A stretch of DNA of 51,926 nt from Candidatus Acidiferrales bacterium (lineage in GTDB: Bacteria; Bacteroidota; Ignavibacteria; Kryptoniales; JAKASW01), in the NCBI GenBank assembly GCA_035515795.1, contig DATJAY010000019.1, forward strand, positions 1 to 51,926, in the 5' to 3' direction. A program made the translations under genes and the position numbers. The notes under the pieces are model-generated. The model was not told the origin of the DNA. It did not search any database and saw nothing but the letters and a program-made list of their open reading frames with translations. This document shows, one piece after another, positions 1-51,926 of this stretch; position 1 is the first letter of the stretch; the number at the start of each line of letters is the position of its first letter.

Positions 1-2524
1 TGCGAGTCATTCCGAGCGGATGATAGAAATTCTTTTCGACATATTCATCAAGGGGCATCCCGGTAATTTTCTCAATGATTTTTGCTACCATCAGGAAATT
101 TATGTCGCTGTAAACCATCTTCGTACCGGTCGGGTATTCAAGCGGCGTCGCGTACAGTGAATCCCACATCGCATCATGCGCCGCATTGAAGTTGCTGCCG
201 AAAGAATCCGGCTCAACCAGCCACCGTGGATGTTTCAGCAGACTGTCCAATTGAGCTTCCGGGATCACAGACGTACGCCATAGATACTCCGGCGGGTCGG
301 GAGGAAGTCCGCTATCGTGCACCAGAAGGTCGCGGACAGTGACTTTTTCTTTTCCATTTCGACCAAACTTCGGCAGGTAACTAACCACAGTGGTGTCGAT
401 GTTCAGCTTTCCTTCTCCATATAATTTCATGGCTGCAAATGTCGTGGCACATATTTTAGTTAACGAGGCCATGTCGAACATCGTGTTAAGATCGATGGTT
501 CTCGAGAGCGGCGAATAATCGTAAGTGCCGAACGCCTTGTCGAAGACAATTTTCCCATCTTTCGCTACCAGAAGCTGTGCACATGGGAATGCTGTGTCTG
601 AAATCCAGAAGTTTACGATGGAATCAAGCTGCGACAATTTGTACGGATCAAACCGGGCTTCCTGTGGAGCAGCGAACCTCAAACTTGTCTGAGGCAGATC
701 GATTCCGGCACCGTACTTCGCAACGTCAGGGATCGTTACAGGAAGTTTGCCGCTGATATTTATTTCGCCAAACAGCGCCTGAACTGCTGCATCAACAGAG
801 ACTTTCATGTCACCGTATGCGCAAACATACGCCGCGACGCCAGGGGCGCTTCTTAGCAAATACGGGTTTCCAAACGAAACCATCACCACCGGTTTCCCTG
901 AACCCGTTACTTTCTGGAGAAATGATTGGACCGACGGTGCGAAATCGATTGTCCCGGTTCCAGACCGCCACCGGACATATGTCGGAATAATTACAATGCT
1001 CGCGTTAGATACGGCATTCATCGCGTTCTGGAAATCGAGCTCGTTAGAAGTCGGGTCAACCTGAACGAAATCCACATTCTCGTATCTTTGTAACAGTTCC
1101 ATTCGGAATTCCCCGGCAACGCTCGGGTCTCCATTATCTGATACGACCAGGCAAAGGATTCGCTGCGGTTGATGGTACTGAAGCGGAAGGATATTGCTAT
1201 CATTTTTGACAATGGTAATCGAGCGACGAGCAGCATGTTCGGCAAGAAGCTGATGCGCCTCTGTGCCGACAATTCTCGGTATGGAATTCAGGTCAACAAA
1301 CCTCTCCTTGTTCAGACCCAGCTCTGACTTTATGTCGAGTATCTTTTTTACCGCGCTGTCGACTCTTGCCTGGCTGATTTCGCCACGCTCCACGGCTTTT
1401 GTGATCGCATCTATCGCAACTCTATTGTCTGGCGGCATCAACACAATGTCTGCTCCAGCTTTGACGGCTCTTATCGCCGCGTCCGCTCCCGAAAATTCAT
1501 TGGTCACGCCCTTCATCGTCATTGCATCAGTGACGACAAGTCCATGAAAGCCCAGAGTGTCCTCGAGCAGGCCTGTAGTTATCCGCGATGACAGGGTTCC
1601 AGGCACACCCTGTTCCGTGTCTATCTTGGGAAATGCTATGTGTGCCACCATGATCGATTTTACACCTGAACCGATGTCCGATTTGAATGGAATCAGCTCC
1701 ATAGTATCAAGCCGCTGAACGCCATATCCGATCACTGGCAATCCAACGTGGGAATCAACCCTCGTATCCCCATGACCCGGAAAATGTTTTGCCGTTGCAA
1801 TAACTCCACCATCCTGACTTCCTTTGACAAATGCCGACGCAAGCTTCGCGACAAGATAGGGATTTTCGCCAAACGAGCGGACATTAATGATAGGATTCTC
1901 CGGATTGTCGTTGACATCTGACACCGGTGCATAGTTCTGGCTAACACCCACTGCACGAGCCTCCTTCCCAATGACTTTTCCAATCTCATAAACAAGCGAA
2001 GAATCCCGCGTCGCCCCGAGTGCCATATTGCTTGGGAAAGAAATTCCCCCGGTAAGTCGCATTCCCAATCCGTTTTCATAATCGGAAGATATCAACAAGG
2101 GAACATCCGCGATTTTCTGGAGATCGTTCAACAAGATCGCTTGCTCATAAATATTCCCGAGCGAGACGACCAGTCCGCCGACTTTTTCATCGCGGACCAT
2201 GCGTACCAGATCAAGATAATCGGGGTCGTCATCGCTTAAATATTGAGTCAGCGAATATGGAACTACCATCTGAGCGACTTTTTCTCTCAACGTCAGAGAG
2301 GCCAGTATCGTCTTGACCCAACTTTCATCAATTGACCACCTATAGCTGCCTGAATTTTCTACAGGATAAACTTCAGTAGAAACGCCAACCCGGCCGTTAA
2401 CAACCGTCGTTGTATCAGACTTTGTCGTGGAAGCGACATGCGGCTGAGAGATCGTACGGTTGGCTGCTGTGCATCCGTAAAAAAGAAGAACAGCGACCGT
2501 ATTAAGAAGCGTAAATTTTGTCAT
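1..2524 (-). CDS. GH3 beta-N-acetylhexosaminidase (NagZ-like) fused to a class-C-type serine hydrolase; lipoprotein, 3' end cut by window edge
   Basis: Read by hand on the minus strand from ATG at 2524; the frame stays open to base 2 (841 codons), so the C-terminus is outside the window. The N-terminus is a signal peptide ending FYGC (Cys18), an acceptable lipobox. The GH3 half shows KHFPGHGDT from about residue 246, the NagZ-type His/Asp loop, and VTDAM with the probable nucleophile Asp333. The second half is a beta-lactamase/esterase-like fold with SLTK (Ser687/Lys690), VHDSG near 735 and YSD near 804, ending in HPLGMT at the edge. NagZ-type enzymes remove GlcNAc from muropeptides; the attached serine hydrolase probably acts on the peptide or another ester or amide, which is inference. 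Such fusions are known in Bacteroidota. It lies downstream of other cell-wall genes on the same strand. Confidence 0.9.
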   Translation of the reverse strand, partial: MTKFTLLNTVAVLLFYGCTAANRTISQPHVASTTKSDTTTVVNGRVGVSTEVYPVENSGSYRWSIDESWVKTILASLTLREKVAQMVVPYSLTQYLSDDDPDYLDLVRMVRDEKVGGLVVSLGNIYEQAILLNDLQKIADVPLLISSDYENGLGMRLTGGISFPSNMALGATRDSSLVYEIGKVIGKEARAVGVSQNYAPVSDVNDNPENPIINVRSFGENPYLVAKLASAFVKGSQDGGVIATAKHFPGHGDTRVDSHVGLPVIGYGVQRLDTMELIPFKSDIGSGVKSIMVAHIAFPKIDTEQGVPGTLSSRITTGLLEDTLGFHGLVVTDAMTMKGVTNEFSGADAAIRAVKAGADIVLMPPDNRVAIDAITKAVERGEISQARVDSAVKKILDIKSELGLNKERFVDLNSIPRIVGTEAHQLLAEHAARRSITIVKNDSNILPLQYHQPQRILCLVVSDNGDPSVAGEFRMELLQRYENVDFVQVDPTSNELDFQNAMNAVSNASIVIIPTYVRWRSGTGTIDFAPSVQSFLQKVTGSGKPVVMVSFGNPYLLRSAPGVAAYVCAYGDMKVSVDAAVQALFGEINISGKLPVTIPDVAKYGAGIDLPQTSLRFAAPQEARFDPYKLSQLDSIVNFWISDTAFPCAQLLVAKDGKIVFDKAFGTYDYSPLSRTIDLNTMFDMASLTKICATTFAAMKLYGEGKLNIDTTVVSYLPKFGRNGKEKVTVRDLLVHDSGLPPDPPEYLWRTSVIPEAQLDSLLKHPRWLVEPDSFGSNFNAAHDAMWDSLYATPLEYPTGTKMVYSDINFLMVAKIIEKITGMPLDEYVEKNFYHPLGMTR

Positions 2525-2746
2525 TTATAACTTTAGGATCCCTTCATCGCAGTCTGTTCCTGCAGGAACGAACTGGAATTCACGATAGACATGAATAAAA
2601 TCCGTATGCAAATCTTTGAAGTCCTTCCCTAACACGTAAAGACATATCCTCTTGGGCATCGTCGAGTAAGAATATCTTTGAATCCGTTATTCATTTACAA
2701 AGTCTATTACATAAAACATAGCAAACCAAACAGCCATTTTGTCGCT
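2525..2746. other. intergenic gap, no gene seen
   Basis: A 222-base gap between the start of the GH3 fusion and the stop of the amidase gene. It is AT-rich near 2690-2740. I see no ORF, RNA or clear hairpin terminator; it presumably holds the promoter for the GH3 fusion gene. Confidence 0.5.
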
Positions 2747-5251
2747 CTATTTTATAACCGCCATCTTTCTGATTGCTGAAAAGTTATCAGCCACTATCCG
2801 ATAGAAGTAGATCCCGCTCGGGAGTCTGCTCGCGTCGAATGTGACAGTATGATTTCCTGAGTCTTGTCTCGCTTCGACAAGCGCTGCAACCTCTTCGCCA
2901 AGGACATTGTAGACCTTCAGGGTCACGTAGCTAATGGTTGGCAGCTCATAGCCAATCGACGTAGTAGGATTAAACGGATTGGGATAATTTTGAAAAAGGC
3001 CGTAAGAGGTATGATGTACCACTTTATTGTCCCTGAATCCAGTGACCTTCCCATTCACCTGAATATCATCGACATATATCGTGCTACTGTCGATCAATGC
3101 AGATGGCAAGTGCCGAATCGCGAATCCCTTAAAAACATCGGTCGATGCATCTGAAATATCACGCCACATCCCGACATACTTATAACCATACCAATCTATT
3201 GTGTCGACTGCAAGAAACTTCTCGGATGTGGAGCCAAAGATAAAATCCAGCTCGTTTCGACTGTTATCGCCAAACACCCACATCCCAATAGAAGATACCC
3301 CGGAGATATCGAATCCCTCAGAGTTCTCTTCAGCACAAACAGACCTTACTGAATCGAATTGGTATTTCAGCGTACCTGCATCGTAACCATCATAAGACCG
3401 ATAAGAGATAAAAAAGCCGGTAACAGAAGTATCAACTCCAAATGTGCCTGAGCTTGCGGAGGGCTGCAGCCACCGACCAAGCGAAGACTCAAAGCCTTCG
3501 ATTACTGAACCACCGGAAACTGCGGCATCGACAGTAAAAGTAGTTGAGAATGATCCTTTACTAGCAACGCCGTAGTAATCAATCACTCCGGGTAAGAGAG
3601 AAAAAGTGTATTTCATCCCGGAGCCCAAGCTGGTTTGTGAACGCACAGCAACAAGTGTCAAGCCACTCGAGGTGACTTGAAACATATCTTTAGAAAGCGG
3701 CACCACATTTCCCTCCGAGTCGACTAGCGTTATTTTTGAAGAGAGCGAGTTGAACTGAACCGGCTCGTTCATCACAAACTCGAGGTAAGCTTTAGGTATC
3801 ACAGTTCCTCCGTCCCGCGGAGATTCCGCAATGACAGATGGGCCTTCGGTATCGACAGGGACCGTCGTGAATCGGAATTCGTAGGGCGTTTTAAGATTCT
3901 TTCCGTTAGATGCTTTTGCCGACGTGCTTATACTAACATCGTAAGATGTCTTCCATACGAGAAAGGCATCGGGATGAAAGACCAATTGCGTATGATTTGA
4001 GTTGAATGAAATTCCACCTCCAACATTTGGCGTAATACTAAATGCAGAATCTGTGGACGCGGTATCCATCGGCGTATTAAAATTTATGACGACGTTCGAA
4101 TAAGCTGCTACAGCAGAGTCGTTCGCGGCAGGAGAGGATTTCACAATCGACACTTCCGTCGAATCGTATCGATGAACAAGGTCGAAATAATGATGCCAGT
4201 TCCAATATTTACCCGGATCTGTATGGTTGTTGCAGGTGGCGTATCCCGATCCTACATAAGGAACGTATTGTGAAAATGGAATTAGATTGAACCACGGATA
4301 ACTCCACGCATCGTGGCCGAAAATATGTAGGGAGTCTTCCGGAATGCCGAATTTTTCGCACAGGGATGCTGTCAGTCGTGCTGATGATTCATACTCGGCT
4401 TCGGTATAAAAAGAGGAGTCGGAGACGAAACCTTCGTGCTCAATGTTCAGCGTTATTGAGTTCCAGCATACAACAGCCCATGCCCGATCGCTGTCGTTCA
4501 CGAACTGGTCAATATAGCCATCCTGGCTTCTTACGAGGTAATGGGCACTCGCTTGATCGCTGACGTTTTCAAATAAAGAGACAGCGTAATCAAACTGTTC
4601 CTCGGTATCGTGAATAATCAAGAAAATAATTGGTGCACCGCTGCGAGAATTATAGCTGGGACTTCCGACCCACACAGGTTTAGGGATGGGATCACCGGGT
4701 TTTATGAATCCGGTCGCCTTCACCGGTTCGGGAAAGCCACTGAGATCTACAGATTGAGGCAGGATTACGATTCCATCTGCGTCGACGCCGGATTGCACAT
4801 ACTGGAGAGTATGATACGCGAATTCCAAGGCTATGTCAGGCTGAGGAATCCCGCTGTATCTAGCGATTACGCCTGACCAAGTCGGCAGGCTATCTGTTAC
4901 GACCATCGACTGTTTGTTCGTCTGGTTTCTGTATTCCGACAAGAGCGCTGCGGCACCTCTGATGTTCAGGTAGGGGTCGCTCAACAAAGAATCTACAGGC
5001 AACCCGATCAGCTTTGCCGCGCTATCGAGCGAGTACGAAAATCTGCTATCATTACGAAGGCCCATCACCCCACGGTCTCCACCTGCGACTCCTTGAGACC
5101 AATGGGTCTCGATGTAACCAATTGCTTCAAGAATTGGAGCCGGAACATTGAACTCGCTTGAAACAGACTGAAAGTACTGAGTGCACTGCGCTGGGGACTG
5201 AGCGAAAGTTTTTACAACGATCAAGGTAATGACAACAAAAATTGTTTTCAT
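2747..5251 (-). CDS. secreted peptidoglycan amidase with lysozyme-like domain, Big_5 repeats and T9SS sorting domain
   Basis: I place the start at ATG 5251 (834 aa): it is preceded by AGGGG and opens a signal peptide (MKTIFVVITLIVV..FAQ), whereas the longer frame would run into the upstream gene. Residues about 25-165 resemble lysozyme/transglycosylase folds (ILEAIGYIETHW). Residues about 200-380 are an N-acetylmuramoyl-L-alanine amidase (Amidase_2): IIHDTE (His214), SAHYLV, NIEHEGF and HTDPGKYWNW supply the zinc and catalytic positions. Two Big_5-type Ig-like domains follow, then a carbohydrate-binding-like segment (VIEGFESSLGRW), and a type-A T9SS sorting domain beginning YPNPFNPTTSI and ending IRKMAVIK. 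Predicted role: secreted or surface-bound cleavage of MurNAc-L-Ala bonds. It is in series with the transglutaminase-like gene, 49 bases upstream. Confidence 0.9.
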   Translation of the reverse strand: MKTIFVVITLIVVKTFAQSPAQCTQYFQSVSSEFNVPAPILEAIGYIETHWSQGVAGGDRGVMGLRNDSRFSYSLDSAAKLIGLPVDSLLSDPYLNIRGAAALLSEYRNQTNKQSMVVTDSLPTWSGVIARYSGIPQPDIALEFAYHTLQYVQSGVDADGIVILPQSVDLSGFPEPVKATGFIKPGDPIPKPVWVGSPSYNSRSGAPIIFLIIHDTEEQFDYAVSLFENVSDQASAHYLVRSQDGYIDQFVNDSDRAWAVVCWNSITLNIEHEGFVSDSSFYTEAEYESSARLTASLCEKFGIPEDSLHIFGHDAWSYPWFNLIPFSQYVPYVGSGYATCNNHTDPGKYWNWHHYFDLVHRYDSTEVSIVKSSPAANDSAVAAYSNVVINFNTPMDTASTDSAFSITPNVGGGISFNSNHTQLVFHPDAFLVWKTSYDVSISTSAKASNGKNLKTPYEFRFTTVPVDTEGPSVIAESPRDGGTVIPKAYLEFVMNEPVQFNSLSSKITLVDSEGNVVPLSKDMFQVTSSGLTLVAVRSQTSLGSGMKYTFSLLPGVIDYYGVASKGSFSTTFTVDAAVSGGSVIEGFESSLGRWLQPSASSGTFGVDTSVTGFFISYRSYDGYDAGTLKYQFDSVRSVCAEENSEGFDISGVSSIGMWVFGDNSRNELDFIFGSTSEKFLAVDTIDWYGYKYVGMWRDISDASTDVFKGFAIRHLPSALIDSSTIYVDDIQVNGKVTGFRDNKVVHHTSYGLFQNYPNPFNPTTSIGYELPTISYVTLKVYNVLGEEVAALVEARQDSGNHTVTFDASRLPSGIYFYRIVADNFSAIRKMAVIK

Positions 5252-5300
5252 GCGGCCCCTGTTTTGTATAACGGCTGATTGTGTAATACCCCGGTCATCT

Positions 5301-6779
5301 CTAAGGCTTCTTTTCCTGAATCGTGAGACTGTAGTCGAACTGATTAAAGTATATGTTACTCTCATCCGTTTCGAGTTCTCCTCTTTGAAAGTCTACATCA
5401 TCGGACCGAAAATATTTCTTTGCCGGCATAAGAACCTGGTTGTTGTCAGAGTTTGCGGACATTCGATATTGGTCGAGCCCTCCAAAATAGAACTCGTGCA
5501 GTATCTTGCGCTGTTCTGGAGTCAGATCCATCATGTATCTTTTTGCGAGAATTCCCATATATGGATCGACGGGTATCCAACCATAAGGGGAAACGTAAAT
5601 CTCAGTCCAGTCGTGTATATCTTTTGCACCAGGAAATGTAAACCAGCCAGACTGCCAGCGAGTTGGAATGCCGTTGTAGCGACAGAGTGCTATGAATAGC
5701 ATCGCTTCCTGTCCGCAGTCACCGTATTTCTGTGTCAGACAATAGTCGCTGATATTACTTATTGTCGAATATTCTCTAGCGAAGCTGTATTTAATATTTC
5801 TAGAAATCCAATCGTATATCTTCTTTGCCTTAAGGAGCGGATTGCTCTCTCTGCCAACAATTTCTTTTGACAGTCTTGTGATTTTGTCGGTGAAAATTAG
5901 ATTGGGAGCCTCCATGGTGTATTTCACATAGGTGCTGTCGCTTTTGTTGTATGGTTGTACCCTGTCTCTTTCAAGATTAAAATGGACGCCGAAAGTTTCA
6001 TACGAGTACTCGATTAGGAATCTCGTCGCCCCTTCGGAGTCCGTCGGTTGTTCCATGTAGACGGACCGAATCTGGCTCTCCTCTGAAGAAATGTCGACAG
6101 GCCTGCTTGAGGATGAAACTAAGGAGAACCCTGTCTGGAAAGGAAGTTTTCTTGGAACAGGGATCCATGCCTTTACGGTCTCACCGGGTTTTACTACACC
6201 GGAGTCCGTCGTCAGTGACATCTTTACAACAAAGACTTTGGGCAAAACATACGGAACTCCAGAGCTGTCCGAGGCTTTTTCAATTAAGATGCAATTAGAT
6301 AACAAAGCTTCGTGAAATTTGTATTCCTCCGGGGGTGGGATTCGTCTTGTGGCGATATCAGAATTTCGGAAAAATAGGTTGCTTCTGCTCGTCCCAACGA
6401 ATCGCAATGTATCGTCAATCATTCGTGCGTCGAATTTTCCCTTTCTTATCCATCTCTCAAATTCCCCTTTCGAAATATTCCTGATGCTATGCGCGAGTTC
6501 AGCATACAGCTCGTCTGCGGCCAAGGAGTAGTCAATTCGAATACGTCTCATTCTTTCTAATTGGAAATGGATCTCATCTTTTTCGGCAGGAGACAAAGAA
6601 GCAGACTCTTCATGAAGGATCTTCTCAAGCAGCGACGACGCTTCTTTGAATTTTCCACCGTTCTCCAGCCTAAGCGCGCTGTGATATGATTTCGTTTGCC
6701 CTAAACAAAACGATAACGCGATGAAAGACAAGAGTAATGTGTTACAGATCGACGATAACCCGGGACCGCATCGGAGCAT
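5301..6779 (-). CDS. secreted transglutaminase-like (papain-fold) protein
   Basis: 492 aa with an N-terminal hydrophobic signal (LLLSFIALSFCLGQ) and GGAAGGG about ten bases before the ATG. The N-terminal 130 residues are helical, TPR-like (SALRLENGGKFKEASSLLEK). The C-terminal half holds a Transglut_core domain with a complete triad: YGDCGQEA (Cys355), KDIHDWTEIYV (His389) and PVDPYMG (Asp405). Bacterial members are mostly peptidases or amidases rather than cross-linking enzymes, so the substrate is unknown. It lies 15 bases downstream of the TIM-barrel T9SS protein and upstream of the amidase, suggesting co-transcription in a secreted-enzyme operon. Confidence 0.85.
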   Translation of the reverse strand: MLRCGPGLSSICNTLLLSFIALSFCLGQTKSYHSALRLENGGKFKEASSLLEKILHEESASLSPAEKDEIHFQLERMRRIRIDYSLAADELYAELAHSIRNISKGEFERWIRKGKFDARMIDDTLRFVGTSRSNLFFRNSDIATRRIPPPEEYKFHEALLSNCILIEKASDSSGVPYVLPKVFVVKMSLTTDSGVVKPGETVKAWIPVPRKLPFQTGFSLVSSSSRPVDISSEESQIRSVYMEQPTDSEGATRFLIEYSYETFGVHFNLERDRVQPYNKSDSTYVKYTMEAPNLIFTDKITRLSKEIVGRESNPLLKAKKIYDWISRNIKYSFAREYSTISNISDYCLTQKYGDCGQEAMLFIALCRYNGIPTRWQSGWFTFPGAKDIHDWTEIYVSPYGWIPVDPYMGILAKRYMMDLTPEQRKILHEFYFGGLDQYRMSANSDNNQVLMPAKKYFRSDDVDFQRGELETDESNIYFNQFDYSLTIQEKKP

Positions 6780-6794
6780 TTGTCTACCCTTCCA

Positions 6795-7988
6795 TCATTT
6801 TTCGAGGATCATTTTCCTGACCTGAACAACTCCCGACGATGTTGTCAGGCGATAGAAGTAAACGCCGCTTGCGAATCTGGAACCATCGAACTTAACCTGA
6901 TATTTCCCCGGATTCTCCTGTTCATTTACTAGCGTAGTAACTTCTCTCCCAAGTACGTCATAAACTTTTAGCGTAACGCCGGTGAGTTCCGGCAACCAAT
7001 AATCGATTACTGTGGAAGGATTGAATGGGTCAGGATAATTTTGAAACAGCGAATAACCCGGTGAGATAGCAGGCCCCTGAGAAATCGCGGTCAACGGCCA
7101 GGCCGATGTGTACTCGTTCCATACGAACGGCGAATCAATCTGTCCATATTCCCAGAGGCTGACACCAGCATAGTGGTACGCCTGCTGTGACAGACTGCAA
7201 AAACCTGAGATATCGCCGGGCCTGACGTTGTTGCTATAACCGAAATATTCTCCCTGACCGATGGGCATTATTGGTTTATTCGCCGCACTATCTCCTTGCT
7301 TAACCCAAGTTTGTGTGTACGAAGCGAACTGGCCACTCATGAGGCTAAGCTCGTTTTGAGGTGTCGTCGGTCTCGCGGCCCAATATGTCTGCGGCATGTT
7401 TACCCGGACTCGGTCGAGGAAAGTGGTCCAAGGGAAAGTGTTGTGCCCGTCCACACGTGCCCAGGATGTCAACCCGACAAAGCTCTCGGGATGATGAGAA
7501 TGAACCGAATCGCAATATGCTTGTGCTGCCGGCACACGGCTTGCCAGAGTATCGTATTCTATTTCAGCATCGATAAGAAGGCCGTCGATGCCTTTGATGC
7601 TGAGAATCATATTGGCGACGTCTGTCTCAGATGCGGAGTTTCCCCAGTAATGAGGAACTCCGTAAACATATTGAAATGCAAATATCTTTATTCCATTACT
7701 ATGAAAAATGGAGGCGACGCTATCCATACTACCATACTCTGGCACCGCCCAATTGTAAAGCGAGTGATCTGCGCTGTTGTAGTAGCTATCACCATCTCCG
7801 ACTTTGATGACGACCCACGTTACTCCGACGGTTCTTAATTTATTGATTACTGCACCTAAGCTGCCGCCGCTTGCATTCCACAATTGCCAAATCCACATAC
7901 CCTTTCCTTCGATAGGAAGAGCACCCTGCGCATGAACCGAAGCTGAAATCGTCAACGCCCCCAAAAGAGCAAAAATCCTATTCCGCAT
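6795..7988 (-). CDS. secreted TIM-barrel glycoside-hydrolase-like protein with T9SS sorting domain
   Basis: Start chosen at ATG 7988 (397 aa). It follows AAGGGG with good spacing, begins a signal peptide (MRNRIFALLGALTISASVHAQ) and avoids overlap with the upstream stop at 8008. The body reads like a (beta/alpha)8 glycosidase or lysozyme-like fold: GKGMWIWQLWN, VTWVVIKVGDGDSYY, KIFAFQYVYG, DGLLIDAEIEYD, VNMPQTYW and VSLWEYGQID. The acidic DAEIE strand end is a plausible catalytic site. The exact GH family is not recognised. The C-terminus is a T9SS domain with YPDPFNPSTVI, an Asp replacing the usual Asn, ending VRKMILEK. Neighbouring cell-wall genes suggest a glycan substrate, which is inference. 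Confidence 0.75.
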   Translation of the reverse strand: MRNRIFALLGALTISASVHAQGALPIEGKGMWIWQLWNASGGSLGAVINKLRTVGVTWVVIKVGDGDSYYNSADHSLYNWAVPEYGSMDSVASIFHSNGIKIFAFQYVYGVPHYWGNSASETDVANMILSIKGIDGLLIDAEIEYDTLASRVPAAQAYCDSVHSHHPESFVGLTSWARVDGHNTFPWTTFLDRVRVNMPQTYWAARPTTPQNELSLMSGQFASYTQTWVKQGDSAANKPIMPIGQGEYFGYSNNVRPGDISGFCSLSQQAYHYAGVSLWEYGQIDSPFVWNEYTSAWPLTAISQGPAISPGYSLFQNYPDPFNPSTVIDYWLPELTGVTLKVYDVLGREVTTLVNEQENPGKYQVKFDGSRFASGVYFYRLTTSSGVVQVRKMILEK

Positions 7989-8007
7989 TATTTTGCCACC
8001 CCTTTTC

Positions 8008-8661
8008 CTACCTACCGATTTCGAACGAACCAACTATCCTATTGAACTGCTCTACCGTAACATTCGACGTGTCTCGCATCGTCCCTAGAAGTTCTTCGCT
8101 AATTTCCTCGGTGGTCAATTTCCTTCCGTCGACCTCTTCACCGGGTTTTCTCGAGCTAACATCACTAGCAAGCGAGAAGGTATAATATTCACCTGCGTTC
8201 TGCGTGTAGCAATTTATCATGCACTCCCATGCTCCCATTCCTGCGTAGACAACCCAGTATTCACGGACAAATTTCAAGGAATCAGACATTGTTGTATCCA
8301 CATAAACTCGATTCTTCATTAACCGCTCACTTTCAGGGATGTCAAGGTACAACCTACCACCATACGTTCCCTCCAACTCAACGAACGGGCGCTGGCTCAC
8401 GGAGACATGTACTTCATTCCTTTCGTTCGACGGCCCCTGGAGTTTGATCACATATTCATCCTTACTACGTCGAATTAGCGTCCCATAATACTGGATTTTG
8501 AATCTATCTAAGATGGTCACATATGCACTGTGTGCTTTGGCTATCTCACTATTCTGCGCTTGCGCCAATTCTCCGAGAAGAATAAGCAGCACCCAAATCA
8601 TGAAATAGAAAACTTTTATCTTCTTCACCTGCTCACCCCAATCCTTGTTCTTCAATCCCAT
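8008..8661 (-). CDS. secreted protein of unknown function
   Basis: About 217 aa. Two in-frame ATGs lie at 8667 and 8661; AGGAGG at 8668-8673 abuts the first and sits six bases before the second, so 8661 is preferred. A membrane-spanning signal (FYFMIWVLLILLGELAQAQ) is followed by a polar region. Visible segments include YYGTLIRRSKDEYVIKLQG, a VYVDTTMSDSLKFVREYW strand and paired cysteines (WECMINCYT). No family is recognised. It lies 19 bases upstream of the TIM-barrel gene and is probably in the same transcript. Confidence 0.7.
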   Translation of the reverse strand: MGLKNKDWGEQVKKIKVFYFMIWVLLILLGELAQAQNSEIAKAHSAYVTILDRFKIQYYGTLIRRSKDEYVIKLQGPSNERNEVHVSVSQRPFVELEGTYGGRLYLDIPESERLMKNRVYVDTTMSDSLKFVREYWVVYAGMGAWECMINCYTQNAGEYYTFSLASDVSSRKPGEEVDGRKLTTEEISEELLGTMRDTSNVTVEQFNRIVGSFEIGR

Positions 8662-8733
8662 CCCCATCCTCCTCTCTAATCCTCCCGTTCATCAGAACAG
8701 AATTCCAGAGAGGAGGACAGGGCAGGAACAAAA

Positions 8734-10155
8734 TTACTTCAGTAAGACCATCTTCTTCGTCATCTTGAAACCGTCTGACGTTACAAGTGAATATAGGTAA
8801 ATACCCGAGGCAAATCGATCACCATTAAATGTGACGAAATGTTGTCCGGCAGATTGTTTCGCATCGACTAACGTGGCCACTTCTCTTCCAAGGACATCAT
8901 ATACTTTGAGAGTAACTTTGACGTTGTTTTTCAACGAGTATTCAATCTTAGTCGTCGGATTGAACGGGTTAGGATAATTCTGCGACAGGATGTATGAAGT
9001 CGGTCCAAGAGAGGTCTGATTAACAGCCGTCACATGTCCCGTGAACATCTGGACACAATTAATATTAGAATTGAAGACAGCAACGTATGCCGTATCCCCG
9101 CTTGGGCTGAACGCAATTCCTCTGTCATCGATGATGGTGGTCTTCAGGGAATCCGCACCAATTCCAACTGCTGTCAGATTCCACTTTATGCTGTCCTTAA
9201 GCACGGGATTAGATGGATTCGTCATGTCGAATGCGTACCAGGAAAGCGGACTAAAGGCTGTGTCGGTGTTTTTGTCAGTCACGGGACCACCAGATCCACA
9301 CCAGAGGTATCCTGATCCAGGCTGCCATGCCATGGATTCAACAGACAGGCCTTTAAGAAGCGTGTCTTGAAGGACATATTGGCTGAGAGTTCCTGCAGAA
9401 CTGTGATAATGCAGGACAACAGGTGTAATCGCCGTATCCTGACCCGAAATTATCTGAAAATTTGCAAAGTATGGGACATAGACATCATTCCCATCGCCAG
9501 AAACTGCAATCGCTCTGGCAACGCCATTGTATTCCGAGGTATCTATTGACTCTGCTACCTGCGTAAAATCAGATGTGAGTGCGATCGGACCGGTTGGCGC
9601 GCCGATAACACCGACCGTGAACACTTCGCCTGCGTTATCCACCGCGCAACTTGCGAGTGAACTCGCATATCCCGGTATCGGGTTCTCGATCTTTTGTATT
9701 TCCGTCCCATCGTGGTAGTCGAGCTTTATTATATAGGCACTCGGAAGAGCCATGTATATGTCACCGTCAGAGGGGCCGGTAGTCATTCCGTATGAATACG
9801 AAAATCCCATAATACCTCCGTTAAGAGTGTCCTTTACCGTTCCATCTCTACTCATGAGAACATGTAACGGAGAGAACGATGCCTGGGAACCATCCGAATT
9901 GAAGACGTAGATGCTCTTTACAGGTATCATACCTCCTCCAGTTCTCGCCAAACTATCGTCATACCTATATGACGCCATCCAGACTCTTCCCATAGGATCA
10001 ACTGTCAAGGCATTATTTATTCCGCCTCCACTAATGACCCCGGGATTGAAGCCTGAATCCGGGAATATTTTGACAAATTGCCAGCCCTGTGCGTTAGCTG
10101 AACAGACAGACACTGCCATCAGCGCAACTACAGCCAGGAAAATTTTTTTACACAT
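8734..10155 (-). CDS. T9SS-secreted beta-propeller-like surface protein
   Basis: 473 aa with a perfect AAAGGAGG site before the ATG and a signal peptide (MCKKIFLAVVALMAVSVCSANAQ). The body has repeated propeller-blade motifs (ALTVDPMGRVWMAS, CAVDNAGEVFTVGV, AIAVSGDGNDVYVPY, GIAFSPSGDTAYVAV). The C-terminal T9SS domain is canonical (YPNPFNPTTKI, LKVYDVLGREVATLVD, SGIYLY, MTKKMVLLK). No enzyme motif is seen; a structural or binding role is likely. It sits 171 bases downstream of the lipoprotein gene, at the end of the TonB/PorV-like series, and may have its own promoter in that gap. Confidence 0.8.
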   Translation of the reverse strand: MCKKIFLAVVALMAVSVCSANAQGWQFVKIFPDSGFNPGVISGGGINNALTVDPMGRVWMASYRYDDSLARTGGGMIPVKSIYVFNSDGSQASFSPLHVLMSRDGTVKDTLNGGIMGFSYSYGMTTGPSDGDIYMALPSAYIIKLDYHDGTEIQKIENPIPGYASSLASCAVDNAGEVFTVGVIGAPTGPIALTSDFTQVAESIDTSEYNGVARAIAVSGDGNDVYVPYFANFQIISGQDTAITPVVLHYHSSAGTLSQYVLQDTLLKGLSVESMAWQPGSGYLWCGSGGPVTDKNTDTAFSPLSWYAFDMTNPSNPVLKDSIKWNLTAVGIGADSLKTTIIDDRGIAFSPSGDTAYVAVFNSNINCVQMFTGHVTAVNQTSLGPTSYILSQNYPNPFNPTTKIEYSLKNNVKVTLKVYDVLGREVATLVDAKQSAGQHFVTFNGDRFASGIYLYSLVTSDGFKMTKKMVLLK

Positions 10156-10326
10156 TGTTTATTCCTCCTTTGAATGATTTGTTTTTAAAACTTGCAGGTG
10201 TAAGAGCTAGACACACCGTGTCGTGACAAACAAAATCTTCCGATATCACCTCCTACTTAACGAGTGTTATTCATTCGATCAAATCCTCCCTTTAACAACA
10301 GACGAGAAGCATGGCGGAACCGCCTT

Positions 10327-11607
10327 TCATTGTATTCCATAATATGGAGCGCCTTGTTTTCTTGCTACGATTTTCAAAATGCCGAAGGTTGCAGTACTCG
10401 CAAATAAATTCTGCCCAATCCATGCGAAGGATTTACATGGAGAATTGAGTACTTTACCGCTAACATACAAAGAGTAAGGTTTGTCTATCGCACCTCCTGG
10501 ATGGACCACTAACAGGTAATCGGTCGCCTCCGTCGCCACAAATAAATCGCCATCCGCAGAAAAAGTTATCGCATAGATGTTGTTACCACCTGCCGGATCC
10601 TCGGCGAGATCAAAGTACACTTCAGGAGTTCCGAGTGAATCATTCACCAGGGGAGCCCTGTAGACTTTGTTCGGTCCGCTTCCCGGATTGGAAACAAAAT
10701 ACAAGTATCCATTGTAGTACCGCACAGATCCGACACTACCTGTGAAAGGAAACAGTTTGGTGCTTGCATCGGTCTTTATTCTATAAATCCCATAACTTGG
10801 CACTCCGTTTACTGTTACGCTCCAACCTGCCCACAAATTATGATTCGGGTCGAAATCAAAATCTGAGAATGCGCCGGAAGGGACGGGAGCCCAGGCGGTC
10901 GACGAAGTCCCTTGCGAAAGCCGGTAAATTGCCCTAACACCCTTCGACGCATAGATAAAATTGCCAGGGCCGAACTTGATGAAAGGCCAATCCACATTAC
11001 CCGTCGTAGACAAGGCATAAGGCGAAGCAGCTACCGTCCCGTCGGAAGTAATCCTGAATATGCCTTTGTCTTTGGTCCCAAGAGTCGCATTTGAGATCGA
11101 CACATAGAGATTCGAATCTGGGCCCGTGCAGATGCCGTAAGCATTATCGCCCGTTGCAGTCGGCAGATTGCTAAATGGAGTTATCGCGGCAATCAATTTA
11201 TAACTGTAAACCGGACTAAAATTTGCCGCACCGATCACGGATACCCTTACCTGAATGGTATCTCCCGATATAGCCGGAGCTTTCAACACTATTTTGGTTG
11301 GACTTGCACTTATGATGGGACTGTAACCATAACCATAATACGAAAACGCCTTTGTAGTATAATTCAGAAATGAAACCTGGTCGCTATCTAAGTTTGTCAG
11401 AAAATTCTTTCCATAAATAGTGAGGGTATCAATCCCAGCAAGCGCGCTCCCTTCGGGCGACAGGCTGTCTACGACCGGTTGCGGACCATTACCGAGGCCC
11501 GGGTTATATAAAGTAGGCGACTCGACTTTTGTGCAGCCAACCATATTCAAAGCCACCGCGATGGAAACCGCCAGCGTGGACAGACAAATTCTTAATTTAT
11601 TCCTCAT
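10327..11607 (-). CDS. lipoprotein with IPT/TIG domain and NHL-like propeller
   Basis: 426 aa with GAGGATG upstream of the ATG. The signal peptide ends in lipobox MVGC, giving a mature N-terminal Cys for lipidation. After it comes an IPT/TIG immunoglobulin-like domain (PVVDSLSPEGSALAGIDTLTIYGKNF, read in pieces), then a beta-propeller with NHL/SMP-30-like blades (GICTGPDSNLYVSI, FIKFGPGNFIYAS, DFDFDPNHNLWAGW, AITFSADGDLFVAT). IPT/TIG lipoproteins often accompany SusC-like receptors in Bacteroidota and may bind glycans or proteins at the surface. The gene is 14 bases downstream of the PorV-like gene, consistent with one operon. Confidence 0.8.
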   Translation of the reverse strand: MRNKLRICLSTLAVSIAVALNMVGCTKVESPTLYNPGLGNGPQPVVDSLSPEGSALAGIDTLTIYGKNFLTNLDSDQVSFLNYTTKAFSYYGYGYSPIISASPTKIVLKAPAISGDTIQVRVSVIGAANFSPVYSYKLIAAITPFSNLPTATGDNAYGICTGPDSNLYVSISNATLGTKDKGIFRITSDGTVAASPYALSTTGNVDWPFIKFGPGNFIYASKGVRAIYRLSQGTSSTAWAPVPSGAFSDFDFDPNHNLWAGWSVTVNGVPSYGIYRIKTDASTKLFPFTGSVGSVRYYNGYLYFVSNPGSGPNKVYRAPLVNDSLGTPEVYFDLAEDPAGGNNIYAITFSADGDLFVATEATDYLLVVHPGGAIDKPYSLYVSGKVLNSPCKSFAWIGQNLFASTATFGILKIVARKQGAPYYGIQ

Positions 11608-11621
11608 TTTGCATCCTCACA

Positions 11622-12719
11622 TCAATAAGCAACGACCAACGAAAGTCGCTGTACATCCGAAAATCCGCCAGTAAACGGCGTCCAGGAATAATCGATACCG
11701 AGATTAATACCCGCAATGTCCTCGTGTAAACCAACTCCGGCTGTCACACCATATACATCGTTGTTAAACATGTACCCGCCTCGGAGCGATATTATCCCCA
11801 TGAAAGTGTATTCCGCTCCGACATCGACTTGTTCAGGATAGTCTCTCGGATGAGTGGCATCCACAGCTAGTACCAATGATTGCGAATTGTCGTCTATGTT
11901 CCACATATCGAGAAGGTTCATTGAGATTCCAAGATTGAAAATGAGCGGAAGGTCAAAACTTTCCGCCTCATACTTGAGTTCTCGGGAAAAATTTCTTAAG
12001 TCCATTCCAAACGCCAGGCTCTTATAACCCGTTTTGTATATCATCCCAAAATCGAAGGAGACGACATTCAATTTCTCCTCTTTGGTAACATAGCTTCCGT
12101 TGCTGTTGATGTTGGTTATGCTAGAACCGAGATCCTGAACCACATAATTTACGTCGCCACCCACAGCAAACTTGTCAGTGAGAGCCTTTGCATAACCTAC
12201 TCCGATGGAGTAGGCTGCCGGTGAAAATGTCCCTATATCCTGGTATCCTTCCACATTGTTCGCAATTATCGTTTCCTGTAAATCCCCATAGTTGACTGAT
12301 CGTACAGTCAAGCCGAAGACACCATACTCATCATGAGATGGGACGAACGCCACGCTGCCGTAGAAATGCTTGATGCCCGCAATCCAATCTACCTGGCCCA
12401 AAGAAAGGGTCACAGCATTTTCGATCCTCGCCATGCCGGCAGTATTGTAGAACATCGAAGTGGAATTACCATCTAGTGATGTCACCGCCTCACCCATCGC
12501 TTCGGCTCGAGGATCAGTGGAAACATTCAGGAAGTCCAAACCCGATTGCGCCAGTTTCTGTTGGCCAAAGGCTATTGAGGACACAAGAAGCGTTATTCCG
12601 ACAAGGGAACGGACAAAGAAGCCATTAAGGGTCTCGTCATGACGTTGCACAATAGATCGCACCTCTCTGCGGTCGAAACGACAATTGCTATTCATCTTCA
12701 TTCTAGTTTCCGTTTTCAT
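11622..12719 (-). CDS. PorV/PorQ-family outer-membrane beta-barrel protein
   Basis: 365 aa. AGGTGA precedes the ATG; the N-terminus is unusually long before the hydrophobic signal (GITLLVSSIAFGQQ), so the true start could lie further in. The mature region starts AQSGLDFLNVSTDPRAEAMGEAVT and continues SMFYNTAGMA, the hallmark opening of PorV/PorQ (UPF0164/FadL-like) barrels. Alternating amphipathic strands run to a terminal VQRLSLVVAY. PorV shuttles cargo from the T9SS translocon to the attachment complex; several PorV-like paralogues are usual in this group. Its place between T9SS cargo and a TonB receptor, four bases after the cargo gene, suggests a dedicated partner for that cargo, which is inference. 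Confidence 0.85.
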   Translation of the reverse strand: MKTETRMKMNSNCRFDRREVRSIVQRHDETLNGFFVRSLVGITLLVSSIAFGQQKLAQSGLDFLNVSTDPRAEAMGEAVTSLDGNSTSMFYNTAGMARIENAVTLSLGQVDWIAGIKHFYGSVAFVPSHDEYGVFGLTVRSVNYGDLQETIIANNVEGYQDIGTFSPAAYSIGVGYAKALTDKFAVGGDVNYVVQDLGSSITNINSNGSYVTKEEKLNVVSFDFGMIYKTGYKSLAFGMDLRNFSRELKYEAESFDLPLIFNLGISMNLLDMWNIDDNSQSLVLAVDATHPRDYPEQVDVGAEYTFMGIISLRGGYMFNNDVYGVTAGVGLHEDIAGINLGIDYSWTPFTGGFSDVQRLSLVVAY

Positions 12720-12723
12720 TTGG

Positions 12724-15171
12724 TCACCTAATGACTACGAATTTCTTTATGGCTGTCTGACCTTGTGGAGTTTGGAAAACCACGATGTAGATTCCGCTCA
12801 CGACGATTTGATTAGAAGATGTCGTCAGATTCCAGTATTCATCACCGCTTCCGTTTACATGCTGGATTGTTTTTATCAACTGACCCAGCTCGGTATATAT
12901 CTTGATCGTACAGACAGGCGGGATATCGAGAAAACCAATCTGGTTGGGCTCGCCGACATAACGAAGTATATTTTCATTTGCAGAGATATTGTAAGGGTTA
13001 GGAACTACTCGAATAACATCTCCGAAATTTATGTCGTTTTTGTTGATACCCGAAAAAGTTATCAGGCTGTCGCCCCTTCCGGTATTTCTTACAATTGTTC
13101 CGGAAGCTGGCGGACTGGCGGTCCCTCTGCATGTTATCGTACCTGAGATGCCAGGGGCAGTCCCGGTGACACTAACCGACAGGACAGTGAATATTGCGCT
13201 CCCATTGGTATAAAGGTCACCTACTTTTGGTGGCGTCGTTATTCCGCTAACCGTGAAGACACTCTTCACAGGTTCCGAAACACCTGGCCTGAGTAAATGG
13301 GCGGGGTCATACGTCTGCGTATAGTATCTGCTGCTTTCGAGTGCTACACCCGATGGTGTACCGTTACCACCGGGATTATCAGCCGGACTTCCGACAGAAG
13401 CGATGTAATAGTAATAGTCTATACCACGAACCGCCGTGGTGTCGTTGAAACTCGTTACGTTGGACGGGCATTGATAGATCAAGTAGTACGTACTGTCGAC
13501 CAACCCCTTAGCTCGGTATATTGTGAATGAGGTGATCGTGGGACCGCCCTGCGGAGGAGTCCATGAAAGTGCAATTTTGTCACCACCCGAAGTCACGCTG
13601 AAAATCGAAGGTGGTTGCGGAGGTTGTGGTAAGCTGTATCCGGAATTATAATTCGCAATCGCACTTCTAAAGGTCTGGAACAACGAATCTCTGCCGGTGT
13701 AAACGGAATCGTCTTTCTGTGCAGGGGTTATCAGCCCTAATTTGAATTGGCGGCCAATCCTGATACAAGCTTCACGGCTCAGACCAGCGGCAGCTTCTGC
13801 CATCACGATGTGGAAACTTTGACCGGGAGCGAGATTGTAAGGGCCATAACCGTTCGCCACATCCATTCCACCGCTTGTCCCGAAAGATGGGTCACCGCCT
13901 AGTCCGACCTTATCTGCTTCACGCTGACCAGACCAGCTGACGCCGGAATTCCAGCCAACGCCGTGACCCGCAGACATCAATGTATATTCCTTCTGCATCA
14001 TCGGCCCGTTGAACTGGCTATTATTTGACTCAAGTCCATCATCGTTCGCCACATAGGCCGTTGTGCTTGGTTCATTTGGGTCGTCCGAAGTGTCCGTCGC
14101 AGATTTATCGGCGTGAATGGTGCAGACCCCTATAAACTGTGTCGCACCAAGCCTACCCAGAGTATCTGAGGCGGGTGGACCTGGTTGTGCAGAAGAGTTT
14201 ACCCAAATAGGCCCTCCTATGTTATCGCTTGGTGGAGCACCGGCGACGCCGAGGCCTGGCATTCCAGAAAGCGTGAATGCTCCGTATGATGGGTTGTTAA
14301 AATTCCCTAACCACGAGTATGATGCTCTGACATCATTGGCTTGAAGAGTGTCACTTGTTCGTACCACACCTCCGAAAAACGGAGCACTTGGCTTCAAACC
14401 ATCTCCTCTATTGTCACTGTCGGTTCCAATTCCCCAGCCGGACGAATTCGCTCCTATCACATAACGAGTATCCGCGCAAACTGCGTATCTGTACTGAAAG
14501 AAAATGCGAATGCTGTCGAGACTTTGACTTGGAAGCGTGCCATATCCGGTCTTCCCCGTATTTGTAAATGTGTAATCGTATATGACATAATTGTCATTAA
14601 ACTGTTGACTGAAACCGATTATTTTTCTCACCATCGTCAATCCTATCGAAGTACACACGCTGTCATAAATCAGTCGGTCTTCTTTCAGACTTGAGTTCGT
14701 ATTGTCTTCGTCGGGCGGAATATTATACGATGGAGATAAACCGCTTCCGCCATCGACCAAAACTTGTGGCAGAGCGAATCTATCAGTGGTTGTAAACGCC
14801 TGCGGAACAAATTCAGATGCGTCACTGTCAAACCTCGGTCCAAAATGTATAACCTTGACCGGCCACACCGTTCCCGATGCGTCTTTGAAGTTCTGCACTC
14901 CGATCCACAGTCCTTTAGCCGCTTCCATGTCCTGGTTGGGATAAATTGCGGGCCAGCGATCACCATCCTGCTGCGTTAAGACTCTTTGCTCTTCATATTC
15001 ACTTCCGGCATTTGAGTACCAGCTCTGGAATGACCCGATGTCCATCCACTTGGTCGCGTATTGCGCGGACGCACGATCACCCAAGAGGAGGAGAAAAAAT
15101 AATGCGATGTAAAACAAGCGACTTGATCCATGTCGTACGCTGAGATGACTTGTTCCAATTTTAAAATTCAT
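12724..15171 (-). CDS. large T9SS-secreted protein with fibronectin type III domain
   Basis: 815 aa with GAGGAAG before the ATG and a signal peptide (FYIALFFLLLLGDRASAQ). The N-terminal 500 residues form an unassigned domain rich in Tyr, Asp, Gly and Ser (GLWIGVQNFKDASG, NYVIYDYTFTNTG). A fibronectin type III domain near 535-625 follows (KIALSWTPPQGGPTITSFTIYRA). The C-terminus has the divergent sorting form VPNPYN ... FLDIPPVCTIKIYTELGQ ... GIYIVVFQTPQG ... KFVVIR. This architecture recurs in Ignavibacteria-type operons beside TonB receptors and PorV-like proteins. No catalytic motif is visible. Confidence 0.8.
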   Translation of the reverse strand: MNFKIGTSHLSVRHGSSRLFYIALFFLLLLGDRASAQYATKWMDIGSFQSWYSNAGSEYEEQRVLTQQDGDRWPAIYPNQDMEAAKGLWIGVQNFKDASGTVWPVKVIHFGPRFDSDASEFVPQAFTTTDRFALPQVLVDGGSGLSPSYNIPPDEDNTNSSLKEDRLIYDSVCTSIGLTMVRKIIGFSQQFNDNYVIYDYTFTNTGKTGYGTLPSQSLDSIRIFFQYRYAVCADTRYVIGANSSGWGIGTDSDNRGDGLKPSAPFFGGVVRTSDTLQANDVRASYSWLGNFNNPSYGAFTLSGMPGLGVAGAPPSDNIGGPIWVNSSAQPGPPASDTLGRLGATQFIGVCTIHADKSATDTSDDPNEPSTTAYVANDDGLESNNSQFNGPMMQKEYTLMSAGHGVGWNSGVSWSGQREADKVGLGGDPSFGTSGGMDVANGYGPYNLAPGQSFHIVMAEAAAGLSREACIRIGRQFKLGLITPAQKDDSVYTGRDSLFQTFRSAIANYNSGYSLPQPPQPPSIFSVTSGGDKIALSWTPPQGGPTITSFTIYRAKGLVDSTYYLIYQCPSNVTSFNDTTAVRGIDYYYYIASVGSPADNPGGNGTPSGVALESSRYYTQTYDPAHLLRPGVSEPVKSVFTVSGITTPPKVGDLYTNGSAIFTVLSVSVTGTAPGISGTITCRGTASPPASGTIVRNTGRGDSLITFSGINKNDINFGDVIRVVPNPYNISANENILRYVGEPNQIGFLDIPPVCTIKIYTELGQLIKTIQHVNGSGDEYWNLTTSSNQIVVSGIYIVVFQTPQGQTAIKKFVVIR

Positions 15172-15185
15172 TTCTTCCTCATTTC

Positions 15186-18100
15186 TTACGGTATGTCATA
15201 GGTGAATCTGATTCCGTAAAAGAACGTCCTTGGATTCAACATGGACAACTGCCAGAGCTCGGGCATGCGGATGTAAGACTTGCTCGACGACTGATAATCT
15301 CCAGGCCTGTCATTCCCGGGCGTATTAACGTATCCCAAGGGATGGTGAACAGAATCGCCTGCAATGGAGACCGGCAGGTGAAGCGACTCCATGTAAGCAT
15401 TAAAGTCGGTACCATTGTAGAAACCGTAATAAGGCGACATGTATTTGTAGTTGAAGATATTATAGATATCCGCGAACAGTTCCATGTCAAGGCCGTAAAA
15501 ATGGAATCCCCGGCTTATTCTTAAGTCAAAATCTAGGTAATCAGTCCATTCAACATTATTCTGGACTCCTGGAATAGTCGCGCCGCCAGACCATGTGAGC
15601 CAAGGCCCTGCGGACCAGTTGCCGAGCAAATTGACATGCCAATCAGCCAGAGGTTTGATGCCGTTCCAATTTGGACCGAACCAATTCGGCGTGAAAAAGT
15701 CCAGATTCAGTCTTGCGTAAGGCTGAGGCAGGGGTTTTGTCTGATAAAGATCAGTATAGTATGTTAGATCATAATTCCGTTGATCGGCAGGACTTTGATA
15801 GCTTGTTCTGTATCCAAAGTTACCCCACGTTTCCACCATGTATGTATAATTCACGAACCCCTGGAACCAATCGCCTCTGTTCTTTGAAAGGGTTATTTCA
15901 AATCCTCTTATGTCCTCATAATAATTGGGAGTGTACTGAGTGTAATCAACCTTTGAGTCTGCGCTCACATAAGTTGTACCTGCGTACAGACCATCAGGAG
16001 AACCATACTGGTTAGCAATATCCTTATAATATCCCGCAATGTGAATCAGATACTGGTCAAGCACGCTTTGCTCGAAGCCCAATTCATAAGCAATGGTTCT
16101 CGGCAGGGGATTATTCGGATCTGCAACCAAGCTCACATTATTGGTTCCCGTCAATCTACGAATCAGATATAGGTCGTTGGGATTGGGCATGGAATAGAAA
16201 TGGCCATAATTGAAATACAATTTTGAATTATCCGTTACTGGAAAAGAGATGCCAAGTCGTGGTTCCACGTAGAGAATATTCTTGGTTGGTGCTTTCGTCA
16301 CCGTATCAAGCCCAATCACGTCAGCACCAGAAAAGATGATCGAATAGGGATTATCGATGCTGTACCATTCTCCGCCGGCATGAGAATCATCCACTCGGAC
16401 GCCCAGATTCGCTATCATACCTTCGAACTCGATCTTATCCTGCAAATAAGCCGACGCGCGAAGTGGAAACGTATGCCAATGTGACCACGATGTGCCTGTC
16501 GGCAAATAAGCGTCAACGGTTGCGTAGTTAACATCGTTGTCAGTATAGTCGAATTCTAAGCCGGTCTTGATCTGGTTATGCTCGTCAATCTGACTCGACA
16601 AATCAAATTTCGCATTGTATTCCGCAAGCCTGCTGCTGTCACGCGACGTACTCATTCCAACACTCATCCTCATTCCGTCGATTGCAGTCGAAGGAAGCGG
16701 CCAGAACCCCACCGGCGCTTCATCAGCGAAATAGTAATTCCCGAACTGATAGATGGAGGCTGTATCACGAAGCGGGCCAGGTGCCGTGTGATATTGAGAT
16801 CCTGTCTCTCGTAGGTTTATCTCGTAGAACGTCGATGGGCTAACCACGTCCGAGAATTTTGCTCCGATCATGTTGAAATTCACTTTTGTCGGCGCCCAGT
16901 ATTCATCTGTAAACATCCTCGCGTCTATGTAACTCACCTCGGATAAAACACTCGAAATACCTGAACTCGAGCTGAATATCCCCGGCTGTCCTGCGTTGCT
17001 GGAATTGGTACCGTCCTGATTGACCAGCATCCCTTCAAGCTGGAGCGACATCCCCGGTCCAACGTCCGAGGTCATCTTCAATGATCCACTATAACTTCTG
17101 TATGCGTCAGTCGCCAATGGAATCATGTACATGTCCTGCTCGCTCACGTATGACGCCCAGAATCGGAGATTACCGAGCTCCTTGCTTATGACTGGAAAAG
17201 GTCCGCCGAAGCTGGCGTCTATATTGTAATTGGGTTTCAGAATTGAAAAATCTTTGCGGTGCTGCCACTCCCAAAGTTTCTGGGCTGCAGTTGGACTCAG
17301 AAATTTACTGGAGTCGCCTCCGGCCAATGACTGTTCTGAAGTTGCAATCCATCCAGGAAAAGTTGGATATATGGACTGGGTCTGTGGATTCCACATACCG
17401 TCGCTCGTACCGTAGTACGCAACTGCAGGATCCATGTAAGGCCTGACATAATACGTGTTGACGCCGTTCAATGCTCCTCCAAAATTCTGCGGTTGCGGAG
17501 GAGCTACTCGTGAGAGTAAGCTTATCGTGTAGTGTTCAGTGCTGCCATTGTTGGTCGTAACATTCACTACTCCGGATCTGACGTCCCCATATTCTGCATT
17601 GAATCCTCCGGTTTGGACTTGAATGTCCTGGACAGACGTCATGCTGACGTTAGTGTATGGCGCATTGCTTCTTGCATCACGAAGAGTAAAGCCATCTACC
17701 ATAAACGCGGTCTGATCGTTTCCACCGCCTCTTATCACAAGACCGCTTTGAATTCCCGCCTGAAGTTGAACTGCCCCCGTAATGCTCACCGTCGGAATCG
17801 AAATCACTTCGTCAGGAGTAAGATTGATCGTGCTCGCTGAAACGTCTTTTTGTATGACAGGCCTCGAAGCAACTATTGTGACTTCCTTCCCTGTAACCGC
17901 TGCCTCGGACAATTTCAAATCGATCTCCGCCGTTTGGTCGATTGAGACTCTTACATCTTGGACAGTCGTCGGCGAATATCCAACCATTGACGCTTTCAAC
18001 GTGTACGTCCCGGCAGCCAGGTTCAGAATCGCATAGTATCCGTTCATGTCCGTTGAAGCTCCTATATTTGTTCCCTGTACCACGACAGTTACTCCGACTA

Positions 18101-18218
18101 ATTTTTCGTCCGTCGCCGCATCAGTCACAGTGCCCGCAATCTTGCCCGTTGTCTGAGCAAAGACCAGGGAAACCATTGTTAATGTAAACAGACAACCTCT
18201 GATGACAACTTTATTCAT
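15186..18218 (-). CDS. TonB-dependent outer-membrane receptor with CarboxypepD_reg-like domain
   Basis: 1010 aa. AAAGGAG lies eight bases before the ATG; signal peptide MNKVVIRGCLFTLTMVSLVFA. Residues about 25-110 form the carboxypeptidase-regulatory-like domain (GKIAGTVTDAATDEKLVGVTV, NGYYAILNLAAGTYTLKAS). The plug follows (ITGAVQLQAGIQ, GLVIRGGGNDQTAFMVDGF, FNAEYGDVRSGVVNVTT), then a 22-strand-type barrel ending FFYGIRFTYDIP. No SusD-like partner is adjacent; instead the downstream genes are T9SS cargo, a PorV-like protein and a TIG lipoprotein, with gaps of 4-14 bases. The ligand is unknown. It is first in the operon, so the promoter should lie in the 584-base gap upstream. Confidence 0.92.
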   Translation of the reverse strand: MNKVVIRGCLFTLTMVSLVFAQTTGKIAGTVTDAATDEKLVGVTVVVQGTNIGASTDMNGYYAILNLAAGTYTLKASMVGYSPTTVQDVRVSIDQTAEIDLKLSEAAVTGKEVTIVASRPVIQKDVSASTINLTPDEVISIPTVSITGAVQLQAGIQSGLVIRGGGNDQTAFMVDGFTLRDARSNAPYTNVSMTSVQDIQVQTGGFNAEYGDVRSGVVNVTTNNGSTEHYTISLLSRVAPPQPQNFGGALNGVNTYYVRPYMDPAVAYYGTSDGMWNPQTQSIYPTFPGWIATSEQSLAGGDSSKFLSPTAAQKLWEWQHRKDFSILKPNYNIDASFGGPFPVISKELGNLRFWASYVSEQDMYMIPLATDAYRSYSGSLKMTSDVGPGMSLQLEGMLVNQDGTNSSNAGQPGIFSSSSGISSVLSEVSYIDARMFTDEYWAPTKVNFNMIGAKFSDVVSPSTFYEINLRETGSQYHTAPGPLRDTASIYQFGNYYFADEAPVGFWPLPSTAIDGMRMSVGMSTSRDSSRLAEYNAKFDLSSQIDEHNQIKTGLEFDYTDNDVNYATVDAYLPTGTSWSHWHTFPLRASAYLQDKIEFEGMIANLGVRVDDSHAGGEWYSIDNPYSIIFSGADVIGLDTVTKAPTKNILYVEPRLGISFPVTDNSKLYFNYGHFYSMPNPNDLYLIRRLTGTNNVSLVADPNNPLPRTIAYELGFEQSVLDQYLIHIAGYYKDIANQYGSPDGLYAGTTYVSADSKVDYTQYTPNYYEDIRGFEITLSKNRGDWFQGFVNYTYMVETWGNFGYRTSYQSPADQRNYDLTYYTDLYQTKPLPQPYARLNLDFFTPNWFGPNWNGIKPLADWHVNLLGNWSAGPWLTWSGGATIPGVQNNVEWTDYLDFDLRISRGFHFYGLDMELFADIYNIFNYKYMSPYYGFYNGTDFNAYMESLHLPVSIAGDSVHHPLGYVNTPGNDRPGDYQSSSKSYIRMPELWQLSMLNPRTFFYGIRFTYDIP

Positions 18219-18802
18219 CGCAATACTCCTTTACAGGGAACTAAAGCCATAGTGTCTCGATGTGTTTCTCATTTTCGCGGGAAGTTTTTTGCGGCGAAAG
18301 GCGAAAAGATCTTCGAGGATTCCGCACCATCTGTGACACGATAAGGTTCTGAGATTTTAGAAAGTGGGTACTTTTGACTGGAACGCTTAATCAATACTCG
18401 ATCAATTCCTCCGGTCTTCTAATAACGGATCAGGTCACGAAAGAGTTTCAGACTTACTCTAATGAAAGGATGCAATGGACCAACTTGGGAAATGATGAAC
18501 TGCGCGCTCGCCGGAATGCATCCACTTTTGAGAGGTAGTTATGAGGTTAATCTCTTGCTTGCGGACAACGCAAGTCTCCTTTCCCGTTTGTACTTAAGCA
18601 TCTACTCAACCAACTATTTGTGAGCCACAGTATGATTTTCTGCTCACAACTGAAAATAATACTTTAATTAGGCGTTGTCAATACTTCCCAAAATGTTTCG
18701 GAACAAAAAGTTGACAAATCGCGGAAGGAAACCATGCTCCGAGAAATTCACGACCTTTGGGTTTATAAACTTTATCTATCAAATGATGATCCAACATTTC
18801 CA
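18219..18802. other. gene-free stretch upstream of the TonB operon
   Basis: About 580 bases with no convincing ORF on either strand. It separates the TonB-led operon from the 3' end of the frameshifted serine hydrolase gene. It should contain the operon promoter, but I cannot identify a -33/-7 Bacteroidota promoter with confidence. Confidence 0.5.
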
Positions 18803-19686
18803 CTATTTGCCAACAAAACTCCTGTATATCAATTCCGAGATTTTTGCTATGAGAAGTTCGCCTGAATTGTCTATGATCCAACGCAGATCTTTGTTGTTGC
18901 TTGTGAAGGCACAGAGGATGTAATTCACCCTCGGCGTATAGATGATTGCGCAATCGTTTCTAGTTTCGTCTAAAGCTCCAGTTTTATGGGCGATTTCAAT
19001 TGTGCCTCTGTAAGTAGGCAGGAAGCGAGGTACACTCGCATTATAAAGTTGATATCTCATCAACTCGACCATCACTATGGAGCTTTGCGAATCAACGACC
19101 TCACCTGCATATGATTTGAAAGATAGAATGCTGCCTCCTGTGGTGTCGAGACACCTATGGCGTAAGTCTTCCTCTGCAGAGAATCGCTGTAAACATTTTT
19201 GTCGAATATTTTCGCAAGCATCTTTGTCTTGGTCAAGCCAGATTGCTTGATGAAGTCGGTGACCTGCTCAACTCCTCCGACCCTGTCAACGAGCATATTT
19301 GCCGCTACGTTATCGCTCATGTTGATCATAAGCCAGGCAAGATCGCCTAAAGTCAACTCCAATCCATCATGCATGAACAGCAGTATCCCGCTCCCCGGTA
19401 CTCTATCCGAGTTGTGAAGAGTCACCTTGTCGCTCATCCGGAGCACCCCCATCTTCACATCGTGGTACAATTTGCCCAACACATAAATTTTTATAACGCT
19501 CGCCGTCGGAAACATTTTATCCGCATTGTACGAAACGGTATCCCCGTTGGCAGGGCTCACTGCGTAGATCCCCACTTCACCTTTGAAATTTCGTGCAAGC
19601 GAATCGACCGTTGTCTGCAACGGCTGGGCATTGGAAATAATCACCGATTGCAATAAGACTAACAACACAATGACTGAAGTCTTCAT
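18803..19686 (-). pseudogene. class A beta-lactamase-like serine hydrolase interrupted by a frameshift
   Basis: Two overlapping frames join into one class-A-fold protein. The upstream frame (19686 to 19075) has GGAGG before the ATG, a signal peptide (VIVLLVLLQSVIISNA), SVIK with Ser63/Lys66 and SDN at 124-126. The downstream frame (ending at 18803) carries HKTG and the C-terminal helix. Back-translating the second frame gives GEVVDSQSSIVMVELM, the expected continuation of NHMQ, so one base is missing or extra near 19104-19110, in ATATGCAGGTGAGG. No Glu166-type omega-loop motif (ExxLN) is visible, so the ancestor was more likely a DD-peptidase or transpeptidase-like enzyme than a true beta-lactamase. 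A sequencing error is possible. Confidence 0.8.
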
Positions 19687-19762
19687 ATCGCCTCCATTCT
19701 TTAAGATTTATTAGTTCTCTGCGGCCACTCCATTTCGCTGATAACACAGAGGAACCGCGTTG

Positions 19763-20782
19763 CTAATTCCCTGAAATCTGATGAACTCCCAGTCCTGCTG
19801 CGTCACTCAGAAAGAGGTGCCCGTTTTCGTTTACCACTCCTTCGAATGGGTCGTTAGAAATCAGTACGTTACCGTCCAGATCGTTCCAGTCGACAAGCGG
19901 AGATATATGTGCTGCGGCAGTTATCCCAACCGACGATTCAATCATACATCCCAACATAATTTTCATGTTATGCCGTCGGGCTTCACCGATCAGTCTGCGG
20001 GCCTTAACCAGCCCGCCGTTCTTCTGCAGTTTTATGTTTATTCCGTCGTAGGCCCTGGATAATTCCGCAACTTCAAAATGCGATAGAGCTTCGTCCGCGA
20101 TAACCGGCATCTCCACTCTTTCGTGGAGCCATATGGCATCATCAATCTGCAATGCGGGCATCGGTTGCTCGATGAGCTCCACGTTTTGGGCAGCAAGCCA
20201 TTTTATTTTCTCGAGGGCATCTTCCTTCGACTTCCATCCTTCGTTGGCATCAACGCGAAGTGGTTTATCTGTGACGCTGCGAACCGCCTCAATTATTTCT
20301 TCGTCATTGACGAAACCCACTTTGATTTTTAGTACAGGGTAGTTGCTAGCTTCTTCAACTTTCCGAACGATATTATCTGCTGTATCTATTCCGATTGTAA
20401 AAGTAGAAATAGGCATCTTGCTTTTATCTGCACCGAAGTACCTGTAAAGAGGAATACCCACTTTCTTACAAGCCCAATCGTGAAGCGCAATATCAATCGC
20501 ACATTTGGCACTGGGATTTCCAACAGCCAGTGAATCCACGTAATCGTGAGCGGCTTCGAGCCGAGACGGATCCGACAATCTTTTAATATCAATCCTCCTT
20601 AGAAATTCTTCGACCGTTTCCGCTGTCTCGTTATACCGAGCGTTCGGCGAAGCTTCTCCATAACCAACGATGCCATCTTTTTCGAATTTAACAATGACGA
20701 CTGGTACGGTATCTCGTGAGCTCCTCGCGATTTTGAAAGTGTGCTTGAGCTTCAGGTCATATCGTCTGTAATCAAGTTTCAT
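19763..20782 (-). CDS. L-Ala-D/L-Glu epimerase (dipeptide epimerase, enolase superfamily)
   Basis: 339 aa with GGAAGAG upstream. It has muconate-lactonizing-group features: LKIKVG (Lys152/Lys154, general base), metal ligands in RVDANEGW (Asp178), ELIEQP (Glu205) and IADEALS (Asp230), the opposite Lys pair in IKLQKNGG, and GCMIESSVG. This pattern matches the YkfB/YcjG epimerases that convert L-Ala-D-Glu from murein into L-Ala-L-Glu for reuse. The neighbouring NlpC/P60 peptidase (58 bases upstream) releases that dipeptide, matching the YkfB-YkfC pairing known from Bacillus. Cytoplasmic; no signal peptide. Confidence 0.88.
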   Translation of the reverse strand: MKLDYRRYDLKLKHTFKIARSSRDTVPVVIVKFEKDGIVGYGEASPNARYNETAETVEEFLRRIDIKRLSDPSRLEAAHDYVDSLAVGNPSAKCAIDIALHDWACKKVGIPLYRYFGADKSKMPISTFTIGIDTADNIVRKVEEASNYPVLKIKVGFVNDEEIIEAVRSVTDKPLRVDANEGWKSKEDALEKIKWLAAQNVELIEQPMPALQIDDAIWLHERVEMPVIADEALSHFEVAELSRAYDGINIKLQKNGGLVKARRLIGEARRHNMKIMLGCMIESSVGITAAAHISPLVDWNDLDGNVLISNDPFEGVVNENGHLFLSDAAGLGVHQISGN

Positions 20783-20840
20783 TTGCTCTTCCAGCGGATG
20801 ATGGATAGAATTTAGATACGAAAAGATGGAAATAGGACCA

Positions 20841-22016
20841 TCAGTTTATTTGAGCGGAATCGGTGGAAAGTGGAAGAATCCGTTTAGCTTCGACAAACCT
20901 GTTCAGCTCATATTCATCGAACAACGAGTCTGTACTGACAAGACTGTTTATCCTGACGAGGCTACTGGAGTGTATGAAATATCCCCCCCCTAAATAGATT
21001 CCGACATGAACAATCTCTTCAGGCTTTCCCGCTCCTCCCCTTTCACCGAAGAAAAGTAAATCTCCTTTCTTGAGATTGGAGAAATTACTCCCGGGATCGA
21101 CACTCTTGCCGATGTTAACCTGCTGGTTTGCATCTCGCGGAAGATCAACATCGTTCATCCTGAAGACCGTCTTCACGAATCCGGAACAGTCCAAACCTTT
21201 CGTGCTCGTTCCTCCCCAGAGATATGGAAATCCGATAAATTCTCTTGCTAGACTCTCGATTCCGTCTGGCGTGGGTTTATGAACCGATGAATATTTATCG
21301 AGATATTCCGCGTCCGAACGTAAGACATACCCTACCCTACCGTCAGGCAATTCAATTTTAATAGAGGAGCCGATCACCGAAATCGGTTTCAGCAAATCCG
21401 CCATCACCACGTCAGACATCGTGCTGCCGCCATTTATCGAGCTTCGTACTGTCGAATAGACGGAAGTGACAATAATCTTTCTTTCCGCGTTATAAACCTC
21501 GAAATCCGACGAGTCCATCCGAACGAGGTTATCCGAATCTATCCATCCCAGGTAACCATTGTCGAACGGAGGCTGTGGAGTCGACTTAACGTAATACCAT
21601 CCGTGAGATTCTCTGAGAACCGACACTGTATGTCCCAACAATAGCTGGTTCACCAGCTCGGAAGAATATCGCGGTGCGGCATACATGCTTGCCACGCTTA
21701 CATCAACGATACCGTATACTTTCGGTTTAAGGTTCTCATCAGGCAAGACAGATATTGAATCGATAACCCCATCTCTCTCGAGCTTCCTCACGCACAACAT
21801 CGCAGAGGTTTTTGCTTCGAGGTTGTCGACATCGCCCTTAACCACAATTCCTTGACGGGTTTCTTCTGCCGTAACTTTGAACACGGCGGTGCGTGAGTCG
21901 GGAGCAAACATAGTCCTTAGGGAGTCTAAACTTTTGTCGATCCGTGCGACAAGCATTCTATTGGAGTTGCATCCGACAATGGCTGAAATAAAGAACAAGA
22001 AAAGAATCCGCTTCAT
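20841..22016 (-). CDS. lipoprotein NlpC/P60 endopeptidase with SH3-like domains (YkfC-like)
   Basis: 391 aa with a lipobox AIVGC (Cys16). Two bacterial SH3-like domains lie at about 100-165 and 185-240 (SSELVNQLLLGHTVSVLRES; GWYYVKS; GYLGWI). The C-terminal NlpC/P60 domain carries GLDCSGF (Cys277), EEIVHVGIYL (His337) and FIHSSS (His348), with LWGGTSTKG upstream of the Cys. These enzymes hydrolyse gamma-D-Glu-diamino-acid bonds; YkfC-type members give L-Ala-D-Glu, the substrate of the epimerase next door. The lipoprotein signal puts it at the envelope, so the dipeptide would need import. The ribosome site is weak. Confidence 0.9.
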   Translation of the reverse strand: MKRILFLFFISAIVGCNSNRMLVARIDKSLDSLRTMFAPDSRTAVFKVTAEETRQGIVVKGDVDNLEAKTSAMLCVRKLERDGVIDSISVLPDENLKPKVYGIVDVSVASMYAAPRYSSELVNQLLLGHTVSVLRESHGWYYVKSTPQPPFDNGYLGWIDSDNLVRMDSSDFEVYNAERKIIVTSVYSTVRSSINGGSTMSDVVMADLLKPISVIGSSIKIELPDGRVGYVLRSDAEYLDKYSSVHKPTPDGIESLAREFIGFPYLWGGTSTKGLDCSGFVKTVFRMNDVDLPRDANQQVNIGKSVDPGSNFSNLKKGDLLFFGERGGAGKPEEIVHVGIYLGGGYFIHSSSLVRINSLVSTDSLFDEYELNRFVEAKRILPLSTDSAQIN

Positions 22017-22139
22017 AGATCAATTTTATCCGTTAGTGGAATTTATGCGACATAGAATAAAATGGCAATTACCGGCGACCAATTCCTTTCATTTTATTTC
22101 TGACGCCGAAGCCGGTAGAATCCTCATCCAAATGCCGAA

Positions 22140-23141
22140 TCACCTTTCATGCCTTCGTTCGATCAATTCAAACACTCTCTGCGATATCATTTTCATAGCA
22201 GCCCTCGACCTGCTTTCCTCCACGGGAACAAAACAAGAAATAATATATTTTGTCCTGCCATTATCAACTATTCCCACATCATTGGTCCAATAACTCCACC
22301 AGCCGGTCTTATGGTAGAACATAACGTTGCGTGTAAGTCCCCGGGAAATCTTTGTGGTATCGAGCTGCCTTCCCAGCAGCACTTTCATCTCCATGCTCAC
22401 CCATGGATTTACGAGCTGGTTGGCGTAAATCCGATACATGAAATCAGCGGCATGCAGAGCGCAGGTCTGTGTCCCCCTTATATTTTTATAAGCTGAATCT
22501 TCATATTCCCTTCCAAGAAATTTCCTCGTCACTTCGCTGCCATACCATCCGTACTGGTGCATGGTTTCATTGATACTGTCTCTCGTTGCGACATCAATCA
22601 GGCAATTCGCCGCCGAATTATCGCTTCTTGTTATCATCAAGTCGAGTAGATAGTTTATCGTTACCGTATCTCCGTCTCGGAGGACAGGACGCGGATCCCA
22701 CTCGATTTGCTTTTCCATATCAACTGCATTTGGAGACTTTACTATGTATGACGATGTAAGAAAGTAGTCCCCATCGCTTATTTCCTTCAAGACCTGCATT
22801 GCCACATACATTTTATACACGCTTGCGGGATAAGTGAAACTGCCATAATGAACACCGCCTAGTACCGGTTTGTCTCCGGTCAGATCCACTACAGCAAAGG
22901 AAATTGTTTCGATGCCATCAGCGCCTACGTTGAACGAGCTATCCAGATCAACAGATCTGACGATATCAGACAACGAATCAGAGAATTGATTATCAACTTT
23001 AAAGTAGGCTGGCATCTTTACTTCCTGAGAAAAACCGGTTGCAGGGAAAAATAGAAATCTCAAAGTTATGCAAAGGTTTGCGATAATCTTCACATTCTCT
23101 TTTTTTCCTCCTATTGGCCCTTTCGAACCATTGGAATTCAT
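22140..23141 (-). CDS. class A beta-lactamase-fold serine hydrolase, periplasmic
   Basis: 333 aa with GAGGAAG before the ATG and an N-terminal hydrophobic stretch (LCITLRFLFFPATGFSQ). Active-site motifs are intact: PASVYK (Ser107/Lys110), RSDN (173-175) and HKTG (268-270). The expected omega-loop ExxLN is not evident in the stretch after SDN (GWYGSEVTRKFLGREYEDS), so rapid beta-lactam deacylation is doubtful; a peptidoglycan peptidase role fits the neighbours better. It is 123 bases upstream of the NlpC/P60 gene and probably opens the salvage operon. A paralogue is frameshifted at 18803-19686. Confidence 0.82.
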   Translation of the reverse strand: MNSNGSKGPIGGKKENVKIIANLCITLRFLFFPATGFSQEVKMPAYFKVDNQFSDSLSDIVRSVDLDSSFNVGADGIETISFAVVDLTGDKPVLGGVHYGSFTYPASVYKMYVAMQVLKEISDGDYFLTSSYIVKSPNAVDMEKQIEWDPRPVLRDGDTVTINYLLDLMITRSDNSAANCLIDVATRDSINETMHQYGWYGSEVTRKFLGREYEDSAYKNIRGTQTCALHAADFMYRIYANQLVNPWVSMEMKVLLGRQLDTTKISRGLTRNVMFYHKTGWWSYWTNDVGIVDNGRTKYIISCFVPVEESRSRAAMKMISQRVFELIERRHER

Positions 23142-23516
23142 TTGCGCTTCCTCTCAATTGATACGGTCACTTCTATACGTCGGCAAAATATATCTTAAGT
23201 GGATGGGAATCTTGCCAGTGTTATCGCATAAGATGCAGCAGTCAGAATAATTTTGCAACTGTTTACGCGGAAAACTAGCCATATAAGTTGCGGTTAATCT
23301 CCGCTTCTTCTTCATATGAGAAGTAAATGGACAAACAAGGCGACAAGAGAACCGGGATGTCACTTCGACCGATGAAGCGAAATAAATATTATTGAAAAAA
23401 TCTTTTCAGTCAAATGAAGCTATTTGATATGACGAATTTGGATGCGTGACAAAATCATGGCGGCTTAATATTTCAACGGATTGTGACTACTTATTCCGCA
23501 GGATTACTGCGTCCAT
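23142..23516. other. AT-rich gene-free stretch
   Basis: Divergent gap between the serine hydrolase (minus) and the DUF4900-like pseudogene (plus). No ORF, RNA or clear terminator is seen. It presumably carries the promoter of the salvage operon. Confidence 0.5.
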
Positions 23517-24437
23517 ATGGTTAATTACTCAGAAACAGTGTAACGTACCGTGATATATGAGAGCAAAAAATACACAGTGTATATGGTTGACGCTATTTCT
23601 ACGGTTAACTAATATGGGACAAATTCAGTAAAGTGGTACGGTGATGCAGAGACAACAACCGTGGCCGATGTAAAATTTTAATTAATGAGAAGGAGAAAAA
23701 CGGATGGGTACAGGACAAATGCTCCTGACAATAGGAGCAATGATGCGTTTGACGTTTATCTGACCTTCAATCCAGACGGCTCAATGACGGAAACTGATAC
23801 CACAAGGTACATCAACGGAAGTAGTTGGTCAGTTAAAGCTAAAGACTCTACATCCAGCTACACGCAAAGCCAGCTTACTAATTCCAACGGACAGGAAGTT
23901 ATTACGGTGGTTGATGGGGATGCGCACGTGCGGGGCACCGTGAATGGAAAGTTGACAATTGCTGTAACACAGCCTAGTACCCATCGGATAAGTTCAAGCA
24001 CCCAATATTCTTCGGTGGCTCCCGGAAATGCTTTCGACAAAACGAAGGATGGTAATATTATTGTCGAGGGAAACTCAATTTACAACAACAATACAGACAT
24101 GCTGGGCCTCGTTGCAGACCAAAGTGTCGTGGTAGATAACCGAAAGACTGCAGGCAACATAGAAGTGGATGCCGCAATTTTTGCAAGACAAGGAAGCTGG
24201 GGATATCTTGACTATATGGGTGATCAGACCGGTTATTATAACTCTGGTGTAGTGGGCAAACTTAAAGTGTTTGGTTCTATCACTCAGAATTCCCGCGGCC
24301 GTGTTGCCAACACCGACCCCGTGCCAACTACGGGCTTCAACAGATATTATGTCTTTGACAACCGCTTTTATACCAAGCATCCGCCTTTTTTTCCAGCCGC
24401 TGTCAATCAGTTTCAAATTGTGTCGTGGCGAGAATGA
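23517..24437 (+). pseudogene. DUF4900-like (pilus-assembly-associated) protein remnant with in-frame stops
   Basis: The open part (23685-24437, 250 aa) resembles DUF4900 proteins of this group: NIIVEGNSIYNNNTDMLGLVA, DQSVVVDNRKTAGNIEVDAAI, NSRGRVA, FNRYYVFDNRF and FPAAVNQFQIVSWRE. The frame reads on upstream of the ATG with sensible protein (YTVYMVDAISTVN, YGTNSVKWYGDAETTTVADVKF), interrupted by TAA codons at 23541, 23610 and 23679. The usual N-terminal pilin-like helix is not found, so the gene is truncated and carries nonsense codons. It is an isolated plus-strand gene among minus-strand genes. The family assignment is from memory of the motifs. Confidence 0.55.
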
Positions 24438-24860
24438 GCGATACTTTTTCTGACGCAGGTTATTTTTTTCTCGGTCTAAAACCTTCAAGTTATTTGTCGA
24501 GTTATCTGGAGTAATTTTCCGATGAATTTATTCGGGGATTCTTGGAGTGAACCTGTGTCGTCCGAACTGTCTCATCAGTAATTTGCGGGTGCCAAACTTC
24601 GAGTAGATTGGTCGAGAAGTCCGCTTCACCACATGTTTTTCATTTCTGCATTAGTTACAAACTCTTTGGGCGAATCCTACCCGCATATAATACCTGCAGT
24701 GATTCTGCTCTTATCTAAACTAATTCAAAAGGTTTTTGATAATCTGAGGGTAAGCGGGCATTGACCTGAGATTAACGCCTTTGCTTCACCTTTGTGACGG
24801 GCTGCCACGAGCTTTCAAATTTGGACCAATCGTTTTTCTTTCTTCATCAAACTACCAATA
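24438..24860. other. gene-free convergent gap
   Basis: About 420 bases between the DUF4900-like remnant and the SGNH hydrolase, which converge here. I see no ORF with coding character and no clean hairpin-plus-T terminator. Confidence 0.45.
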
Positions 24861-25646
24861 CTACTTCTTCACCTTCAGATTCCATTGATCGAGATCTTTC
24901 AACACTGCATCGGCTGCAATCTGTTGTATCAGCTCACCTTCTTCTTCCGACAAACTGCTCCGGTAACTCAGCCCTTCCGGACTTTCACCGAATATCGCCG
25001 CATAAAATACACATGCTGCCAGATATGTTCCTCGCTCGTTGGGGTGGCTCCCGTCACTCCGCCATAAATCCATTTCTGGATGATTTTCCCTCGCTTTCAT
25101 CCAGGCATACCCTACCGGCACTACCCCTTCGTTCAGTTCCCTCGATATCCCCAAATAGCCCCTGTTGATTTCAAGCTGCATGCTTTTGTAGTCCGCCATT
25201 CCACGCTCTGCCCATCCGTCCCTATGCGCCCAGGTCAAGAAGAAGAGCGGTGTCGATCCAGCTTCCCTGATTTTTTCTACCAGAGATCGCACCGCCGGAT
25301 ACATCACCGTGGTCCTCAATGGCTCTACCGACGGTATCTCACTCTGCTCTTGTAACACTACGTAATCCCATTTACTCGACTTGATTGAATCTAGCGTCCC
25401 GATGGAATTGAGATGGTTTTCCAGCGTCCAGCCACCATTGGCCACCACCGCTGTCTCAACTTTATGGTTCCCGGAGTTCGCCAAGGCTACGAAGGTATTA
25501 GGAAGATCATTGATATAAATATAGCTGTTACCGATAAACAGAATGCGAAGAGTGGCTTTCGAATCTTGACCTTCATCAAAGTTCTGATTCCTAGAACATT
25601 GATTGCAAACTAACAGAAGAACACAGATGACGGAGAAGCGTTTCAT
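24861..25646 (-). CDS. secreted SGNH/GDSL-type hydrolase
   Basis: 261 aa with an N-terminal signal (FSVICVLLLVCNQCS) containing cysteines that may act as a weak lipobox. SGNH blocks: RILFIGNSYIY (block I, GNS Ser nucleophile), NGGWTLENHL (block II Gly), QEQSEIP (block III region) and DGSHPNERGTYLAA (block V, Asp/His dyad). SGNH enzymes are esterases or lipases, often polysaccharide deacetylases; the substrate here is unknown. It overlaps the stop of the upstream gene by four bases (25643-25646), so the two are translationally coupled. Confidence 0.85.
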   Translation of the reverse strand: MKRFSVICVLLLVCNQCSRNQNFDEGQDSKATLRILFIGNSYIYINDLPNTFVALANSGNHKVETAVVANGGWTLENHLNSIGTLDSIKSSKWDYVVLQEQSEIPSVEPLRTTVMYPAVRSLVEKIREAGSTPLFFLTWAHRDGWAERGMADYKSMQLEINRGYLGISRELNEGVVPVGYAWMKARENHPEMDLWRSDGSHPNERGTYLAACVFYAAIFGESPEGLSYRSSLSEEEGELIQQIAADAVLKDLDQWNLKVKK

Positions 25647-26389
25647 TTTTTCTTCTCCTTGAGCGAGTACCTAGATGACTTCCCCCATTTCCCGTAAAGG
25701 GAACCATTCCAGCTATACATTATCGTCGTCATTTTGTCGGAGTCATAGTTTTTGTACCATTCGCCTAGTATTTCGTAAATGCCGTCACCATCAACATCTT
25801 TTATCTCGTATTCGTCCCCCCAATACATAATTTCGGACCGGCCAAGACTATCTAACTGAGTGATTAGCTTGCCATCTTTCCCATCCCAATTGAAAATCCA
25901 TAATTGGTGATTTACTCCTAGGTTCCCTGTAGCTTGGCCTACGATAATTTCTACTTTACCGTCTCGATTCAATTCGCCTGTTGCATCCATACTTCCCAAA
26001 GCTCCACTCGAAAAATCACTTGATAGCGGTACAGAACGCCAGAGGACAGAATCCAATTTGATGTTATATATGCCGACGAATCCGGGCATTGACGAATCAG
26101 AATTCTCCGCATCTGAAGCAAGAAAAATAAAGCAACCAGCAAGGGTATGATAAGGGTCTTTTATTCTCTCCTCGAAATATGGGTCCTTCAAAGCCGTTTC
26201 ATGGTCTTCGATGATTTGCCGGTCGATGTCCGTTCCCGAAATGTAGCATGTGTGCCCGGTTATTCTCTTCACTTTAGCAGCAATTGAGTCCGTAATTGCT
26301 TCGTAATTATCTCCTTGAGAGAAGCTTGTAATGGCCGTAGCAAGATTTAAACATAATAGAATCACAGTAGCTTTAAGCGCTCGGGTCAT
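25643..26389 (-). CDS. secreted FG-GAP/VCBS-like protein
   Basis: Start set at ATG 26389 (248 aa), preceded by GAGGTG and followed by a signal peptide (ALKATVILLCLNLATAITSFSQ). The body has calcium-binding-like repeats in a propeller setting: MDATGELNRDGKVEIIVGQ and IKDVDGDGIYEILGEW, each D-x-D/N-x-D-G followed by a strand, typical of FG-GAP/VCBS or EF-hand-like loops. The C-terminus is very basic (SLKEKKK). Function unknown; coupled by a 4-base overlap to the SGNH hydrolase downstream, suggesting that both work on the same surface substrate. Confidence 0.7.
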   Translation of the reverse strand: MTRALKATVILLCLNLATAITSFSQGDNYEAITDSIAAKVKRITGHTCYISGTDIDRQIIEDHETALKDPYFEERIKDPYHTLAGCFIFLASDAENSDSSMPGFVGIYNIKLDSVLWRSVPLSSDFSSGALGSMDATGELNRDGKVEIIVGQATGNLGVNHQLWIFNWDGKDGKLITQLDSLGRSEIMYWGDEYEIKDVDGDGIYEILGEWYKNYDSDKMTTIMYSWNGSLYGKWGKSSRYSLKEKKK

Positions 26390-26397
26390 GTGACACC

Positions 26398-26598
26398 TCA
26401 TTGATCTTGTGGTTTGAATTCTTGCACATTTGAATATACCGTTCTGGCATATGAAGCTCCGCTGGGAAAAGGCTGATTGGTATGCCATATGGGCCAAACA
26501 TAGTTTTTAAACCAGTACTCAAAACCATGAGGCCAATTTCCTTGATTTTCAAGTGTTGGCGTTAGTCCATCCTGCAACAAGTTTTTCACGTATCCCAT
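26398..26598 (-). CDS. small unrecognised ORF, possible 3' remnant of a larger gene
   Basis: 66 codons rich in Trp, Tyr and Phe (NWPHGFEYWFKNYVWPIWHT), which looks more like real protein than antisense noise. A stop immediately precedes the ATG and no ribosome site is seen, so it may be the tail of a decayed gene. It ends nine bases before the FG-GAP-like gene on the same strand. No family recognised. Confidence 0.25.
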   Translation of the reverse strand: MGYVKNLLQDGLTPTLENQGNWPHGFEYWFKNYVWPIWHTNQPFPSGASYARTVYSNVQEFKPQDQ

Positions 26599-26733
26599 CT
26601 ATCAACAGGAACGGAACAAAACCGTTTTAAGTTGGGGCAGTGTTCCAGTGCGTTGAAACATGTTTTAGACCTAAATTTCCTTTGTTATTTGTTTGAACAT
26701 AAAATTCCTTCACCTCTCAAACTTCGCGCGTCG

Positions 26734-26761
26734 GCAATCGCTCATCAGCTTGAGCGATTGC
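26734..26761. repeat. perfect 11-bp inverted repeat (hairpin)
   Basis: GCAATCGCTCA and its exact complement TGAGCGATTGC flank a six-base loop (TCAGCT). There is no following T-run, so it is not a standard terminator. It lies just before the CCAATTGATG repeat and the truncated HTH gene. Confidence 0.7.
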
Positions 26762-26780
26762 ACATTGGCAACCTGACCTG

Positions 26781-26800
26781 CCCCCAATTGATGTACCAAC
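26781..26800. repeat. CCAATTGATG interspersed repeat, copy A
   Basis: CCCCCAATTGATGTACCAAC; nearly the same sequence recurs at 47266-47284 and 48072-48089. This copy abuts the point where homology to the tandem-HTH gene begins (about 26798), so it may mark a recombination junction. Confidence 0.6.
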
Positions 26801-27055
26801 GATTGCCAGCCGCTCAGAACACATATCCCAAAAGTCGTTGATTTCTTGGGATATGTGCCGGAAGACCTTTTTCCGACCGACACCTTCGGGCAAAAAATCA
26901 GAAGATTCAGATTGCTTCATGGCATGATTAGAAAACAACTTGCGAAGCAACTCCACATAGATGAAGTCACTCTCGACAAACTAGAAAAAAACGAAGGAAG
27001 ACATCGCCGAGAGACCCTAAACAAGGCTGCTGGTCTTCTGAAATCAGCTTGTTAA
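26798..27055 (+). pseudogene. 5'-truncated tandem-HTH (XRE-like) regulator
   Basis: The frame reads NDCQPLRTHIPKVVDFLGYV, then PEDLFPTDTFGQKIRRFRLL and HGMIRKQLAKQLHIDEVTLD, matching residues about 110-193 of the complete copy at 33072-33653. DNA identity is very high over the second HTH helix region (26917-26960 against about 33510-33553). The first HTH and all upstream coding sequence are missing, and no ribosome site precedes the fragment, so it is treated as a broken duplicate. Confidence 0.7.
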
Positions 27056-27109
27056 CGACGTTAGACTTCTTCTCTCTTCTTCGTTCAGTTCTCTTTCTTA
27101 TGTTCCGTA

Positions 27110-27163
27110 CCAACATTCCATTTGAGCGGCGGCGATACGCCGTCCGGTGGAACCGATTGTTAG
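27110..27163. other. attC-like imperfect hairpin
   Basis: CCAACA and TGTTAG can pair as outer arms (one G-T pair), enclosing GGCGGCG ATA CGCCGTCC and CCGGTGGAACC. The shape resembles an integron attC site, but the 3' end does not fit the GTTRRRY consensus and no integron integrase is in the window. It lies just past the HTH fragment and 46 bases beyond the katG stop. Confidence 0.25.
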
Positions 27164-27209
27164 CTGACCGTTCGTTCGCCGCCCGTGAGAAGTCCCAGAA
27201 GACGTTATG

Positions 27210-29796
<2,587 letters not shown>

Positions 29797-29901
29797 AAAT
29801 CCTGCACCGAGACTACATCGATGCTAAACGTCGATGAAATGAGAATCGTCGGCTGGGAATTGATGCGCCGGAATTTGTGGGATCCACCGCCGGCCTCATA
29901 G
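29797..29901 (+). pseudogene. short remnant of a tandem-HTH (XRE-like) regulator
   Basis: The frame from 29821 reads MLNVDEMRIVGWEL, matching IINVDEMTVVGWEL in the complete gene at 33072-33653, then degenerates to a stop at 29899-29901. About 25 bases upstream also align with gaps. Both flanking parts of the gene are lost, so this is a decayed third copy. Confidence 0.55.
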
Positions 29902-30016
29902 CATTGGAGAAAACATTTCCAGAACAGTTTCAATCACGCCCGGAGTCCCAATAGAATTCAGACTTAATCATTACATGTTTGAATTAAATCTCGCGTCATG
30001 AACATTTTAAAACCCT

Positions 30017-30935
30017 TCAAAGCTTTTCCTGCGCTATGTATTCTCGAAGGGTGGTAGGCCTAATAGAAGGGTAACGGTCATTCATTAGATTATCCAGCTT
30101 ACCTTCTCCGTTCAATTGAGCTCTGTAATACATCAGCGGCAGGTATTTACGGAAGTTCTGCTGGCCGTCCTGCTTTAGCTCTTCAATTCTTGCGTCCAGA
30201 TCTTTCATTGAACCTAATCTTACCACCTCGAGCTTCCTACCTGTTTCAGTTTCGTAGACTCTCCATCTCTTCAAAACTGAGTGAATCGCCAGCAACGGAA
30301 AAAACCTTGGGAACAGATTTGTCATCAACAGCTACCTCAGCAGTATACCTGGCCGTATCGGCGTACGTGGTATAATCCATAAGTTGCTTTCCATCGCCCC
30401 AGAAATATGCTTTCTGTTCATCCACACTGATGATATTGATGAAGCCGAAGACGACCTTGCGATCAAGAAATCCTTCGTTCAGGACATGAACAACTTCAAC
30501 ACCACGACATTCGTCTTCGGCAATCGTCGCGAACTGTCTTCTCCAATCAGAGCTTACGATTTGGCCAACCTTTACTTTGAACATGTCAAGGGAAAAATCC
30601 GAGGGGATGAATCGTTTAACACCAGCCTCTCTTGCGGCGCCCAGCAATTCTGCCTGGCCGGCTATGATAACATCAGGGCCGCCTTGAATAGCAGAAATGA
30701 CAGCTGTGGCTCCCTAACAAAGAGCACCGAGTCCCTTGCTATTACCTGCTGCTAGAGAACCCTCAACTATTTGAGCGCCCTGGCTTTCCAGTTCTACAAC
30801 TTTGCCTCTGCTTTCTGGGCGTACCAAAAGTCTTAGTTGCACATTGGGCTTACCCATTAATTCCTTCGCGATGAGAGAACCTAAATCACCTGTCCCACCA
30901 ACTAATGCTACAATAGTTTTTTTGTCCATGTTCAT
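30017..30935 (-). pseudogene. NmrA-family NAD(P)-binding oxidoreductase broken by a nonsense codon and a frameshift
   Basis: The N-terminus has the Rossmann motif VALVGGTGDLGSLIAKEL. After GLGALC an in-frame TAG (30714-30716) is followed directly, in the same frame, by GATAVISAIQGGPDVI, so one C-to-T change (CAG to TAG) is a simple cause. A second lesion near 30260-30270 moves the reading from FEEMESL to the frame giving VYETETGRKLEVVRLGSMKD. The rest matches NmrA/isoflavone-reductase-like proteins (AGVKRFIPSDFS, FGFINIIS, DTARYTAEV). The start overlaps the methyltransferase stop by ATGA, so it was the last gene of the operon. Intact homologues reduce aldehydes, ketones or quinones. Confidence 0.8.
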
Positions 30936-31543
30936 ATCTTTTTATTCTCTCTCCTTAACTTCAATATTACAAAGAGTGCCTTTGGGGTGGGCTTTCTGGT
31001 TCCCTGATATTCCGTGTCGCGAATGCTCTCAATGTCAAAATGATCGGCGAAAATTCGTCCCATCATTTCCTTTGAGAAACGATAAGGTCCTCTGCCTATA
31101 TCTGGTTCCTTGTCACTAAAACACTTTATGAATAGCAATCCGTCCGTCTTCAACAATCGACTTACTGTTTCTAAGTACTTTGGTCGGTTCTCCTCGCTCA
31201 TCACATGAAAACATCCCCTGTCAAAAACATAGTCAAATTGTCGATTGACTTTGGAATTGAGTATATCGTCCTGGATGAACTGAACTTTGTCCGATAGCTT
31301 TGAGGCCCTCTTAACGGCATCTTTGGATATGTCCGTACCTGTAACGGTAAATCCTCTTTTTGCAAGTTCGATAGCTTGCGTCCCCGGTCCGGTGCCCAAA
31401 TCCAGGAAAGTCCCCGACTTAATGTTATAATCTTTCAACGTTTTCTCGAGGTCGGGGTCGAGTGTGGGATAATACCAGTGCATTTCCTCAACTGGCATTT
31501 CAGCATAGACTGTTTCCCAGTCATACTTCCCTTGACGTTTCAT
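30932..31543 (-). CDS. class I SAM-dependent methyltransferase
   Basis: 203 aa. Motif I is FLDLGTGPGTQAIELAKRG, followed by VTGTDIS (acidic loop end) and VQFIQDDILN, then FDYVFDRGCFHVM and LLKTDGLLFIKCF. The order fits small-molecule methyltransferases of the Methyltransf_25/TPMT-like type; opening residues YDWETVYAEMPVEEMHWYY are common in that group. It lies three bases downstream of the NAD(P)-binding protein gene and overlaps the broken NmrA gene by four bases. The operon context under an HxlR regulator suggests a stress or xenobiotic-response role, which is inference. Confidence 0.85.
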   Translation of the reverse strand: MKRQGKYDWETVYAEMPVEEMHWYYPTLDPDLEKTLKDYNIKSGTFLDLGTGPGTQAIELAKRGFTVTGTDISKDAVKRASKLSDKVQFIQDDILNSKVNRQFDYVFDRGCFHVMSEENRPKYLETVSRLLKTDGLLFIKCFSDKEPDIGRGPYRFSKEMMGRIFADHFDIESIRDTEYQGTRKPTPKALFVILKLRRENKKI

Positions 31544-31546
31544 TTT

Positions 31547-32473
31547 TTACTTTGGAATTAAATCGTTGTCCTTGCAATATCTCCTGACGGCTTCTTCAAT
31601 AGTTGGCAAATCACCGAAGAGTTGCTTTTGTCTTTCCGTGTTTTTGCTGACGTAGACACCGGTGTTCACCCATTTTACCATTTCCAACATGTCACGCATG
31701 TTGCTGCTGAGGGCGGCAATAATGGGTGCAATTACTTTCACGACGAATGATGGGACAACTGGTTTAGCTTCGATCGGCTTCTTGAGCACTCTTTCAAAAG
31801 CGGCTGCCAATTTTTCGCCATTTACCGGTTCACTCCATCCTACATCGATAGCTGTGTTCAGTTCAGATTCTGGAAGGGTTGTGGCTGCCATGGCTGCATA
31901 ACGGGCCAGGTCGGGCGTATAGATTGTTCCATAATCTACGTCAACAAAAAACACCGGCACGACGCCTTTCTTTATTTTCTTAAGCAGAAAATCCTTTGAC
32001 CAGTCAAAGAAAGCTCCCGGTCTCAGCACAATGAACGGCTGCTGCTTTTCGGCAAGGTATTTTTCAGTCATGTACTTGTTATAGAAGTGGGGCACATTCT
32101 TGGCCTTATCGCTCTCGAGAATAGATATAAGTACAAATCTTGGAATGCCTGCCGTTTTAGTGGCATCAACCAGGTTTTGATATCCGATCGTATCTGTCTT
32201 TGTACTATCACCTTTTGAGTGTCTTGTGTATCCGGCGGCACTGGCGACTATTGCGTCAAAGCCGTGATTGGGTGAAAGAGCTTCCTTTAGAGAAGATTTA
32301 TCCATCATATCACCGACAACAAAATTTTTAACGCCCATCTGTTGAAGTCTGCTTCTGTTGCTGGTTGCTCTAACCATTGCCGTAACTTCAGCACCCCGGT
32401 CTAAAAGGGCTTTCACGATTTTACTTCCTAATGCGCCTGTGGCACCCACTACGACAATCCTTTTTGTACTCAT
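31547..32473 (-). CDS. NAD(P)H-binding SDR/NmrA-like family protein
   Basis: 308 aa. The Rossmann motif RIVVVGATGALGSKIVKALLDRG is followed by VTAMVRATSNRSRL, consistent with NADP preference. Further SDR-atypical features are FDAIVASAAGYTRHSKGD, FVLISILESDKA, HFYNKYMTEKYLA and IVLRPGAFFDW. The family includes quinone and aldehyde reductases and non-catalytic regulators. It is first in an operon with the methyltransferase and the broken NmrA gene and divergent from the HxlR regulator, which probably controls it. The ribosome site is weak. Confidence 0.87.
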   Translation of the reverse strand: MSTKRIVVVGATGALGSKIVKALLDRGAEVTAMVRATSNRSRLQQMGVKNFVVGDMMDKSSLKEALSPNHGFDAIVASAAGYTRHSKGDSTKTDTIGYQNLVDATKTAGIPRFVLISILESDKAKNVPHFYNKYMTEKYLAEKQQPFIVLRPGAFFDWSKDFLLKKIKKGVVPVFFVDVDYGTIYTPDLARYAAMAATTLPESELNTAIDVGWSEPVNGEKLAAAFERVLKKPIEAKPVVPSFVVKVIAPIIAALSSNMRDMLEMVKWVNTGVYVSKNTERQKQLFGDLPTIEEAVRRYCKDNDLIPK

Positions 32474-32533
32474 ATTTTTTACTCTACTTTCTTGAACGAC
32501 TTTTCTGTTAAGCCTTGAAAAATTAGCTTCGCC

Positions 32534-32587
32534 GCTTTACTTTTGCAAGTAGTTACACAAATGTATAGTAGTATCACAATGTAAAGC
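32534..32587. promoter_or_regulatory. candidate HxlR operator between divergent genes
   Basis: Two direct repeats, TAGTTACACAAATGTA (32550-32565) and TAGTATCACAATGTA (32569-32583), are about 19 bases apart. They are enclosed by a perfect 7-bp inverted repeat GCTTTAC (32534-32540) and GTAAAGC (32581-32587). The block lies in the 135-base gap between the SDR operon and the HxlR gene, 22 bases before the HxlR start, where an autoregulatory operator would be expected. Confidence 0.55.
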
Positions 32588-32608
32588 ATTGAACAAAATC
32601 AGCGACTT

Positions 32609-32935
32609 ATGAGCAAAAAAAAATTACAAAGGACCGAATTCAAGTGTTCCCTGAAAGACGTTTTGGATATTCTGGGAGGTAAATGGGCAATTCCTATAAT
32701 CTACACCCTCCTAGATGGGACGAAGCGTTTTATGGAACTGGAACGCGGTATTCCAAATATCAATACCAGGATGCTGGTTAAAGAGCTGAAGAATATGGAG
32801 GCAAATGGAATTTTGGTAAGAGAAGTATTGGCCACCGTTCCACCGACTGTTAAGTATTCTTTAACCCATAAAGGTAAAAAATTGGGACCTATAATCACCG
32901 ATTTGCACAAATGGGGAGAAGAATTTGTTGACTGA
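32609..32935 (+). CDS. HxlR-family winged-helix transcriptional regulator
   Basis: 108 aa. The fold signature is clear: CSLKDVLDILGGKWAIPIIY, then RFMELERGIPNINTRMLVKEL (recognition helix) and the wing VKYSLTHKGKKLGPIITDLHKW. Cys13 is in the position used for redox or electrophile sensing in YodB/HypR/QorR-type members, so thiol-based sensing of quinones or aldehydes is plausible. It is divergent from the SDR-methyltransferase-NmrA operon with candidate operator repeats between them. Confidence 0.92.
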   Translation: MSKKKLQRTEFKCSLKDVLDILGGKWAIPIIYTLLDGTKRFMELERGIPNINTRMLVKELKNMEANGILVREVLATVPPTVKYSLTHKGKKLGPIITDLHKWGEEFVD

Positions 32936-33071
32936 TTTGTGTTGCCGCGTCCTCATCGGTTCAGCCACTTCTTGAAAGGTCCCAACCTCTCCTGGCTAAC
33001 GATCACCACCTCCTCCATTGGCGGTTCCAAGTGGAGTTCGAGTTTGCCATTGAAGTACTTTTGGCACCATA

Positions 33072-33653
33072 TTGTGCACTAACGAGAAGTTGGCGATCCT
33101 GCCAGACATTGGCGACCTGATCATCCAACAATTCGACGGCCGTAGTTTTCCTATCATGGTCATGGTACACACACATTTCAAATTAGGGCTATTAGAGTTT
33201 CCGCAATTCCACCCCTGCGTTGCCATTCTGGATGTCGAATTAATCGCCAAAAAGCCCATTTCCAAAGCCTATCCAAAGGCACTTCTGACCCTTGGCGATC
33301 ACATACGAAAGAAACGACTTGACCTCAACCTCCATCAGATTGACGTTTCCAAGATAATAAACGTGGATGAAATGACCGTAGTAGGTTGGGAGTTGAATCA
33401 TTGCGAACCACTTACAAGACATATCCCAAAGATTATCGGTTTTCTATGTTATCTGCCCGAGGACCTCTTTCCTGCGAAAACCCTAGGTCAGAAGATCAAA
33501 CGGTACAGGCAGCTTCATGGCATGACCAGAAAACAACTTGCGAAGCAACTCCATATTGACAAAACTACGTTGGACCGTTTGGAAACGAACAAAGGGAAAA
33601 CTTCGCGGGAGACCGTGAAAAAGATAGCTAATTTTCTCAAATCGCTCGGCTAA
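33072..33653 (+). CDS. tandem helix-turn-helix (XRE-like) regulator, complete copy
   Basis: 193 aa as an open frame, but the start is uncertain: conserved protein begins near residue 55, the stretch IAKKPISKAYPKALLTLGDH, and ATG codons at 33072, 33153 and 33159 are alternatives. Two HTH units follow: LGDHIRKKRLDLNLHQIDVS with INVDEMTVVGWELNHCEPL, then LGQKIKRYRQLHGMTRKQLA with LHIDKTTLDRLETNKGK. This two-HTH layout is a common small regulator in Ignavibacteria and other Bacteroidota. The 5' part (33152-33215) recurs as a noncoding fragment at 47147-47200. No obvious target operon. Confidence 0.75.
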   Translation: MCTNEKLAILPDIGDLIIQQFDGRSFPIMVMVHTHFKLGLLEFPQFHPCVAILDVELIAKKPISKAYPKALLTLGDHIRKKRLDLNLHQIDVSKIINVDEMTVVGWELNHCEPLTRHIPKIIGFLCYLPEDLFPAKTLGQKIKRYRQLHGMTRKQLAKQLHIDKTTLDRLETNKGKTSRETVKKIANFLKSLG

Positions 33654-33874
33654 AAGACGCGCATAGTCTTAAGTACCAACTTGTTCCCCGGCCGCACAGG
33701 GCCGACTGCTTTTTACGTTTCGATACAAGGAATTTACCTTTATGCAAATATGGGACACGACCTAAGCACCTGGTCCAAGACCAAATTGATACACACACTT
33801 TGTTTGAAGCGACATTTGGTTGATAGGCAAGGAAGACGGGGCGACTTTGTTCATGCCCAATCTGCTGCAAAGCT

Positions 33875-34417
33875 CTATATTGTAAACTTGAATAATACCA
33901 TATGCTGTAATTGTATCGATTCCATCTGAGGGAAACCAACCTTCTTCGCACCTGCAATGATTTCTTCAGTCTTGAGACGATGTTCCAGCGGCGGACCACT
34001 TTCCTCTTGTTTGTAAGGCCATTCCAAGATCGCGACCCGTTGCTTAGCGCAGCGCTTGGATTCGTAAAGCGCCTTAACGAGATCATCAGATTCGTGCAGG
34101 ACATGACCTAAGAAGACGAGATCGAAAGTCTTATCGGGAAAAGGAATCTTCTCGACGGTCCCAAAGCGGAATGTTCCAGACGGAACGAACTCTTGCGCTG
34201 CTTTCAGCATGTCAGGGTTAGGATCGATACCCGAAACAGACACTCCTTCCTTCGCGAATGCTTCAGCAAAAATTCCACTTCCCGTCCCGATATCCAAAAT
34301 GCTCTGTGCGTTGATTCCGTCGAGAACCGAAGGTACGACTCGTTCCACTTCAAGAAGTTCAATGCGTTCCGGATTTCGAAGCCGTTCGACTTCTCCACTA
34401 TATCGTTTTTTGTGCAT
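33875..34417 (-). CDS. class I SAM-dependent methyltransferase
   Basis: 180 aa with AGGACGAT upstream of the ATG. Motif I is ILDIGTGSGIFAEAFAKEG, then VSGIDPNPDMLKAA, FRFGTVEKIPFPDKTFDLVF and the UbiE-like FLGHVLHESDDLVKAL. It belongs to Methyltransf_11/25 and is shorter than UbiE (about 240 aa), lacking a UbiE signature. It precedes two small YgaP-like membrane proteins by strand order, but is downstream of them with a 29-base gap. Substrate unknown; similar proteins occur beside metalloid- and sulfur-handling genes. Confidence 0.85.
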   Translation of the reverse strand: MHKKRYSGEVERLRNPERIELLEVERVVPSVLDGINAQSILDIGTGSGIFAEAFAKEGVSVSGIDPNPDMLKAAQEFVPSGTFRFGTVEKIPFPDKTFDLVFLGHVLHESDDLVKALYESKRCAKQRVAILEWPYKQEESGPPLEHRLKTEEIIAGAKKVGFPQMESIQLQHMVLFKFTI

Positions 34418-34446
34418 ATCGTCCTGTAATCGACTATAAGATAAAA

Positions 34447-34689
34447 CTAAATCTGTTGGCTCTTATCTAATGTGGTTCTTTTCCGGATGCGAGCATAGAG
34501 ATAACGAACGGAAAGCAAAAGTGGGCATCGTTGCCCAAAGTCAGTGACGCCAAGAAAGAGCGCCGCAAGGCCAGCGAGATAAAGCCATACGCTTTGCACA
34601 GCATCGATGATAACAAGGACGGCAGCAATCCCCGCAGCGATAAATGCAAACAATCGTCGCAAGGAAATATGGTTTTTAAGAATTGACAC
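34447..34689 (-). CDS. YgaP-like transmembrane (DUF2892-type) protein
   Basis: 80 aa from a GTG at 34689, preceded by AAGGA. Two transmembrane helices (LFAFIAAGIAAVLVIIDAVQ and WLYLAGLAALFLGVTDF) are followed by RCPLLLSVRYLY, matching the CPLY-type motif after the second helix in YgaP/DUF2892 proteins. In YgaP this membrane part is fused to rhodanese, linking the family to sulfur chemistry. It is seven bases downstream of a second DUF2892 gene. Confidence 0.65.
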   Translation of the reverse strand: MSILKNHISLRRLFAFIAAGIAAVLVIIDAVQSVWLYLAGLAALFLGVTDFGQRCPLLLSVRYLYARIRKRTTLDKSQQI

Positions 34690-34695
34690 AGGGAG

Positions 34696-34908
34696 TTATC
34701 CTTTAGCGGCTTCCTTCTTTGTCGAAAGCTTGAAAGGGACATATAGAGGGCAAAAGCTCACGATGCTTGTCAACAGGAAAATCACAGCCACGATTCCAAG
34801 GATGAGAGCCAGTATCCCATTGATCTGACCTGCCAGATAAAGAATGCCGATCAATAAAGCTATGATCACTCGAATTGTGCGGTCGACAGAACCCATGTTC
34901 TTCTTCAT
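34696..34908 (-). CDS. YgaP-like transmembrane (DUF2892) protein
   Basis: 70 aa with AAAGGAG before the ATG. It opens KKNMGSVDRTIRVIIALLIG, the classic DUF2892 start, has two helices (VIIALLIGILYLAGQ, ILALILGIVAVIFLLTSIVS) and the FCPLYVPF motif. The C-terminus is charged. The role is uncertain; family members occur with rhodanese, TusA and YeeE-type sulfur genes, consistent with the neighbourhood. It is divergent from the thioredoxin gene. Confidence 0.85.
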   Translation of the reverse strand: MKKNMGSVDRTIRVIIALLIGILYLAGQINGILALILGIVAVIFLLTSIVSFCPLYVPFKLSTKKEAAKG

Positions 34909-35080
34909 TTTAATCTCCTTTAAGAAATTTACAAAGTGATAGGTATCGTGGATATGATGATTCCGACAGCAAAACGGTTCACGATAAATAGGAGATTTCT
35001 TGACGGTGCAGGCTGAATCGTTTTCTTTCGTTTATCATCTCATTTAAGAAATAAGCAGTTTCAACCAAAGGAGTTTACCA

Positions 35081-35455
35081 ATGCCTGAGCATTTAACGAA
35101 GCAGACATTTTTAGAAAAGATTTTTAATTACGAAAAGAACAAGGAATGGAAGTTTGAAGGTGATCTACCAGCCATGGTAGACTTCTGGGCTCCCTGGTGT
35201 GGTCCATGCAGGATGGTAGGACCAGTTATTGACGAGCTCTCGAAAGAATATGCCGGGAAAGTGAGCTTCTATAAAGTGAACACCGATGTGGAGCAGGAAC
35301 TTGCGGGTGTGTTTGGCATTCAAAGCATCCCGTCGCTTCTTTTCGTTCCCAAAGATGGAACGCCCAAGATGGCTATGGGTGCACTGCCGAAATCCGAGCT
35401 GAAGAGAATCATTGAACAAGAATTATTGGTTCCCAGTTTGTCAGTGGTCGCGTGA
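35081..35455 (+). CDS. trxA: thioredoxin
   Basis: 124 aa, slightly longer than TrxA, with AAAGGAG before the ATG. The active site WCGPC (Cys40/Cys43) lies in MVDFWAPWCGPCRM, and the cis-proline loop is GIQSIPSLLFV. There is no signal peptide, so it is cytoplasmic. It reduces disulfides and persulfides. It overlaps the DUF6132 gene by GTGA and sits beside DsrE, TusA and Hdr/Qmo genes, so it may serve that sulfur-transfer pathway; this is inference. Confidence 0.95.
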   Translation: MPEHLTKQTFLEKIFNYEKNKEWKFEGDLPAMVDFWAPWCGPCRMVGPVIDELSKEYAGKVSFYKVNTDVEQELAGVFGIQSIPSLLFVPKDGTPKMAMGALPKSELKRIIEQELLVPSLSVVA

Positions 35456-35685
35456 AGAATCTTGTAGTCTTCATCCGAAGATATTTTACCGGATCAACCT
35501 TACATAAGCGCATTCTGTACGTGTTTCTCGGGGCTGCCGGAGGTTATGCGTACTACCATTTCATCGGCTGTAGCTCGGGCGCATGTCCGATCTCAAGCGA
35601 TCCCTGGATTAGCACGTTCTACGGAATGGCAATGGGGTACATCCTGGCGATCGGAAAATATGAAAAGAAGAGCGACGAGCATTAA
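35452..35685 (+). CDS. DUF6132-family small membrane protein
   Basis: 77 aa from a GTG that overlaps the thioredoxin stop (GTGA), so translation is coupled. GAAGGYAYYHFIGCSSGACP carries a Gly-rich helix and two cysteines, followed by ISSDPWISTFYGMAMGYIL, typical of the DUF6132 family. Two short membrane helices are predicted. The Cys pair next to thioredoxin suggests redox exchange, but the function is not known. Confidence 0.75.
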   Translation: MKNLVVFIRRYFTGSTLHKRILYVFLGAAGGYAYYHFIGCSSGACPISSDPWISTFYGMAMGYILAIGKYEKKSDEH

Positions 35686-35715
35686 GAAGTACTCGCCGCT
35701 CTGTACAAAAGTTTT

Positions 35716-36078
35716 TCAGAATACGAAGGTCATTCCCGCACCGCTCGCACCCATTAGAAACGGGGGTACTTTCTCCACGACTATGCGATTGTCACGCAGG
35801 TCTTTCGGATTGATTCCCTTGTTCTCGATGGCAAGCTCGCAGAAAACGACTTTACCTTTCTGGTCCATGATAGTATTGAATAGGTCAACAGGATTCGGCA
35901 TTCCTTTCGGCGTGCCGATCTTTTCGAGTTCACCTTTGACCAGCGCTTGTGCACCAGCCGGACAGAAAAACATGTGCACCTCATAGTCGAGTGCAATGCC
36001 GGATGAGGCAAAAATCAACGCCGGCATGATATTGCTCGGTGCTGAACCGTTGCATACGACGATCATCTTCTCAGCCAT
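35716..36078 (-). CDS. DsrE/DsrF-like family protein
   Basis: 120 aa with a strong AAAGGAG site. The fold markers KMIVVCNGSAPSNIMPALIF, EVHMFFCPAGAQALVKG and GKVVFCELAIENKGI fit the DsrE/F/H-like Rossmannoid sulfur-relay family. Cys9, Cys39 and Cys80 are candidate persulfide carriers. It is the last gene of the TusA-Hdr/Qmo operon, 65 bases after the QmoC-like gene, and converges on the thioredoxin-DUF6132 pair. It likely passes sulfane sulfur to or from TusA. Confidence 0.8.
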   Translation of the reverse strand: MAEKMIVVCNGSAPSNIMPALIFASSGIALDYEVHMFFCPAGAQALVKGELEKIGTPKGMPNPVDLFNTIMDQKGKVVFCELAIENKGINPKDLRDNRIVVEKVPPFLMGASGAGMTFVF

Positions 36079-36143
36079 TTTAGGATCTCCTTTGATTTTG
36101 TGTTTAAGCTTTGGTTCGATTTCACATTCTCAACCATCCACTT

Positions 36144-37313
36144 TCATTCCTTCACTTCAGCCACGACAGGTTCCGTTTCAGGGACGGGCCTGAGAGCCTG
36201 AACGTAAAGAGCTATTGTTCTATAAATGATATGTGCAAACTTTGTGAAAGGCAGAAGTATAAGCAGCTCTCCGACAGCAACCAAATGAGCAATAAGCATC
36301 CAGTAACTCCATACGTGCGGCTCCGGCAGATAAACAGCGATCTCCAGCGCGAATCCCGTAACCGCAGACAGCCACAAGAGCGCGAGAAAAGACCAGTCAC
36401 TCACTGTTGAATGTCGATATGAGTCGTCGCCTTTTAACAGTCGCTTGATAATGATCCCTGTTACACCGTACACAAGCATGAGCCCTGCGAGCGTTCCGAG
36501 CAGTCGGACAGGATACCAGATAGGCACCCATGTTCCCGTCGGCTTAATTCCCATGAGTGCAAGGAGAAAATCCATTGCCGTCGCGAGGAACAATCCCATG
36601 AATCCCCACAGCATCGACGCGTGCAGAAACCATTTCTGAGAATACCACCGCTGAGTTCTCGAATAGGACTCGCAATCTTGTCGATATCTCTCCTGCATGA
36701 AAACTTCTTTGATCGTTTCAATGACAGCGGACTTATGATCTACGCGGAGGTCTTCAGGAATTGCGATGCTCTTTCTGATGCTGGAAATCATGCTGATACT
36801 TCCGCCCACAGCTATCATGATGACGACAAGCCCGGCGATTACCCCGACATCATGTATCACCTCGGAGGGAATGAAGTCGAACAGTCGAAGCGATTGAGTC
36901 GGCATTGGACCATGGAAAGAGTAAATGAAAGTTCCGAGCACCGCCGCCAGTAGAAGAAGAAACAGAACGTTAAATAACGGTGAGGTGTACATCAGGCTGG
37001 CCAATCTGAGTCGATCATACCCCGCAATTGCAAATCGTCTCGCTGCCGCCATGAATTCTCCCGGATCAGCCTGTCGCGGACATGTTGCCGTGCACTCACC
37101 GCATGAATAGCAGAGCCAAAGTTCTTTGCTTCCGAGAAGCTTATCCTTCATTCCGAGCTGACCGTAGCGGATCATCCTGCGCGGGAAGTTGTCTTCGTCC
37201 GAAGAGAGAGGACACACAGCAGTACAGTTGCCGCAATTAAAGCATGACTCGATATTCACCGCTCCATATTCTCGAAGCTGGGAAAGGAAGCTCGGATCCG
37301 CTCGATAACTCAC
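36144..37313 (-). CDS. QmoC-like subunit: HdrC-type ferredoxin domain fused to cytochrome-b-type membrane domain
   Basis: Start set at GTG 37313 (389 aa): AAGGAGG is eight bases upstream, and it overlaps the preceding stop by GTGA; the longer ATG reading would overlap the HTH gene heavily. Residues 20-90 hold two [4Fe-4S] motifs (CFNCGNCTAVCP and CYSCGECTATCP), as in HdrC. About six membrane helices follow, with histidines FLHASMLWG, MLIAHLVAVGE and KFAHIIYR as haem-b ligand candidates (NarI-like fold). The length matches QmoC (about 390 aa). Predicted role: link the cytoplasmic Hdr-like flavoproteins to the quinone pool. Confidence 0.88.
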   Translation of the reverse strand: MSYRADPSFLSQLREYGAVNIESCFNCGNCTAVCPLSSDEDNFPRRMIRYGQLGMKDKLLGSKELWLCYSCGECTATCPRQADPGEFMAAARRFAIAGYDRLRLASLMYTSPLFNVLFLLLLAAVLGTFIYSFHGPMPTQSLRLFDFIPSEVIHDVGVIAGLVVIMIAVGGSISMISSIRKSIAIPEDLRVDHKSAVIETIKEVFMQERYRQDCESYSRTQRWYSQKWFLHASMLWGFMGLFLATAMDFLLALMGIKPTGTWVPIWYPVRLLGTLAGLMLVYGVTGIIIKRLLKGDDSYRHSTVSDWSFLALLWLSAVTGFALEIAVYLPEPHVWSYWMLIAHLVAVGELLILLPFTKFAHIIYRTIALYVQALRPVPETEPVVAEVKE

Positions 37314-37624
37314 GATTTCGCCTCCTTGCTTAATGAGTAGATGAAATAGTCCCCCGATTCGTCGGTTCCCGATTCCACAACAAGTCCGTATTTCTTCATT
37401 GATGCCACATGCCATAAGACCTCGTGCGCAGGTAAACCAGTCTGTTGGGCTAATTGAGGCACTGTTCGAGGACCATCCTGCATTGCTTTCTCAAGGAGTT
37501 TACGCGCGGCTTGCTGCTTCTTCAACAGTTCCTGAGCACTCTCCACAGTGGTGGAGTATTCCTTCCGGAGCTCCAGGAGCATCCGCGTGCGCTCGCGCGC
37601 TTCCTGCTTCTTGTCGACAGTCAT
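37310..37624 (-). CDS. winged-helix regulator inside the Hdr/Qmo operon
   Basis: 104 aa. An N-terminal coiled coil (EARERTRMLLELRKEYSTTV, AQELLKKQQAARKLLEKAM) is followed by a winged helix with RTVPQLAQQTGLPAHEVLWH, VASMKKYGLV and a beta wing YFIYSL. It is translationally coupled on both sides: its ATG overlaps the HdrA-like stop (37621-37624) and its stop overlaps the QmoC-like GTG. A DNA-binding protein placed between complex subunits is unusual; it may regulate the operon or have been adapted as an accessory factor. Confidence 0.75.
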   Translation of the reverse strand: MTVDKKQEARERTRMLLELRKEYSTTVESAQELLKKQQAARKLLEKAMQDGPRTVPQLAQQTGLPAHEVLWHVASMKKYGLVVESGTDESGDYFIYSLSKEAKS

Positions 37625-39447
37625 GCGATATCCTCCAATGATGGCACATCAGCAGCAATGGCTTGCACCATGGCTTCATATTCGTCAAGCTGCCATCCCT
37701 GGACATCGATAGCTCTGTTCGGACAGGCACTGACACACACTCCGCAGCCGTTGCAGTTCGCTTCTGTCACCACAGCCCGCTGAGTTGATTTACCGGCAAC
37801 GTTGACTGTTTCAAGGTGGATGGCGCCTTCCTGCGGACATAATCGGACGCACTCTCCGCTGCCCTCGCAAAGATTCGGATCCACTCGCGCTACGTAAGGC
37901 TCAAGTTCAACTTCTCCGCGGCACAAGAGAATGCTGACCTTTGAAGCCGCAGCCTCTGCAGCTGCGCAACTCTCCAGAACGTTCATGGGTGCCTGTGCCG
38001 TGCCAGCTAATACAACGCCCGGAACCGCCGTCTCGACGGGCCTTAGTTTGGGATGCACCTCAAGAAGGAACCGATCGCTCCCCGGAGCAACTTTGAACAT
38101 GCTCATCAAATCCTGAATGGGACTCGGCATCATACCAACGGAAAGGACAACCAAATCCACGGGCAGTTGGACCTCTTCTCCCCATGTCAGATGGTCTTTT
38201 ACTTTCACCAGGAGGGGAAATTGGTCGCCTTCTTCAGCATGGACAACCTCGGGCACTTCCTCGGCAAAGTAGCGAAGGAACGTAACGCGGTTCTTCGAGG
38301 CTCTCAAATAATAATCTTCATGACCGCGGCCGTAAGCGCGGATGTCCTGATAGACATCGTACACATTTACATTGGGGAATTTCTCACGGATTTCATTTGC
38401 AGCTGCCAGCGTGGCAGTACAGCAAACCCGCGAGCAATAGTCGTTCACTTTGCCGTCGGACTGAGGCTTGTGCACGCCTTCGACCTGTCGGCTCCCTACG
38501 CAATGGATCATCGCGACGCTGCGGACAGCATGGTTGTTCCACATTAGCTCGTGGTCGGTATGGTTTGACAGGATGCTTTCGAGTTTAGGCAGCGTGATAA
38601 CTTCGGGATAAATTCCGTAGCCAAGCTCGCCCTGGTATGGATCGTACGGTTCGAAACCAGTCGCAATGACGATTGCGCCAATTTTTAAGTCGGTCTCGGT
38701 GGATTGTTTTCGAATTCTTACCTCGAAATTTCCGACATATCCTTTCGAGGAGATCACTTCCGTTTCTGTCATCACTTCGATTTTCTTCTCAGCCATCACA
38801 TCGGCGATGAGACGGTTCACAACTTTGCGGGCATCTTCATCTGTCGGGAAAAGCCGATTCCACTGCATGACGTGTCCGCCGAGGGAGTTGCTTTTCTCGA
38901 TGAGCGTCACTCTCAATCCGCCGCGAGCAATCGAAAGGGCAGCACGCAATCCCGCCACTCCGCCGCCGATGACGAGGACGTGTTTCTCGGCATCGAGACG
39001 AATTGACTCGAGCGGTCGCATCTTGCTTGCTTTCGCAACGCCTGCAGACATCATCCTCACAGCCTTTTCTGTTGCTTCAAGCGGACAATCATGGTGCACC
39101 CAACTGTCCTGCTCTCGTAACCCGATGTGATAATAGAAGTACGGATTCAATCCTGCACGCTGGACTGTCTTTCGAAAAGTCTGCTCGTGAAGGAAAATGG
39201 AGCACGCTCCCACGACGACACGATTGACGCCGTTCTCCCTGATGTCCTCGGTGATAAGCTTCTGGCCAATATCTGAGCACATAAACTGACAGCGCCGTGA
39301 CACAGCCACGTTCGGAAGTCTTGGTAGAGCTTCTGCAACTTTCTGACAGTTCACCGTATCGCTGATGTTCCCGCCGCAGTCACAAATGTAAACGCCGATC
39401 CTCGGCTCCACTCCCTCCATTTCCCTCTTCTCAGGATTATCAGACAT
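37621..39447 (-). CDS. HdrA/QmoB-like flavin iron-sulfur protein
   Basis: 608 aa from ATG 39447, with AGGGAG eight bases upstream (a TTG two codons earlier is too close). The N-terminal HdrA domain has ICDCGGNI (Cys22/Cys24) and VVGACSIFLHEQTF. The FAD Rossmann motif is VLVIGGGVAGLRAAL, and IHCVGSRQ and YCSRVCC follow. Two C-terminal ferredoxin motifs: CEGSGECVRLCP, in which the second Cys is Ser, and an intact CNGCGVCVSACP. QmoB proteins usually also carry an MvhD domain; here that domain is a separate gene (40776-41219). Predicted cytoplasmic electron-transfer subunit. Its 5' end overlaps the upstream HdrA-like gene. Confidence 0.88.
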   Translation of the reverse strand: MSDNPEKREMEGVEPRIGVYICDCGGNISDTVNCQKVAEALPRLPNVAVSRRCQFMCSDIGQKLITEDIRENGVNRVVVGACSIFLHEQTFRKTVQRAGLNPYFYYHIGLREQDSWVHHDCPLEATEKAVRMMSAGVAKASKMRPLESIRLDAEKHVLVIGGGVAGLRAALSIARGGLRVTLIEKSNSLGGHVMQWNRLFPTDEDARKVVNRLIADVMAEKKIEVMTETEVISSKGYVGNFEVRIRKQSTETDLKIGAIVIATGFEPYDPYQGELGYGIYPEVITLPKLESILSNHTDHELMWNNHAVRSVAMIHCVGSRQVEGVHKPQSDGKVNDYCSRVCCTATLAAANEIREKFPNVNVYDVYQDIRAYGRGHEDYYLRASKNRVTFLRYFAEEVPEVVHAEEGDQFPLLVKVKDHLTWGEEVQLPVDLVVLSVGMMPSPIQDLMSMFKVAPGSDRFLLEVHPKLRPVETAVPGVVLAGTAQAPMNVLESCAAAEAAASKVSILLCRGEVELEPYVARVDPNLCEGSGECVRLCPQEGAIHLETVNVAGKSTQRAVVTEANCNGCGVCVSACPNRAIDVQGWQLDEYEAMVQAIAADVPSLEDIA

Positions 39448-40765
39448 TGGCAAGACTCCCTGAGATTACCTTTTCCGAGAAGTTGGCTTCGATAAAGGCG
39501 GCGGCTTCTGCCGCTGCAGCACCAGCTGTCATGATGCTATCCACGATATCCATCGGGCCAGTCGCTGTTCCAGCAGCGAAAACGCCAGACTGCGGGGTGA
39601 CGGTGGGTGCAATGTTGCAATCGGGGATTTCAACAAAACAATCATAGGCCGGGGCGACGCCGAATATTTTTTCCGCATTCGAGCCCGGCAGCATGCCAAC
39701 TGAAAGAACGACAAGATCGTGCCTTCGTTCGATCAGGTGCGAATTGTCATCGATCATCTCCACGCGGACGACGAGACTCTGGTCAGAGTCTTCGGATATC
39801 CTGGCCACCTTTGCCTTCACAAACTCAATTCCCATAGCCTTCGCGCTCTGGTAAAACTGCTCGTATCCCTTTCCGAACGTACGGATATCCATGTAATAGA
39901 TCGTGATGTCTGCCATCGGAAGTGTTCCTGAGAGAAGCATCGCCTGTTTGATTGCGTACATGCAGCATACCCGGGAACAATATGGTACACCAAGAGTCTG
40001 ATCTCTCGACCCGGCACATTGAACATAAGCGATGGAGGATGGTTGTTTCCCATCAGAAGGACGCACCACATGCCCGTACGGCCCTGTCGGAGACAGGAGC
40101 CGTTCCATCATGAGTCCATCGATCACATTTCTGAATTTTCCCGAGCCATATTCCTTTTTGGCATTCCGCGGAGTTGTCTCATAGCCTGTAGCGAGTATGA
40201 TTGTCTTCGCTTCGACCTCTATCTCTTCAGGCTTTTGGTGAAAGTCGATGACGTTCGGCGCACAAGCAGGAATGCACTTGCCACAAAACACACAATGATC
40301 GATATCGATGACCGCTTTTTGCGGAACCGCAGTTGCGAACGGCACGTAAATGACACGACGACCGATGCGACCGAATTCGTTCTCGTTATCCGGCAATTCA
40401 AGCGGACAAACCAGCTCACAAGCTCTGCAGCCCGTGCAATCATCCTCATTCACGTAACGCGGCTTCTTAGTTATTTGCACAGCGAACGTATCGCCGTTGC
40501 GAGCGACAGACCTCACCTCGCAGTATGTCAATAGTTCAATGTTGTCATGATGAGCAACTGCCGACATCTTGGGAGTAGTGATGCAGCTGCAGCAGTCGAG
40601 AGTTGGAAAGACTTTGCTCAGGCCGATCATTTTTCCGCCGACACTCGGATTCTTTTCGACCAGTGCGACTTTGTAGCCTTGATCGGCGAGATCAAGAGCC
40701 GACTGCATGCCGGCGATTCCCCCTCCAACTACGAGCGTATCAACATTCAATTTGTTTGTCGTCAT
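39440..40765 (-). CDS. HdrA/QmoA-like flavin iron-sulfur protein
   Basis: 441 aa. The FAD motif LVVGGGIAGMQSALDLADQG opens the protein; FPTLDCCSCITTPKM is the HdrA-type Cys cluster. Two [4Fe-4S] ferredoxin motifs are DDCTGCRACELVCP and DHCVFCGKCIPACAP. YVQCAGSRD and PYCSRVCC follow, as in QmoA and HdrA. Length fits QmoA. With the second HdrA-like protein and the QmoC-like subunit it makes a three-part Qmo-type set. QmoABC in sulfate reducers moves electrons between quinol and APS reductase; no AprAB or Sat is in this window, so the partner must be different or elsewhere. Confidence 0.9.
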   Translation of the reverse strand: MTTNKLNVDTLVVGGGIAGMQSALDLADQGYKVALVEKNPSVGGKMIGLSKVFPTLDCCSCITTPKMSAVAHHDNIELLTYCEVRSVARNGDTFAVQITKKPRYVNEDDCTGCRACELVCPLELPDNENEFGRIGRRVIYVPFATAVPQKAVIDIDHCVFCGKCIPACAPNVIDFHQKPEEIEVEAKTIILATGYETTPRNAKKEYGSGKFRNVIDGLMMERLLSPTGPYGHVVRPSDGKQPSSIAYVQCAGSRDQTLGVPYCSRVCCMYAIKQAMLLSGTLPMADITIYYMDIRTFGKGYEQFYQSAKAMGIEFVKAKVARISEDSDQSLVVRVEMIDDNSHLIERRHDLVVLSVGMLPGSNAEKIFGVAPAYDCFVEIPDCNIAPTVTPQSGVFAAGTATGPMDIVDSIMTAGAAAAEAAAFIEANFSEKVISGSLANV

Positions 40766-40775
40766 TTAACTTTGT

Positions 40776-41219
40776 CTATTCTGTCAGCTGCTTTGTTTCC
40801 TTGTTCGTGCGCACGACCGGTCCAATCTCACCGAGTAACACGTTCATTTTTTGAATCTCGTTGAGGAACGGTCGTACACAGACGGTGCAGATAGCCGCCA
40901 GTCTCAACCGGCGGGTATCCATCCCTCGCTCTTTCATCTTGGCGTACGTCTCATTGATTATTTCTGCCGTCCGTTCCGACTCACCTTTATAAGGACTGTC
41001 GGTACCGCTGTACATTACGATTACAGCATCGAAACCTTGCTCTAACGAATTCAGGTAGAACTGAGGCGGGAAAATTGCCGAGGTTCTTATAGGAAGTATA
41101 AACGTGTTCGGCGAGTAATCGAGGTGAGATTGCCCAGCGGAGTCCGCACCCCGATAGCCGCCCGACAGCGTCGCGAGCAATAGGATCTTGCAATTATTTT
41201 TTGTTGTACTTGCTGCCAT
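40776..41219 (-). CDS. MvhD/FlpD-like (hydrogenase iron-sulfur subunit family) protein lacking the usual cysteines
   Basis: 147 aa. The fold matches the MvhD family: GADSAGQSHLDYSPN, FILPIRTSA, FDAVIVMYSGTDSPYKGESE and the C-terminal RLRLAAICTVC with EIQKM. Typical MvhD has Cys in FYCNWC, VMCSG and GCHPGDCHY; here the equivalents are LATLSG, IRTSA and MYSGTDSPY, without Cys. Only ICTVC keeps a pair. It therefore probably lacks the [2Fe-2S] cluster, or binds something else. It sits between TusA and the QmoA-like gene, ten bases before the latter, where QmoB-type complexes need an MvhD unit. Confidence 0.7.
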   Translation of the reverse strand: MAASTTKNNCKILLLATLSGGYRGADSAGQSHLDYSPNTFILPIRTSAIFPPQFYLNSLEQGFDAVIVMYSGTDSPYKGESERTAEIINETYAKMKERGMDTRRLRLAAICTVCVRPFLNEIQKMNVLLGEIGPVVRTNKETKQLTE

Positions 41220-41270
41220 ACGACATCACATAGTTCACCATTATAGATAAATCAGCCCCGCTTGTATTCA

Positions 41271-41528
41271 CTACTTTTTCCTGCGAACGAAGAGACGGTC
41301 GTAGCCGTCGGCGGAAACAACTCCGAGAAATTCATGGCCGACTTTCTGGCACCAGGCTGGCATATCTTTCTTGGTGTTCGGATCGCCCGACCATATCTCG
41401 AGCACTTCTCCAACTTTGACTGTGCCGATGCTCTTCTTGGCTTCGAGCAGCGGGCCAGGACATGCCATGGCACGGGCGTCTGCCACCTTGTCAGCTTTCA
41501 TTGTGTTAAGATCGATAGTTGTTGACAT
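41271..41528 (-). CDS. tusA: TusA-family sulfurtransferase
   Basis: 85 aa with AGAGGAG upstream. The signature DARAMACPGPLLEAKKSI carries the catalytic Cys23 in CPGP; the second half has GEVLEIWSGDPNTKKDMPAWCQKVGHE with another Cys. TusA carries sulfane sulfur as a persulfide in the cytoplasm. Placed in front of Hdr/Qmo-like genes and with DsrE at the end of the same operon, it is more likely a carrier to the redox complex than a tRNA-thiolation factor; this is by analogy with sHdr and Dsr gene clusters. Confidence 0.92.
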   Translation of the reverse strand: MSTTIDLNTMKADKVADARAMACPGPLLEAKKSIGTVKVGEVLEIWSGDPNTKKDMPAWCQKVGHEFLGVVSADGYDRLFVRRKK

Positions 41529-41555
41529 ACAAATTCTCCTCTATACAAAATTTGG

Positions 41556-41987
41556 TTACGTTGATTCGCTGCTATTCTCGACCGAATGCCATTGGATCCA
41601 ATTCGCGAATTCAGCTCTCATGTTCTCCGGGAGGCTTGCAAGGACCTCTGTTGCAAGGTCTTTCGAGCTGGACAACAACCTTTCCGACATTCCGCGTCCA
41701 AGGTCGGTGAGTACGACTTGCTCCTTGCGCCTGTCGGAGGAATGCAAGGCAATTTCGATGTATTTCATTTTCTGGAGCTTGGATAGAATCTTAGAGGTGG
41801 AGGTGCAGGAAAGATCTACGATGGAGCTTAATTCGCTGACGGATTTCAACTCCTGCAAGTACAGGATCAATAGGCAAATGATTTCATTTGTGGACAAGCC
41901 CGTCCCACTGGCAAGTCTCTTTTGAAACCGACGGCATGCAAGAGCTAACCGAAGCATACTTGTGCCGGATGCGTAGTCTTTCGTCAT
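41556..41987 (-). CDS. MarR-family transcriptional regulator
   Basis: 143 aa with GGAAGGA before the ATG. It shows the MarR winged helix: LSTNEIICLLILYLQELKSV, VDLSCTSTSKILSKLQKM (recognition helix), YIEIALHSSDRRKEQVVLTD (wing with the DRR motif) and C-terminal dimer helices. It is first in the TusA-Hdr/Qmo operon, 27 bases before tusA, and an imperfect inverted repeat lies upstream at 42017-42042. Likely autoregulatory. Cys17 and Cys38 could sense redox, but this is speculative. Confidence 0.88.
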   Translation of the reverse strand: MTKDYASGTSMLRLALACRRFQKRLASGTGLSTNEIICLLILYLQELKSVSELSSIVDLSCTSTSKILSKLQKMKYIEIALHSSDRRKEQVVLTDLGRGMSERLLSSSKDLATEVLASLPENMRAEFANWIQWHSVENSSEST

Positions 41988-42016
41988 TCTTGTCCTTCCA
42001 TCAGGGACAAGATTGA

Positions 42017-42042
42017 CAATTATTGTACCCGGACAAATATTG
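42017..42042. promoter_or_regulatory. candidate MarR operator
   Basis: CAATTATTGT, six bases, ACAAATATTG: an inverted repeat with 8 of 10 matching positions, 30 bases upstream of the MarR start. The adjacent CTTAAGCTTAAG (42043-42054) is a perfect 12-base palindrome. Together they are the best operator candidates for the operon. Confidence 0.45.
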
Positions 42043-42181
42043 CTTAAGCTTAAGGAATTTTAGCCCTATCTGGCTCTAATGTGATGAATTACTCAACGGC
42101 TGCATTGCAAAACTAAGATGAAAGCAATGTACAACTGTGTCAGTGTGCAGGCTTACCCCCGATCCAGCGATAAGATCACGA

Positions 42182-42883
42182 TCAGTTCTGCGCGTCTATC
42201 TTCACTCTTATTTTGGTCCCGTCAGGTATTGGACTATGAAGATAAGATTTACTATTCTTTCCAGTTTTTCCCTCAAGGACGGCAATGTGGCTTGAGCAGG
42301 GTCGGTTTTTCACCTCGCTGAGAACGTTCAATGGGACTTTCTCCAGAAGTCCCAGGATCCCGCTCGCCTTCACAAACGATTTGAAATTTCTATAGTGGAG
42401 CGAGCCAGCAGCCCATTCGACGATACGGTTGAGGATGGCGCAATAATTCTTCGGTTCGGGAACGAGGTAATCGATTATGATAATTTTGTCCGCGATCCTT
42501 GAAAGGCCCCATAATAGCACGTCCCTTTCCTCCTCTGCAATCTCATGTAGCATGTAAGACACGACCGCGAAGTCGTATTGAGCGGCTGTGTGTTGAAGAA
42601 ATGTCAGTGCGTCAATATGCCTAATGAAAAGTTTTTCGGGAGCGACATCTTTGAGTTTGCGTTTCGCTATTGCGATGTTCTCTGCTGAAGGGTCTATGAT
42701 TTCGATTCTCTCGCAGATGTTCAGTATTTGAGAAGCCATCCTTCCCGTACCGCAGCCGACATCGAGGACCGTTGAGCCTTTGATCAAGATTTTCTTGACT
42801 AGCGCAAAGACTTCATCCTGATGCGGAGCAACAAACAAATCGTAAAATAGGCCGTCGTACCAATGACTTATGTTCTCTTCCAT
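42182..42883 (-). CDS. class I SAM-dependent methyltransferase
   Basis: 233 aa with an AAGGAGG-like site before the ATG. Motif I VLDVGCGTGRMASQIL is followed by IEIIDPSAENIAIAKR, FIRHIDALTFL and DFAVVSYMLHEIAEEERDVLL. The N-terminus HWYDGLFYDLFVAPHQDEVF resembles UbiE/arsenite-methyltransferase-like groups. The C-terminal 90 residues (NYCAILNRIVEWAAGSLHYR, FKSFVKASGILGLLE) form a helical extension. It is the last gene of the six-gene operon that starts with the NifX-like gene, 18 bases after the thioesterase. Substrate unknown. Confidence 0.85.
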   Translation of the reverse strand: MEENISHWYDGLFYDLFVAPHQDEVFALVKKILIKGSTVLDVGCGTGRMASQILNICERIEIIDPSAENIAIAKRKLKDVAPEKLFIRHIDALTFLQHTAAQYDFAVVSYMLHEIAEEERDVLLWGLSRIADKIIIIDYLVPEPKNYCAILNRIVEWAAGSLHYRNFKSFVKASGILGLLEKVPLNVLSEVKNRPCSSHIAVLEGKTGKNSKSYLHSPIPDGTKIRVKIDAQN

Positions 42884-42901
42884 GTTATCAGACCTCCTTT
42901 T

Positions 42902-43288
42902 TCACAGGTAAATCTCCATCGCTTTCTTATCCATCTTGCCAGTTTGCAAGTCCATCAAGACACAACTCTGTTCGGCAGTTGCAATAACGAGATCATTTCT
43001 TTGAAATAAATATTTCAAATTCATTATTCCATGAGCGATCGACTCGACCCAAATAATTCCTTTAAGACTGTCGGTCAACTTCAACGGGTTTTTGTAACGA
43101 ATCTGCGTAAAGGTGACGACAGGGTACAGATTTCTTTTCAATAAATCACACACCGGACAACTCGACGCAAACAATTTGCAGCGTAAATCTTCGAGCCACC
43201 TGACATAGACGATGTTGTTTGCATGATTGGCAGCATCGATGTCATAGGTACTGACTTCGAATTCTAACTCGGTCCTTAAAGATGGCAT
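42902..43288 (-). CDS. acyl-CoA thioesterase, YbgC/FadM-type hot-dog fold
   Basis: Start set at ATG 43288 (128 aa), 13 bases after the preceding gene's stop; the longer frame would overlap it. The 4HBT signature YDIDAANHANNIVYVRWLED has the catalytic Asp and the His-x-Asn-Asn strand; IRYKNPLKLTDSLKG and EQSCVLMDLQTGKM follow. Such enzymes hydrolyse acyl- or aroyl-CoA thioesters. Its presence between a pyruvoyl arginine decarboxylase and a methyltransferase, in a probable sigma-54 operon, does not point to an obvious pathway. Confidence 0.85.
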   Translation of the reverse strand: MPSLRTELEFEVSTYDIDAANHANNIVYVRWLEDLRCKLFASSCPVCDLLKRNLYPVVTFTQIRYKNPLKLTDSLKGIIWVESIAHGIMNLKYLFQRNDLVIATAEQSCVLMDLQTGKMDKKAMEIYL

Positions 43289-43301
43289 AATGCTCCGTGG
43301 T

Positions 43302-43847
43302 TCATGGTAGTAGAATTGCTGCCGCCACAACAGTCGTCCATAATCCAGTCCTATCCCCCTCGGCCGTCTGAGTTACGTTGAAAGTTCGGACAATTTTCTC
43401 CGACATTTTGAAAACCTGCTCGCGCTCGTTCCAGTCAGTGTTCGGTTCGAATTCGACTCCGAGTGTGGTTGCAAGCATTTGCGCAGCGAGGTCCTCGGCG
43501 TAATCACCAGCCGATTTCTCATTGACGCCGAACGCGTGGTGTTCGGACAGATAACCATATTGGTTGGATTCGGCAGGAATTGCGGCTCCTATAGATGCTG
43601 CCACGAGGCGGTTCGGTTCGTTCGTCGCGCTGCGTGCCATGACGGTGAAGGTGATCTGGCCGCTTTGTATTTCCTTCAGTCCATCCGCCAGGGTGATCCT
43701 TTTACAACAGGGAGGGAATATGCTACTGACTGAGACAAGGTTGCACTTTTCGATTCCGGCATCCCTAAGGGCGAGCTCAAATGAACTTAGATAATCCTTG
43801 TGTTTTCCGACACCTTTTGTGAAAAATATTCTCGATGGCACAAACAT
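43302..43847 (-). CDS. pdaD: pyruvoyl-dependent arginine decarboxylase
   Basis: 181 aa, close to the usual 165-180. The processing site is [12 protein letters not shown]: cleavage between Ser41 and Ser42 would give the pyruvoyl group on the larger subunit, as in the Methanocaldococcus enzyme. Other family motifs are [24 protein letters not shown] at the start, [23 protein letters not shown] and [20 protein letters not shown]. It makes agmatine from arginine, the first step to polyamines; no agmatinase is adjacent. It is four bases downstream of the zinc-ribbon gene, in the middle of the operon. Confidence 0.9.
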
Positions 43848-43851
43848 ACGC

Positions 43852-44043
43852 TTACTTGTTCTCTTTCTTTTCTAATGCCAGCTTGTAGTGTTCAGATCCC
43901 TCACGCATGAGTACCTTCCCGCAATTCGGGCATTTTTCTTCCATGCATGGTCCTCCGCGCTCGTGAGGTTTTCTGTAGCCGCACTTCAGGCAGACACAAT
44001 ATCCACCCGCTCCCATTCTTCCTTTACGTTCGTGACTCATCAT
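43852..44043 (-). CDS. small zinc-ribbon protein
   Basis: 63 aa with AAAGGAATAG before paired ATG codons (44043 and 44040). Metal-binding cysteines are spaced [18 protein letters not shown] and [13 protein letters not shown], giving a rubredoxin- or zinc-ribbon-like knuckle pair. Similar small proteins occur beside NifX/NafY/ORP-family genes in anaerobes. It is nine bases after the peptide deformylase stop. Role unknown; metal delivery or a structural Zn or Fe site is possible. Confidence 0.75.
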
Positions 44044-44052
44044 CTATTCCTT

Positions 44053-44658
44053 TCATTTCATTTGTTCACGTAAATCATAATCAAAGACCTTGGAGCGCCC
44101 TGTAATCTTCTCATCGGATAAAGATATAACTGGGTATCGGGTAACGACCTCTCCTCTTTTTATCTTTGAAAGATTTGGTTTAAGGATCTGTCGCTTCAAA
44201 ATCGACACTCGGTCGGTGATGAATCTCTGATGCAAATGATCGTACTCGTGCTGGAATACCCGTCCCATAGTTCCACTATACTCGGCTTCCACGGCTTGGA
44301 AAGTCCCATCCATAAATCGAGCTATGATGGATTCGGGCCTGGTAACTTCCACACTGATTCCAGGGATGCTCAAGCAACCTTCCTCCAGCGTTTCAACTTC
44401 ATCGCTCGATGACAGAATTGTTGGGTTGATGACGACGAGAGGACTTTCATCTTCATGTCCTTCCATTCCGGAAGTGTCCATTACGAAAAGAGAAACCCTG
44501 AGTCCCACTTGTGTCGCAGAAAGTCCAACACCGTCCGCACCGCGTAGTGTCTCAAACATGTTTCTGATGAGACCGACAAGCTTATCATCGAAAGTGTCGA
44601 TTTTCTTAGCGGGGCTATCCCAGATCCTCGTTCCATACAGGTATATAGGCAATATCAT
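44053..44658 (-). CDS. def: peptide deformylase
   Basis: 201 aa. All three deformylase motifs are visible: GVGLSATQVG (motif 1, with Ser for the usual Ala), EGCLSIPG (Cys95 metal ligand) and QHEYDHL (His137, Glu138, His141). The C-terminus extends about 40 residues beyond the minimal enzyme (IKRGEVVTRYPVISLSDEKI). Deformylase removes the N-formyl group from nascent proteins. A housekeeping enzyme in a probable sigma-54 operon suggests either a specialised second copy or a link to a stress response; whether another def exists in the genome cannot be seen. Confidence 0.93.
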   Translation of the reverse strand: MILPIYLYGTRIWDSPAKKIDTFDDKLVGLIRNMFETLRGADGVGLSATQVGLRVSLFVMDTSGMEGHEDESPLVVINPTILSSSDEVETLEEGCLSIPGISVEVTRPESIIARFMDGTFQAVEAEYSGTMGRVFQHEYDHLHQRFITDRVSILKRQILKPNLSKIKRGEVVTRYPVISLSDEKITGRSKVFDYDLREQMK

Positions 44659-44680
44659 GGTCCGTCACTCTTGCCGATTC

Positions 44681-45055
44681 TCAGGAGTGATGCTCATGAC
44701 CCGCGCACTCTTCAAACCCGCTCAACTTGCCTTCAGCGAAAAGTCTCACCGCTTCATCAAATAAGAGCCCGGGCGCCGTAATGACTTCGATGCCTGACTC
44801 CTGAAAGCCCACAACGGCTTTCCGTCCCATTCCACCTGCGATGATAGTGCCGACGTTGAATTGCTTGACATAGGCGGGGAGCTGGCATGCACCGCCATGT
44901 TCGCCGTTCAAAGGATTGAAATAGGATTCCCGCTTAACAACTTTATTCTCTGAGTCCAGCTCACAAATATTGAACTTGGCACAATGCCCAAAGTGTTGAG
45001 CTACCCGCTCCTCGGAGCCCGATTCTTCAATTGCCACTGCTAGTCTTCGATTCAT
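44681..45055 (-). CDS. NifX/NafY/orange-protein family (MTH1175-like) metal-cluster-binding protein
   Basis: 124 aa with AAAGGAAG before the ATG. It shows the family fold: RLAVAIEESGSEERVAQHFG, CAKFNICELDSENKVV, GGACQLPAYVKQFNVGTIIA, GGMGRKAVVGFQESGIEVIT and a His-rich tail GHEHHS. Cys25, Cys57 and Cys117 may bind metal. The family includes NifX, NafY and the Mo-Cu orange protein (ORP) of Desulfovibrio; no nitrogenase genes are here, so an ORP-like or other metal-cluster role is favoured. It is first in a six-gene operon behind a sigma-54 promoter candidate and is divergent from a sigma-54 activator. Confidence 0.85.
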   Translation of the reverse strand: MNRRLAVAIEESGSEERVAQHFGHCAKFNICELDSENKVVKRESYFNPLNGEHGGACQLPAYVKQFNVGTIIAGGMGRKAVVGFQESGIEVITAPGLLFDEAVRLFAEGKLSGFEECAGHEHHS

Positions 45056-45088
45056 TCGTACTTCCTTTTGTTACTCAGTCAGATATAA

Positions 45089-45105
45089 GCTCAACCTCCG
45101 TGCCA
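45089..45105 (-). promoter_or_regulatory. sigma-54 promoter candidate (-24/-12)
   Basis: On the minus strand the sequence is TGGCACGGAGGTTGAGC: TGGCACG matches the -24 element exactly and TTGA stands where TTGC is expected at -12, with correct spacing. Transcription would start near 45079, leaving about 24 bases before the ATG at 45055, with the ribosome site AAAGGAAG inside. Confidence 0.7.
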
Positions 45106-45153
45106 TAAATTTCGCCATTCTCGCCTTGAAATAAGCGATTTTAGCTTTTATCC

Positions 45154-45199
45154 TTTGCAGTATTGCAATATCCATTGCAATGATTGCGTGACTGCAATT
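45154..45199. promoter_or_regulatory. upstream activator site array (ATTGCAAT palindromes)
   Basis: Two perfect 8-base palindromes ATTGCAAT (45162-45169 and 45174-45181) are 12 bases apart, flanked by TTTGCAG (45154-45160) and CTGCAATT (45192-45199). The array lies 50-95 bases upstream of the -24 element and about 60-100 bases before the activator gene, so one array can serve both. It is the obvious binding site for the Fis-type domain of the divergent activator. Confidence 0.65.
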
Positions 45200-45256
45200 A
45201 AATTGAAATGCCAACCTGAGCAGCGGCAAAGTAATAGACATACAGGGATAACTGAC

Positions 45257-46972
45257 ATGAAAGAAGTAATCAACATCATCGATAAGAGCAGGGAGAACAT
45301 GGTCATCCCCGATGGGATAGCCGTCATCGGACAAGGCCGCAAGATAATGGTATTCAACGAGGCGGCCTCCAGGATCACGGGGTATGGCGAAGAGGAAATT
45401 GTCGGCAAACAATGTGATATTTTATTCCGAAACAGCGCGCATGAAGTGGAACTCATCTCACGTTCCCTCATAGAAGGTACGGGATTATCCAACTTGTCGA
45501 TCAACATCACCGACAAGAGGGGTCAATTCAAGAATGTGCTGGCGTCAATCACCCCGATAGGTAAATCTGGAGAAGTCACAAGCGTTGTCTTCGTCTTCCG
45601 CGATACAAAGGAGATGCTCACACTTCATGAAGAACTTGAGACTAAAACCCTTGAGCTAATCGATCAGCGTAACAGGCTCAACGCAATCTTTAACAGCAAC
45701 ATTGAGGGCACATTCACGATAGATAACGATTGGAATGTGACTTCCTTCAACAATTCGGCAGAGAAAATAACAGGCTACAGAAGAAGCGAAGCTATCGGAA
45801 GGAAATGCTGGGAAATATTTAAATCACCTCTGTGTCGAAACGGATGTCACATGGAACAGACGATAATGAAAGGAAGGCCGACGATAGGAAATGATCTCGA
45901 GATAACGAAAAAGGATGGGATGCCTGTACCAATAAGGGTAAACTCCGCGATCTTACTGAACAACAAGCAGGAGAGAATCGGTGCAGTCGAGACCTTCATC
46001 GACATTTCCGAGCTAAAAAATCTGTCGGATCATTTGAAAGAAAAGTTCAGATATGAGAACATCATTGGCAAGAACAAAGAGATAGAACGGGTCTTCAGTC
46101 TGCTGGACAGCGTCTCGCAAACGGACTCGACGGTTTTGATTACAGGCGAAAGCGGAACAGGGAAAGAGCTTGTTGCCAGGGCAATCCATCTCAATAGCCC
46201 AAGACGAAACGGAACGTTCGTAGCACTGAACTGCAGCGCGTTCGTGGAATCGCTCATCGAAAGCGAGTTGTTCGGTCACGAGAAGGGTTCATTCACCGGC
46301 GCGATCAAAACGAAGATCGGGAAATTCGAGCTTGCACAAGATGGCACACTCTTCCTGGACGAAATCGGAGATATCTCATTGCCTGTGCAAACGAAACTTC
46401 TGCGCGTCCTCGAGACCCGACAGTTTGAGCGGGTCGGAGGCAACAGGACCATAAAGATGAACGCGAGAATCATCGCGGCTACCAACAAATCGCTGCAAGA
46501 CGAGATAGAAGTCGGCAGATTCAGAGAGGATCTTTTCTACAGGATCAACGTCGTGAACATTCATCTTCCTCCGCTCAGAGAAAGGATGGATGACTTCCCT
46601 CTCTTAGTCAGCCACTTCATAACTCATTTCAACGAAAGATTTTCGAGAAATGTGAATCGCTTCTCTCCCGATGCGTTCAAAATACTCGCTGAGTATGACT
46701 GGCCTGGAAACGTGCGGGAGCTGGAGAACGTCATCGAGCATTCTTTTGTGCTTTGCGGAAAGGACGTTATCGGATCGGAGTGCGTGCCTGAAAGAATCAA
46801 GGTGTCGGATCGAGGAATGCACATCACAAATCCATCCTCTATCAAAGAGGCCGAGACTTCCGTAATCATCACTACCTTGAAGAAACATGGCGGAAGCAGA
46901 GTCAAAGCGGCTGCTGAACTCGGCATCCATCCTTCGACGCTGTGGCGAAAGATGAAAAAGTTAGGAATATAA
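45257..46972 (+). CDS. sigma-54-dependent activator: two PAS domains, AAA+ domain, Fis-type HTH
   Basis: Start set at ATG 45257 (571 aa); the longer frame would read through the ATTGCAAT array. PAS1 covers about 10-120 (IPDGIAVIGQGRKIMVFNEA). PAS2 covers about 140-260 and contains Cys184, Cys193 and Cys197 in CWEIFKSPLCRNGC, a motif seen in PAS domains of anaerobes and suggestive of redox or Fe-S sensing. The AAA+ domain has Walker A GESGTGKE (297-304), the sigma-54 contact loop GSFTGA (344-349, a GAFTGA variant) and Walker B LFLDEIGD. The C-terminal HTH is SRVKAAAELGIHPSTLWRKM. Divergent from the NifX-like operon, which it probably activates. Confidence 0.93.
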   Translation: MKEVINIIDKSRENMVIPDGIAVIGQGRKIMVFNEAASRITGYGEEEIVGKQCDILFRNSAHEVELISRSLIEGTGLSNLSINITDKRGQFKNVLASITPIGKSGEVTSVVFVFRDTKEMLTLHEELETKTLELIDQRNRLNAIFNSNIEGTFTIDNDWNVTSFNNSAEKITGYRRSEAIGRKCWEIFKSPLCRNGCHMEQTIMKGRPTIGNDLEITKKDGMPVPIRVNSAILLNNKQERIGAVETFIDISELKNLSDHLKEKFRYENIIGKNKEIERVFSLLDSVSQTDSTVLITGESGTGKELVARAIHLNSPRRNGTFVALNCSAFVESLIESELFGHEKGSFTGAIKTKIGKFELAQDGTLFLDEIGDISLPVQTKLLRVLETRQFERVGGNRTIKMNARIIAATNKSLQDEIEVGRFREDLFYRINVVNIHLPPLRERMDDFPLLVSHFITHFNERFSRNVNRFSPDAFKILAEYDWPGNVRELENVIEHSFVLCGKDVIGSECVPERIKVSDRGMHITNPSSIKEAETSVIITTLKKHGGSRVKAAAELGIHPSTLWRKMKKLGI

Positions 46973-47146
46973 CTCACCACATTCATTCATGCACACGCGA
47001 AGATAACGTTAATTCGCAACTAGCCGAGATTGTTCAAGGAAAGGCATTGGTGAAACATCCCTTAAAACCTTGAGTTAACCAAGAACATTTCCTCATAAAT
47101 TTCTGATATCTTTTTGAGAATCGAAGTATCTCGTGCGCAAATGTCA

Positions 47147-47200
47147 TATCATGGTCATGGTACAATTGCATTCCAAATTCAGGTTTTAAAACCTCCTGCA
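47147..47200 (+). repeat. fragment homologous to the 5' region of the tandem-HTH gene
   Basis: ATCATGGTCATGGTACA followed by CATTCCAAATTCAGG aligns with 33153-33190 (ATCATGGTCATGGTACA, then CATTTCAAATTAGGG). The frame MVMVQLHSKFRF stops at once, whereas the 33-kb copy reads MVMVHTHFKLGLLEF. A decayed copy. Confidence 0.55.
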
Positions 47201-47265
47201 CTTTCAGGGATTCATTGCAGCGAGAAGCATGAACTCCGAAGGATAATCAAGAGACAACTGACGAG

Positions 47266-47284
47266 CCCCCAATTGATGTACCAA
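47266..47284. repeat. CCAATTGATG interspersed repeat, copy B
   Basis: CCCCCAATTGATGTACCAA, identical to copy A (26781-26800) over 19 bases. Confidence 0.65.
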
Positions 47285-47778
47285 TAATAAGTTGGTAATC
47301 CGGTCAAGCATTGGCAATGTTTGGAGCAGCGTAATTCTTCGGCTCCTAGTTGATATACCATCCTGATTATCGTACGGCCGGTGAGAAAGTTGATCGGATA
47401 GAGCGTTTAAGCCACAGCTAGGTTCCCGAAAATTACTAGCCTGACATCCTCAATTCCGAATGAACTTCTCCATTGCATCGAGAGCAGTATTGTCACTTTT
47501 AAAATAGTGGATATCATTATACATCAAAAGCGAAGACCGATACTGGCTCAATTTGGCCTCAGGTAGCTCAGTTTGAAATAAACAAAAAAGGAGGAAACAT
47601 CGGGGAGATGCTCCCTCCTACAGATGTCAGGGGGTTGATAAATTATAATCCATTGGGGGTTCATTGTCAAATAATGGTTCAGCCCAAAGTTGTTCAAGGA
47701 ATTCTTGCGCCAAACCATAGAATCTCTTAGATTGGACGTTGCTCTCCCAGAATTTGTGAGAGTCTTCCCATTTCACAA

Positions 47779-47810
47779 CCCCGACAGTCGTTCCTGTCGG
47801 GGTTTTTGTT
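47779..47810 (+). terminator. Rho-independent terminator
   Basis: CCCCGACAG, loop TCGTTC, CTGTCGGGG, then TTTTTGTT: a perfect 9-bp GC-rich stem and T-run on the plus strand. No intact plus-strand gene precedes it, so it probably belonged to a lost gene or to an unrecognised transcript in 47400-47778. Confidence 0.85.
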
Positions 47811-47833
47811 GAAAACTAAGCCGCTTTCCTCTC

Positions 47834-48052
47834 TCAATTATGAAATGTTAGGAACCCTTTCCAACTAATCAAATGCTTACTGATTCCCGCCCGCATTGCC
47901 GGAGTAACTCTTATGGTCTCATGGATGCCAATAAAATTGTAAGGGAAGAAGTGGATAGCGATGGCCGCGTAAGATGCCTCAAGCTCTTGGAAAAACCATC
48001 GGTGAGCCTTGTAAAGCATCTCATCTGCATTCTCATTATAGGGTTTTGACAT
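47834..48052 (-). pseudogene. C-terminal fragment of a DDE-type (IS1-like) transposase
   Basis: 72 codons containing FFPYNFIGIHETIRVTPAMRAGIS, the typical end of a DDE transposase family (consensus HYNFxRxHxTLRxTPAMxAGI). The catalytic domain is missing and the tail after AGISK diverges. It lies between the orphan terminator and the recombinase gene, 20 bases from CCAATTGATG copy C. Confidence 0.6.
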
Positions 48053-48071
48053 TCAATGTGATTGTCCTGCG

Positions 48072-48089
48072 CCCAATTGATGCACCAAC
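48072..48089. repeat. CCAATTGATG interspersed repeat, copy C
   Basis: CCCAATTGATGCACCAAC, one mismatch (T to C) from copy A over 18 bases. It lies next to the truncated transposase and 46 bases before the recombinase frame. Confidence 0.6.
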
Positions 48090-48134
48090 GCTGATTTAGG
48101 CTTCCGGTGAGCCATTCAAGCTAAGTCGAATAAA

Positions 48135-48935
48135 ATGATTCCGGATTTGGATTCATGTAGCGAAGCGAATTGTGCGGTCTCATCGAGTAGTACTGTACCC
48201 GGCGATCTTAAGCAATTACTTTTGCTTACGGGACTGTATCAAACATTTCTCAAATACGTAACTCGTTTTTGCGCAAGATTATTGGACGCGTATTTGTTGA
48301 CAGGAGCGCGTGATGAAGAGATGACCAAGGTTAAAAGGGAGTTTGTCCATTGGGACAAGGAGACCATGAATCTGCCTCCAGATATAACAAAGACTGACAT
48401 GGAGCGCATCATCCCTCTACCCGGGAGATTATTGGAGCATTTCAAAGTGCTGAAACAAAAATGCCATGCTCGCCCTTTCCTTCCGGACCGGTCTACGATA
48501 ACTCAACATTGGCAACCTATGCGTGAGGGAGGTAAGTATGGTGGCAAGGATCATAAAGGAACTGACATCATGGGTACTCTTTACGATTTAAGAAAGACGG
48601 CGGAAACAGAGTTAAAGAATATTGGTCTCAATCAGGACTATATGGATATTCTATTAGGACACAAGCGTCGCAACATCCCCAAAGATCACTACACCAACTA
48701 CAAAAGAGATCTCCCTGTCGTCAAAGCCGCTTTAGAAAATTCTCAGCATTATATTTTCCAATTGAAACCGATGAATCTGAACTCTTCATTAATACCGAGA
48801 AAGATTAGGTGTACCATGAACCAATCAGAAATGTGCTCAAAAAACTGGGTACTTTTGTTTCGAAAGAGTCTGATTTATAGCATCGGCGTGTCATCAGAAT
48901 CTCCAAGTATGCAAGGTTTTCCCTTTTTTGCATAA
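48135..48935 (+). CDS. tyrosine recombinase (integrase), probably N-terminally truncated
   Basis: 266 aa. The catalytic domain is recognisable: LLDAYLLTGARDEEMTKVK (Arg59), GTLYDLRKTAETEL (Arg153, with Tyr in place of the usual His of HxxR), ILLGHKRRNIPKDHYTNY (His176 and nucleophile Tyr186). The normal SAM-like N-terminal core-binding domain (about 100 residues) is missing; the first 45 residues do not look homologous. The C-terminus has an odd 75-residue tail. The gene ends seven bases before a tRNA-Arg 3' fragment, the classic position of a tRNA-targeting integrase. Probably inactive because of the missing arm and core-binding region. Confidence 0.75.
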   Translation: MIPDLDSCSEANCAVSSSSTVPGDLKQLLLLTGLYQTFLKYVTRFCARLLDAYLLTGARDEEMTKVKREFVHWDKETMNLPPDITKTDMERIIPLPGRLLEHFKVLKQKCHARPFLPDRSTITQHWQPMREGGKYGGKDHKGTDIMGTLYDLRKTAETELKNIGLNQDYMDILLGHKRRNIPKDHYTNYKRDLPVVKAALENSQHYIFQLKPMNLNSSLIPRKIRCTMNQSEMCSKNWVLLFRKSLIYSIGVSSESPSMQGFPFFA

Positions 48936-48942
48936 TTCGGAG

Positions 48943-48988
48943 CAGACTACGGATCTGAGGGTTGGGGGTTCGAATCCCTCCAGGCGCA
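48943..48988 (+). tRNA. 3' partial tRNA-Arg(ACG): attachment-site remnant
   Basis: CAGA CTACGGA TCTG forms an anticodon arm with loop CTACGGA (anticodon ACG). The T arm GGGGG TTCGAAT CCCTC and the acceptor 3' strand CAGGCGC plus discriminator A follow; CCA is not encoded. The D arm and the 5' acceptor strand are absent upstream, where the recombinase gene ends. This is the expected footprint of integration at the 3' end of a tRNA gene; the full gene should lie elsewhere. Confidence 0.8.
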
Positions 48989-49184
48989 CGGAGTTTATGT
49001 TTCTGGAATAGTTTCTGTCAGGATGGGGCACTTATGAATCAATCTTTCTTGCAAGCGATGATTCCGAACGATTCGGAAAAAAGCTCGCAGTTAGAAAATC
49101 TTCAGAACACCCACTCCGAGATCCTGTCTCTTAGAAATCGGAGATACAGGAGCAAGCCGGGCAGGTACTTGTTTAGACGAACCT

Positions 49185-49775
49185 TCACTTGTGTCCTGTC
49201 GTGTCGAACAAGGAGGGAGCAAAGTTAATGGATGTAATCTGAGTGATCGGAATTCTGCGCACCTCACCATTCACCTGGAACCGGATAGTGTCTGCATCAG
49301 CGCCTTCGAAGATGCCCAATAAACTTGTTCCGTTGGCAAGAATAGCTATGTCCAAGCTATCAGCCGGAGCATTCGACGGCGTGCCAACTGGCTTTGGCAC
49401 TACCTCATAAACGTTCTGGCCGGGAATGTATTGATAGTACACTCCGCCGTAATAGTAATAAGGGATGGCGCCTATGCTGAAGTTGATGAATCCAAACGGA
49501 AGGACTCTTATCCTCGCTCCAATGGGAGCCGGGATCATCACATAGCCGCGTCTACCACCTCTATAAAAAAATCCGTCGCCGTAAAAATATCTGCGTCCAC
49601 CCACAAAAACCGGATAATGAGCGCGCGGGAGCACGGTAACGGCAGTGCCTCCCCCTCTTCCGGTGTAGACACGCCTTCTCTGCGCACTCGCGTCAGAGGC
49701 AACGAAAATAGATACCAGCAATATCATCGCCGACAATACCACAATTTTGCGCGGGTAAGCTTGAGTAGTTTTCAT
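49185..49775 (-). CDS. DUF6515-like secreted protein
   Basis: 196 aa from ATG 49775, which starts a normal signal peptide (IVVLSAMILLVSIFVASDASAQ). The body is the Tyr/Gly/Pro-rich repeat typical of DUF6515: HYPVFVGGRRYFYGDGFFYR, YVMIPAPIGARIRVLPFGF and IPYYYYGGVYYQYIPG. A C-terminal small beta domain follows (DSLDIAILANGTSLLGIF, RFQVNGEVRRIPITQITSIN). Function unknown; envelope or periplasmic. A GTG seven codons upstream is an alternative start. Confidence 0.75.
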   Translation of the reverse strand: MKTTQAYPRKIVVLSAMILLVSIFVASDASAQRRRVYTGRGGGTAVTVLPRAHYPVFVGGRRYFYGDGFFYRGGRRGYVMIPAPIGARIRVLPFGFINFSIGAIPYYYYGGVYYQYIPGQNVYEVVPKPVGTPSNAPADSLDIAILANGTSLLGIFEGADADTIRFQVNGEVRRIPITQITSINFAPSLFDTTGHK

Positions 49776-49891
49776 AACTTTAATTCCCATCCTCACATTA
49801 TAAGCAAAACTTCTTCTTGCGAGAATAAACTGTTTTCTAATATTTGACTCAGCAACATTGCCGACAGTTTAATCTGAAGGTGTTACGAAAA

Positions 49892-50050
49892 GTTCGCCGG
49901 CCCCGACTTTACCGGGAGTGGACTGAAGGACCCCTTAGACGATGAAGAAGAAATATCTCAAGTGAGATTTCTCCGGCCATTCTTCGCGATAAGACCGAGA
50001 CACCTTCGTTCGAGATGGGATGCTACTAGGGCACTATGGCTTCTTCCGAA
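49892..50050 (-). rRNA. 5S rRNA-like segment with an internal insertion (possible pseudo-5S)
   Basis: On the minus strand the order of 5S landmarks is kept: GCCATAGTG near the 5' end, ATCCCATCTCGAACGAAGG (loops B/C region, two bases short), CGGTCTTATCGCGAAGAATGG, then GGTAAAGTCGGGGCCGGCGA at the 3' end; TTCG and CGAA close helix I. It spans about 159 bases instead of about 118. The extra 40 or so bases follow AATGG and include a hairpin (AGAAATCTCA with TGAGATATTTCT). No 16S or 23S is nearby. It may be an orphan or degenerate 5S, or an expanded one. Confidence 0.45.
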
Positions 50051-50080
50051 TCGAGATCCGGTCTGCCGCTCAATAGTGAC

Positions 50081-50308
50081 TCAGGTTACTGAAATCGGAT
50101 CACAATAAACTGCTTCTTCGTAAGAAGCTATTTTTTGCCCGGACCGTTGCTGCGACTGTTTTGTTTTCGGAGGTGCTTCCGTCGTTTCAATCCGTAATAC
50201 CTGCGCGCCTGGATAACCCTTCTTAATCAGTTCGAGCATTTCACCTAATTTCAAGCAATCAGATGACACAACACGTTCATGATTGTAAAACAAGAAGCAG
50301 ATCCTCAT
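50081..50308 (-). CDS. small conserved-looking hypothetical protein
   Basis: 75 aa with AAAGGAAT about ten bases before the ATG. RICFLFYNHERVVSSDCLKL and MLELIKKGYPGAQVLRIETT look like an alpha/beta protein start; the C-terminal part is polar (PPKTKQSQQRSGQK). Codon use looks natural. No family recognised; it may be a truncated longer protein. Confidence 0.45.
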   Translation of the reverse strand: MRICFLFYNHERVVSSDCLKLGEMLELIKKGYPGAQVLRIETTEAPPKTKQSQQRSGQKIASYEEAVYCDPISVT

Positions 50309-50915
50309 CGCTCAACTATTCCTTTAAGTCTCATTTCGCTTCGAATCCACGGATGAAATAATTCTTTCATTTCGCAGAGTCCGGCAGTTCGACAAATTTA
50401 ATATCGCGGCGGATTTTCTTATCGAGGAACGCTCAACCCAAATTGATAAGCCCGATTTATCCAGATGCTCTTCACTGGCCGCAACTATAGTGCCGAATGC
50501 GCATCTTTGCAATGCTGATCCTTTTCTCGGAAACGGCGATTTTATCGCCATCTTAATCAGAAAATTTTTCCGCAGCGTGGAATAATTACAATAAGGTAAG
50601 TCTGAAGTGAGATAAACGAAACAAGGTTGCAAAACCGCGCCTGCCGCCATCGCGAGGGATGAAATGAACGGCACCGAACACATCACGACTTCTTCATGGT
50701 CTCTGAATGTGCCGTCCTAAGCAAGGATTGTATTTAACACTTCTTCTTTGTAGACTTTATTCACATCACCGAACGGCCGCCGTTGTTGTTTGCATTCCAC
50801 TGAAAAGATGAAAGGCAACGGGAAGGCGGGTTTGCGGAGGATCTCTATGACTAATCACATGGCGACTACTCGGTGCAGCTGGCTTATTTACTAAATCACA
50901 ACAAGGAGCATCTCT
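50309..50915. other. gene-free stretch upstream of the OmpA-family gene
   Basis: About 600 bases with no credible gene. A 120-codon minus-strand frame (50324-50686) is Ser/Arg/Cys-rich and lacks a ribosome site, so I read it as chance. The last 60 bases should contain the ompA-like promoter. Confidence 0.45.
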
Positions 50916-51740
50916 ATGAAAAAACTCATGTTTATCGCCGTATTGTCACTATTTGGTTTTATTCCATCATATGCTCAGCAGGATGCTGAGGGGTGCAAAG
51001 ATCATCCGCTCCTGAGCAGGCTTCCTGGCTTTTCGATAGAAGAATGCAAAAGGAGCTATGACCAGGCTGAGTTTTACGATGCGCAGGGCGAACCCGTTCA
51101 GTATGAAGGCAATCTCACCGTTATCAAATACAATAACGTGGGGAGCCCGAGCGATCCCCCCAGCATGTTCCAGATATTGAGAAACTACGAGAATGCGATA
51201 AAAAAAATCGGCGGTACAAAAGTTTTTAATGACAACATAACCGGCTGTTTCGTCTTTAAAAAGGACTCGTTGGAATATAAAATCAAGGTGTGCTGTTACG
51301 GAACCTACAGCGACCATGATATCGTCTATGAGCTGGATGTACTTGAGATGGCTGCAATGAAACAAGAGATCGTGGCAAACGACATCCTGGAAGCCCTTAA
51401 TAATAACGGGCACATCGCATTGAACATTCTTTTCGATACCGGTAAATCGACGATCAAGCCGGAATCCCAGTCCATCGTGGATGAGATATACAAGACTCTC
51501 AACGAGAATCCTGGCCTAAAGGTGAGCATCGAAGGCCATACGGATAATGTCGGAGATCCCGCGCTAAACAAGAAGCTTTCGGAAGACCGGGCAAGCGCAG
51601 TGATGAATGCATTGATAGCAAAGGGGATCGACAAATCGAGGTTGCTCTCCGCCGGTTGGGGAGATACGAAACCGATTGCCGACAACAGTACTGATGATGG
51701 AAGAGCTAAAAACAGACGCGTCGAGATAGTGAAAAAGTAG
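50916..51740 (+). CDS. OmpA-family protein with C-terminal peptidoglycan-binding domain
   Basis: 274 aa with AAGGAG ten bases before the ATG and a signal peptide (MKKLMFIAVLSLFGFIPSYAQ). Residues 22-160 form an unassigned N-terminal domain with Cys pairs (EGCKDHPLLSRLPGFSIEEC; IKVCCYG), not a beta-barrel. The OmpA-like domain (about 165-274) has NILFDTGKSTIKPES, VSIEGHTDNVGDPALNKKLS, AGWGDTKPIADN and GRAKNRRVEI, the residues that bind diaminopimelate. It probably anchors to peptidoglycan in the periplasm. Followed by about 185 bases with no gene to the window end. Confidence 0.92.
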   Translation: MKKLMFIAVLSLFGFIPSYAQQDAEGCKDHPLLSRLPGFSIEECKRSYDQAEFYDAQGEPVQYEGNLTVIKYNNVGSPSDPPSMFQILRNYENAIKKIGGTKVFNDNITGCFVFKKDSLEYKIKVCCYGTYSDHDIVYELDVLEMAAMKQEIVANDILEALNNNGHIALNILFDTGKSTIKPESQSIVDEIYKTLNENPGLKVSIEGHTDNVGDPALNKKLSEDRASAVMNALIAKGIDKSRLLSAGWGDTKPIADNSTDDGRAKNRRVEIVKK

Positions 51741-51926
51741 GTTCGCAATCTTCATGCAAAGGTTTCTGCATGATAGAAAATTCTGAGCAACGGGATGAAT
51801 GGAGTAGGAATTTAAGTCAGAAGATTATTTCTACCGGCCGGGATGCGTGGTTGCTTTACTTTCACTGAGAATTGCCGTCGTGTAGACTTTTGTTTCTACG
51901 GTAAATCATGCAATCGGTGCGGCCAC

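Follow-up and report, generated by a model that had tools for sequence, protein, structure and literature searches.

The window, by which we mean the whole 51,926-nucleotide stretch of DNA that was analysed, contains eight intact minus-strand genes in the order MarR-TusA-MvhD-QmoA-QmoB-wHTH-QmoC-DsrE, at positions 35716-41987 (Table 1). This order and these coordinates agree with the original prediction for this operon, and family matches support the assignments. QmoB begins at the ATG at 39447, with an 8-base overlap with the QmoA stop, and overlaps the wHTH gene by 4 bases; QmoC begins at the GTG at 37313, overlapping the wHTH stop, and a 423-aa frame with an ATG is not its start. A congener (G255) carries the same eight genes with 84-95% protein identity (92% for MarR), and dN/dS between the two copies is 0.02-0.12 for all eight genes, so the operon is not a product of chance or decay. 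It had been suggested that disrupted genes confined to this one contig would speak against the prediction; the genes are intact, and the cluster is present in other genomes. As a check for contamination, the flanking genes were found to be those of the genus.

Table 1. Genes of the operon, in order of transcription
Feature	Position	Strand	Remarks
MarR-family regulator	41556..41987	-	first operon gene; PF01047 E 3e-5 (slightly under the Pfam cut-off), HTH_27 (over the cut-off)
TusA sulfur carrier	41271..41528	-	PF01206 E 3e-19; CPGP at Cys23
MvhD-fold subunit	40776..41219	-	FlpD/MvhD PF02662 E 1e-13; without the five canonical cysteines; Cys111-x-x-Cys114
QmoA-like (HdrA-family) FAD/Fe-S protein	39440..40765	-	HdrA2 model E 2e-142
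QmoB-like (HdrA-family) flavoprotein, 608 aa	37621..39447	-	HdrA2 model E 6e-154
Small winged-helix protein (wHTH)	37310..37624	-	between qmoB and qmoC; weak winged-helix match
QmoC-like membrane subunit	36144..37313	-	NF038018 E 7e-66
DsrE-family sulfurtransferase, Cys80	35716..36078	-	PF02635/PF13686

The description of the operon as MarR-led is correct for the window. However, this leader is local; other clusters have an ArsR-type gene upstream (L047, L054, L056) or a sigma-54 activator (L041). Genes for Trx, DUF6132 and YgaP also neighbour the operon; they do not adjoin it in G255, and similar genes occur near the cluster in two other loci (L055 and L116).

Canonical QmoABC, the quinone-interacting membrane oxidoreductase that partners APS reductase in sulfate-reducing microbes, likewise has two HdrA-type flavoproteins and a membrane subunit of HdrC/haem-b type. 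It might therefore be proposed that the operon encodes an ordinary QmoABC for APS reductase and that TusA and DsrE are chance neighbours. The subunit types are indeed as in Qmo, and 4 of the 38 cluster genomes have an AprA over the cut-off, among the matches listed. However, the window's genome, which is 100% complete, has no AprA above the cut-off (best match 28 bits; cut-off 641.75). The window QmoC scores 223 bits against the QmoC equivalog NF038018, where the cut-off is 300; five QmoCs above that cut-off score 386-512 bits, and 4 of the 5 share a contig with aprA. These five form one group in the QmoC tree (support 100/100), with the window outside it. The QmoA tree, a quick one computed without bootstrap on 97 of 98 rows (L050, L053, L067, L069 and L081, whose QmoA is missing or in short pieces only, have no row), places the cluster QmoAs in one group separate from Qmo (SH-aLRT 99) and the five Qmo QmoAs on one side of a branch that leaves the window outside (SH-aLRT 100). 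Moreover, two genomes (G615 and G619) carry a canonical QmoC in addition to this cluster, and TusA accompanies the cluster in 29 of 29 cases among the matches listed. The window also has TusA, DsrE, a CxxC-containing MvhD and the wHTH where canonical QmoABC does not. Its QmoB is not fused, MvhD being a separate gene, and is 608 aa long, against 760-779 aa for the canonical QmoBs of L135, L136, L138 and L141; a C-terminal MvhD-like domain of canonical QmoB is described in the available part of PMC4911364. Judging from these sequence comparisons, the window's complex is not a canonical QmoABC, and we regard the chance-neighbour explanation as very improbable.

The original prediction stated that AprAB, Sat and DsrAB are lacking. 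This holds genome-wide for AprA and DsrA, neither of which has a match above the cut-off in the complete genome. Sat, however, is present on contig C23, as a sat-APS kinase gene with CysH, a NirA-like reductase, CysE and CysK as neighbours; this Sat is assimilatory. Among all 38 cluster genomes, DsrA exceeds its cut-off in 3, again among the matches listed.

We found the cluster in at least 37 other loci with about ten phylum labels (taken from MAG records), using only QmoB as bait; the bait scan covered at least 80 loci, and this distribution is a lower bound. The gene order TusA-MvhD-QmoA-QmoB-wHTH-QmoC recurs across these labels among the matches listed. TusA and MvhD are present in 29 of 29 clusters readable upstream, and wHTH and QmoC in 33 of 33 readable downstream (both among the matches listed), although cluster membership was set from the gene content of the loci and these counts are partly true by definition. 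When members are instead taken from the QmoA tree, 29 of 30 with readable upstream sequence have TusA. The exception, L120, has the same QmoA group and the same wHTH-QmoC order, together with a [NiFe] hydrogenase and a canonical MvhD. This gene set is what would be expected if partners swap on MvhD.

The operon does not characterise this lineage: it occurs in 2 of 13 genus members, and the nearest relatives are from Chloroflexota. It is rare in the genus and was probably acquired. A plasmid collection gave two distant matches. In a scan of the class at a threshold of 1e-75, at which weaker-scoring clusters would be missed, eight non-cluster genomes also fell under the threshold; hydrogenase genes are present at the loci of two of these (L043 and L044), as they are at another locus of G255 (L042).

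The most informative subunit is the MvhD-like protein. In HdrABC-MvhAGD, MvhD joins hydrogenase to HdrA, and we take its five conserved cysteines to be [2Fe-2S] ligands. The window protein was predicted to be MvhD-like; however, it has none of the five (0/5), and so could not be an ordinary [2Fe-2S] carrier. Its structure model (pLDDT 84) matches four chains of HdrABC-type complexes with Z of 19.1-19.4, among them 5odc_D, which is MvhD, and the next fold follows at Z 8.6; on this model, the MvhD fold is kept. A C[ST]VC motif is found in 30 of 30 cluster MvhDs among the matches listed, versus 0 of 59 canonical MvhDs. Each of these 30 lacks at least one canonical cysteine: cysteines 1-5 are retained in 0, 4, 23, 4 and 27 of them among the matches listed, and in 58, 49, 58, 49 and 58 of the 59 canonical proteins.

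Two variants of the cluster can be distinguished. In the larger variant, QmoA is about 900 aa long with an inserted GltD-like domain that the window's variant lacks; similar inserts occur in HdrA-types elsewhere, so the insert is not peculiar to these clusters. The MvhDs of the larger variant keep canonical cysteines 3 and 5 and have one additional new cysteine (22 of 22 in each case, among the matches listed), while 4 of 8 MvhDs of the window's variant keep several canonical cysteines (matches listed). An altered Fe-S cluster is therefore possible in these proteins, and full loss of the canonical cysteines is clear, from the alignment, for the window's own MvhD type only.

The flavoproteins show a related change. 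The window QmoA keeps its Fe-S cysteines. In QmoB, a ferredoxin cysteine is replaced by Ser529 (numbering of the 607-aa copy). Counting rows of 500-700 aa, with hydrogenase-type and other rows outside that length excluded, Cys529 is missing in 11 of 11 QmoBs of the window's variant (matches listed). It is present in 19 of the 26 QmoBs of the larger variant (matches listed), in all 5 Qmo proteins and in all 63 further HdrA-types aligned. In HdrABC, the C-terminal ferredoxin domain receives the electrons of MvhD. As Cys529 belongs to that domain, the changes in MvhD and in QmoB lie on one path.

The window QmoC is predicted to have an HdrC-type domain with two [4Fe-4S] clusters and a haem-b-type membrane domain; eight Fe-S cysteines and His231, His343 and His361 are invariant in 47 of 47 aligned sequences. 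In the QmoC tree, cluster proteins are intermixed with hydrogenase-type QmoCs, and a tree with the cluster as one clade is rejected (AU p 0.0015); the subunits of the complex have thus not always been inherited together. The wHTH (model pLDDT 92) resembles only generic winged helices in a fold search. Outside the clusters, hmmsearch gave 11 lines from ten proteins with E up to 1; seven proteins were below 1e-3, and five of these are MvhD proteins with the domain at the C terminus. Because winged helices are common, such fusions are support for a structural role and not proof of it. A regulatory role is disfavoured by the constant position of the gene (33/33), by a comparable domain that elsewhere is fused with canonical MvhD or lies next to it, and by the absence of cysteine from the window copy; some other copies have one in the C-terminal tail. 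From these sequence features, the wHTH is probably a structural subunit.

TusA and DsrE are the presumptive link to sulfur. The window TusA is the only TusA match found in its genome. The TusA active cysteine is present in 29 of 30 cluster copies among the matches listed, and missing in that of L062. DsrE Cys80 is kept in 9 of 9 aligned proteins. A DsrE-family gene was found by tblastn in 27 of 37 clusters and was also read in L047, L048, L049, L051 and L065, giving 32 of 37 (both among the matches listed); in the remaining 5, the contigs end in or beside the cluster. It is conceivable that the complex controls how much persulfide TusA carries, in the service of tRNA thiolation, Moco or Fe-S assembly and not of energy metabolism. 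E. coli TusA has such roles, and the operon is small and MarR-led. However, any TusA was found in just 3 of 13 genus members; since none was found in the other 10, we rejected the view that the window TusA is the housekeeping tRNA-thiolation TusA of the congeners. The sporadic occurrence of the operon (2/13) and a haem-b-type membrane subunit, which would be superfluous for trafficking, also argue against this explanation, and we consider it improbable.

Several described systems share parts of this gene set. HdrABC-MvhAGD and QmoC-linked hydrogenase clusters have HdrA-type proteins and an MvhD-fold adapter, and hydrogenase-type clusters have a similar wHTH as an MvhD fusion or a small gene. 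However, the window operon has no hydrogenase and no HdrB, and its MvhD has lost its canonical cysteines and gained CxxC. HdrABC-MvhAGD was rejected on account of the 0/5 MvhD cysteines and because none of the 11 HdrB matches (CCG, PF02754) in the genome is on the operon's contig, C19. In the sHdr cluster of Thermomicrobium, listed as hdrABC, etfAB, tusA, dsrE1, dsrE2 and lbpA in the part of PMC6776052 available, Hdr-type proteins are also tied to TusA and DsrE carriers. We rejected sHdr because the window operon has no HdrB; it has instead a membrane QmoC, a CxxC-MvhD and two HdrA-type subunits. YTD clusters (YedE-TusA-DsrE plus CHPs, or DsrEFH type II) combine TusA and DsrE according to the accessible portions of PMC12998232 and PMC13293266. 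This candidate was rejected because yedE is not beside tusA and dsrE: YeeE/YedE matches are on contig C28 and none on C19, and the window operon has a Qmo-type complex. "Type II" QmoAB(C), an HdrA-like Qmo with or without Apr and Dsr whose role is given as unknown, could be compared by description only; the sections of PMC10504309 available describe no link to TusA, DsrE or a CxxC-MvhD. In the literature covered, which mostly leaves out subscription journals, we found no description of a Qmo-like cluster linked to TusA and DsrE.

Our best reading is that MvhD has been re-tooled from a hydrogenase adapter into a sulfur-carrier adapter. We think it reasonably probable, from gene content and conserved residues, that the products of the operon form a TusA-persulfide:quinone oxidoreductase in the membrane, on an HdrA/Qmo scaffold. 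TusA would take the place of hydrogenase on MvhD, whose CxxC would take or give sulfane sulfur or form a disulfide. Electrons would be exchanged between the carrier's sulfur and the flavins and would travel on through QmoC to menaquinone; DsrE would load or unload TusA, and the wHTH would be a structural piece. The MvhD-TusA contact is an assumption of this explanation. The operon has no HdrB/CCG subunit, and hence no established catalytic site for redox chemistry on sulfane sulfur. A quinone-linked Qmo/Hdr-like complex with sulfur carriers and without Apr or Dsr, as originally predicted, has comparative support; its function we infer.

We favour oxidation, in which H2S and the TusA thiol would give TusA persulfide with electrons to menaquinone, because sulfide-level electrons run downhill to menaquinone by their potentials. 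In the opposite direction, quinol, together with ferredoxin, NAD(P)H or proton-motive force, would reduce sulfane sulfur bound to TusA or DsrE to H2S, and the complex would be an electron sink that uses sulfur or polysulfide. Several hosts (Anaerolineae, Aminicenantes, Bacteroidales) belong to lineages regarded as anaerobic or fermentative, HdrA-type complexes are reversible, and an NAD(P)-binding insert is present in the larger variant. However, standard potentials make the transfer of electrons from menaquinol to persulfide an uphill step, and the variant found in the window lacks an NAD(P) module, while its ferredoxin motif is altered. Reverse working seems rather unlikely to us.

To our knowledge, no route is established between cytoplasmic protein-bound sulfane sulfur and the quinone pool besides Dsr, sHdr and membrane SQR/Psr. 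The recurrence of the cluster in many bacteria that are not related to one another suggests that an undescribed electron route connects carrier-bound sulfur with the respiratory membrane. The GltD-like insert would be a pyridine-nucleotide site, so that NAD(P)/quinone bifurcation is possible in the larger variant. Tentatively, the clusters may represent a respiratory complex of a new class: a persulfidated carrier on a CxxC-MvhD would replace H2 or APS as partner of HdrA/Qmo, and the larger variant would bifurcate sulfide/persulfide electrons to NAD(P) and menaquinone. They also allow partner swapping on MvhD to be put to the test, in a case where an Fe-S adapter would have become a thiol adapter. 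AprA and DsrA are missing from most of the genomes that carry this widespread cluster, and such a complex would explain sulfide or sulfur handling in bacteria without a known sulfur metabolism (Chloroflexota, Actinomycetota, Bacteroidota and Aminicenantota).

The window's genome has no type III SQR; in the 33 of 38 cluster genomes searched for SQR and YeeE, the enzyme was found in 11 of 33 (matches listed), and in 1 of 11 operon-less congeners, so sulfide oxidation is not a general companion of the cluster. One cluster (L056) includes a type III SQR, a DsrC-like protein, a rhodanese-like protein and a second DsrE2-like gene.

The predicted set of eight minus-strand genes, led by a MarR-like gene and followed by TusA, MvhD, QmoA, QmoB, a small winged-helix protein (wHTH), QmoC and DsrE, is borne out in both position and order (see table). 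Matches in Pfam and NCBIfam support TusA, MvhD/FlpD, two HdrA-type flavoproteins, a QmoC-like protein and a DsrE-family protein; the winged-helix match is weak. Reading the DNA directly, we placed the QmoB start at 39447, within the overlap with the QmoA stop; QmoC begins with a GTG at 37313, which overlaps the wHTH stop. All eight genes are present in a congener (G255) with 84-95% identity, and dN/dS between the two genomes is 0.02-0.12 across these genes. The operon is genuine, undamaged and under selection.

We scanned 84,980 species genomes with a profile of three aligned QmoB sequences, and took the best 80 loci. Using tblastn with the operon proteins, we found the same gene cluster in at least 37 loci beyond the window: 35 of the best 80, G255, and G346, a genome of the same class. 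Among the matches listed and these two genomes, all 29 cluster loci with readable upstream sequence have TusA and MvhD, all 33 with readable downstream sequence have wHTH and QmoC, and 27 of 37 have a DsrE-family gene by tblastn. Pfam adds a DsrE-family gene in L047, L048, L049, L051 and L065, and the five clusters still lacking one lie on contigs cut within or next to the cluster. The hosts, among the matches listed, are labeled Chloroflexota, Planctomycetota, deltaproteobacterial lineages, Bacteroidota, Verrucomicrobiota, Armatimonadota, Actinomycetota, Bacillota, Aminicenantota and Acidobacteriota. In the other 45 of the best 80 loci, tblastn found neither TusA nor DsrE; 40 of them have a canonical MvhD and 12 a hydrogenase (hydrogenase naming checked by Pfam in L042, L043, L044, L077 and L120). 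Because the cluster label rested partly on gene content, we also counted on a QmoA tree, in which 29 of 30 group members with readable upstream sequence have TusA. The exception, L120, has a hydrogenase and a canonical MvhD instead, though its QmoA belongs to the TusA-cluster group; this hybrid locus is possibly an intermediate of partner swapping.

In known complexes, MvhD is the adapter that links a partner to HdrA. Five cysteines, which we take to be the [2Fe-2S] ligands seen in the HdrABC-MvhAGD structure, are conserved in 58, 49, 58, 49 and 58 of 59 canonical MvhDs from 40 other loci, versus 0, 4, 23, 4 and 27 of 30 cluster MvhDs, and none of the five is present in the window. Conversely, a C[ST]VC motif is found in 30/30 cluster MvhDs versus 0/59 canonical ones. 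The predicted structure of the window's MvhD (pLDDT 84) has the MvhD fold, with Z scores of 19.1-19.4 to four chains of HdrABC-type complexes and 8.6 to the next fold. In the cluster, MvhD seems to have exchanged its hydrogenase partner for TusA.

The cluster has two variants, a term we prefer to "type I/II" because PMC10504309 applies those labels to Qmo types. Variant 1 comprises the window, G255 and nine scanned loci, with QmoA of ~430-460 aa where complete. Variant 2 comprises L041 and 26 others, mostly with DsrE2 in place of DsrE; its QmoA is ~900 aa in 20 of 24 tree rows, three of the remaining four being cut by a contig end and one (L115) lacking the insert. This insert, between two ferredoxin motifs, consists of a GltD-like pyridine-nucleotide domain and a Fer4_20 motif; similar inserts are also found in HdrA types outside the clusters. 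Canonical MvhD cysteines 1-5 are kept in 0, 4, 1, 4 and 5 of eight variant 1 proteins. Variant 2 MvhD could hold a rearranged cluster, since cysteines 3 and 5 and one extra cysteine are uniform in 22 proteins. A second alteration on the same path is in QmoB: a cysteine in the first of its C-terminal ferredoxin motifs (Ser529 in the window) is kept in 0/11 variant 1 proteins, 19/26 of variant 2, 5/5 Qmo proteins and 63/63 others aligned. QmoA retains its cluster cysteines. Eight cysteines and His231, 343 and 361 of QmoC are present in 47/47, as expected of a haem-b quinone module. TusA has its active cysteine in 29/30 (the L062 copy lacks it), and DsrE has Cys80 in 9/9.

In every cluster readable there, wHTH sits between qmoB and qmoC, and the window's copy has no cysteine. 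Its profile matches the C-terminus of canonical MvhD proteins (L094, two in L101, L105, L108; the L105 protein is FlpD plus HTH by Pfam) and a small gene adjoining MvhD in L078. A structural or docking part is therefore likelier than transcription control.

In the trees of QmoA and QmoC, the canonical proteins of genomes with AprA group by themselves (SH-aLRT 100 and support 100/100, respectively), and the window's proteins, rather than nesting within true Qmo, fall outside both groups. G615 and G619 each carry a canonical QmoC as well as the cluster. AprA exceeds its cut-off in 4/38 cluster genomes versus 5/6 controls, and DsrA in 3/38 (G616 has a further truncated match below threshold) versus 6/6, although single absences are weak evidence because the majority of these hosts are MAGs whose completeness is not given. 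The host genome, however, is 100% complete (4.08 Mb, 39 contigs), and neither AprA nor DsrA matched above cut-off anywhere in it; a weak hit to DsrA comes from a NirA-like assimilatory reductase. Sat is missing from the window, as originally noted, but present in the genome, where fusion to APS kinase and neighboring CysH, NirA-like reductase, CysE, CysK and siroheme synthase mark it as assimilatory. HdrB-type CCG domains have 11 matches in the genome, none on the operon's contig, and no TusA besides that of the operon was found in it. Against strict unity of the cluster, its QmoCs and those of the hydrogenase type intermingle in the tree, and a topology that unites the cluster's QmoCs in one clade is rejected (AU p 0.0015). 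We rate the cluster as a system of the HdrA/Qmo kind whose distinctive part is the partner-swapped MvhD. Full-text literature searches gave no recognizable description of a TusA-MvhD-Qmo-type cluster. Among the literature found, the closest statement comes from a passage in PMC10504309, where HdrA-like "type II" Qmo proteins are described both alongside Apr and Dsr and in their absence, and their role is said to call for further work.

Given the broken Fe-S site of MvhD, its invariant CxxC and, in the window's variant, the altered receiving ferredoxin of QmoB, we infer a complex that moves electrons of TusA-bound sulfur. DsrE would load TusA, and the membrane complex would pass electrons between the sulfane sulfur and menaquinone. 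We favor the oxidative direction, because redox potentials favor oxidation and because in L056 the cluster is flanked by a type III SQR (640 bits; cut-off 525), together with a DsrC-like protein, an ArsR-type gene and, each below its cut-off, a PspE-like rhodanese and another DsrE2-like gene. Counting against oxidation, type III SQR was not found in the window's genome and occurs in 11/33 cluster genomes searched and in 1/11 operon-less congeners; the same complex may instead run in reverse and reduce sulfur.

The system is not a trait of this lineage: the operon is in 2 of 13 genomes of the genus, and a scan of 391 genomes of the class gave one further, diverged cluster (G346; QmoB 42%). Any TusA occurs in 3/13 congeners. 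The operon's upstream neighbors (pyruvoyl arginine decarboxylase, thioesterase, methyltransferase) are present without it in 4/4 congeners whose flanks were read, and the window's closest grouping in the QmoA tree is with Chloroflexota. Loss from the other members of the genus is possible; gain by transfer is the simplest reading.

Coordinates of the operon and of associated or incidental features
Locus	Positions	Feature	Remark
Window	35716-41987	Eight-gene operon	Minus strand
Window	34447-35685	Thioredoxin, DUF6132 and YgaP-type membrane genes	Adjoin operon; similar trios near cluster in L055 and L116, not in G255
Window	43302-43847	Pyruvoyl-dependent arginine decarboxylase, PF01862	In 13/13 genus members, twice in several
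Window	27210-29390	726-aa haem peroxidase, PF00141 (E 3e-74)	Length fits catalase-peroxidase
Host contig C28	65461-66663	Split YeeE/YedE-type sulfur transporter match pair	Also in several operon-less congeners
L040 (G255)	5899-6180	Second DsrE-family gene, PF02635 (E 2e-16)	Directly upstream of MarR
L042 (G255 contig C4)	3682-12414	~1490-aa QmoA-like/insert/QmoB-like fusion adjoining QmoC-like gene	[NiFe] hydrogenase genes nearby
L044		As L042	[NiFe] hydrogenase genes nearby
L043		1083-aa version of the QmoA-like/QmoB-like fusion	[NiFe] hydrogenase genes nearby
L120	8001-15918	QmoB, canonical MvhD, hydrogenase, QmoA, wHTH, QmoC	Acidobacteria MAG
L056	3934-14181	Cluster with flanking genes	Verrucomicrobia; DsrC-like protein has single C-terminal cysteine
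L050	3894-5219	VKOR-type protein near cluster, apparent CxxC thiol motif	Chloroflexota MAG; match below NCBIfam cut-off
L054	12439-13707	VKOR-type protein near cluster, apparent CxxC thiol motif	Chloroflexota MAG

Follow-up and report, generated by a model that had tools for sequence, protein, structure and literature searches.

For genomic islands of the Islander class, anticodon-centred attachment sites and tandem arrays have been described (PMC4383910). In Pyrococcus yayanosii, the 21.4-kb island PYG1 occupies a tRNA-Gln gene, with complete and partial tRNA copies forming direct repeats of 44 bp (PMC9897764). Tandem insertions at one attachment site, in trmE, are described for Salmonella genomic island 1 (PMC2297512). 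The locus analyzed here lies on a stretch of 51,926 bp (the window), which is the entire contig C19 of a 4.08-Mb genome assembled in 39 contigs. It has in common with the Islander class a regenerated tRNA gene, a displaced 3' fragment in the same orientation, and a tyrosine integrase by one end (PMC4383910), but its integrase is broken, with a Pfam score slightly short of the cut-off, and its interval is unlikely to be a single element. The complete and partial tRNA copies flanking the interval resemble those of PYG1 (47 bp here, compared to 44 bp), but in contrast to the 21.4-kb PYG1 the interval is longer and mixed, and a single tRNA is followed by two displaced fragments. As with Salmonella genomic island 1, one site has received more than one insertion; the target, however, is tRNA-Arg rather than trmE, and the elements are unrelated (PMC2297512). 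An attR scar in tRNA-Arg(ACG) is a known kind of feature, of which this is an ordinary but well-documented case. The fragment in the window is very probably such a scar, left by a tRNA-Arg-targeting element with a decaying integrase, in an older insertion followed by a later small element and a shuffling of blocks.

The displaced tRNA-Arg(ACG) end

A 47-nt 3' part of tRNA-Arg(ACG), here termed attR2, is located at positions 48943 to 48989 on the forward strand (CAGACTACGGATCTGAGGGTTGGGGGTTCGAATCCCTCCAGGCGCAC). It spans the anticodon arm (anticodon ACG), variable loop, T arm, 3' acceptor strand, and discriminator A, plus one C, and begins 7 nt after the stop of the open reading frame (ORF) at 48135 to 48935. 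The preliminary description had reported this 3' part, lacking its 5' half, seven bases past an integrase, and we found it as described; the identity as a tRNA-Arg(ACG) 3' end stands, and the length of 46 bases given for it is corrected to 47 nt. ARAGORN detected no tRNA gene in the window, Rfam gave nothing above threshold near the fragment, the folding of its 47 nt is not unusual (z of -0.39), and no 14-mer of it is repeated elsewhere within the window. Elsewhere in the same genome, the fragment matched C37:10602-10556 at 47/47 positions (E value of 3.5e-18) and C37:13096-13050 at 45/47 positions (E value of 1.8e-15). All 47 nt are also unchanged in the intact tRNA-Arg(ACG) genes of five sister species (G001, G006, G008, G011, and G012). 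Because of these E values and the 47/47 identity in the sister species, the likeness to tRNA-Arg(ACG) is evidently not due to chance. The attachment sequence was absent from the viral contigs searched.

The integrase remnant

The ORF preceding the fragment (positions 48135 to 48935, forward strand) is an open frame of 266 aa in which only residues ~47 to 205 are integrase-like; no match to integrases was obtained for the first ~46 residues or for the last ~60. Pfam Phage_integrase aligned to residues 50 to 188 with an E value of 5.8e-6 and 26.6 bits, just below the cut-off of 27.1 bits, and PHROG 1 integrase gave a clear match to residues 50 to 189 (E value of 8.6e-12). Together with an alignment to a 467-aa integrase of G002, these matches delimit a tyrosine recombinase catalytic domain at 48273 to 48760 (forward strand) whose N-terminal half is missing. 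The catalytic set R, K, R, H, and Y is retained in that alignment, the first H of HxxR being exchanged for Y, so that the remnant carries the R, K, H/Y-xx-R, H, and Y pattern of a tyrosine recombinase. A tyrosine recombinase of such type is expected to have ~170 or more further N-terminal residues, which are absent here. The gene is not a complete one with a core-binding domain, as homology begins at residue ~47 and insertion sequence (IS) debris lies upstream. The truncated tyrosine recombinase previously noted before the tRNA part is thus present as its catalytic half only.

The integrase is cut at the site of a probable IS transposase C-terminal tail on the reverse strand (48124 to 48207; YYSMRPHNSLRYMNP), which was recognized as rve_3-like by reading the sequence, with a weak Pfam rve_3 match (E value of 0.09). 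To its left lies a gene-poor debris zone (47265 to 48116) containing a 48-nt direct repeat of 71% identity (47265 to 47312 and 48069 to 48116). No relatives of the integrase were obtained by pattern scan of the genome and viral contigs, in phages, among solved structures, or in 395 genomes drawn from the phylum. The only two relatives found are distant (33%), and both are in G002.

The intact tRNA gene and a second displaced copy

The intact tRNA-Arg(ACG) gene of the genome is located on the minus strand of contig C37 (13124-13050), with its 3' part at 13096-13050. It differs from the fragment at 2 of 47 positions, having CTGGCG in place of CTGAGG. The 47-nt repeat begins within the anticodon stem, similar to the anticodon-centred attachment sites of the Islander class (PMC4383910). 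A second displaced copy, attR1, lies 2.49 kb behind the tRNA gene (C37:10602-10556) and is identical to the window fragment, indicating repeated use of the attachment site. On the simplest reading, the 47-nt sequence of the genus is ancestral and was kept in both displaced fragments, and in the working gene it was replaced by an element's copy.

The end of C37, when reversed, overlaps the start of the window by 14 nt exactly (TGCGAGTCATTCCG; window 1-14 and C37 1-14). The overlap falls inside a gene, and the reading frame runs on in frame through it. Homologous stretches in five relatives (G007:C25, G009:C107, G003:C145, G010:C38, and G012:C106) cross the same junction, and in G007, G009, and G010 the joined 1020-codon frame corresponds to single stretches, 952 to 1014 aa in length. 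Judged by these sequence matches, C37 adjoins the window contig, with the intact tRNA 62.0 kb upstream of the fragment, and the join places tRNA, attR1, and attR2 in one orientation. The resulting order is tRNA, a 2.5-kb integrase-less element, attR1, 59.5 kb, the integrase remnant, and attR2 in the window, with spacings of 2,494 nt from tRNA to attR1 and 59,530 nt from attR1 to attR2 (62,024 nt in total).

Compared with the features by which Islander islands are recognized, the locus has an intact target tRNA in the same replicon after the contig join (C37:13124-13050), a displaced tDNA end oriented as the gene (48943 to 48989), and an interval between 2 and 200 kb (62.0 kb, or 59.5 kb from attR1). 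The integrase in the interval is a truncated gene only, at 26.6 bits against the cut-off of 27.1 but clear with PHROG 1. The direct-repeat search proposed in the preliminary description thus recovered both an intact tRNA-Arg(ACG) with the same 3' end (45/47) and a second direct repeat (47/47 at C37:10602-10556). The 3' half is shared between the full tRNA and the fragment, although 2 of 47 positions differ. The intact upstream gene, the same orientation, the shared 3' half, and the second copy support the proposal that the fragment is the distal attachment site of an element in tRNA-Arg.

A wrong joining of two pieces by the assembler at the 47-bp repeat was also considered, and the identical 47-mer on C37 and the 39 contigs of the genome speak for such an artefact. 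However, at 47 bp the repeat is short for an assembler, and the integrase, the left flank (common to fragments of other species, see below), and the fragment form a consistent unit, which makes an artefact extremely unlikely.

The small element behind the tRNA

The 2.49-kb element in tRNA-Arg (C37:10556-13096) encodes a 322-aa SDH-type protease-like ORF and a 184-aa ORF, neither of which had a match in PADLOC, and has no integrase. A 22-nt repeat (TGTGGKAAAATTGTGGGGAAAA) lies just inside both ends (21/22 positions, p of 0.0005). The variable loop of the working tRNA was apparently altered by this element. On G010:C42, a second tRNA-Arg (TTCG loop and TCG anticodon) is followed at a distance of 2.46 kb downstream by a displaced 3' fragment (L063 3906-3958 and 6366-6410). 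The left flank of this fragment resembles that of attR1 on C37 (p of 0.0005), so that two tRNA-Arg genes may be targets of the same type of small element.

Flanks of the fragment and the locus in relatives

The ~100 nt to the left of the window fragment resemble the flanks of displaced fragments in G010 (p of 0.0005) and G002 (p of 0.0045), which marks positions 48820 to 48940 (forward strand) as a probable P arm; a hairpin (TATGCAAGG...TTGCATA) lies within it at 48908 to 48934. The flank of the G007 fragment matched those of G002 and G010 (each with p of 0.0005), with no direct match to the window flank at the cut-off used. The intact tRNAs of G003, G008, and G010 and the G002 fragment also have right flanks that resemble each other. 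We infer from these similarities that the shared left and right flanks may represent the P and P' arms within a single family of elements. A GGGTAC-like motif shared between the right flank of attR1 and the left flank of attR2 was not significant (p of 0.34), so that these two flanks gave no matching P' arm in this genome.

The fragment on G002:C81 (L051 4990-5110) has arm-like repeats (GACTGTCACCAA) on both of its flanks (p of 0.0065), as would be expected for attP or for two elements joined end to end. This attP-like fragment, its right flank like that of the G003, G008, and G010 tRNAs, and the IS debris immediately left of the integrase in the window are consistent with an integrase-attP cassette that was brought by another event, such as an IS-mediated move or insertion at a secondary site, in which case the fragment would not be an attR from this tRNA gene. 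We consider this distinctly unlikely, since the window fragment has no arm-like sequence on its right and lies downstream of the tRNA in the right orientation and on the same stretch of chromosome.

Across 12 genomes, the genes upstream of tRNA-Arg(ACG) (OsmC-like, glycogen-debranching-like, and a large ORF) are conserved, and the ORFs downstream mostly differ from genome to genome. The downstream side of the gene is therefore subject to turnover in the genus. Displaced tRNA-Arg(ACG) fragments also occur in G002, G006, G007, G008, and G010, none of them adjoining an integrase in a Pfam search, and the searches for relatives of the integrase gave none adjacent to tRNA-Arg in other genomes. The intact tRNA of G010 is followed, 85 kb further along the contig and on the same strand, by a fragment with a similar flank. 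The comparison with relatives also suggested in the preliminary description gave no indication that the fragment is conserved in place, as the stretches of relatives compared had no fragment next to the orthologs of the flanking genes. The DUF6515 and OmpA-like genes to the right of the fragment were considered as former neighbors of the tRNA and rejected, as neither turned up near tRNA-Arg in relatives. In displaced tRNA-Arg fragments of G007, the T loop is interrupted by palindromic insertions, e.g., GGGGGTTC-TCCCGAAGGGACCCCTTCGGGGG-AATCCCTCC (L102, minus strand near 4012; L101, minus strand, 20-200). One of these fragments lies 6 bp behind the intact tRNA-Arg, whose T arm differs in sequence.

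Content and integrity of the interval

The window's share of the 59.5-kb stretch from attR1 to attR2 (positions 1 to 46972) was characterized by Pfam and sequence reading. The interval encodes secreted and surface proteins, a TonB receptor, a catalase-peroxidase, an arginine decarboxylase, a deformylase, and a sigma-54 regulator, as well as HdrA-like genes identified by sequence reading. Among ~20 interval proteins scanned with Pfam, none was a phage structural, conjugation/transfer, or replication protein, such as a prophage or conjugative element would carry.

In G007, the closest relative, a first block (C37:1-8.7 kb plus window 1-22 kb) matched contig C25, a second (window 35-47 kb) matched C10, and a nagA-like gene matched C21. 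In the part of G007 searched, the interval is thus not a unit that is present or absent as a whole, its blocks being apart on these three contigs. The sigma-54 regulator gene is followed in G007 by a tRNA-Asn (L089 10440-10513) and in the window by debris (46972 to 47265), and the genes that come after the regulator in G007 are on contig C16 of the window's genome. Chromosomal blocks appear from this gene order to have been reordered around the interval, and the interval is likely to have been rearranged later. With blocks so placed on the G007 contigs, at the tRNA-Asn, and on C16, the interval cannot be called one island.

A single island of intact length (62.0 or 59.5 kb), running from tRNA-Arg to the window fragment with all intervening genes as cargo, would fit the correct order and orientation of the tRNA, fragments, and integrase, and the 85-kb interval in G010 is comparable. 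It is nevertheless unlikely, given the separate G007 contigs for the two blocks and a third for the nagA-like gene, the lack of transfer, replication, and phage structural genes among the scanned proteins, and the ends without matching arm sites. The separate blocks in G007 weaken the single-island claim but leave the attR scar untouched. Of the two extents first considered for the element, its continuation beyond the window fits a tRNA 62 kb to the left, but the G007 blocks do not support everything in between being one element. A further reading, in which tRNA-Arg(ACG) is a genus hub for serial insertion by elements with matching arms and stranded att copies bracket ordinary chromosomal blocks, is very doubtful. 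If true, the bracketed blocks could be excised or moved like islands.

Proposed history and implications

For the attR scar, we propose the following history. The tyrosine recombinase of an element would have cut the tRNA-Arg(ACG) gene in or near the anticodon loop and inserted the element, whichever share of the 59.5 kb it brought in. The tRNA gene would have been made whole by the copy of the 3' end that the element carried, with the original 3' half displaced to the distal end, next to the integrase gene. Afterwards, this tRNA gene may have taken up a smaller integrase-less element and had its 3' half replaced a second time. The older integrase, bordered by the IS debris, would have lost its N-terminal half. 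A probable shuffling of chromosomal blocks between the sites would have given attR2 its present position, 62.0 kb downstream from the tRNA.

The finding leaves the picture of how tRNA-targeting elements work unchanged. In the assembly, it connects C37 with the window contig. For a little-studied group, it identifies tRNA-Arg(ACG) as a clear hotspot of insertion, with two displaced copies behind one tRNA gene.
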